Shown piece after piece: positions 1-39,982 of a DNA stretch of 39,982 nucleotides. Below the pieces are notes generated by a model. It was not told the DNA's origin. It saw only the letters and a program-made list of their open reading frames with translations, and made no database searches. The stretch is from a virus. The translations under genes were made by a program, and so were the position numbers. The first letter of the stretch is position 1, and the number at the start of each line of letters is the position of its first letter. Location: positions 1-39,982 of IMG/VR virus record IMGVR_UViG_3300049617_000017. One strand, 5' to 3'.

Positions 1-204
1 GCCCGCTTAGTGGTTCAGGTAATCCATAATGTAGGAGGCAAGATTTGGAAAGCTATGGACGAATCAAAACAGAAAGGCGAGGAACATTTTACAGGCCATC
101 AAGCGGCTATGATTGCCATTGATGAGGTTCGAAAGATTGCTGATGACTTTGACAGGGTAACGGGTGAGCAGTGCAAGCATTGCGAGACTCAGACTGAGCA
201 TTAA
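1..204 (+). CDS. 3' part of small conserved phage protein (second copy of gene at 39555)
   Basis: The reading frame is open from base 1 to the stop at 202-204 and encodes the last 67 residues of the protein complete at 39555-39935. Relative to that copy it carries Lys instead of Glu and Glu instead of Gln, one change for each base difference in the overlap. It is truncated only by the window edge and is not a separate gene. No function is recognised. The C-terminal pattern C-x2-C near GEQCKHCE could bind a metal together with nearby His residues. Confidence 0.85.
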   Translation, partial: ARLVVQVIHNVGGKIWKAMDESKQKGEEHFTGHQAAMIAIDEVRKIADDFDRVTGEQCKHCETQTEH

Positions 205-251
205 CAATTGGGCTATGGTGTAATGGTAACACAGCAGCCTTTGACGCTGTT
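1..251. repeat. Terminal direct overlap, left copy
   Basis: These bases recur at 39732-39982 with two substitutions (position 49 A versus 39780 G, and 124 G versus 39855 C). The repeat covers the end of a small gene and the first 43 bases of tRNA-Gln. The simplest reading is that the window is a circular or circularly permuted phage map whose ends overlap. A true direct terminal repeat is possible, but physical terminal repeats are normally identical between copies. Confidence 0.9.
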
Positions 252-279
252 ATTCTTCGTTCAACTCGAAGTAGCCCTT
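209..279 (+). tRNA. tRNA-Gln (anticodon TTG)
   Basis: A cloverleaf can be drawn. The acceptor is TGGGCTA (209-215) with TAGCCCT (272-278), the D-arm GGTG/ACAC, the anticodon stem GCAGC/GCTGT around loop CTTTGAC with anticodon TTG at 241-243, and the T-stem CTTCG/CGAAG around TTCAACT. The first acceptor pair is a T-T mismatch. No CCA is encoded, unlike in the other two phage tRNAs. The phage proteins are rich in Gln, often as CAA, so this tRNA plausibly supports late translation. The copy at 39940 is cut by the window end. Confidence 0.9.
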
Positions 280-312
280 CCCTTCTTTTAATTTAGACGC
301 TGAGGAGCAGTC

Positions 313-687
313 ATGAAAGAAAATGATAATGGACTTGGGATGAACACAGGAACCGCAAGCCATAGATTAAGACAGGACTTGTTGTTTTATTTTGTAAACA
401 AAGAGGGCGCAGTTTGTCATCACTGTAAGATGCCAATGGAAAGAGATAATTTTTCTATTGAACACATTAAACCGTGGAGAAAGGAAAAAAACGCTTTAGA
501 ATTGTTTTTTGATTTAAATAACATTACTTTCTCTCATTTAAAATGCAATGTTGATAATAGAAGAGTTCCTGAAAAGTTTACAGACGAAGAAATTCGACTA
601 AGAAGAAATAGGCGTAACGTAGAATATAGGGCTAGAACATACTGCCCGATTAAAAGAAAAGAGCGGTATTTAGAGAAAGGATATTAG
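313..687 (+). CDS. HNH endonuclease
   Basis: This 124-residue protein has a zinc-knuckle pair at C35 and C38 (CHHC), the catalytic-type His in SIEHIKPW (H51), an Asn in DLNN (N69/N70) and H75/C78 in SHLKCN. This is the order of a Cys-containing HNH/ββα-metal nuclease, and the length suits a small free-standing one. It lies between tRNA-Gln and the secreted moron, and on the circle between the small terminase (37124) and the large terminase (2189). HNH proteins next to terminase genes assist packaging in several cos phages, so that role is possible; a homing-type nuclease is the alternative. The start follows a GAGGAG site 7 bases upstream. The function is read from motifs only. Confidence 0.8.
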   Translation: MKENDNGLGMNTGTASHRLRQDLLFYFVNKEGAVCHHCKMPMERDNFSIEHIKPWRKEKNALELFFDLNNITFSHLKCNVDNRRVPEKFTDEEIRLRRNRRNVEYRARTYCPIKRKERYLEKGY

Positions 688-728
688 TCCTGTTAGCCCT
701 GCCAATTAACGTAAATAAGGATGAAATA

Positions 729-1115
729 ATGAATAAATTAGTACTTGGCACACTTCTTGCAACATCATTAAGCGTAAATGCTGGTCAGCCGATGTGGACA
801 TTTACCCCGTTAACTCCAACGACTGCTACCGTTTCAGCAGGTGAACAACTCGTAATCCAGTACCTCGTTACTAATCAGGCTAAAAACACCAAATCCCTTG
901 CCATGAACCCAATTCAGGGCATTCAACAGACTATTGCTAATGGTGCGTGTGCTAATCCCTTCAATTTAGGGGCTGGGCAAGCGTGTAGGCTCGATTTGTT
1001 GGTAGTTGGTAGTCAGCTATCAGGTAATATCGTTGGTGGCCCTGTAGTGTGTAATACGGCGTTCCAATGCTATCAACCATCACAAACTAATAGCTTAAAC
1101 ATTATCAAGAAGTAG
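729..1115 (+). CDS. Secreted accessory (moron) protein, Legionella-type beta domain
   Basis: This 128-residue protein has a clear Sec signal peptide: MNK, a hydrophobic stretch, then cleavage probably after VNA at residue 18. The mature part has four cysteines (74, 86, 108, 114), spaced as if for two disulfides. It contains the motifs WTFTPLTPT and GGPVVC...QCYQPSQ. From memory these match a family of secreted or envelope domains widespread in Legionella and related bacteria; I could not search to confirm this. The gene has a TAAGGAT site and is unrelated to the packaging genes around it. That marks it as a moron that may alter the infected cell's envelope or exclude other phages. Expected location is the periplasm or outside the cell. 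Confidence 0.7.
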   Translation: MNKLVLGTLLATSLSVNAGQPMWTFTPLTPTTATVSAGEQLVIQYLVTNQAKNTKSLAMNPIQGIQQTIANGACANPFNLGAGQACRLDLLVVGSQLSGNIVGGPVVCNTAFQCYQPSQTNSLNIIKK

Positions 1116-1120
1116 GCTTA

Positions 1121-1369
1121 ATGAAAGAACGTATAGGCAAAATGACTGAACGCGAAGACGCGCTAGTTAATTCGATGGTCGATGCGATGGACGCGTTCAT
1201 TAAGGAGCACGGGCAGATTGACCGTACAGAGCTTATGGCTGCTTACAGTTTCTTTGCTCGTGTTTTGTTCACTGTACAAACACCTATCAAAGATGTAGAC
1301 GATCAATGTATAGAAATTGATGCGTTCTGCGACTTCTTGAAGGGTGTTGCGCGTAAGGCTATCACATGA
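1121..1369 (+). CDS. Small hypothetical phage protein
   Basis: The product is 82 residues long, mixed-charge and predicted mostly helical; it is not recognised. The start at 1121 lies 6 bases after the moron's stop. An internal ATG at 1142 (MTERED) is an alternative with a weaker Shine-Dalgarno site. The end overlaps the next gene by 4 bases (ATGA), which suggests coupled translation in the pre-terminase operon. Confidence 0.6.
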   Translation: MKERIGKMTEREDALVNSMVDAMDAFIKEHGQIDRTELMAAYSFFARVLFTVQTPIKDVDDQCIEIDAFCDFLKGVARKAIT

Positions 1370-1626
1370 AATGGATTAGCGTTAAAGAAAGATTACCAAA
1401 CAAATTGCAAAAGGTTCTATTCCACTGGGTAACACATGGACACTTGCGAAATATATCAATGGGCTATATGTGCTCAGAGGGTTGGAACATCTATTTACCC
1501 TATCACTCATTCGGGCTTAGGGGTGATATTTGCCCCGTTACCCATTGGACAGAGCTTCCAGAGTTTCCAGAATATGATATACCACCTGATTTTAATGCGA
1601 ATGTAGCACGCCTGTTTAAAGACTAG
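1366..1626 (+). CDS. DUF551 family protein
   Basis: This 86-residue protein starts MKWISVKERLP and ends its core with VTHWTELPEFPE. These are the two hallmarks of DUF551, a short family common in phages and of unknown function. The TAG stop at 1624-1626 is followed in the same frame by 24 open codons encoding a Cys/His-rich stretch (listed separately). The gene may therefore have been longer, or the amber codon may be read through. The start overlaps the upstream gene by 4 bases. Confidence 0.75.
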   Translation: MKWISVKERLPNKLQKVLFHWVTHGHLRNISMGYMCSEGWNIYLPYHSFGLRGDICPVTHWTELPEFPEYDIPPDFNANVARLFKD

Positions 1627-1701
1627 TGCGAGCATGAAAATCTGGATATGGAACCTGGTTATCAATGCGAGGACTGCAAGCAGTATGTAAGGATGGACTA
1701 A
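1627..1701 (+). other. In-frame zinc-ribbon-like extension after an amber codon
   Basis: Directly after the TAG that ends the DUF551 gene, the same frame continues for 24 codons to TAA at 1699-1701. It begins CEHENLDMEPGYQ and then has CEDC, a C-x-H ... C-x2-C pattern. The TAA overlaps the ATG of the next gene as TAATG, the same junction style used elsewhere in this genome. No in-frame ATG, GTG or TTG precedes the first Cys; only the ATG at 1648 lies inside. This is therefore either a C-terminus reached by readthrough, a gene broken by a nonsense change, or a remnant of a separate small zinc protein. Confidence 0.5.
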
Positions 1702-2162
1702 TGAACATCAAAGAGAAGCTAGAGGCACTTGTAGTCCAGACCGAAAAGAACAACGTTTTAGTGCGTAAGCGTGCGCAGTCGGTCAAAGAATTAAAACTCG
1801 CTTTGGATGGTTGCGAGTCGGAACTAAAAGTCGTCAAGGCTCGACATAACCGAGAGTGCTATTTTACCCGTGATGCTATAGTCCAGGTAAAAGAGCAGCT
1901 TAAAGAGGCTATTAAAGAGCGAAACCATTACGCGCTTAAGCTCCAAGAGGTCGAGGAAAGCTTTGATTTAGTCTATGATTCATTCAAAGACAGGTTAAAC
2001 CGACATTACTATACCTTACAAAAAGCGTTTAATGAGTTTGTGAAATCTAAATCGACTGAAAACGTGAAGATTGCAGGGCTTGAAGCGTCATTACAAGCCG
2101 TTAACATGCGCATGAATGAGCATGAACAAAAGATGCTGGACATGTTTTTTACAGAAAAGTAG
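1701..2162 (+). CDS. Coiled-coil hypothetical protein
   Basis: The product is 153 residues, rich in Lys, Glu, Leu and Val, with heptad-like spacing across most of its length; it is predicted to be a long coiled coil without a membrane segment. The start at 1701 (MNIKEK) is preferred over an upstream in-frame ATG at 1665. It follows AAGGATGG and overlaps the preceding stop as TAATG. The gene lies just upstream of the large terminase. The function is unknown. Confidence 0.65.
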   Translation: MNIKEKLEALVVQTEKNNVLVRKRAQSVKELKLALDGCESELKVVKARHNRECYFTRDAIVQVKEQLKEAIKERNHYALKLQEVEESFDLVYDSFKDRLNRHYYTLQKAFNEFVKSKSTENVKIAGLEASLQAVNMRMNEHEQKMLDMFFTEK

Positions 2163-2188
2163 TGAAACCCAATGAATAAGGATTATTC

Positions 2189-3730
2189 ATGGCAGCAGAG
2201 GACAAGGAGCAGCTCGCCTCGGAGTTACGCGGCAGCTTGTTAGAGTTTACAAAGTACTTTTACCCGTTGCTTACTGGTCGACAGTTTATTGTTTCTCAAC
2301 CAGTGGGAAGGGAATCGCATCACATAACTATTGCAAGGTCATTGAGCCAAGCATCACGCCTTGAGATACCCGATCATCGTTTATTGATTAACGTCAGTCC
2401 TGGTTCTGGAAAGTCTACCTTATTAGCAATGTGGGTTGCGTGGACAATGGCTAAATTCCCTGATTCACGCTTCATGTACATCTCCTATTCAAAAGTTCTA
2501 GCGGCTAAACACACTGAAACCATAAAGCGTATTATGCAATTAGCACATTATGTATACTTATTTGACGTGAGGATTAGACATGACTCAAAAGCGCGAGAAT
2601 ATTTCCAAACCACTGCTGGAGGGGCTGTGGCTGCTTTCGGAAGTGGAGGAGCTATTACGGGACAAGATGCTGGATTGCCAGGACTGGCCAGATTTACAGG
2701 CGCAGTCATTATCGATGATGCTCATAAACCGGATGAAGTCCACTCTGACACGATTAGACAATCTGTTATCGACAATTACCGAGAAACAATCCAACAAAGA
2801 GCAAGGGGAATAAATGTCCCCTACATATTCATAGGCCAGCGTTTACATGAAGACGATTTAGCAGCGTACCTAATCGCGGGAAAAGATGGTTATAACTGGC
2901 ACACAGTCATACTTAAATCAATTGACGAGGCCGGAAATGCCCTATATCCAGAGGTTAACCCGCTCGAATCACTCCTTATCAAGCAAGAACGCGACCCTTA
3001 TGTGTTCAGTTCACAATATCAACAAGAGCCAATACCCGCAGGTGGTGCGCTATTCAAACCCGAATGGTTCGTCATGCTTGAATATGAACCAGACATACTG
3101 TACAGCTTTATTACAAGCGATACAGCCGAGACCTCGAAAAGCTATAATGATGCGACTGTGTTTAGCTTTTGGGGTATTTATGAGATAGAGTCCTACGGTG
3201 TAAAAACAGGTCAGTATGGGCTACACTGGATAGATACGCTAGAGTGTCGAATTGAGCCTAAAGACCTAAAAGATACGTTCCTGGATTTTTGGCAGCAATG
3301 TATGCGTTACAAGAAGCCGCCACAGATGGTAGCTATTGAGAAGAAATCGACAGGCGGTACACTATTGAGCTTGTTGGATGAGATACGTACAATTAAACTC
3401 ATGGATATACCAAGAACAAGAGAGCAGGGTAATAAAACGAAACGATTCTTAGAAGCTCAACCATATTTAGCTGAAAGACGTGTCTCATTCCCAGCTTTCG
3501 GACGTCATGTTAAGGTATGTATAGACCATATGAGTAAAATAACTGCTAACGAAACGCATCGTTGGGATGACATTGCGGACACGGCAGCAGATGCGATAAA
3601 AATAGCTTTAATAGATAAAACAATTATATCATCACAGGTAAATGCGGTGGATTATACGAGCGTGGCTAAATCATTAATGAGTAACACTAATAAGATAAAC
3701 AGACTGAAACAAAGTGCTTATACACGATAG
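2189..3730 (+). CDS. terL: Terminase large subunit
   Basis: This 513-residue protein is the DNA-packaging motor, which pumps DNA into the prohead by ATP hydrolysis and cuts it. The N-terminal ATPase has Walker A SPGSGKST (residues 70-77) and Walker B AVIIDDAHK (172-180). The C-terminal RNase H-like nuclease shows its acidic triad in ITSDTAE (D311), VAIEKKS (E384) and HRWDDIAD (D460/D461). The length is normal for the family. The start has a TAAGGATTATTC leader. The partner small subunit is unusually distant at 37124, about 4.3 kb away on the circle, with tRNAs and accessory genes between. The portal follows directly. Confidence 0.95.
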   Translation: MAAEDKEQLASELRGSLLEFTKYFYPLLTGRQFIVSQPVGRESHHITIARSLSQASRLEIPDHRLLINVSPGSGKSTLLAMWVAWTMAKFPDSRFMYISYSKVLAAKHTETIKRIMQLAHYVYLFDVRIRHDSKAREYFQTTAGGAVAAFGSGGAITGQDAGLPGLARFTGAVIIDDAHKPDEVHSDTIRQSVIDNYRETIQQRARGINVPYIFIGQRLHEDDLAAYLIAGKDGYNWHTVILKSIDEAGNALYPEVNPLESLLIKQERDPYVFSSQYQQEPIPAGGALFKPEWFVMLEYEPDILYSFITSDTAETSKSYNDATVFSFWGIYEIESYGVKTGQYGLHWIDTLECRIEPKDLKDTFLDFWQQCMRYKKPPQMVAIEKKSTGGTLLSLLDEIRTIKLMDIPRTREQGNKTKRFLEAQPYLAERRVSFPAFGRHVKVCIDHMSKITANETHRWDDIADTAADAIKIALIDKTIISSQVNAVDYTSVAKSLMSNTNKINRLKQSAYTR

Positions 3731-3789
3731 TTAATTAATATACAATTAATTATCCAAGGGAAAGGATTTCTCTACAAGGAGCTACAATA

Positions 3790-5892
3790 ATGAAGGATGT
3801 AGCAAAACGCTATGCCGATAATCTTGCGCGCATAAAGACTAGAGTACGCAATGCGCATGATTATTTCAAGGACAATTACGACAGGTACAACGAGTTTCGC
3901 AGGTTTGTTTTCGACTCTTCCCTAAAGGAGGATGAAATAACCCTATTGATGACAATGAACCGACCGCAATTAGAATTCAACGTACTCGAAGCCTATATTA
4001 GCAGACTTTTAGGTGAGTTTTCAAAGCAAGAGCCGGATATTGCGGTTAATGCGTTTGATGAAGACCAAGCCGACCCTATCACTATTAAGGTGGTCGAGCA
4101 ACACTTAAAACACGTCTTCATGGACAATAACAACCAGCATTTGCGCTATGAGGTTTATAAAGACCTTCTGTCTGGTGGTTTCTCCACAATTAAAGTATTC
4201 ACTGACTATGAACACCCTATGTCTATGAACCAAACGATTAAGATTGAGCGTTGCGAGCCTACGTTATGCGGGTTTGATAAGCTTGCCAGGTTCAGCCATA
4301 AAGGCGATGGACAATTTGCCTTTCAATTATTCCCTCGAGATTATGACGAGTTTCAAGAAGAGCACCCCGATATTCCCATTAACAAGATGAGTTTTAGACG
4401 TGACTTTGCGGGCTTTAATTGGTCATATCAAAACGCAGACAATAAAATCATTGTAGTTGCTGACTATTACGAGAAGAAAAAGCGCGAGGAAACGATTGTA
4501 CAGGTGCGCGACATGGGCGTTATGACAATGCGCAAGTATCGCAAAATGCTCGATGAATGGAATGATATCACACAACCTCCTGGCACAATGGGTAAATCGC
4601 GTAAGACTATGATTGATACTATTGACCGTTACAGGCTCGTAGAAAACCAGGTGATTGAGTTTGAACAAACAGATTTCACCCATTTACCCATTGTCTTTAT
4701 CGATGGTCACTCATTGATGATTAAGACCCCTAAAAACGGGAACATCCGACAAGTAACGAGGCCATATGTCTACCATGCTAAGGGTGCGCAGCGTCTTAAG
4801 AACTATGCGGGTATTGCTCTTGCGAATGAAATCGAGAACACAGTACAGCATAAATTTATGGTTGCGAAGGAAGCTTTACCCAAGGAAGAGGAGTTTTTGG
4901 ATGCTTATAAAAATACTCAAAAAGAGTCGGTGTTGGTTTATAACTCTGTACACGAAAGCAATCCTGAGTTGCCTATTGCTAACCCTATACGTGAAATCCA
5001 GCGTGTGCCGTGTCCTCCTGAAATTGCGCAAGCGTTTACCGGAGCCGATAGCCTTATTCAAAACGTCCTTGGCTCCTACGATGCTAGTCTTGGCATCAAC
5101 GACAATCAATTGTCTGGTGTTGCAATCGTGGAAGCTGCAAGTCAGTCTAACGCTACTGCAATGCCTTATATTGTGGGCTGCTTACAAGGTTTCCAACGTG
5201 TAGCCGAGATTTACGTGGACTTAATGCCGAAGTATTTTACAACGCCTCGCACACTTCCGATACTTGATGAAAAGGGTAAACGCCATTTCGTTAAAATCAA
5301 CCAGCCTAACGGTATGCCGATGGACTTCGACACCAACAGCCTAAACGTAGTCCTAAAGGCAGGTGCAAGCTTCCAAGTCCAGAAAACCCGCACTATTGGG
5401 ATGGTCAAGGAAATCATGGGTATGTCGCCGCTATTTGGTCAATTCATGGCAGAAAAAGGCTTAAACTTCATCTTAGACAACATGGAAGGCAAAGGCATCG
5501 AGCAGCTTAAAGACCTGACCGAAGAATGGTTGCAAGAGTACCAGAAAGAGAAACAAGCAGCCCTACAAGCCCAGCAACAAAACCCTGCGGCTATGAAAGC
5601 GCAAATGGATATGAAGAAGATGGAAATGCAAGCACAGCAGAACCAGCAGAAAAACATGATCGATATGGCGAAGTTACAGGCCGAACAACAGAAATTACAA
5701 GCCAATCTACATCTAGGCAAACAAGATGCGACAGTTGCATTAATTAAGGCACAAACCGAGCGTTTCGCCAAGCAAACAGACTTGGATATTAAGAAATTCG
5801 ATGTAAGCCATGAGCACTTAAGAAAGGCGTTCGAGGCACACCATAAGGTAAGACAAGGAGAGCACAAACGTCATGCGTCAACTACTCATTAA
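3790..5892 (+). CDS. Portal protein, P22-like
   Basis: This 700-residue protein is the dodecameric portal at the head vertex, through which DNA enters and leaves. Its size, the N-terminal DNYDRYNEFRRF region and the position right after the large terminase fit the P22-type portal family. The last 130 residues are very rich in Gln, Lys and Met and look like a long helical barrel, as at the C-terminus of P22 portal. Two Shine-Dalgarno-like sites (AAGGA and AAGGAG) precede the ATG. The short upstream gap contains an AT-only dyad (3732-3752). The 3' end overlaps the next gene by 20 bases. Confidence 0.9.
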   Translation: MKDVAKRYADNLARIKTRVRNAHDYFKDNYDRYNEFRRFVFDSSLKEDEITLLMTMNRPQLEFNVLEAYISRLLGEFSKQEPDIAVNAFDEDQADPITIKVVEQHLKHVFMDNNNQHLRYEVYKDLLSGGFSTIKVFTDYEHPMSMNQTIKIERCEPTLCGFDKLARFSHKGDGQFAFQLFPRDYDEFQEEHPDIPINKMSFRRDFAGFNWSYQNADNKIIVVADYYEKKKREETIVQVRDMGVMTMRKYRKMLDEWNDITQPPGTMGKSRKTMIDTIDRYRLVENQVIEFEQTDFTHLPIVFIDGHSLMIKTPKNGNIRQVTRPYVYHAKGAQRLKNYAGIALANEIENTVQHKFMVAKEALPKEEEFLDAYKNTQKESVLVYNSVHESNPELPIANPIREIQRVPCPPEIAQAFTGADSLIQNVLGSYDASLGINDNQLSGVAIVEAASQSNATAMPYIVGCLQGFQRVAEIYVDLMPKYFTTPRTLPILDEKGKRHFVKINQPNGMPMDFDTNSLNVVLKAGASFQVQKTRTIGMVKEIMGMSPLFGQFMAEKGLNFILDNMEGKGIEQLKDLTEEWLQEYQKEKQAALQAQQQNPAAMKAQMDMKKMEMQAQQNQQKNMIDMAKLQAEQQKLQANLHLGKQDATVALIKAQTERFAKQTDLDIKKFDVSHEHLRKAFEAHHKVRQGEHKRHASTTH

Positions 5893-6103
5893 GTTAGGCA
5901 AAGACTTTGGTAGCGATATGTGGAGTATTTTATTAGCCAATGAGCACTTCACATTTTCTATCCCATGCCAAGAAGGTTTCGAGCAAACAATGCCTTACCC
6001 TGGCGGCGTACTTGGTGAAGATGGAGTTAGGCAATTAATTACATTTTTAGAGCAAACACTACTTGAAAAGGAGCGAGACAATGAGCAAAGTAACTTGGAA
6101 TGA
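5873..6103 (+). CDS. Small hypothetical protein
   Basis: The product is 76 residues; the gene starts inside the last codons of the portal gene after AAGGAGAG. It has no membrane segment and is not recognised. The end overlaps the next gene by 23 bases. It opens a run of tightly packed small genes between portal and scaffold. Confidence 0.6.
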   Translation: MRQLLIKLGKDFGSDMWSILLANEHFTFSIPCQEGFEQTMPYPGGVLGEDGVRQLITFLEQTLLEKERDNEQSNLE

Positions 6104-6257
6104 TTTGCATAATGCGACACAATCTGAACTCAAGAAAACCTACAAGCTTAATGATAGGCAGCTTGAAACTCAGGTGCGTAAGCATATGGACGGGGCAAAT
6201 TCTCATCAACGTAGAGATTTCTATGAAACTGTTTATTCGAAAAAAGGTAAAGAGTGA
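6081..6257 (+). CDS. Small basic hypothetical protein
   Basis: The product is 58 residues. The ATG at 6081 (MSKVTWNDLHN) follows AAAAGGAGCGA, so it is preferred over the in-frame ATG at 6063. The protein is lysine-rich and hydrophilic. The stop overlaps the next start as TGATG. The function is unknown. Confidence 0.6.
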   Translation: MSKVTWNDLHNATQSELKKTYKLNDRQLETQVRKHMDGANSHQRRDFYETVYSKKGKE

Positions 6258-6403
6258 TGCCATTGAATAAAGGTGCTAAACCAGGAAGTAAAAAGTTCGG
6301 TGAGAACATAGCGACAGAGGTTAAAGCGGGAAAGCCTAAAAACCAGGCTATTGCTATTGCGTACTCAGAGGCTAAACAATCAAAAAAAAGGAAGAAAAAA
6401 TGA
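6257..6403 (+). CDS. Lysine-rich mini-protein, DUF6496-like
   Basis: This 48-residue protein starts MPLNKGAKPGSKK, contains KAGKPKNQAIAIAYSEA and has a poly-basic tail. The GKPKNQAIAIA block resembles, from memory, a short conserved phage motif family (DUF6496-like). The gene overlaps its upstream neighbour by one base and its downstream neighbour by four. The charge suggests nucleic-acid contact, perhaps with packaged DNA, but that is inference. Confidence 0.6.
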   Translation: MPLNKGAKPGSKKFGENIATEVKAGKPKNQAIAIAYSEAKQSKKRKKK

Positions 6404-6516
6404 AGATAAAAGCTAAGGATATAAAACAGCGTGCCAAGAAAATGGAAAAGCACATGGACGCGAAGCAGGATAAAAATCTCGTAAAGAAAATGGTTAAAAA
6501 GGATTGCATGAAATGA
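6400..6516 (+). CDS. Very small lysine-rich protein
   Basis: This 38-residue protein (MKIKAKDIKQRAKK...) is about one third lysine or arginine and probably a single helix. The start overlaps the upstream stop as ATGA and the end overlaps the next gene in the same way. Support for coding comes from this overlap chain and from an AAGGAAGAAAAA site upstream. The function is unknown. Confidence 0.5.
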   Translation: MKIKAKDIKQRAKKMEKHMDAKQDKNLVKKMVKKDCMK

Positions 6517-6671
6517 GTGATTTAGAACGGAGATTAGACGCAGTATTAGAGACCTTAGAAAAGGCACGGATTGAGTTCGAAGAGGCAACGCAATTGGTGT
6601 CAATAGCCCTTACCCATATTCATCAACGCCTGGAGGACTTAGAGTCATGGAAAAACGAAAAGGTAAAGTAG
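6513..6671 (+). CDS. Small coiled-coil protein
   Basis: This 52-residue protein (MSDLERRLDAVLETLEK...) has clear leucine heptads and is likely an oligomeric helix. It starts by ATGA overlap with the preceding gene and ends 25 bases inside the next. The function is unknown; it could be a small structural or assembly helper, given its place between portal and scaffold. Confidence 0.55.
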   Translation: MSDLERRLDAVLETLEKARIEFEEATQLVSIALTHIHQRLEDLESWKNEKVK

Positions 6672-6883
6672 CAGATAAAGACCCTTACGACCGTCACGAG
6701 GACAAAGTGACCAAGAAAGCGTTTAAATCTGTAGAAAAGTCGGTCAAGCCTGTCGCTAAGGACACCAACAAAACGCGCCGCAAGGAAACAGCAAAGCGTA
6801 TTGAAGGGCCAACAGTGCCAGCCGTTAAACCTACTGCAAATATACGCAAGGTAATGAAGAAACCTATTAAAACAGGTAAGTAA
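6647..6883 (+). CDS. Lysine-rich small protein
   Basis: The product is 78 residues, nearly 30% Lys/Arg, low in hydrophobic residues and likely disordered. GGAGGAC lies 7-8 bases upstream of the ATG. It could be a DNA-binding or internal head protein like other highly basic phage proteins, but nothing specific identifies it. Confidence 0.6.
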   Translation: MEKRKGKVADKDPYDRHEDKVTKKAFKSVEKSVKPVAKDTNKTRRKETAKRIEGPTVPAVKPTANIRKVMKKPIKTGK

Positions 6884-6912
6884 TTTTAATAACTAAACAA
6901 GGAGTGTTTATT

Positions 6913-7176
6913 ATGCAAATGTTATTTTCTTATATCGGTGCTCATCTTTTAACTATACTTGAATCGTTATTAGTTCAAGAGGAACCAGCTTTATTAGCTA
7001 TGATTATAAAAGAGGCGCAATTAATCATCTCTAAAATCGAAGCCCTGATACAGGCAAAATCACCTGCGGCCGCTGCTGCTGTTGACCCTGTATTAGACCT
7101 GGTAAACAAAGCAACTGCTGATGCTGCGACCGCTGCGGGAAACGCAGTAGTCCAAGATGCGCAGAAAGCAGCGTAA
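6913..7176 (+). CDS. Small hydrophobic/alanine-rich protein
   Basis: The product is 87 residues. The ATG at 6913 (MQMLFSYIG) follows AAGGAGTG by a normal distance, so the GTG at 6904 is not used. The N-terminal half is hydrophobic and amphipathic, without a classical transmembrane span; the C-terminal half is an alanine-rich helix. It may be a membrane-active or virion-internal peptide. The family is unknown. Confidence 0.6.
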   Translation: MQMLFSYIGAHLLTILESLLVQEEPALLAMIIKEAQLIISKIEALIQAKSPAAAAAVDPVLDLVNKATADAATAAGNAVVQDAQKAA

Positions 7177-7189
7177 CGAGGACGCAATC

Positions 7190-7369
7190 ATGGCCGAAAA
7201 ATGGATTAAGGGTGCTATCAAACACCCAGGTAAGCTCCACCGAGAGCTTGGCGTACCCGAAGGTAAAAAGATTCCTGAGAAGAAGTTGGCTAAGGCTGCA
7301 AAGTCTAAGTCTCCAACCATTAGGAAGGAAGTAGCTTTGGCTAAAACGTTAAAGAAGATGAAAAAATGA
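7190..7369 (+). CDS. Small basic phage structural-region protein
   Basis: The product is 59 residues. The start MAEKWIKGAIKHPG follows GAGGACGCAATC and is preferred over an in-frame ATG at 7157. The phrase KGAIKHPGKLHREL, followed by a KK-rich tail, recurs from memory in small proteins of many phages near head genes, with unknown role. The end overlaps the next gene by 4 bases. Confidence 0.65.
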   Translation: MAEKWIKGAIKHPGKLHRELGVPEGKKIPEKKLAKAAKSKSPTIRKEVALAKTLKKMKK

Positions 7370-7611
7370 TTCAAAGTAACATAGACATTGATGGAAATAT
7401 TATTGTTCAGAAGAGGAAAAAAAAGAAAATCAAAGACCCGTTGGACGACCGGAAGCAGTATACAACGTTCTTTAATTATCAGTTGCGGCAACTCGACTTA
7501 GAGCTGGAAAGGAAATTGCCCAATGAGTTTAAAGGCAGTATATTGAGATACAACCACCGGAACACTGGCGGCTTTGGTGTGCTAGACGACAATCTGTATA
7601 ATCATTACTAA
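7366..7611 (+). CDS. Small hypothetical protein
   Basis: The product is 81 residues, with an N-terminal lysine run (QKRKKKKIKDP) and a C-terminus ending GGFGVLDDNLYNHY. It starts by ATGA overlap. There is no membrane segment and no recognised family. Confidence 0.6.
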   Translation: MIQSNIDIDGNIIVQKRKKKKIKDPLDDRKQYTTFFNYQLRQLDLELERKLPNEFKGSILRYNHRNTGGFGVLDDNLYNHY

Positions 7612-7633
7612 CCATCACGATAAGGATATTATC

Positions 7634-7825
7634 ATGGGCTACAAATGCAAAGAAGGTATGATTGATAACCGTATGGTTAAAGACAATCATCAACAAGGTA
7701 TCGAGCGTGTTCTACAACGTAAAGAAGATAGAAATGACGTTGAAGGACATAACGGGAAAATGGGTAAAGGTGCTAAAGCCGATTGGTCACGCAAAGGTGA
7801 TTCAATGACCCCACGTAAAGCATAA
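7634..7825 (+). CDS. Small hydrophilic protein
   Basis: The product is 63 residues, rich in Lys, Gly and Asp. A canonical TAAGGATATTATC leader precedes the ATG. The C-terminus KGDSMTPRKA is likely disordered. The function is unknown. Confidence 0.6.
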   Translation: MGYKCKEGMIDNRMVKDNHQQGIERVLQRKEDRNDVEGHNGKMGKGAKADWSRKGDSMTPRKA

Positions 7826-7851
7826 AACCATTAACTAATAAGGATATTACA

Positions 7852-8565
7852 ATGGGCATACTACAATTGCCTACTCAGGTTCCCGCCCAAGTAGGTGTAT
7901 TACCAAACATGAAATTCATGGTTTCAACTGATAATCTGGCAACCATTACCGCTGCCGCCTACTTGAACGGTGTAGCCTTGGAGAGTAACCCCATTGCTAA
8001 TACTGATATTTTGATGGTGCTTTATAATTACAACCTTCAATCAACAGCCGGAACATTTGGGATATTCACAGTTAGCATAACTAACGGTGTCATTACCCTG
8101 GTGCAATGGGTTGATTCGGGAAACGTGAATCTTCCGGTGGTGAACGGGAATATAGCGACATTCAACGGGACGACTGGACAGATTACCGATTCGGGCGTTG
8201 CTGCTGCTAATGTCATGAAGCTAAACTCTGCAAATGTTATGGCTGCTGGTGGCTCAATCACACTACTAAAAGTAAATGGCACTGAGGCTGCAAACGCGGT
8301 TACTACTGCTGCGGGTAATGCTGGGGTGATTACTACTTCTGCCTTAACCACTGCTGGTGGCGCAAGCTATGCTATAACCTGGACTAACTCGCAAATTACT
8401 GCTGGTTCTGTAATCCTATTATCAATAATGGGCGGTACTAATACTACTGAAAACATTACATTGAAAGCCGTTGCGGGTGCTGGTACTGCTACATTAACCA
8501 TCTACAATAATACCGCTGCGACTGCATTAAACGGTACTATTCTGATCGGTTATTCTGTGTTGTAA
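7852..8565 (+). CDS. Putative head decoration/virion surface protein
   Basis: This 237-residue protein is dominated by Ala, Thr, Gly, Asn and Val, with a beta-rich composition and almost no Cys. It resembles the surface-exposed beta domains of phage decoration and fibre proteins. The phrases ATFNGTTGQITDSG and the C-terminal NGTILIGYSVL also occur, from memory, in fibre-like proteins. It sits between portal and scaffold, not with the fibres at 19-26 kb, so a capsid-associated role is the working guess. A strong terminator follows. Confidence 0.55.
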   Translation: MGILQLPTQVPAQVGVLPNMKFMVSTDNLATITAAAYLNGVALESNPIANTDILMVLYNYNLQSTAGTFGIFTVSITNGVITLVQWVDSGNVNLPVVNGNIATFNGTTGQITDSGVAAANVMKLNSANVMAAGGSITLLKVNGTEAANAVTTAAGNAGVITTSALTTAGGASYAITWTNSQITAGSVILLSIMGGTNTTENITLKAVAGAGTATLTIYNNTAATALNGTILIGYSVL

Positions 8566-8574
8566 GACAACATT

Positions 8575-8618
8575 ATGAGCCTGGTTTTTCCCTTCCTTTT
8601 CCCAGGCTCATTCTTCTA
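8575..8618. terminator. Strong bidirectional terminator between convergent genes
   Basis: A perfect 10-bp dyad, ATGAGCCTGG (8575-8584) and CCAGGCTCAT (8602-8611), encloses a pyrimidine-rich 17-base loop and is followed by TTCTTCT. On the other strand the loop gives an A/G-rich run. It ends the rightward gene at 8565 and the leftward gene whose stop is at 8616. Confidence 0.85.
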
Positions 8619-8822
8619 CATTGGCTTAAGATTATCTGCAAACCATAGGTCTAGCTCAGCCTGTTTAAAATAAACACGTCCATTTAACTTATAGTAGGGA
8701 AAGTGCCTATCCTCGTATCTCACTTTTTGAACCCACCTAACTGTTTTACCATAAAGTGACGCCACTTCTTTTTCATTAATATAACGCTGGCCATTCACTA
8801 TCATTTGATTGTCCTTAATCAT
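8616..8822 (-). CDS. Excisionase/AlpA-like helix-turn-helix protein
   Basis: This 68-residue protein has the pattern INEKEVASLYGKTVRWVQK...FPYYKLNGRVYFKQAELDLWF. This is typical of the helix-turn-helix group that includes excisionases (recombination directionality factors), AlpA-like regulators and MerR-type winged helices. It is the only leftward gene among the head genes, and it has its own promoter and terminator. It could be a transcriptional regulator or a recombination directionality factor, though no integrase is visible. The start at 8822 follows AAAGGATAAAAACGG; an ATG at 8804 is an alternative. Confidence 0.75.
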   Translation of the reverse strand: MIKDNQMIVNGQRYINEKEVASLYGKTVRWVQKVRYEDRHFPYYKLNGRVYFKQAELDLWFADNLKPM

Positions 8823-8838
8823 CCGTTTTTATCCTTTC

Positions 8839-8868
8839 ATTATATTTTCTATCCGTACCTGACATCAA
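8839..8868 (-). promoter_or_regulatory. Sigma70-type promoter for the leftward HTH gene
   Basis: On the minus strand, TTGATG (8868-8863) and a perfect TATAAT (8844-8839) are separated by 18 bases. The start codon of the HTH gene lies about 16 bases past the -10, leaving a short leader that includes AAAGGA. Confidence 0.65.
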
Positions 8869-9118
8869 TAATCCTAAATTACCTTTATTTAACATCTTTT
8901 ACCTCTCTTTGTCACTTACTACCCAGTTCAATAGAACCACCCTATGTAATCGACTACATTTGGCATGTGGGATGGATGAATATCGCTAAGGACGGCGACC
9001 CACACGAGACTCTTGCGTTAATAGAGGAATGATTTTCAGCGTGATGGCGTAATAATCCGAGACCTGTTCGTAAGGCAGAGGTATTACCGTAGCGGGGATA
9101 ATAGCTAGAAGGAATGTT
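8869..9118. other. Non-coding stretch before the scaffold gene
   Basis: I find no convincing gene here. It holds a near-palindrome, GTAATCGACTAC (8946-8957), and a 6-bp dyad, TGTGGG (8966-8971) with CCCACA (8999-9004), that could form an RNA stem. A short open run ending at 9032 lacks a ribosome site. An AAGGA site at the end serves the scaffold start. It may be a regulatory leader or operator for the scaffold/capsid genes. Confidence 0.4.
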
Positions 9119-9823
9119 ATGGATAATAGTGTTATGGATAACACGTCTGAATTGAGTCAGACACCTGTAGAGACTGCGCAACAAACACAAGAACGTTTGT
9201 TTAAGCAAGCTGAGTTAAATGAAATTGTAGGACGAGCAAAGCATGACGCCGTTGAAAGCTATAAACGCCAACAACAGCAACAAGCCCCGCAAGCCCCACA
9301 GTATCAAGCCCCTCAGAGCAACTTTAAAGCATTGTCGGAAGATGATGTTAAGCGGCTAACTGGTGAAGAGCTAAATAGGTACCGTGAAGAATGGACTCGT
9401 GAGAGCCAGGAACGCGCGAATGCCCAGGCAGCAGAGCGCATAGTGAGCAGCTATAAAGAAAAAATCTCTGCTGGTAAAGACAAATATGAAGACTTTGAGG
9501 CCGTGACCAATAATGTCGACATGAGATATTACCCTAACGTCGTTCAGCTCCTTGCAGAATACGTGGATAACTCGCATGACGTATTATATGACTTGGCAAA
9601 ACACCGCATTAAGTTAGGTCAAATAGAGGACTTATGTTCTCGAAATCCTCAAGATGCCATATACGAGATTAAACGCTTGTCTGATTCGATTAAAGCGAAT
9701 GAGCAGCACTCGAATATGAGCAATGCCAAAGCCCCATTATCACAGCAACGACCTTCTAATACCGGAACGGATTCAGGTAATACTCTGTCGATGCGCGATT
9801 TGAAGGCTAAGTATCGCGGGTAA
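9119..9823 (+). CDS. Head scaffolding protein
   Basis: This 234-residue protein is hydrophilic and highly charged, with a Gln/Pro-rich segment near residues 55-72 and long helices. It lies immediately upstream of the major capsid gene, the standard place of a scaffold. The last residues, MRDLKAKYRG, form a short basic helix of the kind by which scaffolds bind coat protein. It would direct prohead assembly and leave before packaging. AGAAGGA precedes the ATG; a second in-frame ATG five codons on is possible. Confidence 0.85.
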   Translation: MDNSVMDNTSELSQTPVETAQQTQERLFKQAELNEIVGRAKHDAVESYKRQQQQQAPQAPQYQAPQSNFKALSEDDVKRLTGEELNRYREEWTRESQERANAQAAERIVSSYKEKISAGKDKYEDFEAVTNNVDMRYYPNVVQLLAEYVDNSHDVLYDLAKHRIKLGQIEDLCSRNPQDAIYEIKRLSDSIKANEQHSNMSNAKAPLSQQRPSNTGTDSGNTLSMRDLKAKYRG

Positions 9824-9836
9824 TTATCACCCTGAA

Positions 9837-9863
9837 TCCTAACTTAATGGATGAAAGTTAGGA
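9837..9863 (+). promoter_or_regulatory. Hairpin overlapping the capsid gene ribosome site
   Basis: A 9-bp perfect stem, TCCTAACTT (9837-9845) and AAGTTAGGA (9855-9863), has a 9-base loop. Its 3' arm contains most of the TTAGGAG Shine-Dalgarno site of the major capsid gene (ATG 9873). It could tune capsid translation or protect the mRNA 5' end. Confidence 0.55.
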
Positions 9864-9872
9864 GTACTTAAC

Positions 9873-11195
9873 ATGGCTGTTTTTCCGAACAATATTTTAC
9901 AAACCGTTGTCACTTACCAACGGTCTGGTCTTGCGCTATTACAGAACTTATGTTGCCATATTGCAACAGCTAATACAAAATTTAAGGATTTTGACAAAAT
10001 TCAGGCCAATTTAGGCTCGGCTGTCACCTTCGATTTACCACCTAGAGCTACTACTACTGCTGGTTTGGTTGCGTCATTCCAACCTGCTGTACAAAGAGTT
10101 CAACAATTAGTGTGCGACCAAGCGAACAACGCATCATTCGCAGTGACTTCACAACAACGTATCTTCAACTTGGAAAAAGGCGAAGAAGATTACATGCGTG
10201 TGTTTGGTAAGTCGTTCATTGCGGAACTTGCGGGTGTGGTTGAAAAGAACGTAGCTCTTAACTGGGCATCTGGCGTTCAATCTCAATTGCCTGGTACTAC
10301 TACTCTAAATACCTTCTCTGGTCCATATCGTTATTTCGGTAATGGTTCTACTGCGTTGACCTCTTATCAACAACTGGCTCAGGCTATTATGTTCTTCAAG
10401 AACTACGGCTCTGTTGCTGAGGGAATCAAGGTTTACCTTCCTGATACTGTGGTTCCTGCCATCGTAGGTAACGGTCTAAACCAATTCGTACCAAAACGTA
10501 ACGATGAAATCGCTATGTCTTGGGAAGTTGGGGACTTTGGTACTCCTTTAGTAAGTTACTACCAATCAAACTTAATGCCCATCCACGTATCAGGTGATAC
10601 TGGCGTGAACGCACAAACTTTGACTGTAGTAAGTACTAACGACCCTACAGGTCAAAACGTTACGCAAATCACTGTAAGCGGTGCCACTGCTAGTGATGCT
10701 AACGCGGTCTTCTCTGGTGACTTATTCAGCTTCCAGGACGGCGTTGCGGGTCAACCTAACATGCGCTACTTAACCTTCATCGCACACAGCCCATCAGCTA
10801 ACCAAGTTCAATTCAGGGCTACTGCTAATGCTGCTGCTAACGCTGCTGGTTTATTAACCATTAACATTTTCCCAGCATTAAATTGGGCAGGTGGTCAAAA
10901 TCAAAACTTGAACAACCCGATTGCGGCTGGAATGCAAATTCTTGGTCTGCCTTCTCACCGTTGCGGCGGTATCTTGGGTGGTGATGCGTTCTATTTAGCG
11001 ATGCCTCAGTTACCAGAACAAGACCCCTACGCAACTGCTAATGAGTATGACGAAGACACAGGCGTATCAATGCGATTGACCTACGGTTCTCTGTTCGGTC
11101 AAAACCAAACTGGTATGGTCTATGACGAAACACATGGTTCAGTAATCGTACCTGAATACTCCATGCGTTACGTTATTCCTTTGTCACAAGGCTAA
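9873..11195 (+). CDS. Major capsid protein (P22 coat-like, HK97 fold)
   Basis: The 440-residue protein directly follows the scaffold, has its own strong ribosome site and is followed by a terminator-like hairpin, as expected for the most abundant virion protein. Its length and neighbours (portal and gp4/gp10-like genes) match the coat protein of P22-like phages; residue-level similarity is not obvious by eye. It has few Lys and many Asn, Gln and Ala, with NIF-PALNW and NEYDEDTGVSMRLTYG blocks near the C-terminus typical of coat proteins. It builds the icosahedral shell. Confidence 0.85.
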   Translation: MAVFPNNILQTVVTYQRSGLALLQNLCCHIATANTKFKDFDKIQANLGSAVTFDLPPRATTTAGLVASFQPAVQRVQQLVCDQANNASFAVTSQQRIFNLEKGEEDYMRVFGKSFIAELAGVVEKNVALNWASGVQSQLPGTTTLNTFSGPYRYFGNGSTALTSYQQLAQAIMFFKNYGSVAEGIKVYLPDTVVPAIVGNGLNQFVPKRNDEIAMSWEVGDFGTPLVSYYQSNLMPIHVSGDTGVNAQTLTVVSTNDPTGQNVTQITVSGATASDANAVFSGDLFSFQDGVAGQPNMRYLTFIAHSPSANQVQFRATANAAANAAGLLTINIFPALNWAGGQNQNLNNPIAAGMQILGLPSHRCGGILGGDAFYLAMPQLPEQDPYATANEYDEDTGVSMRLTYGSLFGQNQTGMVYDETHGSVIVPEYSMRYVIPLSQG

Positions 11196-11202
11196 TTCGG
11201 GT

Positions 11203-11238
11203 GAGCGGCTTTGGCCGCTCTCTAATTCAACGTTTTTT
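11203..11238 (+). terminator. Terminator-like hairpin after the capsid gene
   Basis: A 7-bp GC-rich stem, GAGCGGC (11203-11209) and GCCGCTC (11214-11220), has a TTTG loop. A T6 run follows only at 11233-11238, 12 bases after the stem. It is likely a partial terminator that sets capsid mRNA above the downstream genes, or an mRNA-stabilising 3' hairpin. Confidence 0.6.
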
Positions 11239-11252
11239 ATAAGGATATAAAG

Positions 11253-12101
11253 ATGCCTACTCCACAAGTACAAAATGACCCAATTTACTCATTACCACAT
11301 TTATACATTAGTGGTTTGAGTATCTCTGTTGCTTCTACCACGTTGCTAGCAGTAGCACCTGGTCAAGCGCGTGATGCAAATGACAACATTGATATGCCTG
11401 TTGGTTTCCCTGATTTACAAGGAAATACCAATCCTGCAATTCAATTCCAAGGGTATATGCCTCCTTTGTTTATTAACTCTGCAATTAACGGAGCTAATGG
11501 ACTTGATGCGGGAACTATTGCGGCTTCCACTCAATACGCAATCTATTTGATTGGTGACTCTCGCGGTTACAACCAAGTGGCTGCTGTTTTGAGCTTAACC
11601 AGCAATCCATTCCCTTTACTGCCTTTTGGTTATGATTCTTATCGTCTGCTTGGCTTTATTGAAACTGATGGTTCGTCTCACTTTGTGTACGCGACTCATG
11701 AGCCTCAACAAATGGCAAGTGCTGTAGCTTACTACCTACAACCTCCTGTTTCTGTATTGTCTGGCGGTGCTTCCACTACATTTGCAGGTGTTGACCTCAA
11801 TAGTGCTGTTCCATCTGGCACATTGCCTAACGTGATTGTTGAGCTGTTAGTAACGTTTATCCCAGCAGCCGTTGGCGATACCGTTGTTATCAGACCTACA
11901 GGAAGTGCGGCTACTACTGGATTGGTAACAATCACAGGTTTCGTTGCAGGAATTGCGCAATCTCAATACATCCAAGTCATTGCTGGCGTTAATGGTTCAA
12001 GCCATGCGTCTATTGACTATGAAGTAACGAGTGCGAGTGATGCTGTATCAATGTCTGTAGTCGGTTGGACTGGCGCACCTCACGTGGCGTACCCAGTTTA
12101 A
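11253..12101 (+). CDS. Putative virion protein downstream of capsid
   Basis: This 282-residue protein has a TAAGGATATAAAG leader. It is rich in Ala, Val, Thr, Ser and Gly, with almost no Lys, and is predicted to be mainly beta. The position between the coat protein and the gp4-like gene suggests a head decoration protein or head-tail component. No family is recognised. Confidence 0.6.
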   Translation: MPTPQVQNDPIYSLPHLYISGLSISVASTTLLAVAPGQARDANDNIDMPVGFPDLQGNTNPAIQFQGYMPPLFINSAINGANGLDAGTIAASTQYAIYLIGDSRGYNQVAAVLSLTSNPFPLLPFGYDSYRLLGFIETDGSSHFVYATHEPQQMASAVAYYLQPPVSVLSGGASTTFAGVDLNSAVPSGTLPNVIVELLVTFIPAAVGDTVVIRPTGSAATTGLVTITGFVAGIAQSQYIQVIAGVNGSSHASIDYEVTSASDAVSMSVVGWTGAPHVAYPV

Positions 12102-12122
12102 TTAACTTAGGAGCGAGTTATT

Positions 12123-12917
12123 ATGGCCTACACAGCAGAACAATTAGTAACTCGTTCCTGGTTTTTATCTGGAATAGTAGCCAGGAATTTACAAGTTCCA
12201 ACAGGCGATCAGATTTATGATGGCTTGCAAATGCTTAATGATTTGCTCAATTTCAAACAGATAGAAACGGATTTAATCCCCTACTGGACATATATTGAGT
12301 TTCCCGCTGTCGGCGGCCAAGAGTTCTATTTTCTTCCTTATGTAGCAGCAATTGAGTCCGCCACTTTTAATATTGGTGTCGTTCGTTATCCAATGGACAC
12401 AACGTCACGCCGCATGTATTACGGCTCTTCACGTGTAGATGATATTTCTACACTGCCGTTTAACTGGAATTACAACCGCGCATTGGGCGGTGGCAATCTG
12501 GCATTGTATTTTAAGCCTGAATCTGCTTATCCCATGAAGTTAATGGTCAAACTATTTTTGGTTGATGTGACCTTGCAAACAGACCTAACGGACGTAACAA
12601 GTACATTCCTTGACCCATTAGACCCATTAGCACCACCAAATTACACGCCTTACACATTCATTAATAACAATGTCCAAGGCTACGACACCTCATACATCGA
12701 GTACCTACGCTACGCATTAGCGCAATACATGTGCTCGGAGTATGGTGTTTTATTTAATCCAGAATCAGAAAAGATTCTAACCAGTTACAAACGCAAACTA
12801 ATGTACGTTTCTCCGCCAGACCTCACGGTTATAAAAACATCAATCCTATGCGCTGAAAATGCAGGTGGCGTGAACTGGGGTGACGTTAACATCGGCAGGG
12901 GCTGGCGACCTTCTTAA
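12123..12917 (+). CDS. Packaged DNA stabilisation protein, P22 gp4-like
   Basis: The 264-residue protein starts MAYTAEQLVTRSWFLSGIVAR and has the pattern GDQIYDGLQMLNDLLN followed by LIPYWT. This is typical of the P22 gp4 tail-accessory family, which forms a ring under the portal after packaging. The end has a long-helix region, SEKILTSYKRKLMYVS. The gp10-like partner lies nearby at 13117, with a small membrane protein between them. Confidence 0.8.
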   Translation: MAYTAEQLVTRSWFLSGIVARNLQVPTGDQIYDGLQMLNDLLNFKQIETDLIPYWTYIEFPAVGGQEFYFLPYVAAIESATFNIGVVRYPMDTTSRRMYYGSSRVDDISTLPFNWNYNRALGGGNLALYFKPESAYPMKLMVKLFLVDVTLQTDLTDVTSTFLDPLDPLAPPNYTPYTFINNNVQGYDTSYIEYLRYALAQYMCSEYGVLFNPESEKILTSYKRKLMYVSPPDLTVIKTSILCAENAGGVNWGDVNIGRGWRPS

Positions 12918-12927
12918 GGGGTTAGTT

Positions 12928-13107
12928 ATGGAGCCGAACCTTATAGACCATGAGGTCAGACTTAGGCAGCTAGAAAAATTATTAGAGCATTACGATCAGA
13001 AATACAAAGATAACGAGGCGAAGTTAAGCGGCCAATATACATGGATAATCGGTACTGTTGTCACATCCATAAGCGCATTACTGCTTCATTTAACCAAATT
13101 AATATAG
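12928..13107 (+). CDS. Small membrane protein, XhlA-like (possible holin)
   Basis: The product is 59 residues: an N-terminal charged, coiled region (HEVRLRQLEKLLEHYDQK) and one C-terminal transmembrane span (residues 37-59, WIIGTVVTSISALLLHL). This is the architecture of XhlA-type haemolysin/holin accessory proteins. The ATG at 12928 follows AAGGGGTTAGTT; the upstream GTG at 12880 is not needed. Its place between gp4- and gp10-like genes is odd for a lysis gene. Confidence 0.6.
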   Translation: MEPNLIDHEVRLRQLEKLLEHYDQKYKDNEAKLSGQYTWIIGTVVTSISALLLHLTKLI

Positions 13108-13116
13108 GGACAGTAG

Positions 13117-14841
13117 ATGGTAGCCCGTGGCCAGAACTTTAAACAGTTTCCATTAAATATTGTAGGCTCAAGCATCTTCGGGCGATACCCCAAGATTAGC
13201 ATTGAGAAAACTTACAATATGTTCATTTCCGATACTTTTATGGTTCCTTATGCGGGCTATAGTATCGGTATTACGGCTGCTAACTTCCTAAATGCCATTG
13301 AAGGGCGTTGCATATTCACAAGTACTAAATTCGGTGAGTTAGTTGTAGTTGAAGGTAATGGCGTCTTCTTAGTCCAGATTAACTATTCACAATCCTCTGA
13401 GTCCGTCACATCTTTTCAAGTATTTCGTATTGGCACACTCCAAACAACTACGGGTGTGGTGTACATCTCTGAAAATAATAAGCCACAGCTAGGTATATCC
13501 GATGGCACCGCGTTTTATGTCTATGACCCAAACCCTCCTATGGGTCACGCTACATTTGAAGCCGTTCCTTTGAACTTTACCCCTGGCTACCTGACCTTCC
13601 ATGATACCTATTTTATCCTGGCAGCGAGCAACGATACATTTTATTCGCCACCCGCCAACAATACCTGGCGTTTATCAGGTCAAAATGACGGCTATACCTG
13701 GAACTCAGACAGTGCCAGCATTGGCTTACTACAAACAAAACCTGACAACGTAAAAGCCGTTGTACGCTTCCCGTCTAAAGGTAACATGATATTTGTGATG
13801 GGCAGTATTGTAACCGAAGCCTGGTTTGATACTGGCGCGCAATTATTCCCTTATCAACGCAACAACCAATTTAATATTGACTATGGATGCTTACAGCCTG
13901 CTACTGTTGCTTATATGGACGAGTTTGTGGTGTGGCTCGCTCAGAACGAGAAATCTGGCCCAATTATTGTATATTCTGATGGGGGAATGCCTAAAAAGAT
14001 TACTACTGACGGTATTGATTATCTTTTTTCTACCCTGGAAGACCCAGCGGATTCACAAGGATTTCTATATCGCCAAGATGGTCATTTGTTTTACCACATT
14101 AATTTTTATAGCGATAATCTATCTCTATTTTACGACTTCACTAATGACAAGTTCTACCATGCTTGCGACCAGAACTTAAATTACTTCATTGCCTCAGAGG
14201 TTGCGTTCTTCAACAACCAGTACTATTTCATTACTAAAAACAATGGAAATCTGTTCGTATTTGATACAACGATTACGACTTATGAGGATGTTGATACCAA
14301 GAATGACCGAATTATAAATGAAATCCCAAGAATAAGAACGTGCTCTAACACGCGTGCGCCTGACCAGGATTACCAGATTATTAATGATTTAGGCTTTACG
14401 GTTGAGTCAGGTGAGACCGATTACCAACAGCAAGACTTAGGCGAGATATTTTTAATTACTCAAGCTGGCAATCAACTTGTCACTCAAGGTGGTTTTTTAG
14501 GATTTATTACCCAAGATGGCAATCAATTAGTCTCTCAAGATGGCATATATCTTACAAGCCAGCAAAATGCGGAAGGCTCAGTAGCACCATTAATCGCTCA
14601 GCAACGCGCCAATACTGGAACATCAAACCTATCATTACCACACATTGATTTATCTATATCAACAGACGGTGGCGCAACATTCGGTAATGAATGGGCATAC
14701 TACCTGCCCGCAATAGGTCATAGAAAAAACCGTGTTATGTGGTGGCAAATTGGAATATCAAATGATTTCGTACCGCAGTTTAAATTCTGGGGATTGGGAC
14801 GTTTCGTAATTACTGACGGAATTATAAACGCAAGGAGATAA
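13117..14841 (+). CDS. Packaged DNA stabilisation protein, P22 gp10-like
   Basis: The 574-residue protein begins QNFKQFPLNIVGSSIFGRYPKIS and contains ETYNM-type (KTYNMFIS), DTYF, TWNSDSASI and RFPSKGNMIFVMGS...EAWFDTG motifs. These are characteristic of the P22 gp10 beta-propeller-like tail hub family. It would bind the gp4 ring and help close the portal channel. Around residues 448-485 it carries three short imperfect repeats of the form ITQ-GNQLV-Q-G that look like an insertion. Confidence 0.8.
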   Translation: MVARGQNFKQFPLNIVGSSIFGRYPKISIEKTYNMFISDTFMVPYAGYSIGITAANFLNAIEGRCIFTSTKFGELVVVEGNGVFLVQINYSQSSESVTSFQVFRIGTLQTTTGVVYISENNKPQLGISDGTAFYVYDPNPPMGHATFEAVPLNFTPGYLTFHDTYFILAASNDTFYSPPANNTWRLSGQNDGYTWNSDSASIGLLQTKPDNVKAVVRFPSKGNMIFVMGSIVTEAWFDTGAQLFPYQRNNQFNIDYGCLQPATVAYMDEFVVWLAQNEKSGPIIVYSDGGMPKKITTDGIDYLFSTLEDPADSQGFLYRQDGHLFYHINFYSDNLSLFYDFTNDKFYHACDQNLNYFIASEVAFFNNQYYFITKNNGNLFVFDTTITTYEDVDTKNDRIINEIPRIRTCSNTRAPDQDYQIINDLGFTVESGETDYQQQDLGEIFLITQAGNQLVTQGGFLGFITQDGNQLVSQDGIYLTSQQNAEGSVAPLIAQQRANTGTSNLSLPHIDLSISTDGGATFGNEWAYYLPAIGHRKNRVMWWQIGISNDFVPQFKFWGLGRFVITDGIINARR

Positions 14842-14846
14842 GCGCG

Positions 14847-15215
14847 ATGCCAAGTATGAGTAATTTACAGGCTATATTCCCCGACTTACCAAGGGAATCA
14901 CCTGTCTTAGATAAGTCCGGTGATTTTAGCCCTTTATGGTCTTTAGGCTTGTCTTCCCTGTTTCAGGCATTGCAAGAAAACTTTAAGAACGAAGGTATTT
15001 TGTTCCCGCGATTAACTGCTGCTAATATAGCTAATATACAGGCAATTTATACACCATTAATTGGTGGCCCATTGCCTCAAAATATACCAGATATTAGCGG
15101 ACAAACGGTATTTGACTATACTAACAAAGTGTCAAAACAATTTGTTATCACGTATGATGGTGCTATGCCGCCGAACATTTTAACGGCGACTTGGCGAACT
15201 TTGGCCTATGTATGA
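14847..15215 (+). CDS. Small putative tail protein
   Basis: The product is 122 residues, starting MPSMSNLQAIFPDLPRESP. No tail-needle gene (P22 gp26) is recognisable here, and this protein takes its place after gp10. It is too short for a classic needle and has no obvious trimeric coiled coil. A tail-tip or adaptor role is inferred from position. Confidence 0.55.
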   Translation: MPSMSNLQAIFPDLPRESPVLDKSGDFSPLWSLGLSSLFQALQENFKNEGILFPRLTAANIANIQAIYTPLIGGPLPQNIPDISGQTVFDYTNKVSKQFVITYDGAMPPNILTATWRTLAYV

Positions 15216-15229
15216 TTCAAGGATGAATT

Positions 15230-15835
15230 ATGAGCTGGTTAAGCAATTTATTTGGCGGAGGTAAAAACCCCGCAGACGCAGCAATTCCCTATCTTAACCA
15301 GATTCCAGGGCAAACGCAGCAATATCAACAACCCTATTTTGACGCGGGTAAGAATCAATTACCTGGACTTCAAGACCAATATAGCAAGCTGATGAACGAC
15401 CCAGGCGGTCGTATGAATGATATCGGCAAGTCATTTCAAGAGTCTCCAGGATTTAAGTTCGCAATGCAACAGGCAATGCAGGGTGGTAATCACGCAGCGG
15501 CCGCAGGTGGTATGGCGGGAAGTCCTCAGCACGAACAGCAAAACATGCAAATGGCAACCGATCTTGGCAACCAGGAATATAATAACTGGATGGACAAAGC
15601 ATTAGGTATGTATGGCCAGGGACTAAACGGCTCGCAAGGGATGGCGAATCAAGGACAGCAAGCAGGTCAAAGCATGTCCGATATTATTGCCCAAACCCTA
15701 GCGCAACAAGGTAACTTAGCATTTCAAGGGCAGCGACAAAAGAACCAGAACCAAAATGACTTATTCGGCGGCGCATTTAAAGCGGCTGGGTCTTTGGCTG
15801 GATTTAACCCTTGGGGCATGTTCGGCAACATTTAA
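15230..15835 (+). CDS. Putative DNA ejection protein (gp7-position)
   Basis: This 201-residue protein starts MSWLSNLFGGGKNP. It is rich in Gln, Gly, Asn and Met, with long amphipathic helices and the ending FKAAGSLAGFNPWGMFGNI. It resembles small virion ejection proteins of P22- and T7-like phages. It is the first of three consecutive genes in the usual ejection-protein position after gp10, and would be released into the cell with DNA. Confidence 0.6.
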   Translation: MSWLSNLFGGGKNPADAAIPYLNQIPGQTQQYQQPYFDAGKNQLPGLQDQYSKLMNDPGGRMNDIGKSFQESPGFKFAMQQAMQGGNHAAAAGGMAGSPQHEQQNMQMATDLGNQEYNNWMDKALGMYGQGLNGSQGMANQGQQAGQSMSDIIAQTLAQQGNLAFQGQRQKNQNQNDLFGGAFKAAGSLAGFNPWGMFGNI

Positions 15836-15846
15836 GGGGCTAACTA

Positions 15847-16962
15847 ATGTCATTTACATTCACGAATTACGCTGGTATTGAGCCTCAGCACTCACCTTAT
15901 AACGATTTGATCGGAAGGTTATTAGGTGGTTATACCGACATGACCAAAGCAAAGTACCTAAAACCAGGTCTTGAAGAAGAGCTTAAGAAAGCCAAATTAA
16001 CCAACCAGTACTACGGCCCAAATATGGAATCACAAATGGGTCTTAGAAGTGCGCAGGCTGGACATTTAGGCTCGATGACGACTGGCCAGAACATTACCAA
16101 CCAATATTTGCCGCAACAATTACAGGCACAAATGGAAGCCAAGCAGCAAGCCGCAGAACAAGCTAAAATGTTTAACCAAATGTTGCAACAACGCTTAAGC
16201 GGTCAAGGTGGACAAGGCAGTCAAGGAATGCCTGGCATGGGTGGTATGGGCGGTGAGATGGGTGACCAAGGTGGACAACAACCTGGACAAGGACAATTTG
16301 CCCAAGGCGAGCCTATGCCGCAACAAATGGGACAACAGCAACAACAAAACCCCTTTGCTCAAGAGCCACAGCTTACTAATTACGACATAGTGAACAAAAA
16401 ATTCTTCGGTCAAGACACATTCGGCCCACGCTATAAAGCGTATGTTGATGCGATGACGTCTGGAATGAAGAAAAAGCAAGCTGAGGATTTCAAGCTCAAT
16501 GCCAAGAAGGACTTTGAAGATTGGAAAGTATCAGAGCAAGCACAAAAAGACGTTCCGACTTTAGAGAATGCTTTAGAGTCTGCCCAGCACATGAAAGAGA
16601 TTATTCAAAACCGACCCGCATTATCAGGTCATACATGGTTCCCTGGCTACTATGCCAAAACCTCACAAGACCCTGAGGCTGGTGTATTTCAATCGAAGCT
16701 AATCCCTCAAATGGCCGCATTAGAATCGCAATTAAGCAGTAAAGGCAATCAGCTCGCACTAAAAATTGCCGCTTCTAAATTGCCAGGATTTGAGAACTCA
16801 CAAGCGGTTAACCTAGGACGTATCGATGGTTTGATTGACGAAATACAAAAGCGTCTTAAAGTAAGCAGGGATATGGGCGGCGGCATGATTAAACGCATAG
16901 GTAATAAGCGTTATAAAAAAATTGACGGCGAATGGCACGAAGTAGAGAAGGGTGACATGTAA
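15847..16962 (+). CDS. Putative DNA ejection protein (gp20-position)
   Basis: The product is 371 residues. The middle (about residues 85-175) is a low-complexity Gln/Gly/Met-rich region and the rest is helical and charged. The C-terminal half has repeated helices (LESQLSSKGNQLALKIAASKLPG). Composition and position suit an internal virion protein ejected with the genome. The stop overlaps the next start as TAATG. Confidence 0.6.
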   Translation: MSFTFTNYAGIEPQHSPYNDLIGRLLGGYTDMTKAKYLKPGLEEELKKAKLTNQYYGPNMESQMGLRSAQAGHLGSMTTGQNITNQYLPQQLQAQMEAKQQAAEQAKMFNQMLQQRLSGQGGQGSQGMPGMGGMGGEMGDQGGQQPGQGQFAQGEPMPQQMGQQQQQNPFAQEPQLTNYDIVNKKFFGQDTFGPRYKAYVDAMTSGMKKKQAEDFKLNAKKDFEDWKVSEQAQKDVPTLENALESAQHMKEIIQNRPALSGHTWFPGYYAKTSQDPEAGVFQSKLIPQMAALESQLSSKGNQLALKIAASKLPGFENSQAVNLGRIDGLIDEIQKRLKVSRDMGGGMIKRIGNKRYKKIDGEWHEVEKGDM

Positions 16963-18956
16963 TGAAAAAAGTTACCGATAAGGATTTGCTTGCGCAGCTA
17001 AACGGCAGCGGTGATGACGACCTACAAAGCCCGTTACACCATGTCAAAAAGCTTGCTGAACCATCCAGCGCATTAGGAACCTTTGCTAAATCTGCATTTC
17101 GTGCCGCTCCAGAGGCAATAGGTAATCTCATGATGAAAATGGGATTAACCACCCCTGAAATTATGGAAGAGGCATTAAACGGCAAACGTAACGGCAAGAT
17201 TTTGCATGATGAAGCCTACGAGCAGGGCAAAGAAATGCACCCTATAGCCAACATCCTAGGTAACATGGCAGGATTTGGCCCCGTAGGTTTAGGTACATCT
17301 GCCGGATTACGTGCGATACCTGGTGTTGCCAAAGCCATGAAAGCGGCTGCCCCATCACTATTAAAACGTACTGCCGTACACGGTGCCGAAGGAGCCACTA
17401 TAGGTGGTCTTTATTCCCCCGAAGGCCAGGAAGGTGAAGGCATGTTATTGGGTGGATTATTAGGCGGTGGCATTGGTGGCCCTGGAAAATCGCTTGCTAA
17501 AGCCATACCAGGTCTGCGTCAAAAGGGTAAAAACATTGCCAACATCGAAGAGCTTCAAGGCAAGCACGCGGATGCTATGGGTGCGCATGAAGAGCAGCAA
17601 GCACTTATTGACGCTATCAAACGCCAAAACCAAGAGCAGGGCGCAGGCATGGGAAGCCCCGAAGGTATTATGCGCCAAATCAATAACAAGCAGGGCGAAT
17701 TAGGTCAGCTTCAAGAGTCAGCTCAAATACCCCATGAGCAAACAAATAACCTATTAAACTGGCCGGAAGGTGAGGAATTAGTACCTAACGCCATGCGTGA
17801 AAAAGAAATGGGCGTCAAAGAGATGGAGCATTATCTTGGCAAACATGATACTGAAACCCTTGACGTTCAAGCGGCCAATGAAGTTCGCAGCTCAATTAAA
17901 AAGATGAAGCAGAATATCCAAAAGAATTATTATGAGCCTGTGGAAGAGTACACTACGAAGAATTATATTAAGTTGCCACGCACCGCAGACGTTAAAGCCA
18001 TTGAAGAGCAGCTTGCTAAGATTAGCTCTGACCCTGAGTTTAAACGCTCACCTGGTTTTGAAAAATTAAAGCAAGAGATGCTAAAACAAGGTGGTGGCGT
18101 TGATTTAGTGCCAGCAAATGACTTCGTTAAACAGTGGAAAGAAACCAAGCAAGCCGCAGCAAAAGCGCGCCGAAAGGGTTATCAGGAAGGTGGAGACGAT
18201 CAGGCATACTGGCAAGACCAGGCAGAGAATCTAAAGTCTCTAGCTGAAAAGCAGCTCCAAGTACTCCAGCATAATTTGCCTAAAGAATATTTTGATAAAC
18301 TATTGACTGCTAACAAGCTTTGGCGCGAAGAAGTCGCCCCATTCTATGGCAATAAAATATACGAGCAAGTCAAAAAGCTCGGCAGGATTGACTCGCCTAA
18401 TATAATGAAAGAACTTCGAGGCTCCGGTATGGGTCAAGAGAAGATGAAAGAATTATTTCTGGCCAATCCGAAACTAACCAAGCTAGCAATAGGCCATTCT
18501 TACGCCAAAACGCCAGAGAAATTATTGCAAGCCGCACCTCATGAGCACGATTTTATTAATCAGCTACCGAGCCTTCAAGGCATGTTAGGACGCTTAGCAG
18601 GTCATAATCGCCGCATTGAAATAGCCAAAGCCCAAACTGAGCGCATGAAAGGTAATCGTGCCAGGGTCGAAGAAGGCCATAAAGAGCTAGTAGCGAAGCA
18701 ATTAGAGCGTCAAAAAGCCGTAGAGAAGTCAGAAAAGCTACGCCAAGAAATTGATCATCTTCACAGTAAAAGAGAAGTCTTGCAGCGCGAGCTTAAAAAA
18801 GGCGATATAACTAAGGCGCACTTTGAAAAGCTAGACCAGGAATTGAAACAAACAATACAATCTAAGCAAGCAATATACAATAAAGCAAAAAAAGTAATAG
18901 GTATTGGCCTGGGAATGGCCGGAGTCTCAGAGATATCTAAACTCTTACACAGGTAA
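16962..18956 (+). CDS. Large putative DNA ejection protein (gp16-position)
   Basis: The 664-residue protein has a glycine-rich, hydrophobic central segment (about residues 80-185, with GEGATIGGLYSPEGQ and LLGGLLGGGIGG) flanked by long coiled-coil regions up to the C-terminus. Hydrophobic Gly/Ala-rich segments in very helical proteins are usual for membrane-crossing ejection proteins such as P22 gp16. No lytic transglycosylase or peptidase motif is visible. The gene is translationally coupled to its upstream neighbour. Confidence 0.6.
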   Translation: MKKVTDKDLLAQLNGSGDDDLQSPLHHVKKLAEPSSALGTFAKSAFRAAPEAIGNLMMKMGLTTPEIMEEALNGKRNGKILHDEAYEQGKEMHPIANILGNMAGFGPVGLGTSAGLRAIPGVAKAMKAAAPSLLKRTAVHGAEGATIGGLYSPEGQEGEGMLLGGLLGGGIGGPGKSLAKAIPGLRQKGKNIANIEELQGKHADAMGAHEEQQALIDAIKRQNQEQGAGMGSPEGIMRQINNKQGELGQLQESAQIPHEQTNNLLNWPEGEELVPNAMREKEMGVKEMEHYLGKHDTETLDVQAANEVRSSIKKMKQNIQKNYYEPVEEYTTKNYIKLPRTADVKAIEEQLAKISSDPEFKRSPGFEKLKQEMLKQGGGVDLVPANDFVKQWKETKQAAAKARRKGYQEGGDDQAYWQDQAENLKSLAEKQLQVLQHNLPKEYFDKLLTANKLWREEVAPFYGNKIYEQVKKLGRIDSPNIMKELRGSGMGQEKMKELFLANPKLTKLAIGHSYAKTPEKLLQAAPHEHDFINQLPSLQGMLGRLAGHNRRIEIAKAQTERMKGNRARVEEGHKELVAKQLERQKAVEKSEKLRQEIDHLHSKREVLQRELKKGDITKAHFEKLDQELKQTIQSKQAIYNKAKKVIGIGLGMAGVSEISKLLHR

Positions 18957-18966
18957 AGGAATCGAT

Positions 18967-20583
18967 ATGCCAATTAATACGAGTTTGTTAGTCGCAGCAC
19001 CAATGCTGCAAGATGCCTTCGTTGATAAAGACGGCACACCTATGGCTGGTGGGGCGGTGACTTGTTACCAAGATAACAGCCGAAACACGCTAAAGAATTG
19101 GTATTATCAGTCTGGATTACCTGGCGCATATACCTATGTGCGACTACCTAACCCACTGACGTTAAGTGCTGCTGGCACTATTTGCGACATTAACGGGGTA
19201 GATACTATCCCGTTTTTCTATCCTTATAGCGAGTTAGACCAAAATACTAAACAGCCTTATTACATCACGATTGTTAATTATGCTAAAACGAACCAAATAA
19301 CTCGTCAAAACTTCCCATTTATCGTAGGCGAGGAAGATGCTGCGGGACAAGGTTCGCATGAAAATTACATTATCAATAATGGATTTTGGCGTAATGTTGG
19401 CTCTGTAGCGGCGACCGGAACAGTGGGTACTGCCTTTAGTGCCACAATCTGCCCTAGTCAACATGATGGCTTTAGATTGCCAGACATGACGTTCTTTAAG
19501 AACACTGGCGGCGGGATGGACACCATTACATTCAATAAGTTTCCATTAACCATTAACCCTATATTGACTGATGATATTACCCCTGAGTTTTATATCAATC
19601 ACACCTGTACCAATGCGGTTACGGGCGAGCTGCAAAAAGCCTATTTCTTCCCTATATCATTGCATGTTAATACGTTGGTATCGGTGGGTTTTAGCTTCAC
19701 ATTACAAGCACAAAATCTAGGCGGAACAGCCCCAGGGCAAGACACTATTAACGCTTACATTTATCAAGATACCGGAACGGGAACAACGGCTCCGGCACCG
19801 TTTGCGATTGGCTCAATTACAGCTAATAGTAGTTGGGATAAGTACACGTTTAATAGCATATTCCCCTCTACAAATGGCTTAACATTAAGCCAGGGTGGCG
19901 ATGATGCGCTTTATCTCGTATTACAAATCCCTTTGAACATTGCGTGCTCGCTAAACTTTACACGGCCATCAATTTACTTAACTAATGATGTGCCAATGAA
20001 TAGCTTTGAGACTTACGATCAGGTTGATGCTGTGATTAATAGCCCTAGAACGGGTGATATTAGAACGTCAATGAATGCGTTCTCACCGTGGGGATGGGTT
20101 CCTGCTAATGATGGAACAATCGGCAATACAGGGTCGGGTGCTACAACTCGCGCCAATACAGATACTTGGCAGCTTTATAATTTACTTTGGTCAGCAGTAT
20201 CGCAAACTTGGGCACCTGTAACTGGCGGTCGCGGTGCTAATGCTTACGCAGATTTTACAGCAAATAAGCCTATGGCATTACCAAAAGCGTTAGGTAGGGC
20301 AATAGCTACAGCGGGTTCCGGTGCTGGATTAACACCTACTGTATTAGGGCAAGCAACAGGTGCCGAAGCTAACAGCGTGACATTAGTTCCTGCAAATTTG
20401 CCGCCTCACTCACACACTTATGTATATACAACAGTGGGTTCTGGTTTTGGATTTGGATTTGCATCCGGTACGAATTTACAAAATCCGACTGGGGCAACTG
20501 GAAATGGGCCAGGAACATCAACACCGTTCTCTGTACCTGCTCTTGGCCCGTCACTCTATGTTAATGTATTTTTTAAGCTTTGA
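18967..20583 (+). CDS. Tail fibre/collar-type receptor-binding protein
   Basis: This 538-residue protein starts MPINTSLLVAAPMLQDAFVDK. The ATG at 18967 follows AAAGGAATC; upstream in-frame codons lie inside the previous gene. The N-terminal 100 residues look like a virion attachment domain (KDGTPMAGGAVTCYQD). The C-terminus has LPPHSH and PALGPSLYVNVFFKL, like tail-collar fibre tips whose His residues bind metal. It is the first of six fibre-region genes and probably the main adsorption fibre. Confidence 0.7.
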   Translation: MPINTSLLVAAPMLQDAFVDKDGTPMAGGAVTCYQDNSRNTLKNWYYQSGLPGAYTYVRLPNPLTLSAAGTICDINGVDTIPFFYPYSELDQNTKQPYYITIVNYAKTNQITRQNFPFIVGEEDAAGQGSHENYIINNGFWRNVGSVAATGTVGTAFSATICPSQHDGFRLPDMTFFKNTGGGMDTITFNKFPLTINPILTDDITPEFYINHTCTNAVTGELQKAYFFPISLHVNTLVSVGFSFTLQAQNLGGTAPGQDTINAYIYQDTGTGTTAPAPFAIGSITANSSWDKYTFNSIFPSTNGLTLSQGGDDALYLVLQIPLNIACSLNFTRPSIYLTNDVPMNSFETYDQVDAVINSPRTGDIRTSMNAFSPWGWVPANDGTIGNTGSGATTRANTDTWQLYNLLWSAVSQTWAPVTGGRGANAYADFTANKPMALPKALGRAIATAGSGAGLTPTVLGQATGAEANSVTLVPANLPPHSHTYVYTTVGSGFGFGFASGTNLQNPTGATGNGPGTSTPFSVPALGPSLYVNVFFKL

Positions 20584-20674
20584 TGTAATAATGGGTACAA
20601 ATAGGTCGCCACGGTAAACATGATGTTGGAACGTGTCGAAAATTTAATTTTTTTTAAACATAAGGATTGTGTTT

Positions 20675-21043
20675 ATGGCTATATCAACCGAGTTAAACTT
20701 TGGGCGGGATGTCCAGGGGTTTAATGCTTATGCTCCACAATTCCCTACTAACGTTTTTACGGCAACACTTGCTACTGGAACCGCTGAAAGCGTAACTGTG
20801 CCTAGTAATAAACCGTCATGGATTATGTATGTTCGCGTTCAACCTAACGGCTGGTGCTGGTGTTCTCGCACTGCAACTGCGGCTGTTCCCGCTGGTGGCA
20901 CATTAGCTGCTGCCGCATCAGAATTAATTGCAGGAACGATTGAATATAAACGAACCGTATATGCTGGGGATGTAATTAGCTTCATTACGCCAAATACAAC
21001 TTGTGACATTGAAGTCGCATTTTTTGCAGCTAGTTACCCATAA
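20675..21043 (+). CDS. Small fibre-region protein
   Basis: The product is 122 residues, starting MAISTELNFGRDVQGFNAYAPQF after TAAGGATTGTGTTT. It is beta-rich with few charges and has paired Trp/Cys (NGWCWCSR). It is not recognised; its position suggests a virion component or fibre adaptor. The 91-base gap before it holds an A/T-rich run and nothing else I can support. Confidence 0.55.
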   Translation: MAISTELNFGRDVQGFNAYAPQFPTNVFTATLATGTAESVTVPSNKPSWIMYVRVQPNGWCWCSRTATAAVPAGGTLAAAASELIAGTIEYKRTVYAGDVISFITPNTTCDIEVAFFAASYP

Positions 21044-21074
21044 TAATTCGCTAATTTAGAAAAAGGATTTTTAA

Positions 21075-21776
21075 ATGGCTATTGAGGAAATGTTCACATC
21101 ATTGCCCGCGGTATCGAACTCTACCATGTCCGATATCATATGCGCGGTACAGGGCTATGTCAGCTCGTCTAATTTAGGTCTGTCCACGCAACAAACGCTG
21201 GGGCAGGTGTATCAACTTTTCCAATCTGGCTTAATCCAGTTTAATGCTGGGAACCCGAATGGCGCAGTCGCAGGGACGGCTTATTCATTCTGCTGGGACA
21301 CGGTTGACGGTATCTTATGGGTTTGTACGACTACCGGAACCGCAACGACCGCAGTTTGGACTCAATCAGTGACGCTTACAGCGGGTGCTGGGATTGCAAT
21401 TGACCAATCTGGCAGCCAAATCATAATTAGCTCAGCATCGTTTGCCGCTAATTTTATCCCTGTTATGACCACTAGTCAGCAAATGGTTATCGATACAACC
21501 TATCAGGCCGATAATATATCGCTAGTCACCTTAACGTTACCCCTAACAGCACCTCTTGGAAGTATTATCAGGGTGACGGGTTTAGCTGCTGGCGGATGGA
21601 CTATTGCGCAAAATGCAGGTCAGCAAATCATTGTCGGTAATGTATCGTCAAGTATCGGGGTAGCGGGAAGTGTTTCTTCTACGAGTCAGCACGATGGGAT
21701 AGAGTTAATCTGCTCGGTAGCCAATACTACCTGGCAAACTATTGTCGGCCCACAAGGAATGTTGTCAATTATTTAA
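21075..21776 (+). CDS. Fibre-like protein with shared C-terminal domain
   Basis: The product is 233 residues. The N-terminus MAIEEMFTSLPAVSNSTMSDI is likely the virion-binding part. The last 60 residues (GGWTIAQNAGQQIIVGNVSS ... NTTWQTIVGPQG) are clearly homologous to the C-terminus of the next gene's product. AAAAGGATTTTTAA precedes the ATG. It is probably a short fibre or spike. Confidence 0.65.
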   Translation: MAIEEMFTSLPAVSNSTMSDIICAVQGYVSSSNLGLSTQQTLGQVYQLFQSGLIQFNAGNPNGAVAGTAYSFCWDTVDGILWVCTTTGTATTAVWTQSVTLTAGAGIAIDQSGSQIIISSASFAANFIPVMTTSQQMVIDTTYQADNISLVTLTLPLTAPLGSIIRVTGLAAGGWTIAQNAGQQIIVGNVSSSIGVAGSVSSTSQHDGIELICSVANTTWQTIVGPQGMLSII

Positions 21777-21785
21777 GGATGAATA

Positions 21786-24203
21786 ATGGCTATTATTAAC
21801 AATGCTATAAACGCCAATGTTAACGCGCCCTTACCTGGCTATGCTGGGGGAACAGGGGCTAATAACACAGGCTTGATTTTGACATATCAGGGTAACACCT
21901 CATTTCTTGGCCCATTTACTTTTGCAGGTACTTTGGTTGGAAACACAGCGGTTACATTCCCTACATCAGGTACTTTGGCTACGACCTCACAGATTCCAAC
22001 ATTATTTGTGTCATCTGCTGCGGGAACTGCTAACCAAGTATTGGTTAATGGTACGACTGGTACAGGCCAAACGGGTGCTGTGACTTTAACACTACCTCAA
22101 AACATTGGCACAACCAGTTCACCGACATTTGCAAATCCTATCTTCACAGCTCCTTTGTTAGGTACACCAACCTCTGGCGTTCTCACGAACTGTACAGAGC
22201 TACCACTGACTACTGGCGTTGTTGGAAACCTTCCTGTAACCAACCTAAACAGCGGTACTGCGGCCAGTGTGACCACATTCTGGCGTGGCGATGGTACTTG
22301 GGCGGTTCCCAATGCGGGAACGGAAACCATTACAGGTACAGCAAACCAGGTCTTGGCTAATGGTACTGTAGGTACGCCACAAACAGGCGCGGTTACTTTA
22401 ACACTGCCACAGTCAATTGCTACTACCAGCTCACCAACATTTGCAAGCCCTACATTCACAGGTAATGCAGTTTTAGGAACTCCAGCAAGCGGAACATTGA
22501 CTAACTGCACAGGATTGCCAATTGCCACAGGCGTAAGCGGACTTGGAACAGGCGTTGCAACATTTTTAGCCACACCATCAAGTGCTAATTTAGCCGCAGC
22601 GGTTACAGGCTCTACAGGTACAGGCGCACTCGTATTTAACAATGGGCCAACATTAATTGCCCCTGCGTTAGGAACTCCGGCCTCCGTTACCCTTACCAAT
22701 GCTACGGGTTTACCTTTAGCAACTGGGGTTACTGGTAACTTACCTGTGACAAACCTTAATTCTGGGACGGCGGCCAGCTCAACTACCTTTTGGCGCGGCG
22801 ATGGCACATGGGCAACACCCGCAGGTGGTGGGACGGTCAATACGGGTACGATTAATGACCTGGCTTACTACGCTGCCACAGGAACTGCTGTCTCTCCTTT
22901 GGCAACTGCTAACAGCGGCGTTCTTGTAACGAGTAACACTGGCGTTCCAAGTATTAGCACCACATTACCTAATGGCTTAGCTATGGGTACTCCGGCGTCT
23001 CTCGTTCTAACTAATGCGACTCAGTTATCATTAGCCACTGGCGTTGTCGGGAACTTGCCTGTTACTAATTTAAACTCAGGCACCGCAGCATCTTCAACAA
23101 CTTTCTGGCGCGGTGATGGTACGTGGGCAACTCCGGCTACATCTGGCTCGGGTACTGTTAACTCTGGAACTGCGAATCAGCTAGCCTGGTACGCAACAAC
23201 AGGCACCGCAGTAAGTGGATTAACTGACGCAAACAGCGCAGTATTAGTCACTAGTGGCTCAGGGGTTCCAAGCTTAAGCACTACATTGCCAAGCGGTCTT
23301 GCAATGGGGACACCTGCGTCATTGACATTAACTAACGCAACTGGATTGCCATTAGCTGGATTGACTGGATTAGGAACAGGCGTTGCTACTGCCCTCGGTG
23401 TGAACGTTGGTACTGCTGGCGCATTTGTAGTCAACGGCGGCGCATTAGGCACACCAAGTTCAGGCGTATTAACGAATGCCACTGGCTTACCATTAACAAC
23501 AGGGGTAACAGGGAATTTACCCGTAACCAACCTGAATAGTGGTACTGCGGCAAGTTCTACTACGTTCTGGCGTGGGGACGGTACATGGGCGGCTCCTACT
23601 GGCTCAGGAACAGTGAATAGCGGTACTGCAAATCAACTTGCTTATTATGCGTCTACTGGTACTGCGGTTAGTGGCCTTACAGGCGCAAACAGCGCGTTAC
23701 TTGTAACAAGTGCTACTGGCGTCCCTTCAATGACCGCATCATTAACCAACGGTCAGCTTATTATCGGCTCAACTGGTGCTACGCCTGTCGTAGCCAACCT
23801 AAGTGCTGGCCCTGGAATATCAATCGCAAACGGTGCTGGAACAATCACAATCTCTGGAACTGGTTCTGGTATTGGTTGGACAAACGTTACAGGTACTACG
23901 CAAGTTGGTGCTGCTGATTCTGGCTATGTATCTAATAATGCTGGTTTAGTGACTATTACCTTACCTGCTGTTGCTGCCTTTGGTACGGCATTTAGTATCA
24001 TCGGTGCTGGTGCTGGCGGATGGAAGATTGCACAAAACGCTGGGCAGAACGTACAAGTTGGCAATGTGTCGTCAACTGTTGGTGTTACAGGTAGTGTTGC
24101 TTCAACCAACCAGTTTGATTCTATTGACTTGTTATGTACGGTGGCTAATACCACCTGGACGACCCTAGGTGCGCCACAAGGTGCGGCTCTAACTATCGTA
24201 TAA
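21786..24203 (+). CDS. Repeat-rich tail fibre protein
   Basis: The 805-residue protein is almost free of charges and is made of repeats. The module [25 protein letters not shown] occurs four times. Between copies lie variants of [13 protein letters not shown] and of [21 protein letters not shown]. The last 65 residues are homologous to the C-terminus of the preceding protein. These modules are known from phage side-fibre shafts. The protein is likely an extended trimeric fibre. The ATG follows TTAAGGATGAATA. Confidence 0.75.
22224..23593 (+). repeat. Four diverged repeats in fibre gene
   Basis: Near-identical protein modules ([18 protein letters not shown]) are encoded at about 22224-22307, 22734-22815, 23050-23133 and 23510-23593. 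The protein sequence is almost constant while the DNA differs at many third positions (for example TGGCGTGGCGATGG against TGGCGCGGCGATGG). This suggests old duplications held by selection. Confidence 0.8.
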
Positions 24204-24212
24204 GGATGATAC

Positions 24213-24950
24213 ATGGCTACTAATAATGGATTAAATAACAAATATATCCTTGGATATACAACGCAAGCTGGGGTGAACTTTACCTCGATTGTGTTAACGG
24301 TTGCGAGTACTGAGCTTCAAGTAATTACTGGAACGGCAACGGGCGCATCATTTACGTTGCCCGTTGAGTCGACAATGCCTAATGGGACGCAATTTACGTT
24401 CGTTAATAGCTCAACTCAGGCCGTAAGCATCACATCATCTGGCGGTGGTAGCATTATAAGTTTAGCTGCTGGCGCGAATGTGACCGTTTATCTCGTGAAT
24501 AACTCAGTTACAACGGCTGCGGCATGGAATGGCACATTTGGAGTAGCAACCCCATTTGCTCAGGGTACATTCAGTCCTACAATTACTTTTGGTGGCGCGA
24601 GTGCTGGAACATTTAATAATTTATCTGGAACTTATACGAAAGCAGGACGTTTAGTATTTTTTGTTCTCAACTGCGGATTTGCGACTAAATCAGGTAATAC
24701 AGGAACCGTTGAGATGCAAGGCTTGCCGTTTGCAAGCGCGGCTGTTAACACAAATACGCCTGTGCTTATGGTTCCCGCTGGAAATATGACGCTTTCTGGT
24801 GTTTTAGCAGCCTCAGTTACGAATAATGCTTCTACTATAAACCTATTCACTTATTCGGCTACAACAGGAGCAAATACCCAATTAACTGATACGGCTTTTT
24901 CAAGCTCATCTGTTTTTACAATATCTGGAAGTTATTACACCAACTCATAG
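24213..24950 (+). CDS. Fibre-like protein, paralogue A
   Basis: This 245-residue protein starts MATNNGLNNKYILGYTTQAG after TAAGGATGATAC. It shares its opening (MATNNG-NN), a mid-region AS-AE-Q-TG pattern and a C-terminal GTY-K ... GNTGT ... GLPF block with the next gene's product. Beta-rich with almost no charge, it is likely a receptor-binding spike or fibre tip. Confidence 0.6.
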   Translation: MATNNGLNNKYILGYTTQAGVNFTSIVLTVASTELQVITGTATGASFTLPVESTMPNGTQFTFVNSSTQAVSITSSGGGSIISLAAGANVTVYLVNNSVTTAAAWNGTFGVATPFAQGTFSPTITFGGASAGTFNNLSGTYTKAGRLVFFVLNCGFATKSGNTGTVEMQGLPFASAAVNTNTPVLMVPAGNMTLSGVLAASVTNNASTINLFTYSATTGANTQLTDTAFSSSSVFTISGSYYTNS

Positions 24951-24957
24951 GAATTTT

Positions 24958-25812
24958 ATGGCCACGAATAACGGTATAAACAATATTATTACAGCTACCG
25001 CTACGGATGGTGCTGTGCCTTTATGGGACTCTAATAAAAACTTATCTGGTAATAGTTTGATTCCTGGCTCAACTACAACTGTGCGTAGTATCTCAGGCGT
25101 ATACACTTTAACAGCATCTAGCGCGGAAGTTCAAATTTTTACAGGGAATGCCAGCGGTGGAAGTGATGAGCTGCTTATGCCATTAACAAGCACTCTAGTC
25201 GCGGGGCAGGCTTATTTAATCATCAATACCTCGACTACCGACACTTTGTTTGTCTTTGACTCTACAGTTACAAATATTATTGCCCAAATTTCCCCCAGTA
25301 CATCTCTATGGATGACTTGCATTCTTAATTCTGGTGCTACTGTATCCTCTTGGTCTTTGGCTGTTTTAAGTCCTTCAAATGCTTCGGTAACAACTACTGG
25401 AAGCTGGACTCCAACGCTTACCGCCGCAACTCCAGGTACATTATCAGTGGCTTATACAACACAGACTGGAACTTATATTAAATGGACAACAGCCGGAGGT
25501 GCTTCATTCGTTAGTATTTATTGCAGTTTAACTTGTACCGCAACCAATGGTACAGCTTCGGGTGATATGAGAATAACAGGGCTTCCATTTACAGCGAATA
25601 ATAACGGTTCAAGTACAACGCCATCACAATGCAGTGCTAACTGGACATGGGGAACAGGTTTGACCATGCTTGCTTTTTACATAGCTCAGTCACCGATTGC
25701 GGTTCGTATTGCTAAGATGGGTACTGCGAGTGCCGGCTCAACAATGGCAATTACTGATATAACGAGTGCGACTTCGAATATTTATCGATTCCAAATGACT
25801 TATGCAATTTAA
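24958..25812 (+). CDS. Fibre-like protein, paralogue B
   Basis: This 284-residue protein starts MATNNGINNIITATATDGAVPLWD. It is a paralogue of the preceding protein (same start, same TYTK/GLPF-type C-terminal block) but has an additional N-terminal segment and several Cys. Tandem divergent copies suggest alternative receptor-binding proteins or a two-part fibre. Confidence 0.6.
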   Translation: MATNNGINNIITATATDGAVPLWDSNKNLSGNSLIPGSTTTVRSISGVYTLTASSAEVQIFTGNASGGSDELLMPLTSTLVAGQAYLIINTSTTDTLFVFDSTVTNIIAQISPSTSLWMTCILNSGATVSSWSLAVLSPSNASVTTTGSWTPTLTAATPGTLSVAYTTQTGTYIKWTTAGGASFVSIYCSLTCTATNGTASGDMRITGLPFTANNNGSSTTPSQCSANWTWGTGLTMLAFYIAQSPIAVRIAKMGTASAGSTMAITDITSATSNIYRFQMTYAI

Positions 25813-25822
25813 GGAGAAATGA

Positions 25823-26080
25823 ATGCTTACCCAAGAGAGTGTATTTAGTTTTCATGATATGAACCCGCAAACCAAAACAATTTCTATCACTAATATTACT
25901 ATTGTTAAAGATGATAACGGCAACGAGATTGCCCGATCAAATCATACAAAAGCATTTGCTCCAGGTGACATAGAGGATGTAAAAACATATATTAACGCTA
26001 CAGATACGCCAGAAATCACGTATTTGAATAGCATATGGTCAGCGGATGCTATTGCTGCCTGGAAAGCTTTAGAAGAATAA
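25823..26080 (+). CDS. Small fibre-cluster protein
   Basis: The product is 85 residues; AAGGAGAAATGA precedes the ATG. It has acidic and Trp-containing ends (SIWSADAIAAWKALEE). Position after the fibres suggests a fibre chaperone or attachment protein, but the sequence is not one I recognise. Confidence 0.55.
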   Translation: MLTQESVFSFHDMNPQTKTISITNITIVKDDNGNEIARSNHTKAFAPGDIEDVKTYINATDTPEITYLNSIWSADAIAAWKALEE

Positions 26081-26101
26081 TTAACAACACAAGGAAGAAG
26101 C

Positions 26102-26299
26102 ATGAAAGATTTAGTTGAAGCACGTGTAGCACAGTTAAAAAAAGACGTAGACAATCAAGCTGCGCAATATAACTTTGCTGTGGGTCGTTTAGAAGAGGCG
26201 CAAACCCTCTTAAATCAAATTAATGAAAAAGAACACGCCGATGCTAATCCACCTGCTCCACAAGACCATGCGGCGAGCGGCGAAGCCGTAATGGACTAA
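26102..26299 (+). CDS. Small coiled-coil protein before endolysin
   Basis: The product is 65 residues, with one helix with heptads (VEARVAQLKKDVDNQAAQYN) and a Pro/Ala-rich tail. ACAAGGAAGAAGC precedes the ATG. It has no transmembrane span, so it is not an obvious holin or spanin despite its neighbourhood. Confidence 0.55.
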   Translation: MKDLVEARVAQLKKDVDNQAAQYNFAVGRLEEAQTLLNQINEKEHADANPPAPQDHAASGEAVMD

Positions 26300-26321
26300 T
26301 ATCAACTAGCAAAGGATTGCT

Positions 26322-26864
26322 ATGACCGATAACTTAATTCCAGCGGAGCGTTTTAGCTCCGCAGTTTCCATTCTATTACAACACGAAGGCGGTTACACCC
26401 ATGACCCCGAAGACCACGGCGGCTGTACCAATTTTGGTATTGAGCAACGTGAGTTGGATTTATGCCATCAACGCCTAAACCTTCCCGCAGATGTAAAGCT
26501 GCTCACAAAACAAAATGCCGAAGACTACTACAAATCCGAGTGGTGGGACAAGTTTAATTATAACGCCGTAAATTCCCTATACCTGGCAACCAAGATACTT
26601 GACCTATGCGTGAACGTAGGCGCGTTTGAGGGGACTTTATTAATTCAGCGTGCCGTTAACGCTTGCGGCCATAAAATCGCCGTAGATGGCAAATTTGGCG
26701 GTTTAACGATAGGTGCTATAAACGAGATTAGCTTACACAATCGCGAAGAAGATTTAAAATTCGAAATCCAGGACGAGCAGAAATGGTATTACGAGACGAT
26801 TGTTAAAGAGCACCCAGACCAAAAAGTCTTTTTAAAAGGCTGGTTGGCGCGTGCCTCGTTCTAA
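26322..26864 (+). CDS. Endolysin, glycoside hydrolase family 108 muramidase
   Basis: The 180-residue protein cleaves the peptidoglycan glycan chain. The catalytic motif HEGGY (E22) is followed by DPEDHGGCTNFGI, both diagnostic of GH108. The C-terminal part (residues 90-150, AFEGTLLIQRAV, then VDGKFGGLT) matches the peptidoglycan-binding domain usually fused to it. It has no signal peptide, so a holin is expected. AAAGGATTGCT precedes the ATG. The 3' end overlaps the VRR-NUC gene by 14 bases. Confidence 0.88.
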   Translation: MTDNLIPAERFSSAVSILLQHEGGYTHDPEDHGGCTNFGIEQRELDLCHQRLNLPADVKLLTKQNAEDYYKSEWWDKFNYNAVNSLYLATKILDLCVNVGAFEGTLLIQRAVNACGHKIAVDGKFGGLTIGAINEISLHNREEDLKFEIQDEQKWYYETIVKEHPDQKVFLKGWLARASF

Positions 26865-27255
26865 ATATTTAAAATCAGGCGAGCTGTCAGAGGAAGCGAT
26901 ACACAAAGCAATTATGGACTGGGTACGATTAAAGCCCAGTATTAAAAAGCTTGTGATGCATTTCCCGAATGAAGGCAAGAGAACCCCGAGCTTTGGCCGT
27001 CTGATGAAAGAAATGGGTATGCGTGCTGGAGTCTCTGATTTATTTATCTCTATGGCGCGTCATGGTTATCATGGTGCGTGGATTGAGTTAAAAACTAAGC
27101 AGGGTGTCGTTAGTCCCGCTCAGGTCGAGTTTCTTGAGGACATGAGGCAGCAGGGTTACTATACTGTAATCTGCCGCTCAATTGAGGATGGTATTAAGGT
27201 AATCGAACGGTACTGCTTCGATCAGAATGGTATTTCTGAGTCATCAAACTCATAA
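26851..27255 (+). CDS. VRR-NUC domain nuclease
   Basis: This 134-residue protein is a compact PD-(D/E)xK-type nuclease of the VRR-NUC family. It has EEAIHKAIMDW at the N-terminus, GVSDLFIS (D63), AWIELKT (E79, K81) and SPAQVEFLEDMRQQGY. Stand-alone phage VRR-NUC proteins are thought to cut branched DNA, such as replication or packaging intermediates. It starts with GTG inside the endolysin gene. Its last 34 bases overlap the oppositely directed SSB gene. Confidence 0.85.
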   Translation: MPRSKYLKSGELSEEAIHKAIMDWVRLKPSIKKLVMHFPNEGKRTPSFGRLMKEMGMRAGVSDLFISMARHGYHGAWIELKTKQGVVSPAQVEFLEDMRQQGYYTVICRSIEDGIKVIERYCFDQNGISESSNS

Positions 27256-27635
27256 TCTTTCGCTTTTTCCTGAGCATGTTCTTGACTCTGTTTTGACTCT
27301 TCGGCTTTTTTCTTACCGCCTGGCAGGAATTTTAAATCATTTGCGGTCACTGAGTACATATATTGACCTGCACGTTCACCTTCCTCGACTTTACGATTAT
27401 TAATCTCTCCGCGCACATATAATACATCACCTACATGGACATACTTAGCTGCGATTTCAGCAAGTTTACTAAAGCAATTAATATTGTGCCATGTGGTACG
27501 TTCTTGCTTTTGGCCGCTAGAGTCCTTGTATTTAGTGCTTGTAGCCAGAGAAATGACGGTTAATTCCCCGCCATTTTTCAAGACTTTCACTTCCTTTCGT
27601 CCGACATTGCCGACTAAAATTGCTTCATTAATCAC
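27222..27635 (-). CDS. ssb: Single-stranded DNA-binding protein
   Basis: The 137-residue protein has an N-terminal OB fold (INEAILVGNVGRKEV, then a TTWHNINCF segment) and an acidic tail ending DDSEIPF, the partner-binding tip of bacterial SSBs. It is third in the leftward recombination operon. The GTG start overlaps the bet stop by one base (TAGTG). Confidence 0.92.
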   Translation of the reverse strand: MINEAILVGNVGRKEVKVLKNGGELTVISLATSTKYKDSSGQKQERTTWHNINCFSKLAEIAAKYVHVGDVLYVRGEINNRKVEEGERAGQYMYSVTANDLKFLPGGKKKAEESKQSQEHAQEKAKDYEFDDSEIPF

Positions 27636-28528
27636 TATGCTTTCTCCAACTGTAAGATAAATAATCTCGCCTGGGCGTCTGTTAGGTCGGTTAGCTGATC
27701 GACTTTGTAATAACCCAAGGCTTTCTTGATTCGTTCTTGACTGAACCCCTTATTAGCCATCATTGCGACAATCTCGTCTATCTGTTCCTGACTTGCATTA
27801 ATATCATCTCGACCCGTATTATGTACTGGCTCTTGGTCAATTACCTCGCCTGTTTCGGCATCTACTACGGCCTCGTTTAATATATTTTTAAGCTTCTCAG
27901 TCTGGGTATTGCCACGGATTACATGAAGATTATTTTCTTGCGATTTAATGCTTTCCATCTCTTCTTCCCCGTATGTTCCACCTAGCAAATCCTGGAAACA
28001 TGCGCGTAAACATTGTGACTCAGCAACCTTTTTAATCATTGTTGCGGGTTTACCAGTCTGGCTATTCCATAAGCTCTTGCCTGTGGAGTATTCTTTCAAT
28101 TCCGCAAAGACATAGATTGGCCTTGAAGACTTGTGACGTTTGGCAATACAATACGCGCCAACAAGAGCACCTCGATTGACTAACTTATAGGAATGTTTGA
28201 CCTCGCCATTATGTACCTGAAAGGAATCATTCTCATACACAGCATCACATTGATGGTAATCGTATTCGCTATGTGCTTGTGCCGCTTTTCTATAGCCATC
28301 TCTGCCGATGAACACTTGAGCGGGTGCGTTATCCTGATACTTGACACACCAGATTTCACGTGTAAACGGGTTAAGCCTGGAAGCTTTGCCGAGTCCTACG
28401 AAAAACTTAAACTCCATGTCTGTAAGTTTGGGCGCGAATAGCTTGCGGATTTCATCTAATTTCTGTTGGTCATCCCACATTACTACGTCTGTAGCGTGCT
28501 CTACTGCTGATAATTGTTGGTTGCTCAT
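27635..28528 (-). CDS. bet: Phage recombination protein Bet (RecT-family annealase)
   Basis: The 297-residue protein anneals complementary single strands and works with the exonuclease at 28779. Diagnostic blocks are FVGLGKASRLNPFTREIW, FIGRDGYRKAA, ALVGAYCIAKR and KVAESQCLRACFQDLLGG. The C-terminal third is acidic and likely a separate helical domain. The start overlaps the preceding stop as ATGA. Confidence 0.92.
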   Translation of the reverse strand: MSNQQLSAVEHATDVVMWDDQQKLDEIRKLFAPKLTDMEFKFFVGLGKASRLNPFTREIWCVKYQDNAPAQVFIGRDGYRKAAQAHSEYDYHQCDAVYENDSFQVHNGEVKHSYKLVNRGALVGAYCIAKRHKSSRPIYVFAELKEYSTGKSLWNSQTGKPATMIKKVAESQCLRACFQDLLGGTYGEEEMESIKSQENNLHVIRGNTQTEKLKNILNEAVVDAETGEVIDQEPVHNTGRDDINASQEQIDEIVAMMANKGFSQERIKKALGYYKVDQLTDLTDAQARLFILQLEKA

Positions 28529-28779
28529 TTCTCACCTCTTGCAAATTTGATGCCCTGTATAAATGCGTTTGCTGCGATTCTGGCTTCTTTTTCACTGGCA
28601 AACTCGCTTAAGCCAACAAGAAAATCACTGTTGGCTCGGATATCGGCTACCCATATATCCTGGGTTTCCCATACGTTAAAATGGTAGTTAATTTTAGGAT
28701 TACATGAATTTGGAAAGCTCACATCATCAAACCCACATCCACAGGGGATAACCTCATCACTCGTATTAAAATCAAACAT
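28525..28779 (-). CDS. Small hypothetical protein in recombination operon
   Basis: The product is 84 residues. The ATG at 28779 overlaps the exonuclease stop as TGATG; a GTG one codon upstream is possible. A CGCG-type N-terminal Cys cluster precedes a C-terminal FASEKEARIAANAFIQGI block. A similar DTEQEARFAA block ends the product of the leftward gene at 35431, so both may belong to one small family. The function is unknown; its position suggests a recombination accessory. Confidence 0.65.
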   Translation of the reverse strand: MFDFNTSDEVIPCGCGFDDVSFPNSCNPKINYHFNVWETQDIWVADIRANSDFLVGLSEFASEKEARIAANAFIQGIKFARGEK

Positions 28780-29615
28780 CACATGGCCTTAAGTAGAAAT
28801 GTACGCGCTCCGCGCTTGTTGGCCTTCCATGAGACAATCGGTTTGCCGGACTCATCAGTCAAGCATTCGGCATCTTGCATAAATTGCATGATGTTAAATT
28901 TGTACTTGTCCTCAACCTCACTAAGTTGCTTGATTTTAAATCGAGTTTCAGCAAGAGTTGTTAATTGTTCCTTAACCTCGGTGTCAATTGTTTTGGTCTT
29001 CTCGGGGTCATGCTTGGGGTACATGAGTTTTAAATCAATTTGGTTTATTGGCTCAGGTGGTGTACGTGTCTGGACGCATTCCCAGAATTTCTTTGCCGCG
29101 TCAATTAGCGTGGCTTCTAGCTGTAAATCACGGGTATATTTAAATTCCCTGTACTGATTACCACCTATAAGCACCGCAATATACGCGCAATCGGCATTGA
29201 GAGTAGCGCAATAATGAGCGACTTGGACAAGATATTGCATGGGAATGGTGTCAGAACCATCTTCACCCCATTCATGAGCCATAAACCCAGAGGAACACTT
29301 AACTTCAAGCACAGCATTCCAATCAGGTATAAACCCGTCAACGTTACCGCGTAGATAATCATGGAAAGGATGAACACAGGTATCAGGCGTTTCGACCACC
29401 ACGTTATTTCGTTTCGCAAATTCATCGCGTATAATTCCTTCTAAAGCATGACCCCAGTATTGAAATTCGGTCATCTCTTGGCTTGTATCAACCTCGCCAA
29501 TCTTTTCTAAATATAACTGATAGGGTGTTTTATAGCTTGATAACCCTAAGATAATAGGCATGTCACTGCCGCCGATACCTAATTTGCGCTCTTCTCTTTG
29601 CTGTTCTGTAATCAT
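28779..29615 (-). CDS. YqaJ/lambda-exonuclease-type 5'-3' exonuclease
   Basis: The 278-residue protein has GIGGSDMPIILGLS (S17, D18), GHALEGIIRDEF (E59), GNVDGFI (D93), LEVKCSSG (E104, K106) and QYLVQVAHY, the full motif order of the YqaJ viral recombinase family. It would resect double-stranded ends to feed Bet. It is the first gene of the leftward operon. The promoter region and operator candidate lie directly upstream. Confidence 0.93.
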   Translation of the reverse strand: MITEQQREERKLGIGGSDMPIILGLSSYKTPYQLYLEKIGEVDTSQEMTEFQYWGHALEGIIRDEFAKRNNVVVETPDTCVHPFHDYLRGNVDGFIPDWNAVLEVKCSSGFMAHEWGEDGSDTIPMQYLVQVAHYCATLNADCAYIAVLIGGNQYREFKYTRDLQLEATLIDAAKKFWECVQTRTPPEPINQIDLKLMYPKHDPEKTKTIDTEVKEQLTTLAETRFKIKQLSEVEDKYKFNIMQFMQDAECLTDESGKPIVSWKANKRGARTFLLKAM

Positions 29616-29673
29616 AATAGTCTCGTATTTAGATAATTAAGCACCTTTCTTGTGCGATACCGCCGTCATGGCA

Positions 29674-29709
29674 TTGACACATAATGCGTCATAGGCTATA
29701 GTTTGTCAA
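29674..29709. promoter_or_regulatory. Divergent overlapping early promoters with operator dyad
   Basis: On the plus strand, TTGACA (29674-29679), 17 bases, then TATAGT (29697-29702). On the minus strand, TTGACA (29709-29704), 17 bases, then CATTAT (29686-29681). Inside lies a 17-bp near-palindrome, TGACACATAATGCGTCA (29675-29691), with one off-axis mismatched pair. A Cro-like protein encoded at 29737 is the obvious candidate binder, controlling both early units. Confidence 0.8.
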
Positions 29710-29736
29710 CTGAAATATACAAAAACGAGGCGAAAT

Positions 29737-29955
29737 ATGCAGTTTCAAGAAGTCATGGCCTACTACGATTATAAGATGATTAGAATCGCAAAGGCATTAC
29801 GGGTGACTCGCAAAACTGTAAATTTATGGAAGGAGAAGAACTCCATACCATTTACTAGACAATGCGAGCTACAAATCATTACAGACAATAAATTAATTGC
29901 TAATAGAGAGGACGAAAATGACACAGAAAATAACTTACAGCCAGGAACAGCTTGA
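29737..29955 (+). CDS. Cro-like transcriptional regulator
   Basis: This 72-residue protein has a short helix-turn-helix, IRIAKALRVTRKTVNLWKEK, followed by IPFTRQCELQIITDNKL. It resembles the small Cro proteins of P22-like phages, which begin a rightward early operon. It is the first gene after the divergent promoters. No CI-type repressor is found on the other side, where the exonuclease gene lies instead. The C-terminal 20 residues are polar and overlap the next gene. Confidence 0.75.
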   Translation: MQFQEVMAYYDYKMIRIAKALRVTRKTVNLWKEKNSIPFTRQCELQIITDNKLIANREDENDTENNLQPGTA

Positions 29956-30124
29956 TATAGCTATCCTGAAAAACACAAACGAGGGCATTTTACGCACACT
30001 GTCTGAGATTAAGAGCGAGATTAAGAGCCATTTTCACTGGACTATGGGGTTAATTCTTGGTCTGTACACAATTGGAATTGGTGCGCTAATCAGTGCGCTA
30101 GGCAAAGCATACGGTATATTTTGA
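29918..30124 (+). CDS. Small membrane protein, XhlA-like
   Basis: The product is 68 residues. The ATG at 29918 (MTQKITYSQEQLDIAIL) follows GAGAGGACGAAA. Two coiled helices precede one C-terminal transmembrane span (FHWTMGLILGLYTIGIGALI). The layout matches small XhlA-like membrane proteins common in early phage regions, where their role is unclear (holin accessory or superinfection exclusion). Confidence 0.65.
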   Translation: MTQKITYSQEQLDIAILKNTNEGILRTLSEIKSEIKSHFHWTMGLILGLYTIGIGALISALGKAYGIF

Positions 30125-30125
30125 T

Positions 30126-30212
30126 ATGACAGGCGACATAACAGCAGCAGTATTATTTATATGCGTGGCCGCAGTGGTCATAACTTACATAATTTGCAAC
30201 AGGGATAGATGA
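30126..30212 (+). CDS. 28-residue single-span membrane peptide
   Basis: The encoded peptide MTGDITAAVLFICVAAVVIT is followed by YIICNRDR, one transmembrane helix with a basic C-terminal end. The ATG lies just after the preceding stop, and its own stop is one base from the next ATG, so it fills the gap exactly. It is too short for family assignment; it could be a holin-like or regulatory membrane peptide. Confidence 0.45.
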   Translation: MTGDITAAVLFICVAAVVITYIICNRDR

Positions 30213-30213
30213 C

Positions 30214-30750
30214 ATGAGTTGTATTACAGAAATATTAAAGCTAAAGGGCGATCAGGAAGTGCTTGTACCTGACGGGGAATGGATAGCGGTAGAAGGAGGA
30301 GGCACATACAAAGACCATGAGTACATAATTGTTTTAAACACCAGTGGTCACCGTTGCGGTTATGTTGCCATACCACCAGAACACCCCTACAGTCAAACGC
30401 CCGAGGAAACGCGCGAATTCTGCGGCAAACCTTACCAGCATTATGACTATGACAGCCTTGATATTGACGTACATGGCGGCCTTACATTTATGTCGCCTGA
30501 CCACGGGCTAAAGGATTTGCTGGCTGTTCCCTGTAATGATATGTGGATTGGATTTGATTGCGGCCATTGTGATGATGAATGTGACGTTTTGATGTTTAAA
30601 AAATACTTTGGTGAAGAGCAATACGAGGCTAAAAAATCATTTTTCGAGGTGCTAAACAACCCTGGATATGGTCAAACACTCAAAGATTTTAGTTATGTTG
30701 AAGAACAATGCCATAGTGTTATAGACCAACTTATACAGGTGGCCGCATGA
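30214..30750 (+). CDS. Conserved phage hypothetical protein
   Basis: This 178-residue protein has a core with GHRCGYVAIPPEHP, DVHGGLTF and MWIGFDCGHCDDE. This combination recurs in a conserved phage family of unknown function. The several His, Cys and Asp suggest metal binding. It sits fourth in the rightward early unit and overlaps the next gene by 4 bases. Confidence 0.7.
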   Translation: MSCITEILKLKGDQEVLVPDGEWIAVEGGGTYKDHEYIIVLNTSGHRCGYVAIPPEHPYSQTPEETREFCGKPYQHYDYDSLDIDVHGGLTFMSPDHGLKDLLAVPCNDMWIGFDCGHCDDECDVLMFKKYFGEEQYEAKKSFFEVLNNPGYGQTLKDFSYVEEQCHSVIDQLIQVAA

Positions 30751-30944
30751 CCTTTTTTGAATGCTTGCCTGTGATGCTTTTGTCAATAAATTGCATAGGT
30801 TTGTCGTACTGGATTAGCCGATTAAGTTCACGGGTAAGCGATTTAGAGCGCGCTTTAAAGCTCAAGCAGTGGATTGAAATGATAAGCAACGGAGAATCAC
30901 CAAGCGACATGGCGTATATGCAAGAACGGGGTTTTTTGAAATGA
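30747..30944 (+). CDS. Small membrane-anchored hypothetical protein
   Basis: The product is 65 residues: an N-terminal hydrophobic anchor (FFECLPVMLLSINCIGLSYW), then a coiled helix (RLSSRVSDLERALKLKQW). It starts and ends by ATGA overlaps. The function is unknown. Confidence 0.6.
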   Translation: MTFFECLPVMLLSINCIGLSYWISRLSSRVSDLERALKLKQWIEMISNGESPSDMAYMQERGFLK

Positions 30945-31135
30945 ATGGAACCCTAACAAAAGACGACATATTGGCAACATTTTTCCAGCTCACAGAAATC
31001 GAGTGTGATGCGTGTGTCATGACAATTGAGGAAGACTTAGAAAAACACGGTAAATTTGGCCAAGGCTATCTTATGGCAGTAAAGCAATGTCGCGACATAT
31101 TAAAACGAATTGTAGAGGATGTAAATGATCGATAA
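30941..31135 (+). CDS. Small acidic hypothetical protein
   Basis: The product is 64 residues, acidic, with three Cys, and probably helical. The gene overlaps both neighbours. It is not recognised. Confidence 0.55.
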   Translation: MNGTLTKDDILATFFQLTEIECDACVMTIEEDLEKHGKFGQGYLMAVKQCRDILKRIVEDVNDR

Positions 31136-31322
31136 AGCCACGAAATATAAGGCCGTAGGTTGCGCTAATAAATCGCTACATTTTATCAAGCAGCTCAAGA
31201 AACATGCGCAGATAGGCGAAGGATTTACACAGGAACGCGCAGCTTATGGACTAATGTTAATTGAGGCATACATCAACGGACAATTTTTAACCGAAGTTCA
31301 GGAGTTTACAGGTAATGAGTGA
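31125..31322 (+). CDS. Small hypothetical protein
   Basis: The product is 65 residues, basic at the N-terminus and helical. It overlaps the upstream gene by 11 bases and the downstream gene by 8. AGAGGATGTAA precedes the ATG. It is not recognised. Confidence 0.55.
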   Translation: MIDKATKYKAVGCANKSLHFIKQLKKHAQIGEGFTQERAAYGLMLIEAYINGQFLTEVQEFTGNE

Positions 31323-31656
31323 TGCGATTGCAGAATGGTATAGAGCCACAAAAAAGATGATTAAGCAGGTTACGGAAGATTCAAAAGGAGATGTTGAGCT
31401 AATCCAGCATCTCCTTAATGACTGGAATGAAGCCCTTGAAACAATGGAAGCCACATGCCCAGGACTTAAAGAGCAATACGAGCGAAGATTAGCTATAGAG
31501 CAATCATTTACAGGGGAACAAATAGACCATATTTGCTACATGATTGGCGAATGGTATATCGAATGGAAAGATAAAATGTGGGTCGATGGTAAGCCAAATC
31601 AACATCGTTTAGGCATTGCCAAAGAGAAGCTTAAAACAATGATTTGTGGGGATTAG
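31315..31656 (+). CDS. Hypothetical helical protein
   Basis: The product is 113 residues, helical and acidic, with several Trp. AGGAG lies 10 bases upstream of the ATG. The TAG stop is followed immediately and in frame by the ATG of the next gene. The function is unknown. Confidence 0.6.
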   Translation: MSDAIAEWYRATKKMIKQVTEDSKGDVELIQHLLNDWNEALETMEATCPGLKEQYERRLAIEQSFTGEQIDHICYMIGEWYIEWKDKMWVDGKPNQHRLGIAKEKLKTMICGD

Positions 31657-31971
31657 ATGGAGCAGTGTAACTGTTGTTATTGTCAAACGAAAGGCAAGCC
31701 AGGGAACCCAGAATATCTAAGGGGATTGCAATTTGCAGTAGATTTTGTTCAGGGCGAATGGCAACGTTTAAAAGAGGGCGTAGATAGAAATAGAAAGCAT
31801 AATCGGGAAGGGAAAATAACCGATAGAATGCTAAGAAGTAATGTGCAAAATTTAGAATCACAAATGCGTTATTTAGGCGAATGGCACGATATTTTAGCAA
31901 AAGAAGGCAATAAAGAACTTAAATTAATTAAGGATATCGATTGGAAAGAATATCTTTATGGGGATTATTAG
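31657..31971 (+). CDS. Cys-rich-start hypothetical protein
   Basis: The 104-residue protein starts MEQCNCCYCQTKG (four Cys, likely metal-binding) and continues as a charged helical protein. Its ATG touches the preceding TAG, and its own TAG touches the next ATG, all in one frame. GGGGAT lies just before the stop-start junction. It is not recognised. Confidence 0.55.
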   Translation: MEQCNCCYCQTKGKPGNPEYLRGLQFAVDFVQGEWQRLKEGVDRNRKHNREGKITDRMLRSNVQNLESQMRYLGEWHDILAKEGNKELKLIKDIDWKEYLYGDY

Positions 31972-32259
31972 ATGAGTAAATATTTATGCCTATGCGGCAC
32001 AACTTATAAGACAAAAAAGGCGGCAAATAAGCACACCGCATTATTCAAAGATGCTGATGAGCTAACCAGAAATTACCACGTCATGATTAAGAAAAACTTA
32101 CATGGAAGGTTTATAGACTTCATGATTAACACGCGGCCATACTGGAAATTTACGGGAATATTAGTTATTTATTTCACGGTAATAAACCATTTTGGAATAC
32201 ATCCTACTTTATGGGAAGGTTTCGCAATAGGCTGCGGGATAGGGCTTGCAATTGACTAA
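31972..32259 (+). CDS. Membrane protein with N-terminal Cys motif
   Basis: The product is 95 residues. An N-terminal LCLCGTTYKTKKAANKH resembles half a zinc finger. One or two hydrophobic spans follow (FTGILVIYFTVINHFGI and EGFAIGCGIGLAI). It may be anchored in the inner membrane. The function is unknown. Confidence 0.55.
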   Translation: MSKYLCLCGTTYKTKKAANKHTALFKDADELTRNYHVMIKKNLHGRFIDFMINTRPYWKFTGILVIYFTVINHFGIHPTLWEGFAIGCGIGLAID

Positions 32260-32269
32260 TGGATTATAT

Positions 32270-32653
32270 ATGACATGGCTTAAGGATGAGCGTTACACCT
32301 GGAGAAAAGAACTAGAGTTGGGAATATGGTACGAGCCAGATATACTGACTCAGTATCGATTGTTTAGAGATTCCGATCTCTGGCGCGCTACTCGCCAAGT
32401 AGAGAAGCTTTGCGAATATATATTACACTTAGAAGGAGCTAAAACCATGTCAGAAACAATCACTGTCCTATGCGATGCGTGCCAATCAGATATCAGCAAA
32501 TCAGAATATTACCCTCATTACAGGTTGCGTTTAACCCAAGAGTTACGCCAAATATTACCTGGAGCAGAACAAAAAGACATTCAACCCGAACTAGAAGACA
32601 ATAAGAACTTTTGTAATCTAGCATGTCTTAAAAACTGGTCAAACAAAGAATAG
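32270..32653 (+). CDS. Hypothetical protein with internal start and zinc-type C-terminus
   Basis: The product is 127 residues from the ATG at 32270, which has no strong ribosome site. An in-frame ATG at 32447 (MSETITVLCDACQSD) is preceded by AGAAGGAG and would give a 68-residue protein with CDAC and CNLAC. Either two genes have fused in frame or both starts are used. No function is recognised. Confidence 0.55.
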   Translation: MTWLKDERYTWRKELELGIWYEPDILTQYRLFRDSDLWRATRQVEKLCEYILHLEGAKTMSETITVLCDACQSDISKSEYYPHYRLRLTQELRQILPGAEQKDIQPELEDNKNFCNLACLKNWSNKE

Positions 32654-32660
32654 GGTTCAC

Positions 32661-32996
32661 ATGACATACAAAACGTCTCACTTTGTATTGGGCGAACATG
32701 AGCCTGACACAGAGCCTCAACGTTCTTTGTCTGAAATTGTATTTATGGTTAAGGCGCGTCTATCTGATGCGCTTGAAAACCCTGATACAGGATTAGTCGA
32801 AGTTCATCCAAAAACATTAATTTCAATGGTGGTATCAAATATCCTGGTAAATTTATTAGTTACCGGAATTGGAAGCAACGACCTAAAGTTACGAATGAAG
32901 ATGGCAAAGGAGTGCTTGGAAGAGGTTCAATCGATGAGCTTGCATCTATGGACAGCACTAGAGACAAACAAGGCCGATAATACAACGGCGCACTAA
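32661..32996 (+). CDS. Hypothetical protein
   Basis: The product is 111 residues, hydrophilic at the ends, with a mildly hydrophobic helix in the middle (LISMVVSNILVNLLVTGIG). The only nearby ribosome-site candidate is the AGGG 4-7 bases upstream of the ATG. It is not recognised. Confidence 0.55.
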   Translation: MTYKTSHFVLGEHEPDTEPQRSLSEIVFMVKARLSDALENPDTGLVEVHPKTLISMVVSNILVNLLVTGIGSNDLKLRMKMAKECLEEVQSMSLHLWTALETNKADNTTAH

Positions 32997-33010
32997 TTGG
33001 AGCAAATAGC

Positions 33011-33199
33011 ATGGTTACATGTAATATACCTGATAATTTTAAACCAAAGATATGCCTTAACGAGGACAAATTGACCGTGCTATTAAAGTCCAATTTGGCT
33101 TCACACTACAATAAATCATTGAACCAAGAGCTTATAGACACGCTAACAAAGCAGATTATTGAATCTATTGATTTTTTCTTGAACAGTGCTGTCGATTAA
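33011..33199 (+). CDS. Small hypothetical protein
   Basis: The product is 62 residues; GGAG lies upstream of the ATG. It is the last gene before a non-coding gap containing two terminator-like hairpins. It is not recognised. Confidence 0.5.
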   Translation: MVTCNIPDNFKPKICLNEDKLTVLLKSNLASHYNKSLNQELIDTLTKQIIESIDFFLNSAVD

Positions 33200-33258
33200 T
33201 TTTGGACTGGATTATATTAATTAGAGGATTTTACGGTTACTATATCTACGAAGTTTTA

Positions 33259-33284
33259 GAGGCTTCCTGCCTCACTACTTTTTT
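33259..33284 (+). terminator. Terminator-like hairpin before replication genes
   Basis: Stem GAGGC (33259-33263) and GCCTC (33269-33273), with loop TTCCT, then T6 at 33279-33284. It would reduce read-through from the orphan early genes into the O/P genes, or be a target of antitermination. Confidence 0.55.
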
Positions 33285-33432
33285 ATTATTAGGTCGTTTG
33301 AATACATTCCGCCAAGATTGCTTATTCAAACATTACAAGTCACGCGAAACACAAAAAGTTTTGGCTTCGGGCTTTTTGTTATGGACTACACATCCGTTCG
33401 CGCTATTACCATAACAAGGGCGATTATACACC
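33285..33432 (+). other. Structured non-coding segment upstream of the O-like gene
   Basis: It contains a 9-bp inverted repeat, GTTTGAATA (33296-33304) and TATTCAAAC (33323-33331), and an A/T-armed terminator-like hairpin, ACAAAAAG (33351-33358) and CTTTTTGT (33372-33379). It is framed by another terminator upstream. A weak open frame from TTG 33202 crosses it but lacks a ribosome site. It could encode a small RNA or an attenuator; lambda also has a small RNA near O. Confidence 0.4.
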
Positions 33433-34212
33433 ATGACGGACGACAATAACAACAAATCAAAAGAATATGGAATAGATAAATTTGAGGGTTCCTTCGATAA
33501 AGAAGAGTTGGGCGTCACAATTATTCCCAATCAATCAATTAATGAAATCACCAATCCAGAATCATTAGGATTATATATTTATTTGCTCGCCCGACCTAAG
33601 AAATGGCAGCTAAACGTTAAGCATCTTTCCGACCATTTTAAATGCGGCGAAGACAAGATGTATGGAATGCTTAATTACCTACTACAAGAAAAATTCATCT
33701 CTAAGACCATTATTCGGAACAAAGGTAAATTTGTTAAGCATCATTATCGAGTCCATTTAAGTCGATTTGAACCACTTCCTGAAAAACCAGACGTGGTTCA
33801 ACCAGACGTGGAAAATCCCGACACATATAAAACAAAGAATCTACCAAGCAAAGAAGTTATATTAAAACCTTATGTCGATTCTAAATCGACGGCTAAGCCT
33901 AAAGAGTACAAAGAAGATTTATTATTCATGGAATTTTACAAGCTCTACCCAAACAAACAAAAGCCAACCATAGCCTACAAAGCCTTCTTAAAGCATATGC
34001 CTACCCCTGAGTTCGTAGCTATGCTGATTACTGACCTGATGGAACGAATCGAGGGAAACTGGAAGGGAAGAGATAAAAGCAAAATACCATTTCCAGCAAC
34101 TTACCTGAATGGTCGAGAATGGGAAGGCGAAATTTACGACAATGTAGTATCGACCGTTAAGAAATCGACCAAATACAAAACATGGGATGAAATTGTAGGG
34201 GACGTCGCATGA
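33433..34212 (+). CDS. Replication initiation protein, lambda O-like
   Basis: The product is 259 residues. The N-terminal winged helix-turn-helix spans about residues 40-95 (SLGLYIYLLARPKKWQLNVK). A Pro/Val repeat linker follows (KPDVVQPDVENPD, 118-130), then a C-terminal domain with FYKLYPNKQKPT. This N-DNA-binding, linker and C-partner layout is that of lambda O. Origin-like repeats lie in the linker-coding DNA, as in lambda. The next gene, a P-like loader, starts by ATGA overlap. Confidence 0.75.
   Translation: MTDDNNNKSKEYGIDKFEGSFDKEELGVTIIPNQSINEITNPESLGLYIYLLARPKKWQLNVKHLSDHFKCGEDKMYGMLNYLLQEKFISKTIIRNKGKFVKHHYRVHLSRFEPLPEKPDVVQPDVENPDTYKTKNLPSKEVILKPYVDSKSTAKPKEYKEDLLFMEFYKLYPNKQKPTIAYKAFLKHMPTPEFVAMLITDLMERIEGNWKGRDKSKIPFPATYLNGREWEGEIYDNVVSTVKKSTKYKTWDEIVGDVA
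33761..33890. promoter_or_regulatory. Candidate replication origin inside the O-like gene
   Basis: Two perfect direct repeats, AACCAGACGTGG (33785-33796 and 33800-33811), have a 15-base period. A 7-bp dyad is formed by GAACCAC (33769-33775) and GTGGTTC (33793-33799). AT-rich DNA follows, about 33810-33870. A perfect dyad, GTCGATT-CTA-AATCGAC (33874-33890), comes next, and a further GTCGATT lies at 33761. This iteron-plus-AT layout resembles lambda ori. Confidence 0.6.
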
Positions 34213-34940
34213 AACAAATAGGCGATTTACTTAATGTAGGTAGCTTATCTGTAGCACGAGACGAAAAACAAACCTACACCACCATTGACCCATTGGCAGT
34301 AAAGCTTGTCGAATATGTGTTTGCTAAGTTCTATGTGCTTTGTCGCGGTACTGATGCGTTATTCGCGGATGAAAAAAGGAAGCAAGCCGAAAAAACACAA
34401 TGGTATGCTTCATTCACACGCCAGCAATACACATGTGTCGACCATATTCGCAAAGCATTGTTAAAGCTCGAGCGGCATAAATACCCAAATCCACCACAGT
34501 TAGGCGAATTCTTATCCTGGAATGAGTCAAGCCCAGATGATTTAGGGCTTTTAAGCAAGGAACAAGCGTTTAACCGTAGTGCTGAATTTATTCGTGATGG
34601 TAGTGTGAAAGGATTATCAGACGATCAGAACATGTTAATTGGCTTAGCAGTCAAGGAATCAGACCGCTATTTTATGCGCAATAACCCGATAAGCAAGACA
34701 CAGCCAGTCTTTCAGCGTAACTATGAGCTAATCGTAAAAAATTACCTCGATGGCAAGATTGAGCCAATACCGAAAGGCTTAGAAGATAAACACGAAGAAA
34801 CTCAAGAGCTACAAAAGCAGCAAGAAATCAAAAAGGACTTTGATAACCTTAAAGGCTATGAGCAATGTATGCCTGAAATAAGAAAAATGTTAGGGATGAA
34901 CGCGGATGGCACACCAAATACCCATGTTAAGCGACGATGA
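34209..34940 (+). CDS. Replication protein P-like (helicase loader)
   Basis: The product is 243 residues. The region FAKFYVLCRGTDALF ... QWYASFTRQQYTCVDHIRKALLKLERHKYPNPPQLGEFLSW fits the lambda P family, which loads the host DnaB helicase at the origin. It is paired with the O-like gene by a 4-base overlap. The phage has no helicase of its own in this window. Confidence 0.75.
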   Translation: MKQIGDLLNVGSLSVARDEKQTYTTIDPLAVKLVEYVFAKFYVLCRGTDALFADEKRKQAEKTQWYASFTRQQYTCVDHIRKALLKLERHKYPNPPQLGEFLSWNESSPDDLGLLSKEQAFNRSAEFIRDGSVKGLSDDQNMLIGLAVKESDRYFMRNNPISKTQPVFQRNYELIVKNYLDGKIEPIPKGLEDKHEETQELQKQQEIKKDFDNLKGYEQCMPEIRKMLGMNADGTPNTHVKRR

Positions 34941-35241
34941 TTGCAAGTCGATTATATCCATACTTTGCAAGCGTCTTTGCGTAAGACCAAAGCTTGTCGT
35001 AGAAAGACTATTAAGCGAGGACGATAAAGACGATATGAGAAATGGCGATTTAACCATTGACCAACTCGAAGCACACATCAAAGTATGGGTAGATAATGGA
35101 ATGCCTGATTACGCACATGGTAAAACTGAAACCTATTATGATGAACAAAAACGTATTAAACGTGAAAAACCTTTTAATACCTTGGAAGAAAAACAAGAAG
35201 GGCTAACATATCGAAAGCCCTTCATACCCTACGCAGATTAG
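34906..35241 (+). CDS. Hypothetical protein after replication genes
   Basis: The product is 111 residues, basic-acidic mixed; the N-terminal half is helical (DCKSIISILCKRLCVRPKLVVE). It overlaps the P-like gene by 35 bases; ATG 34924 is an alternative start. It is the last rightward early gene and overlaps the convergent leftward unit by 4 bases. Confidence 0.55.
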   Translation: MAHQIPMLSDDDCKSIISILCKRLCVRPKLVVERLLSEDDKDDMRNGDLTIDQLEAHIKVWVDNGMPDYAHGKTETYYDEQKRIKREKPFNTLEEKQEGLTYRKPFIPYAD

Positions 35242-35429
35242 TTTAATGCAAACTGCTGTAGCTTTAAGAGAACTATATTGCCGTCCGTATCTGAAATAGT
35301 ATTTCTACGCTTACCACGAAGTATATTCACGGTAAGTTTATTATCGATTGTGGCTACATTGACTTTCCAGTCTTTGTTTTTCTCAATGATAGCCCATAGC
35401 ACAGCCATTATCTTTGTGATTAAGTCCAT
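35238..35429 (-). CDS. Small hypothetical protein, last gene of leftward early unit
   Basis: The product is 63 residues. The ATG at 35429 (MDLITKIMAVLWAI) follows GGAGAAGGTTAAA, better than the in-frame ATG at 35459. It has an amphipathic or hydrophobic N-terminal helix, then a beta-rich part. It is not recognised. Confidence 0.55.
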   Translation of the reverse strand: MDLITKIMAVLWAIIEKNKDWKVNVATIDNKLTVNILRGKRRNTISDTDGNIVLLKLQQFALN

Positions 35430-35430
35430 T

Positions 35431-35646
35431 TTAACCTTCTCCGTTTTCCAATAAGCCAATATGGCCTATTGCTGCAAACCTAGCTTCTTGCTCGGTATCA
35501 AACCATTCCTCAGATTCTCTATAAACCATAAACTCATATGGTGTTTGAGTATAAATATAATAAACCCAGCCTTTCCATGTATTATTAATTTTATTACTTT
35601 CTTCAAGCTTAACTTCAAAATGATAACAACTGTATTGTTCCATCAT
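35431..35646 (-). CDS. Small acidic protein with EQEARFAA motif
   Basis: The product is 71 residues, beta-rich with many Tyr/Trp and acidic residues. The C-terminal block WFDTEQEARFAAIGHIGLLE resembles a block in the protein at 28525-28779. It starts by ATGA overlap with the upstream leftward gene. The function is unknown. Confidence 0.6.
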   Translation of the reverse strand: MMEQYSCYHFEVKLEESNKINNTWKGWVYYIYTQTPYEFMVYRESEEWFDTEQEARFAAIGHIGLLENGEG

Positions 35647-35789
35647 GCTGCTTCCTCATCACACCACAAATCATATTCATAATCGGCGCGTTCATCAGCA
35701 GCACGATCACACTCTTCACATAAACCACAATGACCCTGGCACTCATCCTCATCACCATGCCAGCCGTACATCATTCCTCGATATGCCAT
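35643..35789 (-). CDS. Very acidic Cys-rich mini-protein
   Basis: The product is 48 residues, about one third Asp/Glu, with CQGHCGLCEEC in the middle (likely zinc-binding) and a later Cys. CCAACGAGGGTTAATC precedes the ATG. The 3' end overlaps the next gene by 4 bases. The charge suggests a DNA mimic or a protein-protein inhibitor, but this is inference. Confidence 0.55.
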   Translation of the reverse strand: MAYRGMMYGWHGDEDECQGHCGLCEECDRAADERADYEYDLWCDEEAA

Positions 35790-35791
35790 GA

Positions 35792-36010
35792 TTAACCCTC
35801 GTTGGTTAGTTCGTATAATCCTTGTAGCATTTCCGTAATCAGGTATGCTAAATTTTCTGGCGGTATACCCTCGTATTGCTCAACAGGCCAGTACTCAAAA
35901 TCATTATCGGCTTTTAGATTCTCGATAATCTCAGTATAGGTAAAATCCTCTGGCCAGCTTGATAAATAATGACCTACCGCGAAATACTCGTATTTGTCTA
36001 ATAAAATCAT
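35792..36010 (-). CDS. Strongly acidic small protein
   Basis: The product is 72 residues. The ATG at 36010 (MILLDKYEYFAVG) overlaps the upstream stop as ATGA. The protein has many more Asp/Glu than Lys/Arg and many aromatic residues, a composition seen in DNA-mimic and anti-restriction proteins. No family is recognised. Confidence 0.6.
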   Translation of the reverse strand: MILLDKYEYFAVGHYLSSWPEDFTYTEIIENLKADNDFEYWPVEQYEGIPPENLAYLITEMLQGLYELTNEG

Positions 36011-36249
36011 GCTGCAACCTCCATGCTCAGCTCGCAATAGCTTTTGAATTTAGGTATCATTGCTACCAGTTCTTCAAGGCTTTTGCTCGACTTATGAATT
36101 AATCCATCAACCCATATACGGTACTCAATTGATTCATCACCATTGCAGGTATGGCACCATATTGACATATCTATATTTGCAGATTTGCCGATATTGACGC
36201 GAACCCAGTTAGCAAATTCACGTAGTAAGTTTAAGTTTTCGTTATTCAT
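36007..36249 (-). CDS. Small hypothetical protein
   Basis: The product is 80 residues: an N-terminal helix (NLNLLREFANWVRVNIG), then a beta segment with CHTC, and a helical end. AGAGGATATAACC precedes the ATG. It is second in the leftward unit. The function is unknown. Confidence 0.6.
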   Translation of the reverse strand: MNNENLNLLREFANWVRVNIGKSANIDMSIWCHTCNGDESIEYRIWVDGLIHKSSKSLEELVAMIPKFKSYCELSMEVAA

Positions 36250-36260
36250 GGTTATATCCT

Positions 36261-36293
36261 CTGTCTTTGGTTATTAAAATCTATCTTTGGTTA
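36261..36293 (-). repeat. Short tandem repeats in leftward leader
   Basis: Read on the minus strand, TAACCAAAGAYAG occurs twice with a 20-base period (plus-strand 36261-36273 and 36281-36293). A related TAACCAGAGA lies before the gene at 36711. These may be extended ribosome sites or binding repeats. Confidence 0.45.
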
Positions 36294-36309
36294 GAGCGTT
36301 GCGACCTGA

Positions 36310-36711
36310 TTACTCAGGCCAAACAACGTTTTTAAGGAACTCGTAATTCTCTTTATAGCAATCAATCAAATACTCTTGCTCGGCTGAATCGTCTTCGACA
36401 TTCTCATATCGTGTAACTAACTGTGCTGCGTGATTCTTAAACCCTGTTGTATCACCTAGAGCTAAATCTAAACGACACTCATACTCATCACCGCTTGTGA
36501 ATAGCACCTTAACTTTAGTCTTGTAATAGCCGTAATATTGTTGGTTAGCTGGAACCCCTACCGCTTTGTGTTTTGCTGCTGCTAATGCTTTAGCTTCGAA
36601 TTTCTTAAACGGTATCAGTTCATTGTCTTTAAACTTGCCCGACTCGCTCCAATACACATGAACCCATACAGGTATTGCTACTTTACTCACATCAACAGTC
36701 ATTTCACTCAT
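36310..36711 (-). CDS. Hypothetical protein, first gene of leftward early unit
   Basis: The product is 133 residues. The ATG at 36711 (MSEMTVDVSKVAIPVWVH) is chosen because the in-frame start at 36759 lies inside the promoter -10. It is a mixed alpha/beta protein (HVYWSESGKFKDNELIPFKKF). It is not recognised. It is the first product of the strong leftward promoter. Confidence 0.65.
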   Translation of the reverse strand: MSEMTVDVSKVAIPVWVHVYWSESGKFKDNELIPFKKFEAKALAAAKHKAVGVPANQQYYGYYKTKVKVLFTSGDEYECRLDLALGDTTGFKNHAAQLVTRYENVEDDSAEQEYLIDCYKENYEFLKNVVWPE

Positions 36712-36757
36712 AATCGGCTCTCTCTGGTTAGATACACAAATCTGCTTCCAAGTACCC

Positions 36758-36840
36758 ATTATGTATACTTCGCACTACTAAGTCAAGCACTATATTCAAA
36801 TATTTATGTTTTGGACTTTATGGGTTTTCTTTACTATGCT
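36758..36840. promoter_or_regulatory. Divergent promoters: leftward early and rightward late
   Basis: On the minus strand, TTGACT (36786-36781), 17 bases, then CATAAT (36763-36758): five of six matches in each box. On the plus strand, a weaker TTGGAC (36811-36816), 18 bases, TATGCT (36835-36840), about 35 bases before the first late gene. The strength difference suits immediate-early leftward and activated or delayed rightward transcription. Confidence 0.65.
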
Positions 36841-36875
36841 AGTATCATTGAAAATCAAAGGCTAAGGACAGGCTA

Positions 36876-37115
36876 ATGCTGTGTTATAGATGCGGTGGTA
36901 CAGGGAAATACTTAGGAAATGGAATGATGACGACCAAGTGTACTATTTGCGATGAGTCGGGACATGTAAAGACCGAGGCAGCCGAAGAAAAGCCGCCTAT
37001 CGATAGAAAATCACAATCTTATCAAAAAGCCATACGTGAAATAATGGCTCTCAATCCTAGTATATCCAGACCCGAAGCCGTTAAGATGTTTGAAGAGGCA
37101 TATAATAAACCTTAA
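36876..37115 (+). CDS. DnaJ-type zinc-finger small protein
   Basis: The product is 79 residues. N-terminal CYRCGGTG and CTICDESG are two CxxCxGxG-like knuckles, as in the DnaJ central zinc domain. The C-terminal half has NPSISRPEAVKMFEE. TAAGGACAGGCTA precedes the ATG. It is the first gene of the late unit, immediately before the small terminase, and might help packaging recognition. Confidence 0.65.
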   Translation: MLCYRCGGTGKYLGNGMMTTKCTICDESGHVKTEAAEEKPPIDRKSQSYQKAIREIMALNPSISRPEAVKMFEEAYNKP

Positions 37116-37123
37116 GGTGAATT

Positions 37124-37669
37124 ATGACAGGGAAGAAGAAGGCGCAGGATGTGCCAAAGTTGACAAAGCCTAAAGCTAAAGTTGACAAAGTACCTAAACC
37201 AGTCGGACGACCCACAAAATACACGGCAGCAATGGCAGAGCGCATTTGTGAATTAGTCGCTACCTGTGAAATGGGTTATACGAGGTTATCGGAACGTTAC
37301 GAGGATTTACCCGACAGGGTTACGGTGAATATATGGCGTAGAAGATACCCTGAATTTCGTTCCATGTACGCACTGGCCAAGGCCGAACAGATAGAATATA
37401 TGACCGAAGAGATACTCGATATTGCTGATGATGCTACTAACGATTACATGGAGCATTACGACCAGAAAACAGGCTGCGTGAGTTGGCAAGTTAACGGGGA
37501 ACATATACAGCGGTCAAGGGTGAGAATAGACACGCGTAAATGGTTGGCTTCAAAGTTAGTGCCTCGAATGTATGGCGATGCTAAAGAGCCTGAAATGCAA
37601 AAGGCGATACATGAGGATGTTTTAAAGCGCAAAGACGAATTAGATGAGAGGAATAAAAAGGAGTTTTAG
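37124..37669 (+). CDS. terS: Terminase small subunit
   Basis: The product is 181 residues. It has a basic N-terminal tail, then GRPTKYTAAMAERICELVA and VNIWRRRYPEFRSMYALAKAEQ (DNA-binding helix-turn-helix). IEYMTEEILDIADDATNDY and RSRVRIDTRKWLASKLVPRMYGD follow, all typical of this terminase small-subunit family. It recognises the packaging site and partners with the large terminase at 2189. The TAG stop is followed by a further 53 open codons in the same frame with no good start. Confidence 0.9.
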   Translation: MTGKKKAQDVPKLTKPKAKVDKVPKPVGRPTKYTAAMAERICELVATCEMGYTRLSERYEDLPDRVTVNIWRRRYPEFRSMYALAKAEQIEYMTEEILDIADDATNDYMEHYDQKTGCVSWQVNGEHIQRSRVRIDTRKWLASKLVPRMYGDAKEPEMQKAIHEDVLKRKDELDERNKKEF

Positions 37670-37809
37670 CGGGTTGTTAGCTCATTGCCCAAGGCGGTAA
37701 AGGAGTATCAGGGTTCGTTACGGCGTCCCCAGCATAACGCGCGTGCCTCCATCACGTTATTAGCTAGCAGCCCTCTAGTGCGTGAATGGGCATTATGTAT
37801 GAGGATAAA

Positions 37810-38106
37810 ATGGCAAGACGTACTGTAGAACATATTGAATATATACAATTTGGCGATAAAAGATTTTTGCCGTGTCCTTTTTGTGGTGAGTCTAAAAATG
37901 ATGAGGGAGATTCTTTCGATATATTATTTGATTTTTGGTACAAAGTTCGCTGCACAAATTGCTGTTGTATGCCTTATTCGCCTAACTCAAATACGATTGA
38001 AAAATCTATAGAGTTTTGGAATGTAAGAGCGCAATTAGCTTCTATAGATGATGCGAAATTCTTAATACGCAAAGTAATTAAAGATTTAAATGAAGTATTG
38101 AAATAA
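37810..38106 (+). CDS. Lar-like restriction alleviation/zinc protein
   Basis: The product is 98 residues. The ATG at 37810 (MARRTVEH) follows ATGAGGATAAA; an in-frame ATG at 37786 is less likely. FLPCPFCGESK, then KVRCTNCCCM and SIEFWNVRAQL, follow the Lar family pattern (PCPFCG ... C-x2-C ... WN-R). Lar of Rac prophage eases type I restriction; many family members are untested. Confidence 0.7.
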   Translation: MARRTVEHIEYIQFGDKRFLPCPFCGESKNDEGDSFDILFDFWYKVRCTNCCCMPYSPNSNTIEKSIEFWNVRAQLASIDDAKFLIRKVIKDLNEVLK

Positions 38107-38120
38107 CTTTAAGGGATTAA

Positions 38121-38285
38121 ATGACGTTACAAGAATGGATAGATAATGGTTTTGTAAAGGTAGCCGAAAAGCTGCCAAATCTTGTTCATACCGAACCCGC
38201 GAGTTTTGCGTGTGGTTTCAATACAGGGTACAAGCAAGCGTTGCTAGAACTAGACAGATTTTTGACGGAAGAGGCTACCGAGTGA
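38121..38285 (+). CDS. Small hypothetical protein
   Basis: The product is 54 residues, starting MTLQEWIDNGFVKVAEKLP and ending ACGFNTGYKQALLELDRFL. Phage genomes often carry small proteins with such a GYKQAL-LD ending. AAGGGATTAA precedes the ATG. The end overlaps the next gene as GTGA. Confidence 0.55.
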   Translation: MTLQEWIDNGFVKVAEKLPNLVHTEPASFACGFNTGYKQALLELDRFLTEEATE

Positions 38286-38506
38286 GTAATCAACCGTGGG
38301 AATGTCCGAGATGTGGACGGATGAATGCCCCATTTAACCCTACTTGTTTTTGTTCAAGAACTTATGAGGGTTTTATTGCGAAGGGCGCAGCAACACCGCT
38401 TATTAGGCATCAATTTACGCAAGGGACTGGATGGGTTGCGACCTGTGAAGACTGCCGCGAGATGCTCAACGGTTTAACGAAACATGCATGTAAGGTGTCG
38501 ATGTGA
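38282..38506 (+). CDS. Zinc-ribbon small protein
   Basis: The product is 74 residues from the GTG at 38282, which overlaps the upstream stop by 4 bases. WECPRCGRMNAPFNPTCFC is a clear four-Cys ribbon, and CEDC and HAC motifs follow. Upstream in-frame codons belong to the neighbour's coding region. It could bind nucleic acid or protein. Confidence 0.6.
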   Translation: MSNQPWECPRCGRMNAPFNPTCFCSRTYEGFIAKGAATPLIRHQFTQGTGWVATCEDCREMLNGLTKHACKVSM

Positions 38507-38754
38507 GCTACTTAGATAAAACATTCTGCGCAAGTCCGCAATGCCGCAACGACTGCGGACGCCGGATGACAGGTGAACAAAGAGAGCAATTAAGCTACTC
38601 ACAGGCTCAGTATGTGAGCTATGGATATTTTTGTGGGGAAGATGAAAAGCCAGTGACAAGGCTTAAAGCCGTACATATGAAAAATATGTCTCAAGCTGAG
38701 TTCAAAGCAATGTACGCACAGGAACCAGAACCAGCAGATGAAAGACATAAATAA
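38503..38754 (+). CDS. Cys-rich small protein
   Basis: The product is 83 residues: FCASPQCRNDCGRRM at the N-terminus and YGYFCGE later, probably one zinc site. The GTG start overlaps the upstream stop as GTGA. Similar short proteins with a CxSPxCxxxCGR start occur in other phages, from memory. The function is unknown. Confidence 0.6.
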   Translation: MSYLDKTFCASPQCRNDCGRRMTGEQREQLSYSQAQYVSYGYFCGEDEKPVTRLKAVHMKNMSQAEFKAMYAQEPEPADERHK

Positions 38755-38914
38755 AATGCGCCTAGGCGTATTGCGTGAGATTAAAAACGTTCATAAGTTC
38801 TTTGATAATATGGAGCGCAGCGTTAAGACCAAGAACCCAGAGGCGATACAGCGCGCCTATATGTTTCTGGTTCACATGGTAAGAGAAATGAACGAGGGGG
38901 TTTTTATGCCCTGA
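38738..38914 (+). CDS. Small basic hypothetical protein
   Basis: The product is 58 residues (MKDINKMRLGVLREIKNVHK... ending NEGVFMP); it begins 17 bases before the end of the upstream gene. It is helical and basic. Coding support comes from the overlap pattern and an AGGAACC site; confidence is moderate. The 56 bases after it hold no gene before tRNA-Asn. Confidence 0.5.
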   Translation: MKDINKMRLGVLREIKNVHKFFDNMERSVKTKNPEAIQRAYMFLVHMVREMNEGVFMP

Positions 38915-38970
38915 TAGTATTGCGCTTGATGTAGAGCTAGCAAGAGCATTACAAGAACATGATGAATTAT

Positions 38971-39045
38971 TCTCCGTTAGCTCAGTGGTAGAGCAGTAGA
39001 CTGTTAATCTATTGGTCCGTGGTTCAAGTCCATCACGGAGAGCCA
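38971..39045 (+). tRNA. tRNA-Asn (anticodon GTT)
   Basis: A full cloverleaf: acceptor TCTCCGT paired with ACGGAGA, D-loop with AGTGGTAG, anticodon stem GTAGA/TCTAT around CTGTTAA (anticodon GTT), T-loop TTCAAGT. Discriminator G and encoded CCA at 39043-39045. Confidence 0.95.
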
Positions 39046-39051
39046 GAGCAT

Positions 39052-39126
39052 AGCGGGATATTTCAGAGGTAGAATGATGGTTTCATAAGCCATCGGTCAT
39101 TGGTTCGATTCCAATTCCCGCTACCA
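39052..39126 (+). tRNA. tRNA-Met/Ile2 (anticodon CAT)
   Basis: The acceptor AGCGGGA pairs with TCCCGCT. The anticodon stem ATGGT/GCCAT encloses TTCATAA (anticodon CAT, 39084-39086). The T-loop is TTCGATT, with CCA at 39124-39126. It is not an initiator type (acceptor A1-T72 pairs). It could be elongator Met or, if lysidine-modified, an AUA-reading Ile tRNA. Confidence 0.92.
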
Positions 39127-39130
39127 GAAC

Positions 39131-39256
39131 TTAACACGGCTAGCACGTGGTAAGAGGGTTGACCGACTAACCCATAGTGAGTAATGGCGTGTTAACTTAT
39201 GCCTTCGGTATGCAAGGAGCGGCATTAATAGAGCTTGGAGCGGGTGAGAACCCCGC
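39131..39256 (+). ncRNA. Structured, tRNA-like non-coding segment
   Basis: Right after tRNA-Met an 8-bp closing stem, TTAACACG (39131-39138) and CGTGTTAA (39188-39195), encloses a 5-bp hairpin, GGGTT/AACCC (39156-39173), with an 8-base loop. A second hairpin, GCGGG/CCCGC (39240-39256), has a 7-base loop, the geometry of a T-arm without its consensus. It is not a standard tRNA. It could be a decayed tRNA, a processing signal or a new small RNA. Confidence 0.45.
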
Positions 39257-39288
39257 ATAATTTGGTTGATTTTAATAAGGAAGTTAAA

Positions 39289-39552
39289 ATGAGCTTGGAT
39301 TTATTATTAGGCAGTGTAAGTGAGCATCAGCGAAGGATTGTACAAGCATTATTAGACAACCCAGGCGGTTTATTATCGCATGAATTAGCAGAACAAACGG
39401 GTGTAAGCAACAAAAGCGAGACCATGAAGCCCGCATTACGCGCATGGCTCAGGCGTTGCGGCAAAGAATTGACTATAGAGCGTGAGAATAATTGCTTTAG
39501 ATGGTCTTTGCAACCTTATGAAGAACCGTTAACTAACGAAGAAGGGTTTTAA
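39289..39552 (+). CDS. Small winged-helix-like DNA-binding protein
   Basis: The product is 87 residues. The ATG at 39289 follows AAGGAAG by 6 bases; an upstream in-frame codon at 39235 falls in the structured RNA. HQRRIVQALLDNPGGLLSHE, then LAEQTGVSNKSETMKPAL, reads as a helix-turn-helix, followed by RWSL as a possible wing. It is a possible late-gene regulator. Confidence 0.65.
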   Translation: MSLDLLLGSVSEHQRRIVQALLDNPGGLLSHELAEQTGVSNKSETMKPALRAWLRRCGKELTIERENNCFRWSLQPYEEPLTNEEGF

Positions 39553-39554
39553 AA

Positions 39555-39935
39555 TTGGAACGAATAGAAATTAATGGAGAAGAATTGACCCGTATCATGG
39601 GCAATATGGATGACGAAGGGCGAAGGATATTTGAGAAGTTATTGCTTATCGTTGCGTCTAAATCACCCCTAAAATCAATTAATGACTGGCTTAGTAAGTT
39701 CGAAGATGATTGCCCCGTTGATAATTTGATAGCCCGCTTAGTGGTTCAGGTAATCCATAATGTAGGAGGCAAGATTTGGGAAGCTATGGACGAATCAAAA
39801 CAGAAAGGCGAGGAACATTTTACAGGCCATCAAGCGGCTATGATTGCCATTGATCAGGTTCGAAAGATTGCTGATGACTTTGACAGGGTAACGGGTGAGC
39901 AGTGCAAGCATTGCGAGACTCAGACTGAGCATTAA
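39555..39935 (+). CDS. Small conserved phage protein (complete copy)
   Basis: The product is 126 residues from TTG at 39555, with GAAGAAGGG about 9 bases upstream and only two bases after the previous stop. It is helical and acidic with a C-terminal GEQCKHCE. Its last 67 codons recur at position 1 with two amino-acid differences. Function unknown. Confidence 0.65.
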   Translation: MERIEINGEELTRIMGNMDDEGRRIFEKLLLIVASKSPLKSINDWLSKFEDDCPVDNLIARLVVQVIHNVGGKIWEAMDESKQKGEEHFTGHQAAMIAIDQVRKIADDFDRVTGEQCKHCETQTEH

Positions 39936-39982
39936 CAATTGGGCTATGGTGTAATGGTAACACAGCAGCCTTTGACGCTGTT
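39732..39982. repeat. Terminal direct overlap, right copy
   Basis: Matches 1-251 except at 39780 and 39855. See the left copy for interpretation. Confidence 0.9.
39940..39982 (+). tRNA. tRNA-Gln, 5' part (cut by window end)
   Basis: These 43 bases equal the first 43 bases of the tRNA-Gln at 209-279, up to the 3' part of the anticodon arm. On the circular map this is the same tRNA. Confidence 0.85.

What the first reader, a model, noticed from the sequence alone, without database searches (positions are those of the whole stretch)
729..1115. Secreted four-Cys moron resembling a Legionella-type domain
A signal peptide plus WTFTPLTPT and QCYQPSQ motifs, in the middle of packaging genes, is not a virion function. 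From memory the domain is common in Legionella secreted proteins. It may point to the host and to a lysogenic-conversion or exclusion role.
Basis: partly seen in the sequence, partly recalled or inferred. Interest (0 to 1): 0.55.

Follow-up and report, generated by a model that had tools for sequence, protein, structure and literature searches.

The report
Phage copy of Legionella envelope domain
A virus of Legionella-family bacteria carries a small exported protein from a large bacterial family that is often encoded right next to an outer-membrane barrel, so it may be a tool for controlling the infected cell's surface, for example shutting out rival viruses.

Summary
ORF 729-1115 (128 aa) has a hand-read Sec signal peptide, both motifs and exactly four cysteines. 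No Pfam or NCBIfam model reaches its cutoff. A profile finds the domain in 127 of 143 Legionellaceae genomes but in 7 of 369 sampled across the class, four of the seven being Legionellaceae. All four cysteines are invariant in 60 aligned rows. A related prophage lies in a Legionellaceae chromosome (TerL 82%, MCP 88%), so a Legionellaceae host is well supported. Lysogenic conversion is not: no integrase or CI-type repressor among 66 scanned window ORFs.

New here: in bacteria the domain heads long surface-type proteins or stands alone, and its gene often lies directly behind an outer-membrane beta-barrel gene (23 of 89 matches in 12 genomes; 2000 shuffles, at most 1). The genome with the related prophage has a barrel plus a 144-aa stand-alone domain 46% identical to the phage protein. 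The phage has no barrel; of 49 slots before TerL only two carry the domain.

Best reading: a captured barrel-partner domain, exported to engage a host barrel and mask it against superinfection, as T5 Llp does, but not as a lipoprotein. Identity is near-certain; mechanism is inferred (0.38).

The parts
729..1115 (+). ORF, 128 aa: phage-encoded four-Cys Ig-like secreted domain protein, stand-alone
718..721 (+). AGGA ribosome-binding site, 7 nt before the ATG
   Evidence: sequence
729..782 (+). signal peptide, residues 1-18 (cleavage A18|G19, hand-read, not a lipoprotein)
783..1112 (+). mature Ig-like (PapD/MSP-like) beta-sandwich, residues 19-128
948..986 (+). Cys74 (948-950) to Cys86 (984-986), probable disulfide (pairing inferred)
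   Evidence: invariant in 60 of 60 rows
1050..1070 (+). Cys108 (1050-1052) to Cys114 (1068-1070), probable disulfide (pairing inferred), in the GGPVVC...QCYQPS motif
   Evidence: invariant in 60 of 60 rows
313..687 (+). HNH endonuclease ORF beside the domain gene; replaced by a different 137-aa ORF (HNH-like by eye) in L002, no ORF of 60 aa or more there in L003
1121..1369 (+). 82-aa ORF directly downstream, conserved with the domain gene in L002 and L003
2189..3730 (+). terminase large subunit; 82% identical protein in a Legionellaceae chromosome
37124..37669 (+). terminase small subunit (other border of the accessory block on the circular map)

Best explanation
The gene is a solitary copy of a Legionellaceae envelope domain carried by a tailed phage (P22-like portal) of a Legionellaceae host. 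Shown: membership of the domain family; four invariant cysteines; purifying selection; a confident predicted Ig-like fold; and, in bacteria, a strong genetic linkage of the same domain to a small outer-membrane beta-barrel encoded directly upstream, including barrel plus stand-alone domain pairs of nearly the phage protein's size. Inferred, in order of decreasing certainty: (1) the protein is exported by Sec and its two disulfides form in the periplasm; (2) in bacteria the domain docks on the neighbouring barrel and, when fused, holds the C-terminal adhesin or propeller module at the surface; (3) the phage copy docks on the same kind of barrel of the infected cell; (4) the pay-off is masking or inactivating a surface receptor, so that related phages cannot superinfect and (recalled for such proteins, not from a call) progeny are not lost on receptor-bearing debris, as T5 Llp does to FhuA, but here by a soluble disulfide-stabilised Ig-like domain.
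For: Domain in 127 of 143 Legionellaceae genomes versus 7 of 369 in the class sample, 4 of the 7 being in the Legionellaceae set. Phage rows keep 27 of 29 columns that are at least 80% conserved in 57 bacterial rows, although the phage stem is long (0.97; clade 100/100). dN/dS 0.09-0.25. Barrel gene directly upstream on the same strand in 23 of 89 domain matches of 12 genomes, in 11 of the 12; 2000 shuffles mean 0.03, maximum 1; 21 of the 38 strongest barrel matches are in such pairs. The pair also occurs with the divergent stand-alone copies L245, L259, L260, L262, L264 and, with a weak domain match, in a genome outside the family set (L087). L265, in the genome that holds a related prophage: barrel ORF (276 aa), 12 nt, then a 144-aa stand-alone domain 46% identical to the phage protein (barrel and domain confirmed by profile). 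The upstream genes match Pfam OMP_b-brl (above cutoff in 2 of 7, below it in 5); an AF2 model shows a barrel-like run of strands (pLDDT 71.9). Precedent for barrel masking from the periplasm: T5 Llp on FhuA (PMC9586334, passages). Precedent for a fibronectin-III-like module that tethers a secreted protein to the Legionella surface: the ChiA N3 domain (PMC11162425, passages).
Against: 66 of 89 domain matches have no such barrel directly upstream, and stand-alone L257, L258, L261, L263 and L266 lack it in the stretches held, so the partnership may be optional. Of the 23 pairs, seven are near-identical copies within three genomes (three in G129, two each in G127 and G122) and two rest on barrel fragments (G058, G073). 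I chose the 12 genomes from those with domain matches, for long contigs. No physical interaction was shown and no complex could be modelled. The phage's receptor is unknown. The phage has no barrel (L002, L003, L096; window). The gene has no promoter of its own by a consensus scan, so it may be expressed with the late genes, which is late for exclusion. It is rare among close relatives, so the phage lineage can do without it.
Confidence: 0.38

Rival explanations
1. Dominant-negative surface remodeller: the phage domain occupies the host's docking sites and displaces or blocks export of the host's own domain-headed adhesins (Lcl_C, InlB-like repeat, BNR-type proteins). The benefit is not receptor masking but loss of aggregation or adhesion, or easier release of progeny.
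For: In 55 of 59 loci the domain heads an ORF of at least 200 aa; C-terminal modules are Lcl_C in 23 and InlB B-repeat in 19 of 58 proteins; Lcl is a surface protein that stimulates aggregation (PMC11162425, abstract and passages).
Against: Small stand-alone bacterial copies exist, several next to the barrel, so a lone domain is a normal form and not by itself a dominant negative. No phenotype data.
Confidence: 0.22
2. Conversion or fitness factor: the phage copy substitutes for a host barrel partner in infected or lysogenic cells (adhesion, permeability, life in amoebae).
For: A relative of the phage is integrated in a Legionellaceae chromosome; a bacterial counterpart, L265, is a stand-alone protein of similar size, 46% identical.
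Against: No integrase or CI-type repressor in 66 scanned window ORFs; that prophage lacks the gene; no own promoter by consensus scan.
Confidence: 0.15
3. Passenger gene spread by the neighbouring HNH homing endonuclease, with no important role.
For: The HNH ORF at 313-687 abuts the gene and differs in L002; L003 has none. dS between window and L002 is 0.68 for the domain gene and 0.89 for its 82-aa neighbour, against 0.11 (TerL), 0.23 (portal), 0.08 (u105) and 0.07 (coiled-coil ORF), so this block was probably exchanged.
Against: dN/dS 0.09-0.25 and 27 of 29 family-conserved columns kept: a useless passenger would decay. L003 keeps the gene without an HNH ORF.
Confidence: 0.12
4. Virion Ig-like decoration or host-adhesion protein.
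For: Ig-like domains are common in phage virions (general knowledge); weak hit to a tail-fibre PHROG, E 0.0044.
Against: Signal peptide and four invariant Cys fit export, not cytoplasmic virion assembly; homologues are cellular envelope-type proteins; no match in 50,697 phage records at E up to 10.
Confidence: 0.05

Closest known systems
Legionellaceae stand-alone four-Cys domain protein encoded after an OMP_b-brl gene (L265, L259, L264; no Pfam or NCBIfam name found, none in the papers seen)
   Same: Signal peptide by eye, same four Cys, single domain of 142-155 aa; L265 46% identical.
   Different: Bacterial copies lie in bacterial contigs, several directly after a barrel gene; the phage gene lies between TerS and TerL with no barrel.
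N-terminal domain of Legionella 'sialidase family' and Lcl_C-type secreted proteins
   Same: Same domain, 34-55% identity.
   Different: They continue into Lcl_C, InlB-repeat or BNR-type modules; the phage protein ends after the domain.
T5 Llp and T1 Cor superinfection-exclusion lipoproteins (PMC9586334, passages)
   Same: Proposed way of working: small phage-encoded envelope protein that inactivates an outer-membrane barrel receptor.
   Different: Llp and Cor are lipoproteins; this one has no Cys before residue 74 and an Ig-like fold; no exclusion or binding has been shown.
PapD-like, MSP and ASH immunoglobulin-like domains; WxLIP of Enterococcus
   Same: Fold: VIA-align Z 9.0-10.8 over 94-103 residues for the best nine rows; WxLIP Z 9.6 over 96 residues, rmsd 2.8.
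   Different: 7-12% sequence identity in those rows; fold similarity only, many rows close to tied, no function shown.

Membership tests
Legionellaceae four-Cys secreted domain family (defined by alignment A4 here) | Four invariant Cys with the GGPxxC and CYQPS-type motifs | tested here: met
   Cys in 60 of 60 rows; phage keeps 27 of 29 conserved columns
Legionellaceae four-Cys secreted domain family (defined by alignment A4 here) | Signal peptide before the W-T-F motif | tested here: met
   hand-read; best 10-residue hydropathy 1.82-2.11 for the three phage rows; of 57 bacterial rows 36 pass the same crude cut, several starts being cut short by my start choice; no SignalP
Legionellaceae four-Cys secreted domain family (defined by alignment A4 here) | Frequent but not defining companion: outer-membrane barrel gene directly upstream | tested here: not met
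   no barrel match in window, L002, L003, L096; in bacteria present for 23 of 89, so absence does not exclude membership
T5 Llp / T1 Cor exclusion lipoproteins | Lipobox and N-terminal Cys after cleavage | tested here: not met
   mature protein would start with Gly19; first Cys is residue 74
T5 Llp / T1 Cor exclusion lipoproteins | Binds an outer-membrane receptor and blocks adsorption | not testable with these tools
   needs expression and binding tests
BatD DUF11-like domain (PF13584) | Score at or above the Pfam cutoff | tested here: not met
   16.6 bits against 24.1
Lcl adhesins (NF046116, PF07603) | Lcl_C domain | tested here: not met
   no Lcl_C or NCBIfam match in the phage protein; Lcl_C is in 23 of 58 bacterial relatives
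PapD-like / MSP immunoglobulin-like fold | Shared fold with solved structures | tested here: met
   AF2 pLDDT 89.5, VIA-align Z up to 10.8; fold level only, no family assignment
Lysogenic-conversion moron | Own promoter and terminator | tested here: not met
   promoter-like sites at chance (7 against a mean of 6.1) and none on the + strand between 687 and 729; a consensus scan only
Lysogenic-conversion moron | Carried by a temperate phage | tested here: inconclusive
   no integrase or CI-type repressor among 66 scanned ORFs; but a relative is integrated in a chromosome, with no integrase that I could recognise by eye
Phage virion protein | Present in virions | not testable with these tools
   needs mass spectrometry

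The most novel reading that the evidence does not exclude
Legionellaceae have an undescribed two-part envelope module: a small outer-membrane beta-barrel and a disulfide-locked Ig-like ligand that is either free or heads diverse surface modules. Phages of these bacteria have stolen the ligand alone and use it as a soluble, non-lipoprotein decoy that locks the barrel, which would then be the receptor of these so far unisolated phages.
Probability: 0.25. Interest if true: 0.78.

Novelty: new variant of a known kind. Interest (0 to 1): 0.52.

Why it matters
Legionella phages are almost unknown. A 2022 review says that none that targets Legionella has been confirmed, while citing two 2008 claims of isolates and genetic evidence for such phages (PMC9333994, passages); the first complete Legionella prophage was reported in 2014 (PMC4256840, passages). 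This record, with its terminal repeat and its prophage relative in a Legionellaceae chromosome, is a good candidate for a complete phage of that family, and its domain names a concrete candidate for the cell-surface partner. It also exposes a large Legionellaceae envelope family without a Pfam or NCBIfam model (127 of 143 genomes, up to 25 matches in one) and a barrel partner that can be tested directly.

Tried and rejected
Pfam, NCBIfam, PADLOC and PDB sequence searches gave no family for the domain. 'Stand-alone only in phage' was my working idea; it is refuted by bacterial stand-alone copies. The first short-frame hits checked were contig ends (L078, L081), runs of N (L079, L082) or a probable frameshift (L080); L247 also ends at a contig end and L246 has N. 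CRISPR spacers against the window: none recognised in 143 genomes; the one 25-nt exact match (L236) is in AT-rich DNA without an 18-nt repeat in the stretch held. A scan of viral contigs with a bacteria-type alignment of the domain found no further virus. The barrel has no PDB relative by sequence at E up to 0.01; by fold its first Foldseek rows are a porin of the Legionella Dot/Icm machine and E. coli OmpA (model pLDDT 71.9): too general to use. The 17-bp repeat that flanks the G133 prophage is not in the window with up to 3 mismatches. No paper with the domain's motif was found (WTFTPLTPT with Legionella, 0 papers).

The scan used an alignment with two phage and two Legionella rows, which favours Legionella. 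The shuffles drew barrel positions at random and ignore that operons and duplicates are not independent. Of 134 viral loci brought in by TerL or MCP (L096-L229) the domain profile hits L096 and L151, both of one contig, that of L002; many of the 134 do not span the slot, and the fairer count is 2 of 49 slots before TerL, window included. L003 came in by the domain itself.

Full report
THE OBSERVATION. ORF 729-1115 encodes 128 aa from an ATG with an AGGA site 7 nt upstream. It has a Sec-type signal peptide by hand reading, WTFTPLTPT from residue 23, QCYQPSQ from residue 113 and exactly four Cys. The window is an IMG/VR virus record of 39,982 bases; its ends share a 251-bp direct repeat with 2 mismatches, so it is probably a complete or nearly complete phage genome. 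On the circular map the gene lies between TerS (37124-37669) and TerL (2189-3730), in a run of small accessory genes on the + strand, not within the packaging genes proper.

THE FAMILY. No Pfam or NCBIfam model reaches its cutoff, and 50,697 phage records gave no match at E up to 10. Two IMG/VR contigs carry it at 89% identity in the same place. Plasmid records gave matches in four Legionella records and, at E 8, in two Cupriavidus records. A scan of GTDB genomes with a four-row alignment (two phage, two Legionella rows) gave 59 loci, 56 of which bear a Legionella, Legionellaceae, Legionellales or Fluoribacter title; the other three are MAGs labelled Gammaproteobacteria, Rhodocyclaceae and Proteobacteria. 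A profile finds the domain in 127 of 143 genomes of the family of L. anisa, with up to 25 matches in one genome, against 7 of 369 genomes spread over the class; four of the seven are in the family set, one of the other three is strong (E 4.9e-44) and two are weak. All four Cys are invariant in 60 of 60 aligned rows.

FORM IN BACTERIA. In 55 of the 59 loci the domain begins an ORF of at least 200 aa without a stop, a few of which run off the contig; the median of all 59 is 490 aa. Of 58 full-length or cut-off relatives, 23 match Lcl_C, 19 the divergent InlB B-repeat, and a few match BNR, fn3, TIG and propeller models. Lcl_C is a domain of the Legionella surface adhesin Lcl (PMC11162425, abstract and passages). 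I first took the phage's lone domain to be unique. It is not: a second look found bacterial stand-alone copies of 142-155 aa (L245, L257-L264) and two of 144 aa that are closer to the phage protein, L265 (46% identity) and L266 (42%).

THE BARREL PARTNER. Directly upstream of several of these genes lies a protein of about 245-275 aa of the OMP_b-brl type (Pfam PF13505: above cutoff in 2 of 7, below in 5); one is annotated 'porin family protein' (L006). In 12 genomes that I chose for long contigs among those with domain matches, searched with both profiles, 23 of 89 domain matches have a barrel match directly upstream on the same strand, in 11 of the 12 genomes; 2000 random placements gave a mean of 0.03 and at most 1. 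Of the 38 strongest barrel matches, 21 are so placed. The other 66 domain matches are not; seven of the 23 are near-identical copies within three genomes, and two rest on barrel fragments. The pair also occurs with divergent stand-alone copies (L245, L259, L260, L262, L264) and, with a weak domain match, in a genome outside the family set (L087). In G133, the genome with a related prophage, the barrel is followed after 12 nt by the 144-aa domain protein (L265). An AF2 model of the barrel from 10 sequences is of middling confidence (pLDDT 71.9) and shows a run of long strands; its first Foldseek neighbours are outer-membrane barrels. The window and the phage contigs L002, L003 and L096 have no barrel match.

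FOLD. AF2 on 57 sequences gives pLDDT 89.5, with 94 or more in every ten-residue block from residue 21. It is an Ig-like beta-sandwich of the PapD, MSP and ASH kind (VIA-align Z up to 10.8); Foldseek's best E-values are 6.1e-4 in PDB and 2.5e-4 in viral models. Fold alone shows no function. The disulfide pairing 74-86 and 108-114 is inferred from sequence spacing.

EVOLUTION. The three phage copies form one clade (100/100) on a stem of 0.97 among almost only Legionellaceae sequences. They keep 27 of 29 columns conserved in at least 80% of 57 bacterial rows; dN/dS is 0.09, 0.11 and 0.25. Between the window and L002 the domain gene and the 82-aa ORF behind it have dS 0.68 and 0.89, while TerL, portal, u105 and the coiled-coil ORF have 0.11, 0.23, 0.08 and 0.07: this block was probably exchanged by recombination, next to an HNH ORF that differs between window and L002 and is missing in L003. 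Of 134 viral loci brought in by TerL or MCP, the profile hits two, both of the contig of L002 (many of these loci do not span the slot); among 49 slots upstream of TerL, window included, two carry the gene. It is a rare cargo of a large phage clade.

HOST AND LIFESTYLE. TerL has three matches at E up to 1e-20 in 143 Legionellaceae genomes, at 82, 62 and 57% identity, and two (32 and 35%) in 369 genomes of the class. The 82% match lies in a contig of 3.31 Mb, about the size of that genome, in a region that shares MCP (88%), portal (75%), scaffold, head-closure and tail-type genes with the window. A Legionellaceae host is therefore well supported. No integrase or CI-type repressor was found among 66 window ORFs scanned (7, 20 and 39; the 805-aa ORF 21786-24203 and overlapping frames were not scanned); an excisionase/regulator match and a transcriptional regulator (Cro-like by my reading) were. 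Lifestyle is open.

MECHANISM. The linkage to a barrel is the one functional clue that rests on counts. It suggests that the domain works at the outer membrane with a barrel partner. A phage that brings only the ligand would act on the barrel of its host. T5 Llp gives a precedent: a small phage lipoprotein that binds FhuA on the periplasmic side and prevents the T5 receptor-binding protein from binding (PMC9586334, passages). ChiA of L. pneumophila gives another: a fibronectin-III-like domain that binds a secreted protein to the cell surface (PMC11162425, passages). Whether the phage uses its ligand for exclusion, for stripping host adhesins or for conversion cannot be told from sequence. I put receptor masking first at 0.38.

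PRINT. Searches for Legionella phages, for the motif and for Lcl-type proteins showed no paper that names this domain in their listings or in the passages I read; supplementary files were not searched. A 2022 review says no phage that targets Legionella has been confirmed, and cites two earlier claims (PMC9333994, passages); a complete prophage was reported for L. micdadei in 2014 (PMC4256840, passages). Whether G133 is that species is not known to me: its name was not shown.

Noticed in passing
window 1-251 and 39732-39982: 251-bp direct terminal repeat with 2 mismatches: not a perfect assembly overlap, perhaps two strains or a concatemer.
   Followed up: partly
L091-L093 (G133:C1:1725000-1784700), about 13542 and 49175 of the joined stretch: Related prophage of about 36 kb between 17-bp direct repeats; its replication gene seems split between the two ends, and I saw no integrase by eye. 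A small serine-recombinase-like ORF lies just before TerL.
   Followed up: partly
L259, L260, L262, L264, L265, L245, L079, L006: Two-gene arrangement in Legionellaceae, not found named in the searches made: small outer-membrane barrel followed by a four-Cys Ig-like secreted protein.
   Followed up: yes
window 313-687; L002 4534-4947; L003 4504-4605: Different HNH-type ORFs, or none, at the same spot beside the domain gene; ARAGORN finds tRNA-Gln there in the window and in L003 but not in L002.
   Followed up: partly
window 209-281, 38971-39045, 39052-39126: tRNA-Gln, tRNA-Asn and tRNA-Met genes; listed matches of the tRNA-Asn stretch to Legionellaceae genomes are 76-91% identical; L002 has a tRNA-Tyr as well.
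   Followed up: no
L103, about 3.6 kb upstream of TerL: A different secreted-looking Gly/Ser-rich 196-aa ORF in the accessory block of a related phage: the block may be a site for exported cargo.
   Followed up: no
window small ORFs (alignment A8): One ORF matches a Lar-like restriction alleviation PHROG and one matches LPD25 of Pfam; which ORFs was not resolved.
   Followed up: no
IMG/VR: 55 TerL loci (60-100% identity) and 184 MCP matches (80 kept): A large, mostly metagenomic phage clade around this genome; two contigs bear identifiers of another style (2651869649, 2690316329), and the ORFs before TerL in L131 and L136 match those of the G133 prophage.
   Followed up: partly
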